A DNA stretch of 12,217 nucleotides from an uncultured Alphaproteobacteria bacterium (GTDB lineage: Bacteria; Pseudomonadota; Alphaproteobacteria; GCA-2731375): NCBI GenBank assembly GCA_913049615.1, contig CAJWZI010000022.1, positions 1 through 12,217 of the forward strand, read 5' to 3'. Below the pieces are notes generated by a model. That model searched no databases, had not been told where the DNA came from, and saw only the letters and a program-made list of their open reading frames with translations. Within the stretch, counting starts at the first letter, position 1. The number at the start of each line of letters is the position of its first letter. Positions 1-12,217 of the stretch are shown here, in pieces. Both the position numbers and the translations under genes were made by a program.

Positions 1-452
1 GGCAAAAGCGCCACGGCCGTAACGATGATGCCTATCCCCCCCATCCACTGCAGCAGAGCGCGCCAAATCAGAATTCCCGGCGGAGCATTTTCAAGGTCTG
101 ATATGACTGTAGATCCAGTCGTGGTAATGCCCGACATGGCTTCAAAAAATGCGTCCGTATAAGAAAGGTCCAAATCAGCAAAAACGAAGGGTAAAGCGCC
201 GAACGCAGGCGTCGTGACCCAAACCGTCGTGGTCAAAACGAACGCTTGGCGAAGCAGCAGATTTTCGCCGCTGCCCCAGCAGGAGATGGCCAGGGCGGCA
301 CCGACGAAGCCAGTTAAGAACGCGGCCGCCAGAAATACCTGCCAATCGGGATGGCCTGCCCATGCATCCAGCAGGGCCGGCACCAACATCGCGACACCCA
401 GGATCAATAAAAGGACGCCGTTGACTAAGAAAACTGCCCGATACTCGCGCAT
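1..452 (-). CDS. trkH: TrkH family potassium uptake protein, N-terminal part (cut by window edge)
   Basis: Membrane subunit of a Trk/Ktr-type K+ uptake system, which conducts K+ across the inner membrane and normally works with a TrkA-type NAD-binding regulatory subunit (not in this window). I read 150 residues from the ATG at 450-452. A first hydrophobic helix lies at about residues 5-28, a second at about 38-57 and a third at about 68-92. The pore loop follows, with the selectivity-filter-like stretch GITTTGSTVI (about 108-117), then the TrkH-typical QWMGGIGII at about 135-143. Family members are about 480 residues, so roughly two thirds lies beyond position 1. No in-frame start exists upstream of this ATG before a stop. 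The gene begins 14 nt after the CoA-transferase stop on the same strand, so it is probably co-transcribed, although the functional link is unclear. The Shine-Dalgarno site is weak. Confidence 0.9.
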   Translation of the reverse strand, partial: MREYRAVFLVNGVLLLILGVAMLVPALLDAWAGHPDWQVFLAAAFLTGFVGAALAISCWGSGENLLLRQAFVLTTTVWVTTPAFGALPFVFADLDLSYTDAFFEAMSGITTTGSTVISDLENAPPGILIWRALLQWMGGIGIIVTAVALL

Positions 453-466
453 AGCGCCAAAGGGCC

Positions 467-1639
467 CTAGCGGACCGCACCGCCCGACATCAACGCGTCA
501 ATCCTGTCCCCAACGTAACCCAGACACTCCAGTATTTCTCGGCTGTGATGTCCCAATCCGGGCGCTTGTTGCCTCGGATCATCAGGATCTATGGGCTCGG
601 TACCTGGTATCTGCGGTATCGGAATTACACCCATGCCAGGCTGGGACATCATCTGAACAGCCCCCGTTGCCACGACGTGGATATCGTCCACCCAGTCGCC
701 ATGCTCAGCAACCGGTTGGCACAAAACGCCCGCCTCGCTCAGCTTTTCGGTCCACTCTTCCGCCGTGTGCCTCATCAATATGTCCTGTATGGTGGGTCCC
801 AGAGTGTCCATATGTGCCGCCCGACTTGCGAAAGTTCCGTAACGGGGATCCGAGGCCAAGGCGGGGGAGCCAAGGGCCTGGCACAGTTGCAAAAATTGGG
901 CCTCTTTTACCAGTGTAATAGCAATATAACCCTTTTGCGTAACGTAACTGCCGGCCGGGGCATTGTGGGTGCTTGGTATCCCGCCCTCCAGGTGATAATC
1001 CGCGATGCATGATGTCTGCAAGGCCGCCGCGGCCTGCATCAGATTGCAATCGATAAAGCGACCTTCTGACTGGTTCCGTTTGGCATACAGCGCTGAAGAC
1101 AGGGCCTGGAAAGCATAAAGGGCCGTGACACAATCCACGATGTAATGCCCTACGCGATGAGGAATGCCGTCTTGGCCGCGGTTAATGGACATCAGACCGG
1201 AAAACGATTGCAAAACGGTATCCGTGGCAGGCCGACCAGCATATGGACCCGTCTGACCAAATCCGCTGACCGATAAATATATGACCCCTGGATTGACCTC
1301 GTAGACATCGCCGTAGGCCAAGCCAAACTTGGCACATACGCCCGGGCGGAAACCCTCGATTAAGACATCGCAACGGCCAGCTAGATCCTTGGCCACGGCC
1401 AACCCATCCTCATTCTTTAAATCCAGAACGATGCTTTTCTTACCCCGGTTCGCGGCCATGGAGATTGATGACTGATCACCATAAACCTTGCCAAGGCCCC
1501 TCGCCCAGTCCCCTTCCGGCGGTTCAACCTTCGTGACATCGGCTCCATGCTGGGCCAACAGCTCGGCGCAATAAGGGCCTGCGAAACCTTGGCTCAAATC
1601 GAGAACCGACAGTCCCGCAAATGGTTTTTCATAGCTCAT
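467..1639 (-). CDS. CaiB/BaiF family (class III) CoA-transferase
   Basis: Class III CoA-transferases move CoA between carboxylic acids through aspartyl-CoA mixed-anhydride/thioester intermediates in the cytoplasm. The 390-residue length is normal for the family. The N-terminus (FAGLSVLDLSQGFAGPYCAELLAQHGADVTKVE, quoted in pieces: LSVLDLSQGFAGPY, then LLAQHGADVTKVEPP) is the standard CoA-binding Rossmann start. NRGKKSIVLDLK (64-75) and DVLIEGFRPG (91-100) are family hallmarks. The predicted catalytic aspartate is Asp169 in YIVDCVTALYA, the same number as the catalytic Asp of formyl-CoA transferase. The substrate cannot be read from the sequence: the family includes formyl-, succinyl-, carnitinyl-, mesaconyl- and racemase-type members. 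The gene lies 42 nt downstream of the radical SAM gene and 14 nt before trkH, all on the minus strand, which suggests one transcription unit. The start ATG (1637-1639) has no strong Shine-Dalgarno site. Confidence 0.93.
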   Translation of the reverse strand: MSYEKPFAGLSVLDLSQGFAGPYCAELLAQHGADVTKVEPPEGDWARGLGKVYGDQSSISMAANRGKKSIVLDLKNEDGLAVAKDLAGRCDVLIEGFRPGVCAKFGLAYGDVYEVNPGVIYLSVSGFGQTGPYAGRPATDTVLQSFSGLMSINRGQDGIPHRVGHYIVDCVTALYAFQALSSALYAKRNQSEGRFIDCNLMQAAAALQTSCIADYHLEGGIPSTHNAPAGSYVTQKGYIAITLVKEAQFLQLCQALGSPALASDPRYGTFASRAAHMDTLGPTIQDILMRHTAEEWTEKLSEAGVLCQPVAEHGDWVDDIHVVATGAVQMMSQPGMGVIPIPQIPGTEPIDPDDPRQQAPGLGHHSREILECLGYVGDRIDALMSGGAVR

Positions 1640-1681
1640 GAAGACCCATCATAGGCCTATCATATCATCCTGGTAATGGAT

Positions 1682-2641
1682 TTATGACGCGCTGCAGGAA
1701 CCACCCCCCAATACACAAAAGCGAGCGCAATGGGGATGGTTCAGCGACACAGGAGATTTGGACGCAGCCAGAGTTGGCCCCATTTTAAATCGCTCGTCAT
1801 AGGGCAACAACGTGCAAGGCATTACGGTCAGGCCCTGATCGTCTTTATGCTTGGCTACCATGCGCGATGTCGCGCACATCATAGCGTCGGGCGAAACATT
1901 CAGAATTTCCCAGCAGGCACTAGTTATTTCGGGAACATCTAAACTCTCATCCATCTCGGGGAATAAGACCAACTCAGCGGGATTGTCAGAGTTTACAGGA
2001 ATGGCGTGAGTTTTAAAGAAATTCGCATATCCCTGACGCAAACGGGTCTCGTCCTCGCCCGAAAGAGTGCGGCCCGCGATCGTGATGTTAAAACTGTTTT
2101 CGACCAGCCAAACCAGGCCTTCCATCATCCGGCGCCAAGCATGTTCGCCCCGCTCCAGTTCATGCACTTTAGGTGCGTAGTGATCCACCGAGACCCGCAG
2201 ACAGAGCTGATCGCCATAGCGCCACCGCAATGATAATAGTTCATCGGACAATTTCATCATTGGACGCATAGCGTTAGTCAAAATCAAAGCCCGATAGCCG
2301 CGGGCCAATGTATCGCCCACCATATTCAAGATTTCCGGATTCATAAAAGGTTCGCCACCGGTAAATCCAACCTCGCGCGCCTGCCAATCTGCCTGTAGTT
2401 CATCCAGCGTGCCCGCCACTTCAGCGGCAGTTAGATAGGACAATCGATCATTTGTAGGGCTTGATTCGATGTAACAGTTGCTGCAGGACAAATTGCACAA
2501 AGTACCAGTATTAAACCATAAGGTTTCCAACCGGTTCAGAGTTACGACGGCCCGAGACTCGCCATCCAATGTCCACTTGGGATCATTGAATTTTCTCTCA
2601 ACCAGGGCGTTCGAATGTTTCTCCGTTACGGCACTAGTCAT
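1682..2641 (-). CDS. radical SAM protein with C-terminal cysteine cluster, substrate unknown
   Basis: Radical SAM enzymes bind a [4Fe-4S] cluster through CxxxCxxC and cleave S-adenosylmethionine to a 5'-deoxyadenosyl radical. The motif is at Cys49, Cys53 and Cys56 (CNLSCSNC). The SAM-binding 'GGE' is present as FTGGEPF at 93-99, and LILTNA (119-124) and LRVSVDHY (148-155) fit later strands of the partial TIM barrel. Beyond the barrel there are further cysteines at 243, 256, 276, 305, 309 and 316. The last three (CARFCVLGGGSC) could ligate an auxiliary cluster, as in SPASM/twitch-type enzymes, but the arrangement is not a textbook SPASM. The protein has 319 residues. It is the first gene of the minus-strand run and is transcribed away from the tRNA. 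I do not recognise a named subfamily. No small precursor peptide, which would suggest RiPP maturation, is visible next to it. Confidence 0.88.
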   Translation of the reverse strand: MTSAVTEKHSNALVERKFNDPKWTLDGESRAVVTLNRLETLWFNTGTLCNLSCSNCYIESSPTNDRLSYLTAAEVAGTLDELQADWQAREVGFTGGEPFMNPEILNMVGDTLARGYRALILTNAMRPMMKLSDELLSLRWRYGDQLCLRVSVDHYAPKVHELERGEHAWRRMMEGLVWLVENSFNITIAGRTLSGEDETRLRQGYANFFKTHAIPVNSDNPAELVLFPEMDESLDVPEITSACWEILNVSPDAMMCATSRMVAKHKDDQGLTVMPCTLLPYDERFKMGPTLAASKSPVSLNHPHCARFCVLGGGSCSAS

Positions 2642-2769
2642 CTATGTAATTCCGTTTCACCAATTCGCAAAGCTATGCACAACCAGTCTTGCAGACAGTC
2701 CTCTGATGTCAACGAACCAAAACTACCCTCTCGCGTGACTGTGATTTTCTGTGTTAATTTTGTCGCTAT
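2642..2769. promoter_or_regulatory. divergent intergenic region, promoter not resolved
   Basis: This 128-nt gap separates the divergent radical SAM gene and tRNA-Gly, so at least one promoter on each strand should lie here. I looked for sigma70-like pairs towards the tRNA. GTGACT (2735-2740) and TTAATT (2754-2759) resemble -35 and -10 boxes but are only 13 nt apart, so I do not call them. No long inverted repeat, riboswitch or small gene is apparent. Confidence 0.3.
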
Positions 2770-2843
2770 GCGGGCGTAGCTCAATGGTAGAGCAGGAGCT
2801 TCCCAAGCTTAAGACGAGAGTTCGATTCTCTTCGCCCGCTCCA
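2770..2843 (+). tRNA. tRNA-Gly (anticodon CCC)
   Basis: A full cloverleaf can be folded by eye. The acceptor stem GCGGGCG (2770-2776) pairs with CGCCCGC (2833-2839). The D arm is GCTC...GAGC with an AATGGTA loop. The anticodon stem GGAGC/GCTTA holds the loop TTCCCAA, giving anticodon CCC, which reads GGG. Its outermost pair is a G-A mismatch and the next is G-T. The variable loop is 4 nt, and the T arm GAGAG-TTCGATT-CTCTT contains the TTCGA signature. The discriminator T and a genome-encoded CCA end the gene. It closely resembles bacterial tRNA-Gly(CCC) sequences. The dehydrogenase start codon follows only 24 nt later with no terminator in between, so the tRNA is probably processed out of a longer transcript. 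Confidence 0.95.
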
Positions 2844-2854
2844 AGCCACCAATT

Positions 2855-2858
2855 GGAG
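2855..2858 (+). promoter_or_regulatory. ribosome binding site of the D-2-hydroxyacid dehydrogenase
   Basis: GGAG lies 9 nt before the ATG at 2868. It fixes the start downstream of the tRNA and rules out an in-frame TTG at 2748-2750 or ATG/GTG at 2751, which would translate through the tRNA gene. Confidence 0.7.
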
Positions 2859-2867
2859 AACCCATAC

Positions 2868-3821
2868 ATGGCGAAATTAAAGGCGGTATTTCATTACGCC
2901 GCGAGCGCCGGTATCAAGGAGAGCTTGGCAACCGCCGAGAACGATTGGCTAACTATCGATATTTGTGATGAGGGCGACGACGATCGGCTTTTTCGGCTGA
3001 TAGCTGACGCGGATGTCTTATGGCATGTTCTACAGCCAGCAACAGCCGAGGTGATTGCGGCGGCGCCAAAACTACGGCTGATTCAGAAAATTGGGGTAGG
3101 CGTCAACACCATAAACCTTGAAGCTGCTCGTGCACGCAATATCACCGTTTGCAACATGCCGGGCACCAACAGCCAGGCAGTTGCCGAGGCGACTGTGATG
3201 CTAATGTTGTCAGCACTGCGTCGAGGCATGGCGTTCCATGACGCGACACGCCGGGGTAATGGCTGGTGCATGGATCCAAGCGTCTTTGATCAGATTGGAG
3301 AGATTTTGGGGCGTACTGTCGGTTTGATCGGCTACGGTGAAGTGGCACGTCGCACTGCCCCCGTAGTTGCTGCTCTGGGAGCACGGGTATTATACACGGC
3401 GACAGCTCCTAAGGATGACGCCGTCGGGGAATGGCGTGACCTGAAGTCACTGTTAGTGGAAAGCGACGTAATTTCACTTCATCTCCCGCTGACACCAGAA
3501 ACCGATAAGATAATTGATGCTGCGGCTTTCTCCATCATGAAGCCGGGCGCTGTTCTTGTGAACACTGCGCGCGGCGGCCTGGTGGATCAGTCAGCACTGT
3601 ATATGGCTCTCACTGAAGGCCGCCTATTGGCTGCCGGATTGGATGTATTTGCCGAGGAACCAATTAATGATGCAGAACCTTTGTTGGCCTTGGACAAAGT
3701 AGCGTTGATGCCCCACGTCGCCTGGTTGACGCCGGAAACCATCAACCGCAGTATCCATATCGCCGTTGAAAACAGCCGCAGGTTGATTGACGGCGGCGAA
3801 TTCATACACCGAGTAAGTTAA
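2868..3821 (+). CDS. D-2-hydroxyacid dehydrogenase, NAD(P)-binding
   Basis: This cytoplasmic oxidoreductase of the SerA/formate dehydrogenase-like family interconverts a D-2-hydroxy acid and its 2-oxo acid using NAD(P)H. It has 317 residues, typical of the short family members without an ACT domain. The substrate-binding half includes IGVGVNTINLEAA (75-87). The nucleotide-binding fold starts at GRTVGLIGYGEVA (148-160), where the third Gly of GxGxxG is Ala. The catalytic triad is visible: Arg235 (VNTARGGLVD), Glu264 (DVFAEEP) and His283 (MPHVAW). The C-terminal helix returns to the substrate domain. The start at 2868 is chosen by its GGAG site. The gene begins 24 nt after tRNA-Gly and ends 4 nt before the MaoC-like gene, so the three downstream enzymes look like an operon. 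Phosphoglycerate, glyoxylate/hydroxypyruvate or a more specialised 2-oxo acid are all possible substrates. Confidence 0.92.
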   Translation: MAKLKAVFHYAASAGIKESLATAENDWLTIDICDEGDDDRLFRLIADADVLWHVLQPATAEVIAAAPKLRLIQKIGVGVNTINLEAARARNITVCNMPGTNSQAVAEATVMLMLSALRRGMAFHDATRRGNGWCMDPSVFDQIGEILGRTVGLIGYGEVARRTAPVVAALGARVLYTATAPKDDAVGEWRDLKSLLVESDVISLHLPLTPETDKIIDAAAFSIMKPGAVLVNTARGGLVDQSALYMALTEGRLLAAGLDVFAEEPINDAEPLLALDKVALMPHVAWLTPETINRSIHIAVENSRRLIDGGEFIHRVS

Positions 3822-3825
3822 CAAC

Positions 3826-4308
3826 ATGATGGCTACGATTAACGAACAGCCTCCATTCTCCGCGCACGTCAATTTCGAGGATTTTATTCTGGGCGACCGG
3901 TTCGAGTACGGCGCATATGAAATGCAGCGGGACGAAATGGTTGCATTCGCTGAGAGGTTTGATCCAGAACCATTTCACCTCGATGGCGAGGCCGCCAAGG
4001 CAATGGGCTGGGATGACTTAATCGCATCGGGGCCCCATGTGTGCGCTGCATGGCGGCGCATGTCCAAGGATGCATTCGGTGCGACGGATGCCTTTGTCTC
4101 ACCTGGCTGGGATGCGATCCGTTGGCGCACACCGGTTCTTGTGGGTTACGTGCTAACCGTTACCTCGGAGGTCATCGAAGCACGACCTCTACAAAGCCGC
4201 CCAAACTTAGGGTACGTTGAATTCAACAACGAAATTCACAATCAATATGGCGATCTGACAACCACCATGGTTACCAAATGGATGATCTACCGCCGATCAA
4301 CCGATTGA
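3826..4308 (+). CDS. MaoC-like (hot-dog fold) dehydratase
   Basis: This 160-residue single hot-dog protein belongs to the MaoC/R-hydratase-like family, whose members add water to, or remove it from, enoyl-CoA or related thioesters. The active-site stretch is recognisable: FAERFDPEPFHLD (41-53) corresponds to the family's D-x-N-P-x-H hydratase motif, with Asp46 and His51 as candidate active-site residues, and is followed by LIASGPHVCAAW (65-76). The later strand GYVLTVTSEVIEARPLQSRP is typical of acyl-dehydratase relatives. Two adjacent ATGs (3826 and 3829) could start it, and neither has a strong Shine-Dalgarno site. The gene begins 4 nt after the dehydrogenase stop, which suggests translational coupling. 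Whether the substrate is a CoA thioester is not shown here: no acyl-CoA ligase or thiolase lies beside it, though a CoA-transferase is encoded on the opposite strand nearby. Confidence 0.87.
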   Translation: MMATINEQPPFSAHVNFEDFILGDRFEYGAYEMQRDEMVAFAERFDPEPFHLDGEAAKAMGWDDLIASGPHVCAAWRRMSKDAFGATDAFVSPGWDAIRWRTPVLVGYVLTVTSEVIEARPLQSRPNLGYVEFNNEIHNQYGDLTTTMVTKWMIYRRSTD

Positions 4309-4310
4309 AC

Positions 4311-4314
4311 GGAG
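4311..4314 (+). promoter_or_regulatory. ribosome binding site of the aldolase gene
   Basis: GGAG sits just after the MaoC-like stop codon (4306-4308) and 8 nt before the ATG at 4323. It favours 4323 over an upstream in-frame ATG at 4278 that lies inside the MaoC-like gene. Confidence 0.7.
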
Positions 4315-4322
4315 ATTCTCAT

Positions 4323-5360
4323 ATGATGTCACCACGAATTGATCTTTACAGCGACACCCACACAAAACCTACCCTCAAAATGCGTCAGGCGATGATGGAG
4401 GCGGAGGTCGGCGATGAACAACAATTCGAAGATCCAACTGTCAACAAATTGTGCGAGATGGTGGCAGCGTTGTTGGGGCAGGAAGCGGCTGTTTTCCTAC
4501 CCTCAGGGACCATGTGCAACCAGATTGCCTTCCGGGTGCATTGCCAGGCCGGCGACGAGATTATCCTGGATTACACGGCCCATCCCATAAATGCCGAGAG
4601 CGGTGGCCCATCGGCCTTAGCTGGAGCTCAGACACGAGCACTGCATACCAAATTGGGCATCTTCACCGCCGACCAGGTCCGGGAGGCTATCCGCCCGATC
4701 CGCCGGCACCTGCCCGTTAGTCGCGTGATCTCGATCGAGAACACCACCAACGCCGGTGGCGGCTCTGTCTGGCCCATCGAAGAAATCATTAGCGTCACAC
4801 AGGCAGCTAAGGAAAATGGTTTGTCGGCGCACATGGACGGTGCGAGGTTGATGAACGCAGTAGTAGAATCCGGCATCTCGGCAACGGAGTATGGTCGTAA
4901 TTTTGATAGCCTGTGGCTGGATTTATCCAAAGGGTTGGGTTGTCCAATTGGCGGTGTCTTAGCGGGCAGCACGGACTTCATCGAAAAGGCCTGGCGGTTC
5001 AAGCAGCAAATAGGGGGGGCCATGCGTCAGGCCGGCATCGTCGCAGCGGCGGGCATCTATGCACTAGAAAATCATGTGGATCGCCTAGCGGTGGATCATG
5101 AAAATGCTCGTGCATTTTGCAGGGAAATCGCTCAAATTCCCGGCATCAAGCTGATTTTTGATCATTGCCCGACAAATTTGGTGTTTTTTGACGTATCGGA
5201 AACGGGTATGGACGCAGCAACAGTGGCGGAAAAATTACTGGCCCATGACGTGCGAATTGGCGCCATGGGTCCCTACCGTATGCGGGCTGTCACCCATCTG
5301 GATATAAACTGGGAACAATTGTCCGAAGCGGCCGAAGCATTACGAAAGGTAGTCGCCTAG
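4323..5360 (+). CDS. threonine aldolase-type PLP enzyme (beta-eliminating lyase family)
   Basis: Fold-type I PLP enzyme of the low-specificity threonine aldolase family, which splits beta-hydroxy amino acids such as threonine or phenylserine into glycine and an aldehyde in the cytoplasm. The 345-residue length is normal. The N-terminal IDLYSDTHTKPT (6-17), VGDEQQFEDPTVNKL (29-43) and LPSGTMCNQIA (59-69) match the family. His87 in TAHPINAE is the usual active-site histidine. HMDGARLMNA (170-179) carries the PLP-contacting Asp and Arg, and Lys203 in DLSKGLGCPIGG is the Schiff-base lysine. ATG codons at 4323 and 4326 are both possible starts. The gene lies 14 nt after the MaoC-like gene. Its TAG stop shares the tetranucleotide CTAG with the stop of the convergent selW-like gene. 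L versus D or allo preference, and the aldehyde released, cannot be told from sequence. Confidence 0.9.
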   Translation: MMSPRIDLYSDTHTKPTLKMRQAMMEAEVGDEQQFEDPTVNKLCEMVAALLGQEAAVFLPSGTMCNQIAFRVHCQAGDEIILDYTAHPINAESGGPSALAGAQTRALHTKLGIFTADQVREAIRPIRRHLPVSRVISIENTTNAGGGSVWPIEEIISVTQAAKENGLSAHMDGARLMNAVVESGISATEYGRNFDSLWLDLSKGLGCPIGGVLAGSTDFIEKAWRFKQQIGGAMRQAGIVAAAGIYALENHVDRLAVDHENARAFCREIAQIPGIKLIFDHCPTNLVFFDVSETGMDAATVAEKLLAHDVRIGAMGPYRMRAVTHLDINWEQLSEAAEALRKVVA

Positions 5361-5569
5361 GTCAATTCGTCCAGTTCCACGTCGGTAGGAAAGCGGCCCA
5401 TCGCCTTTTTCGAATAAGCCAACCGGCCATCCACCGTTATTTCAAACTTACCACCATCAGAGGCGGTCAACGTCACTTCCGCGCCATGTTTCTCGGCGAT
5501 CCGGTCCCTCGCACGGAGGGCATTAGGTTCGTAGTTTCACTGCATGCAATATTCAATATTGATTTTCAT
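5357..5569 (-). CDS. selW: SelW-like (SelT/SelW/SelH, Rdx family) selenoprotein with in-frame UGA as selenocysteine
   Basis: Small thioredoxin-like redox protein, 70 residues if the in-frame TGA at 5537-5539 is read as selenocysteine. The translation starts MKINIEYCMQ, then U at residue 11, then NYEPNALRARD. This gives the family's CxxU redox motif (Cys8, Sec11) at the end of the first beta strand, followed by the conserved Arg-Ala pair (19-20). The second half, GGKFEITVDGRLAYSKK then GRFP (58-61), is the SelW signature. The true stop is TAG at 5357-5359. An AAGGA Shine-Dalgarno site precedes the ATG by 6 nt, and a SECIS-like hairpin lies just after the TGA. No ATG follows the TGA until codon 57, so routine gene callers would miss the gene or call it broken. 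It sits 11 nt downstream of the TerB/J-domain gene, probably in one operon. The alternative is a pseudogene with a nonsense mutation, but the exact position of the TGA and the intact remainder argue against that. The bacterial cellular role is unknown. Confidence 0.87.
5497..5531 (-). promoter_or_regulatory. candidate bacterial SECIS element in the selW-like mRNA
   Basis: Reading the minus strand, a perfect 5-bp stem CCCTC/GAGGG (5516-5520 with 5506-5510) closes a 5-nt loop CGTGC. The loop begins after 21 nt counted from the UGA, within the 16-37 nt range known for bacterial SECIS elements, and has G at its second position, as the bacterial consensus expects. A lower stem can form between CGAACC (5526-5531) and GGATCG (5497-5502), with one A-A mismatch, separated from the upper stem by an internal loop. 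Such an element would recruit SelB carrying Sec-tRNA to the UGA. The structure was folded by eye and no energy was calculated. Confidence 0.65.
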
Positions 5570-5575
5570 AATAGA

Positions 5576-5580
5576 TCCTT
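5576..5580 (-). promoter_or_regulatory. ribosome binding site of the selW-like gene
   Basis: Minus-strand AAGGA stands 6 nt before the ATG at 5567-5569 and directly after the TAG stop of the TerB/J-domain gene. A good site here supports translation from the ATG upstream of the in-frame TGA. Confidence 0.75.
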
Positions 5581-6306
5581 CTAGCCAAAACCACGCTGAC
5601 GACTGATGCGGTCGTAGGCATCGTTGATAGTAGCCAGTTTTTCCGTTGCCAGATCAATAAATTCTTGCGGCAATCCGCGCGCCATAGCTCGGTCAGGGTG
5701 ATTTTCCCGGATCAACGCCCGCCAAGTCCGCTTGATTTCCTCTTCGCTGGCATTTGGTTCTATACCCAAAATCGTATAGGGATCTGCCAGATCAGGTCCC
5801 AGATGATAAGCTCGTATACGGGAAAAACTTGCCTCGTTAAAACCAAATATTTCGGCTACCTTTTTCAAATAACCCAATTCTGCAGGGTGGATTACTTGAT
5901 CTGCTTTGGCGATGTGGAACAAACCATGCAGCAGATCCTCCAGAGTTTGCGTGGCTGGTTCGAATAAATTGGCGATCTGCGATGCATAGGCTTCGTAACC
6001 CGCTACATCCTTGCGGGCCTGGTTGAAAACACGTGAAACGTCCTTCATGTCCTCAGGAGGGACCTTAAATATCTGTTTGAATGCCTCCACCTCGTCTCGA
6101 GTAACCTGACCATCCGCCTTGGCCATCTTGGCACCGAGAGCAATCACGCCGATCGTGAAGGCAATCTGCTGGGTCCCGTCGGCATCGTCATTGGTGATTT
6201 GGCGAAAAGAATTCGCAGCCTGACTTGCAATGCCACCTAGTAGCGCCCCTAATGGGCCACCCAAGGCATCGCCGACACCACGTACTAATCTGCTCCAAAT
6301 GCTCAT
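5581..6306 (-). CDS. TerB-like and J-domain (DjlA-like) co-chaperone
   Basis: A 241-residue protein with two recognisable parts. Residues about 45-165 form a TerB-like all-helical domain, including GAKMAKADGQVTRDEVEAF (58-76) and a second acidic repeat, HIAKADQVIHPAEL (131-144). Residues about 175-240 are a J domain: DPYTILGIEPNASEEEIKRT, then the essential HPD at 203-205 in RENHPDR. J domains stimulate the ATPase of DnaK-type chaperones, and the TerB plus J layout is that of DjlA. The N-terminus (residues 10-30) is Gly- and Ala-rich with GxxxG-like spacing (LGGPLGALLGG), possibly a weak membrane-associating helix in place of the usual DjlA anchor. The gene heads a two-gene minus-strand unit with the selW-like gene 11 nt downstream, and is divergent from the hydantoinase gene. 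The Shine-Dalgarno site is poor. The client protein is unknown. Confidence 0.87.
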   Translation of the reverse strand: MSIWSRLVRGVGDALGGPLGALLGGIASQAANSFRQITNDDADGTQQIAFTIGVIALGAKMAKADGQVTRDEVEAFKQIFKVPPEDMKDVSRVFNQARKDVAGYEAYASQIANLFEPATQTLEDLLHGLFHIAKADQVIHPAELGYLKKVAEIFGFNEASFSRIRAYHLGPDLADPYTILGIEPNASEEEIKRTWRALIRENHPDRAMARGLPQEFIDLATEKLATINDAYDRISRQRGFG

Positions 6307-6445
6307 ACTGCAATTTTTCAGATTATTTTCTTCATGCGCGCACGGCTAGCCTTATGCCGACGGAAGGAAATTGGCAAGGGAAGGTTGCTTGAGCAATTTT
6401 TCATCAATAAAACATTTGTAATTTAACATATTGAGGCTCGAAGAG
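6307..6445. promoter_or_regulatory. divergent intergenic region with a short inverted repeat
   Basis: This AT-rich gap lies between the divergent TerB/J-domain and hydantoinase genes and must carry promoters for both. A 12-nt inverted repeat TTGCT-TG-AGCAA is at 6385-6396. Towards the minus strand, TTGCCA (about 6369-6374) resembles a -35 box, but the best -10 (CATAAG) is only 15 nt away. No promoter is called with confidence. The repeat could be an operator half-site pair or chance. Confidence 0.3.
6433..6436 (+). promoter_or_regulatory. ribosome binding site of the hydantoinase/oxoprolinase gene
   Basis: GAGG lies 9 nt before the ATG at 6446. It overlaps an in-frame TTG at 6431 that could otherwise be taken as the start, and so favours the ATG. 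Confidence 0.6.
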
Positions 6446-9400
6446 ATGCCTGAAAAATGGAATTTCTGGATCGACCGTGGTGGCACTTTTACGGATATCG
6501 TCGCCCGCCGGCCCGATGCCGGTTATCTAAGTCATAAACTTCTGTCGGAGAATCCGGAGCAATACCCCGACGCAGCACTCCAGGGAATTCGTGACCTTTT
6601 AGGCGTGGACAAATCCGATCCCATCCCAACGGACCGCATCGCGTCCGTAAAAATGGGCACCACCGTGGGGACCAATGCCCTCCTGGAACGCAAGGGTGAC
6701 CGCACACTGCTAGTTACCAATAAAGGTTTCCGCGATGCCTTGCGTATCGGCTATCAGAATCGTCCACGCTTATTCGACCTGAACGTTCAATTGCCAGAGA
6801 TGCTGTACGAGCGGGTGATCGAGATTTCGGGACGTTACACGGCACAGGGCGAGGAAAGAATCCCAATCGACCTTGAAGAGGCCCGTGCTGGCCTGCAGGC
6901 AGCTTACGATCACGGCATTCGGTCGTGCGCCATCGTTTTCATTCACGGATATCGTTACACGACCCATGAAAAAGCCGTAGCTGAGATTGCATCAGACATC
7001 GGCTTCACACAGGTATCGACTTCGCACGATGTTAGTCCTCTGATGAAAATGGTTGGGCGCGGCGATACAACGGTTGTCGACGCCTATCTGTCACCAATTC
7101 TGCGCCGCTACGTGGACCAGGTCGCATCGGAGTTGGGCGATGCACAGTTGATGTTCATGCAATCCAACGGCGGCCTGACTGACGCCAGTCTGTTCCAAGG
7201 TAAGGATTGCATCCTGTCGGGACCGGCGGGCGGTGTGGTCGGCGCGGTACGCACGACGGCCATGGCGAATTTCGAGAAGATTATCGGCTTCGATATGGGC
7301 GGTACATCCACCGATGTCTCACACTATGCGGGCCACTTCGAACGAGCATTCGAAAGTGAAGTCGCAGGTGTCCGAATGCGGGCACCCATGATGCACATCC
7401 ACACTGTGGCCGCAGGCGGCGGCTCTATCCTACATTTCGACGGCGCCCGATTCACCGTGGGTCCGGATTCCGCCGGCGCCAATCCTGGTCCAGCCTGTTA
7501 TCGCCGCGGCGGGCCCTTAACGGTTACGGACTGTAATCTCATGTTAAACAAGCTAAACCCCGATTTCTTCCCCATGGTCTTTGGCCCCAAAGGTGACGAA
7601 CCGTTGAACCATGCCGTGGTGGTGGAAAAATTCAAAGACCTAGCAGACCAAATCACGGCAGCTGGTGGCGATCTGATGGCACCCGAAGCCGTCGCCGAAG
7701 GTTATTTAACAATTGCCGTTGAAAATATGGCCAATGCCATCAAGAAGATTTCAATTCAGCGGGGCTATGATGTTTCCGAATATGTCCTGAGTTCTTTTGG
7801 CGGCGCCGGCGGTCAACATGCCTGCCTGGTGGCTGACGCGCTCGGCATGAAGCAGGTGTTTTTGCATCCTTTGGCTGGCGTTCTCTCGGCCTATGGCATG
7901 GGATTAGCAGACGTGCGTGCCATGCGGGAGCAGGCAGTTGAGTCCATTTTGGATGATAAGCTGATAGTAGAATTGGAAGTCAGTCTGAACAAATTAGCGG
8001 CGATAGGTTTGGCAGAGTTAAAGAGCCAGGACATCGCAGATGACAGAATTTCGGTATTGCGCAAGGTACATATTCGCTATCAAGGCACAGATACAGCCCT
8101 GATGGTAAATTTCGGTAGCAAGGACGGCATCGTCCAGGCCTTCGAGGAGAAGCACCAACAGCAATTCGGTTTCATCGACCACACTAAGACGCATGTAGTC
8201 GAGGCCATATCCATTGAAGCCATTGGCGCAGGGGAACCAGTGGTGGACCTGCCATTAGATTCGACGTGCTGCGGACGGGTAGATACCATCCCGCCCTTGG
8301 CATTGGTCCAGGCCTATATGGGCGGTGAATATCGCAACACACCAGTGATCGACCGCAACCACTTACACCCGGGCGATACGATCACCGGCCCGGCCATCCT
8401 GCGCGAGGATACCGCCACTACTGTGATTGAGCCGGGCTGGCGAGGTGAGCTGACGGAGGTAGGACACTTCATCTTGACACGGATTCAGGCTCTGCCCAGA
8501 CGCACGGCCGTGGGGACGGAAGCCGATCCAATCATGCTGGAGATCTTCAACAACCTGTTCATGTCCATTGCCGAACAAATGGGTCTGGTCCTGGAAAAGA
8601 CCACCAATTCCGTAAACATCAAGGAGCGCCTCGATTTCTCCTGTGCGGTATTTGACCAGAACGGCGAGTTGATCGCGAATGCACCTCATATGCCTGTGCA
8701 TCTAGGCAGCATGGACGAATCCATTAAGGCAGTGATCCGCGCCCACAGGCAGGCCATGCGGCCCGGCGATGTCTTTGTCTTGAATGCTCCTTATAACGGC
8801 GGCACCCACTTGCCGGATGTCACCGTGATTACGCCGGTATTCGATGACGACAACGCCGGCGATCAGGCCCAGGTTTTGTTCTACGTAGCCTCGCGTGGTC
8901 ATCATGCAGAAATCGGCGGCATTAGCCCCGGTTCCATGCCGCCTTACAGTAAAAATGTCGAAGAAGAGGGTGTCCTGATCGACAATTTAAAGCTGGTGGA
9001 TAAAGGACGATTCTTGGAGCAAGAGATACGGGAAATATTGGCCTCGGGCAGGTATCCCTCTCGAAACCCGGACAGCAATATCGCGGATCTTAAGGCTCAG
9101 ATCGCTGCCTGCGAAAAGGGCGTGCAAGAATTGCGCCGCGTGGTGGAGCATTTTGGTCTGGCCGTGGTCCACGCCTACATGGGTCATGTCCAGGACAATG
9201 CCGAAGAATCCGTACGACGGGTAATCGAAGTGCTAAAATCCGGTTGTTTTGAATGCCCAATGGACGATGGCTCCAAGATCAAGGTGGAGATTTCAATCAA
9301 CCATGAGGAACGATCCGCCAAGATCGATTTCACCGGCACCTCGCCCCAGTTAGAAACCAATTTTAACGCGCCCACCGCCGTCAGCCGGGCGGCGGTCCTT

Positions 9401-10069
9401 TATGTCTTTAGGTCAATGGTGGAAGATGACATCCCTCTAAATTCAGGCTGTCTGAAGCCTATCGAACTAAAAATTCCCGACGACTGCATGTTAAATCCCA
9501 AATTTCCAGCAGCGGTTGTCGCAGGTAACGTGGAAACCTCACAAAATATCGTCGACTGTCTTTTTGGAGCTCTGGGTCAGTTGGCCGGCTGTCAGGGCAC
9601 CATGAACAACTTCACCTTCGGCAACGACGAACTGCAGTACTATGAAACTATATGCAGTGGCACCCCCGCCGGGCCTGGCTTCAACGGGACTGACGCAGTA
9701 CATGCCCACATGACGAACTCCCGCCTAACAGATCCAGAAATTTTGGAATGGCGCTTCCCGGTTTTGCTGGACGGCTTCGCTATTCGGCCCAATTCTGGGG
9801 GCAAGGGCCAGTATCACGGCGGCTCGGGCACATTGCGGCGTATCCGTTTCCTTCGTCCCATGACGGCCTCTATCCTATCCAGCCGGCGCAAGGTGGCACC
9901 CCATGGCCTAGCCGGTGGTGGCGACGGGGAAGCCGGGCGCTGTTGGATCGAGCGTACCGACGGTACCGGAGAGGAATTAAGCGGCTGCGATAGCACCGAA
10001 ATGGGGCCAGAGGATGTCTTCGTCATTCAGACGCCAACGGGTGGAGGATTTGGCGATGCAATTTCATGA
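6446..10069 (+). CDS. fused hydantoinase A/B protein, 5-oxoprolinase-like (ATP-dependent)
   Basis: A 1207-residue cytoplasmic enzyme with the A and B halves of the hydantoinase/oxoprolinase superfamily in one chain, as in eukaryotic-type 5-oxoprolinase (about 1290 residues), which opens 5-oxoproline to glutamate using ATP. The A half begins WNFWIDRGGTFTDIVARRPD (5-24), continues with MGTTVGTNALLERKG, the glycine-rich LSGPAGGVVGAVRTT, and the actin-like nucleotide-binding DMGGTSTD (283-290). The B half begins near residue 693 (DPIMLEIFNNLF) and carries NIKERLDFSCAVFD, HMPVHLGSM, GGTHLPDVTVI and ASRGHHAEIGGISPGSMPP, all close to 5-oxoprolinases. It ends with a GGKGQYHGGSGTLRRI segment and a Gly-rich tail. 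An N-methylhydantoinase or another lactam hydrolase is possible. It is the first gene of a plus-strand operon, and its TGA overlaps the next ATG (ATGA). Confidence 0.92.
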   Translation: MPEKWNFWIDRGGTFTDIVARRPDAGYLSHKLLSENPEQYPDAALQGIRDLLGVDKSDPIPTDRIASVKMGTTVGTNALLERKGDRTLLVTNKGFRDALRIGYQNRPRLFDLNVQLPEMLYERVIEISGRYTAQGEERIPIDLEEARAGLQAAYDHGIRSCAIVFIHGYRYTTHEKAVAEIASDIGFTQVSTSHDVSPLMKMVGRGDTTVVDAYLSPILRRYVDQVASELGDAQLMFMQSNGGLTDASLFQGKDCILSGPAGGVVGAVRTTAMANFEKIIGFDMGGTSTDVSHYAGHFERAFESEVAGVRMRAPMMHIHTVAAGGGSILHFDGARFTVGPDSAGANPGPACYRRGGPLTVTDCNLMLNKLNPDFFPMVFGPKGDEPLNHAVVVEKFKDLADQITAAGGDLMAPEAVAEGYLTIAVENMANAIKKISIQRGYDVSEYVLSSFGGAGGQHACLVADALGMKQVFLHPLAGVLSAYGMGLADVRAMREQAVESILDDKLIVELEVSLNKLAAIGLAELKSQDIADDRISVLRKVHIRYQGTDTALMVNFGSKDGIVQAFEEKHQQQFGFIDHTKTHVVEAISIEAIGAGEPVVDLPLDSTCCGRVDTIPPLALVQAYMGGEYRNTPVIDRNHLHPGDTITGPAILREDTATTVIEPGWRGELTEVGHFILTRIQALPRRTAVGTEADPIMLEIFNNLFMSIAEQMGLVLEKTTNSVNIKERLDFSCAVFDQNGELIANAPHMPVHLGSMDESIKAVIRAHRQAMRPGDVFVLNAPYNGGTHLPDVTVITPVFDDDNAGDQAQVLFYVASRGHHAEIGGISPGSMPPYSKNVEEEGVLIDNLKLVDKGRFLEQEIREILASGRYPSRNPDSNIADLKAQIAACEKGVQELRRVVEHFGLAVVHAYMGHVQDNAEESVRRVIEVLKSGCFECPMDDGSKIKVEISINHEERSAKIDFTGTSPQLETNFNAPTAVSRAAVLYVFRSMVEDDIPLNSGCLKPIELKIPDDCMLNPKFPAAVVAGNVETSQNIVDCLFGALGQLAGCQGTMNNFTFGNDELQYYETICSGTPAGPGFNGTDAVHAHMTNSRLTDPEILEWRFPVLLDGFAIRPNSGGKGQYHGGSGTLRRIRFLRPMTASILSSRRKVAPHGLAGGGDGEAGRCWIERTDGTGEELSGCDSTEMGPEDVFVIQTPTGGGFGDAIS

Positions 10070-10251
10070 GTAACACTCGGACCGTCTCCTCTGCCCATCT
10101 TGTTTCTAACGGTCCCACGGAATTGATTAGGTTTGAAATTGGCCTCGACATAGCCAACAATGCCTATAATCACTGGATCGTCCGGTGCACAGCTGCAACG
10201 GTACAGGATGGCCTCGACGAGCAGGCTGCCCGCTCCGCGGCATCACTGTAA
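10066..10251 (+). CDS. short ORF, possible internally deleted MarR-type regulator
   Basis: A 61-residue ORF coupled to the oxoprolinase gene by an ATGA overlap and ending 3 nt before the permease ATG. From memory, the start (SSAHLVSNGPTELIRFEIGLDIANNAYNHW in pieces: SSAHLVS, then RFEIGLDIANNAYNHWIVRC) resembles the N-terminus of a MarR-like winged-helix regulator family of about 170 residues. The last residues (DEQAARSAASL) resemble the same family's C-terminal helix. If that is right, the roughly 100-residue winged-helix core has been lost in frame, leaving both ends joined. No alignment could be run, so this is inference. The position within an operon and the intact frame do not exclude a small functional protein. 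No signal peptide or membrane helix is seen. Confidence 0.5.
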   Translation: MSNTRTVSSAHLVSNGPTELIRFEIGLDIANNAYNHWIVRCTAATVQDGLDEQAARSAASL

Positions 10252-10254
10252 TGG

Positions 10255-11148
10255 ATGGCTAACATGCCCGGCCTCCACCCGCTGGCACCAATCCTGCTGG
10301 CATTAAGTTCAGCCACTTTGTTTGCTATATCCATTCAGATTTTACATCAAGGTTTGCGCTATACTGATTCCGAAACTGGGTCACTGCTGCAGATTCTAGC
10401 AACTACAATTTGCTACTGGATATTAGCACCGTGGTTATTGGAAAGCTGGTATTGGCTCACGCCCGCCGCTTTGTTGTTTGCCGCCGTTGGACTGTTCAAG
10501 CCGTCGGTCTCGGCCAACGCCTCCATGCTAGGGCTCCACTACCTGGGGCCGACCCCAACCAGCACACTGGCAGCATCCTCACCTCTTTTTGCCGCTGCCT
10601 TTGGCGTTATGTTCCTTGACGAACGCCTGACGCTTCCCATTATCGTCGGTACTTTTGCAATCATGGCTGGATCCGTCACCTTAGCGCAAAATGGGCGGGG
10701 ACAGGCCCAGCGGGCCTGGCCACTGTGGGCCCTTGGCCTGCCACTTCTAGCTGCGTTCGTGCGGGCGAGCGGGGACGGCGTGACGAAATTCGCCATGGCG
10801 GAGCTGCCCAGCCCCTACTTCGCCGGGTTAGTGAGTTTTTCCGTCTCCTTAATCGTCGCCGTTTGCGTTTACGGAGCTCGCCATCGGACCTTGCCCCGAT
10901 TAGGAGTTCGATATGGAACTGGCTGGTACTTCCTGGCCGGCACCATAAACGCCATATCCGTTTTCTGCCTGAACAAGGCCCTGCAGCTTGGAGAATTAAT
11001 CGTTGTTGTCCCAATTGTATCGGCCTCTCCCTTTATAACGCTTTTGATCAGCATGATTTTCATCCGGCGGGAAAATATCACCCGCAACAGCCTTATAGCC
11101 GTCGTTTTGGTGGTGCCCGGCGTCGTAATGATTAGCCTAGGACGGTAA
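10255..11148 (+). CDS. EamA/DMT-family transporter
   Basis: An integral inner-membrane permease of the drug/metabolite transporter superfamily, usually a metabolite exporter or importer of unassigned substrate. The 297 residues hold about ten hydrophobic segments arranged as two EamA repeats, about 10-145 and 153-297. Repeat one ends with the signature SSPLFAAAFGVMFLDERLT (108-126), and repeat two has the matching VVPIVSASPFITLLISMIF (251-269). The basic cytoplasmic loop between the repeats (NGRGQAQR) fits the inside-positive rule. An alternative ATG lies at 10264. No clear Shine-Dalgarno site is seen, and the preceding stop is only 3 nt upstream, so translation is likely coupled. Operon position suggests transport of the oxoprolinase substrate or product, which is an inference. 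Confidence 0.9.
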   Translation: MANMPGLHPLAPILLALSSATLFAISIQILHQGLRYTDSETGSLLQILATTICYWILAPWLLESWYWLTPAALLFAAVGLFKPSVSANASMLGLHYLGPTPTSTLAASSPLFAAAFGVMFLDERLTLPIIVGTFAIMAGSVTLAQNGRGQAQRAWPLWALGLPLLAAFVRASGDGVTKFAMAELPSPYFAGLVSFSVSLIVAVCVYGARHRTLPRLGVRYGTGWYFLAGTINAISVFCLNKALQLGELIVVVPIVSASPFITLLISMIFIRRENITRNSLIAVVLVVPGVVMISLGR

Positions 11149-11153
11149 ATATC

Positions 11154-12080
11154 ATGCTATCCTTGAGCTTGAAATTCTTAACTGGTCACGCAACGAAGTT
11201 CCTTGCCTTTGGTGTTTTGACTGGCCTTTTTTTGCCGCACCTGGCTGACTTTCTGCGCCCGGCCTTGGCACCTACGATTTTCTTCAGTCTCATTCTTTCG
11301 CTACTGCGGCTTGATTTTAACGATGTCGTGGGGCAGTTACGCCGGCCCCTTTTGCTGATGTTGTTTACGGGGTTTGGCCTGTTTCTTTCCCCTGTCATTA
11401 TGTCCATCGTCGTGGACGCCATCCACCTGCCCACCGGATTGGCAATCGGGCTGGTGCTGATGGCCGCATCAGCCCCGATAATGACGGCGCCCACATTTGC
11501 TCTGATCTTGGGCTTAGAGGCTTCATTCGCAATTGCAGTGGTCGTGCTTAACCATATCTTGCTGCCGTTTACGCTGCCAGCCATGTCCCTTTGGCTGCTG
11601 AACCTGGAGATGCAGATCAGTCTCGGCGAATTCATGGGGCGCTTGTTATTGATGATCGGGGGCGGCTTCGCTGTTGCCATCATTTTAAAGCGTTTTGCGC
11701 TGACCCCGGTGCGCTTGCGTCATCACGCCCTGCATATTGATGGATTGGTAGTAGTCTGTTTGGTAGTCATCGCCATCGCAATCATGGCCGGCGTGACAGA
11801 AACATTTTTTGCCCGGCCAAAATTTGTCCTAATCACTATCGTGGCGGCATTCCTTGCGAACGTTACGCTTCAGATAATGGGCTCCCTAATCTTCTTGCCG
11901 GCAGGCCGGCGCACCGCATTTACGACCGGTCACATGGCTGGCAATTGTAATATGGCGCTAGTACTCGCAGTGCTAGCAGATAAGGCACAGGCAGATGTTG
12001 TGATATTTTTCGCCCTCGCGCAGCTTCCCATGTACATGCTGCCTATCATCGCCAACCGCATCTATCGCCGACTGTTGTGA
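11154..12080 (+). CDS. bile acid:sodium symporter (BASS/SBF)-like permease
   Basis: A 308-residue inner-membrane protein with about nine to ten hydrophobic segments. It fits the BASS/SBF fold, whose members carry organic anions, often with Na+. Features supporting this are ASAPIMTAPTFALILGLEAS (105-124, in the region of the first helix crossover), VVVLNHILLPFTLPAM (129-144), and GHMAGNCNMALVLAVL (259-274, second crossover with its Asn-rich motif). The length matches the family. The start ATG follows the EamA stop by 5 nt, with AGGA at 11139-11142 as a distant Shine-Dalgarno site, so the two permeases are in one operon. Two different permeases beside one hydrolase may mean uptake of a substrate and release of a product. 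The substrate is unknown, and distant ACR3- or AEC-type relatives are less likely. Confidence 0.78.
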   Translation: MLSLSLKFLTGHATKFLAFGVLTGLFLPHLADFLRPALAPTIFFSLILSLLRLDFNDVVGQLRRPLLLMLFTGFGLFLSPVIMSIVVDAIHLPTGLAIGLVLMAASAPIMTAPTFALILGLEASFAIAVVVLNHILLPFTLPAMSLWLLNLEMQISLGEFMGRLLLMIGGGFAVAIILKRFALTPVRLRHHALHIDGLVVVCLVVIAIAIMAGVTETFFARPKFVLITIVAAFLANVTLQIMGSLIFLPAGRRTAFTTGHMAGNCNMALVLAVLADKAQADVVIFFALAQLPMYMLPIIANRIYRRLL

Positions 12081-12097
12081 TTGCATATATTCGCCCG

Positions 12098-12217
12098 ATG
12101 CAAGCTGTTTTGGTCACAGGCGCATCGCGCGGCGCCGGACTTGAATTTGTACACCAGTGCGGTGCAGATGGCTGGCGCGTCTTCGCCTGCTGCCGCACGC
12201 CGGGACAAGCATCTGAA
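12098..12217 (+). CDS. short-chain dehydrogenase/reductase, N-terminal part (cut by window edge)
   Basis: The 40 visible residues start MQAVLVTGASRGAGLEFV and contain the SDR cofactor motif TGxxxGxG (Gly8, Gly12, Gly14). They continue with DGWRVFACCRTP (24-35), which is the second strand of the Rossmann fold and its cofactor-selecting end. The Arg after CC hints at NADP(H), but weakly. The pattern resembles the C-factor/sniffer-like SDR group. The ATG lies 17 nt after the BASS stop on the same strand, so the gene probably belongs to the hydantoinase operon. The catalytic Tyr-Lys pair lies beyond the window. Confidence 0.82.
   Translation, partial: MQAVLVTGASRGAGLEFVHQCGADGWRVFACCRTPGQASE

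Follow-up and report, generated by a model that had tools for sequence, protein, structure and literature searches.

SelW-like selenoproteins of the Rdx family are already well described and are common in marine bacteria. In the Sargasso Sea they were the most abundant selenoprotein family, with 48 genes (PMC1088965), and the GOS survey, which gave 427 sequences with selenocysteine (Sec) and 56 with cysteine, found no family that was generally more abundant in marine samples (PMC2398784). SelW-like CxxU proteins are also listed in reviews (PMC9312934, PMC13188914 and also PMC9402790). The two surveys bear out the remark in the initial annotation of this DNA that such selenoproteins were known before. 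A CxxU pair at the place where it occurs in these proteins is expected to be redox-active (PMC1088965). The marine proteins (PF10262) have about 70 residues and an N-terminal CxxU in the Sec form, and their genes carry a bacterial SECIS element right after the UGA codon. Two other groups of relatives have solved structures. Atu0228 and the PA-, VC- and other bacterial SelW-related proteins (2fa8, 2oka, 2obk, 2p0g) have a CxxC motif and 103-108 aa, while mouse SelW (2npb) is eukaryotic and of a kind with the SECIS element in the 3' UTR (PMC1088965).

The gene described here lies in a 12,217-nt stretch of DNA (the window) and resembles the marine-type genes, from which it differs in nothing essential. 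What is new is the specific clade, the gene order and a hairpin with frozen codons. The gene occupies positions 5357..5569 of the minus strand, with an ATG at 5569-5567, a TAG stop at 5359-5357 and 70 codons before the TAG. A single in-frame UGA, the predicted Sec codon, is codon 11 (5537..5539), and it falls at the U of the motif C8-M-Q-U11, which follows the first strand as expected of an Rdx/SelW-like protein. These coordinates, the motif and the place of the UGA within it are exactly those given by the initial annotation. A sequence resembling a ribosome-binding site, AAGGA (5576..5580, minus strand), was read 6 nt before the ATG. The 3' end of the gene shares a few bases with a convergent threonine-aldolase-like gene, which ends at 5360, and its start is 11 nt away from the stop codon of a TerB/DnaJ gene read in the same direction.

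With Sec replaced by Cys for profile searches, the protein scored 61.1 bits against Pfam Rdx (PF10262) and 50.9 bits against TIGR02174, where the cut-offs are 22.6 and 34.2, as anticipated for the 70-residue Rdx/SelW-type protein that had been proposed to result when the UGA is ignored. The score with the narrower profile NF041051 was 84.2 bits, just below its cut-off of 88. The predicted model (pLDDT 94) has the SelW arrangement, with a strand at residues 2-8 and a helix at 14-28, and superimposes on 2fa8 with a TM score of 0.92, an rmsd of 1.0 and 39% identity, indicating a SelW-type thioredoxin-like fold. The Atu0228-type proteins thus share the predicted fold, but the window protein is shorter and has CxxU in place of CxxC. 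Mouse SelW belongs to the same family by profile (36.7 bits) and has the same fold (TM 0.68 to the model), the SECIS of the window gene being directly past the UGA rather than in a 3' UTR.

The UGA was present at codon 11 in all 24 related loci recovered when genome contigs were scanned with the Cys-substituted protein, a count obtained with six search patterns of which one had Cys at that position; two of the loci, L010 and L021, come from one MAG, and L021 is a fragment. The closest loci (67-84% identity) come from MAGs labelled alphaproteobacterial and Rhodospirillaceae; those labelled Acetobacteraceae, Hyphomicrobiales and Chloroflexi follow, with a small number of other groups. A codon shared by all 24 loci excludes chance coincidence. 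Among 96 relatives of genome G001, 21 genomes were matched, 19 of them with the UGA; the matches in the other two, which have no other family member, are a different, CTQC-containing paralogue of the Atu0228 type. When 278 relatives of genome G012 were searched with the database protein P0104, 54 genomes had a family match, 26 of them in a TGA-containing frame, and each of the 20 loci read from this group had the UGA at codon 11.

Downstream of the UGA (codons 12-69), comparison of the window with loci L001-L010 gave pN values of 0.084-0.214 and pS values of 0.613-0.794, with synonymous sites outside the hairpin codons near saturation. The low pN relative to pS indicates that purifying selection at the protein level continues past the UGA. 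Ordinary gene finders would call the locus a pseudogene, i.e. a Cys-type Rdx gene broken at the UGA by a nonsense mutation or a sequencing error, and Cys homologues do exist: 20 of 138 listed homologues have Cys at the Sec position, so that the UGA is aligned with Cys or Sec in homologues. The recurrence of the codon in independent genomes refutes such an accident, and the constraint beyond it, together with the frozen codons and paired stem changes of the SECIS described below, leaves this explanation with a negligible probability. The strain-specific nonsense mutation with downstream decay that the initial annotation had weighed against itself is contradicted by the same UGA count and pN/pS values.

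The homologue records also show how such genes are misread. Tryptophan is printed at the Sec position in 92 of the 138 listed records (84 assigned by script, 8 sorted by eye), presumably as a result of gene calling with code 4, and taken literally these would mean that UGA is read as tryptophan. In the window, TGA is the normal stop of three of the nine other genes and TGG is present in all nine; the genetic code is therefore unchanged. Cys stands at the position in other homologues and in the solved relatives, and neither the SECIS-like constraint nor the co-occurrence with SelB (below) has a role in tryptophan decoding. A tryptophan codon is thus as exceedingly improbable as a broken gene. 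A further 24 of the 138 records, also sorted by eye, begin after the motif, as if the UGA were a true stop and the real product a short protein of 39-50 aa started beyond it. Codons 1-10 are conserved, however, with C8 and I5 invariant, the start codon and the AAGGA precede the UGA, and the short records would contain neither the first strand nor the catalytic pair, so that a late start is very improbable, if slightly less so than a tryptophan codon. The gene is easily missed by standard annotation, as had been expected. Four database SelW proteins (P0104, P0106, P0113 and P0114) have W at both catalytic positions and would be UxxU proteins if both W stood for TGA. Such a double-Sec variant was unsupported: in the 54 matching genomes of the P0104 search, no row had more than one TGA.

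The predicted upper hairpin of a bacterial SECIS was located at 5506..5520 (minus strand), with the stem CCCUC/GAGGG (5520-5516 paired with 5510-5506) and the loop CGUGC (5515-5511). Numbered from the U of the UGA, bases 20-24 pair with 30-34 and the loop is 25-29. The published model of bacterial SECIS elements (PMC13188914) has a loop of 3-9 nt, a stem of 4-16 bp, a G as the first or second loop base, a spacing of 16-37 nt from the UGA and an MFE of at most -7.5; the window hairpin agrees with it, having a loop of 5, a stem of 5, G as the second loop base, a spacing of 21 and an MFE of -11.2. Folding energy is weak by itself and was rejected as sole evidence for the element, 9 of 200 shuffles and 14% of synonymous variants folding equally well. 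No Rfam match was found around the gene.

Among 15 UGA genes, each of codons 17-21 (GCC CTC CGT GCG AGG) had one spelling wherever the majority residue was kept, which was the case in all 15 genes, or in 14 for codon 20. All five codons are 4- or 6-fold degenerate, yet pS there was 0. By the codon usage of the window, the product of the frequencies for this spelling is 4.9e-5, with CTC and AGG being rare. The majority residue was present in 10 or more of the 15 genes at 31 highly degenerate codons. Seven of these were frozen in this way, namely codons 17-21 and codons 29 and 35, which had that residue in just 10 genes each. For an alignment, 25 sequences with the loop at the window's position were selected from 33 UGA sequences; L011 and L013-L019 (n=8), in which the hairpin is displaced by about a codon, were left out. 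In these 25 sequences the stem was paired in 99.2% of cells, four of the five pairs had changed on both sides, and the loop letters GU were kept throughout (25/25). None of 500 shuffles equalled this pairing, and slid versions of the stem were far worse.

A strict hairpin test was passed by 28 of the 33 UGA sequences, the exceptions being L011, L014, L016, L017 and L022. In an independent later set (L101-L120), a hairpin of at least 5 bp was found in 15 of 20 loci, compared with 2.15 expected from synonymous variants, under a relaxed motif pattern, which found all 20 loci, and a looser loop rule; a longer motif pattern found the motif in six of the 20 loci and the hairpin in two of those six. 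Five loci of the later set failed the test; in four of the 15 that passed, the script reported a different hairpin, the CCCTC-CGTGC-GAGGG letters being present too. L113 and L114 contributed an additional paired change in the stem. In the Acetobacteraceae-type loci L011 and L013-L018, a CGTG-like loop lies one codon closer to the UGA on a different stem, with a mismatch in several, and the loop of L014 is without GU. Overall, the SECIS hairpin of this clade is unusually well supported from sequence alone, since it freezes five degenerate codons and its stem is swapped by paired changes in distant copies.

The machinery for Sec decoding was surveyed in 23 genomes carrying relatives of the SelW-like gene, from which its presence in the window's own organism is presumed. 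Weak tRNA-Sec and SelB matches were ubiquitous in control genomes, and strong matches alone were therefore counted. SelB was above the cut-off in all 23 genomes, SelD in 22 and SelA in 21 (not found in G002 and split in G022). ARAGORN confirmed a tRNA-Sec in 20, the exceptions being G006, G019 and G021. In these three and in G026, apparently mostly draft MAGs, tRNA-Sec was not found among the 117 or 150 candidates scored per genome. Among the 96 relatives of G001, SelB was above the cut-off in 25: in 18 of the 19 genomes with the UGA gene versus 7 of the 77 others (Fisher p 6e-13, kinship ignored). G024 has SelB and tRNA-Sec and gave no SelW match.

G039 has the UGA gene, and neither SelB above the cut-off nor tRNA-Sec was detected in it, as would be the case if the gene were a relict, intact in a host that has lost Sec decoding. 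For the window such a loss is very improbable, though somewhat less so than a late start: in the 11 loci associated with TerB/DnaJ, SelB was above the cut-off in all 11 genomes and tRNA-Sec was present in nine, and the window copy has no decay.

Genomes G001-G009 have an in-frame UGA within SelD itself. In the clade selD genes (L057, L058, L060, L061, L062 and L064) it lies in the motif HGGGUGCK and is followed by a hairpin with the loop letters CGUG, the strict stem rule holding in four of the six loci read. These loop letters are common to the clade selD and SelW-like hairpins, which makes a loop preference of SelB testable. G001-G008, among others, have another SelD match besides this one, in a UGA-free frame of about 750-790 residues that looks like a fusion.

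The gene directly upstream (5581..6306, minus strand), which is probably on the same transcript, encodes a DjlA-like protein with TerB and DnaJ domains (Pfam, 103.4 and 41.5 bits). Both genes occur in 11 loci; it stands immediately before the UGA gene in 10 of these, and in the remaining one, L085, the two are separated by another ORF. No TerB/DnaJ relative was found in the 22 other loci compared, several of which are short or stop close to the gene. The window shares with L002 and L003 (74-84% identity) the order oxoprolinase/hydantoinase, TerB/DnaJ, SelW, threonine aldolase, MaoC, 2-hydroxyacid dehydrogenase, radical SAM and CoA-transferase, and L005 has the same order plus one extra ORF. 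By this shared gene order the window comes from a relative of these alphaproteobacterial MAGs, distinct from the genomes recovered here, and on the best reading from an alphaproteobacterium close to MAGs labelled Rhodospirillaceae. Viral-contig scans yielded no relative, and a phage origin was rejected. Simple promoter and terminator scans of 5200-6500, with promoters checked on either strand, gave no site, and the SelW-like gene is likely to be co-transcribed with TerB/DnaJ.

Several further features of the window and its relatives were noted. A tRNA-Gly (CCC) gene is located at 2770-2843 (plus strand), and the start of the 2-hydroxyacid dehydrogenase must be later than its listed GTG (2751) because the frame from there crosses this tRNA. 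The radical SAM protein (1682-2641, minus strand) has distant named relatives only, the best NCBIfam match being 90.7 bits to an Rv1681-type model with a cut-off of 380; its gene adjoins the SelW locus in several clade members. In the Chloroflexi-type loci L020, L022 and L023, the UGA SelW gene precedes a class I (W/Y) tRNA synthetase (PF00579) by about 30 nt in all three.

Taken together, the locus is best explained as a functional gene that codes for a small SelW-like selenoprotein of the Rdx family and whose UGA is read as Sec, with a probability of roughly 0.97. The gene, the conserved UGA and the hairpin are observed, and Sec insertion is what they point to. The family match, the conserved UGA, the compensatory changes in the SECIS and the Sec machinery of relatives agree with the initial annotation on this central point. 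The mRNA would probably start upstream of TerB/DnaJ and be translated from the ATG at 5569, and the hairpin 21 nt downstream of the UGA is expected to recruit SelB carrying Sec-tRNA-Sec, so that codon 11 would be decoded as Sec. Sec-tRNA-Sec would be made by SelA and SelD, found in the lineage and presumed for the window's own genome from its relatives. The product is predicted to adopt a thioredoxin-like fold in which the CxxU redox pair sits where the first strand meets the helix, and would most likely be a small thiol/selenol oxidoreductase.

The gene order suggests a functional link between the SelW-like protein and TerB/DnaJ. In the most specific form of this idea, the TerB/DnaJ co-chaperone would have the selenoprotein as its dedicated redox partner, and the two would act together at the membrane as a redox-chaperone pair that depends on selenium. 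This proposal comes from the adjacency in 10 of 11 clade loci and the failure to find a TerB/DnaJ relative in the other 22, and we consider it speculative and unlikely; by title, none of the 10 papers listed among 57 literature matches links SelW with TerB/DnaJ.

For the family as a whole, the window gene is one more correct and usually unannotated Sec gene, and it illustrates the damage done to the family in databases, of which the W and late-start counts given above are a measure. The conserved TerB/DnaJ neighbour may be the first lead to the function of these proteins, which a recent review (PMC13188914) still calls unknown.
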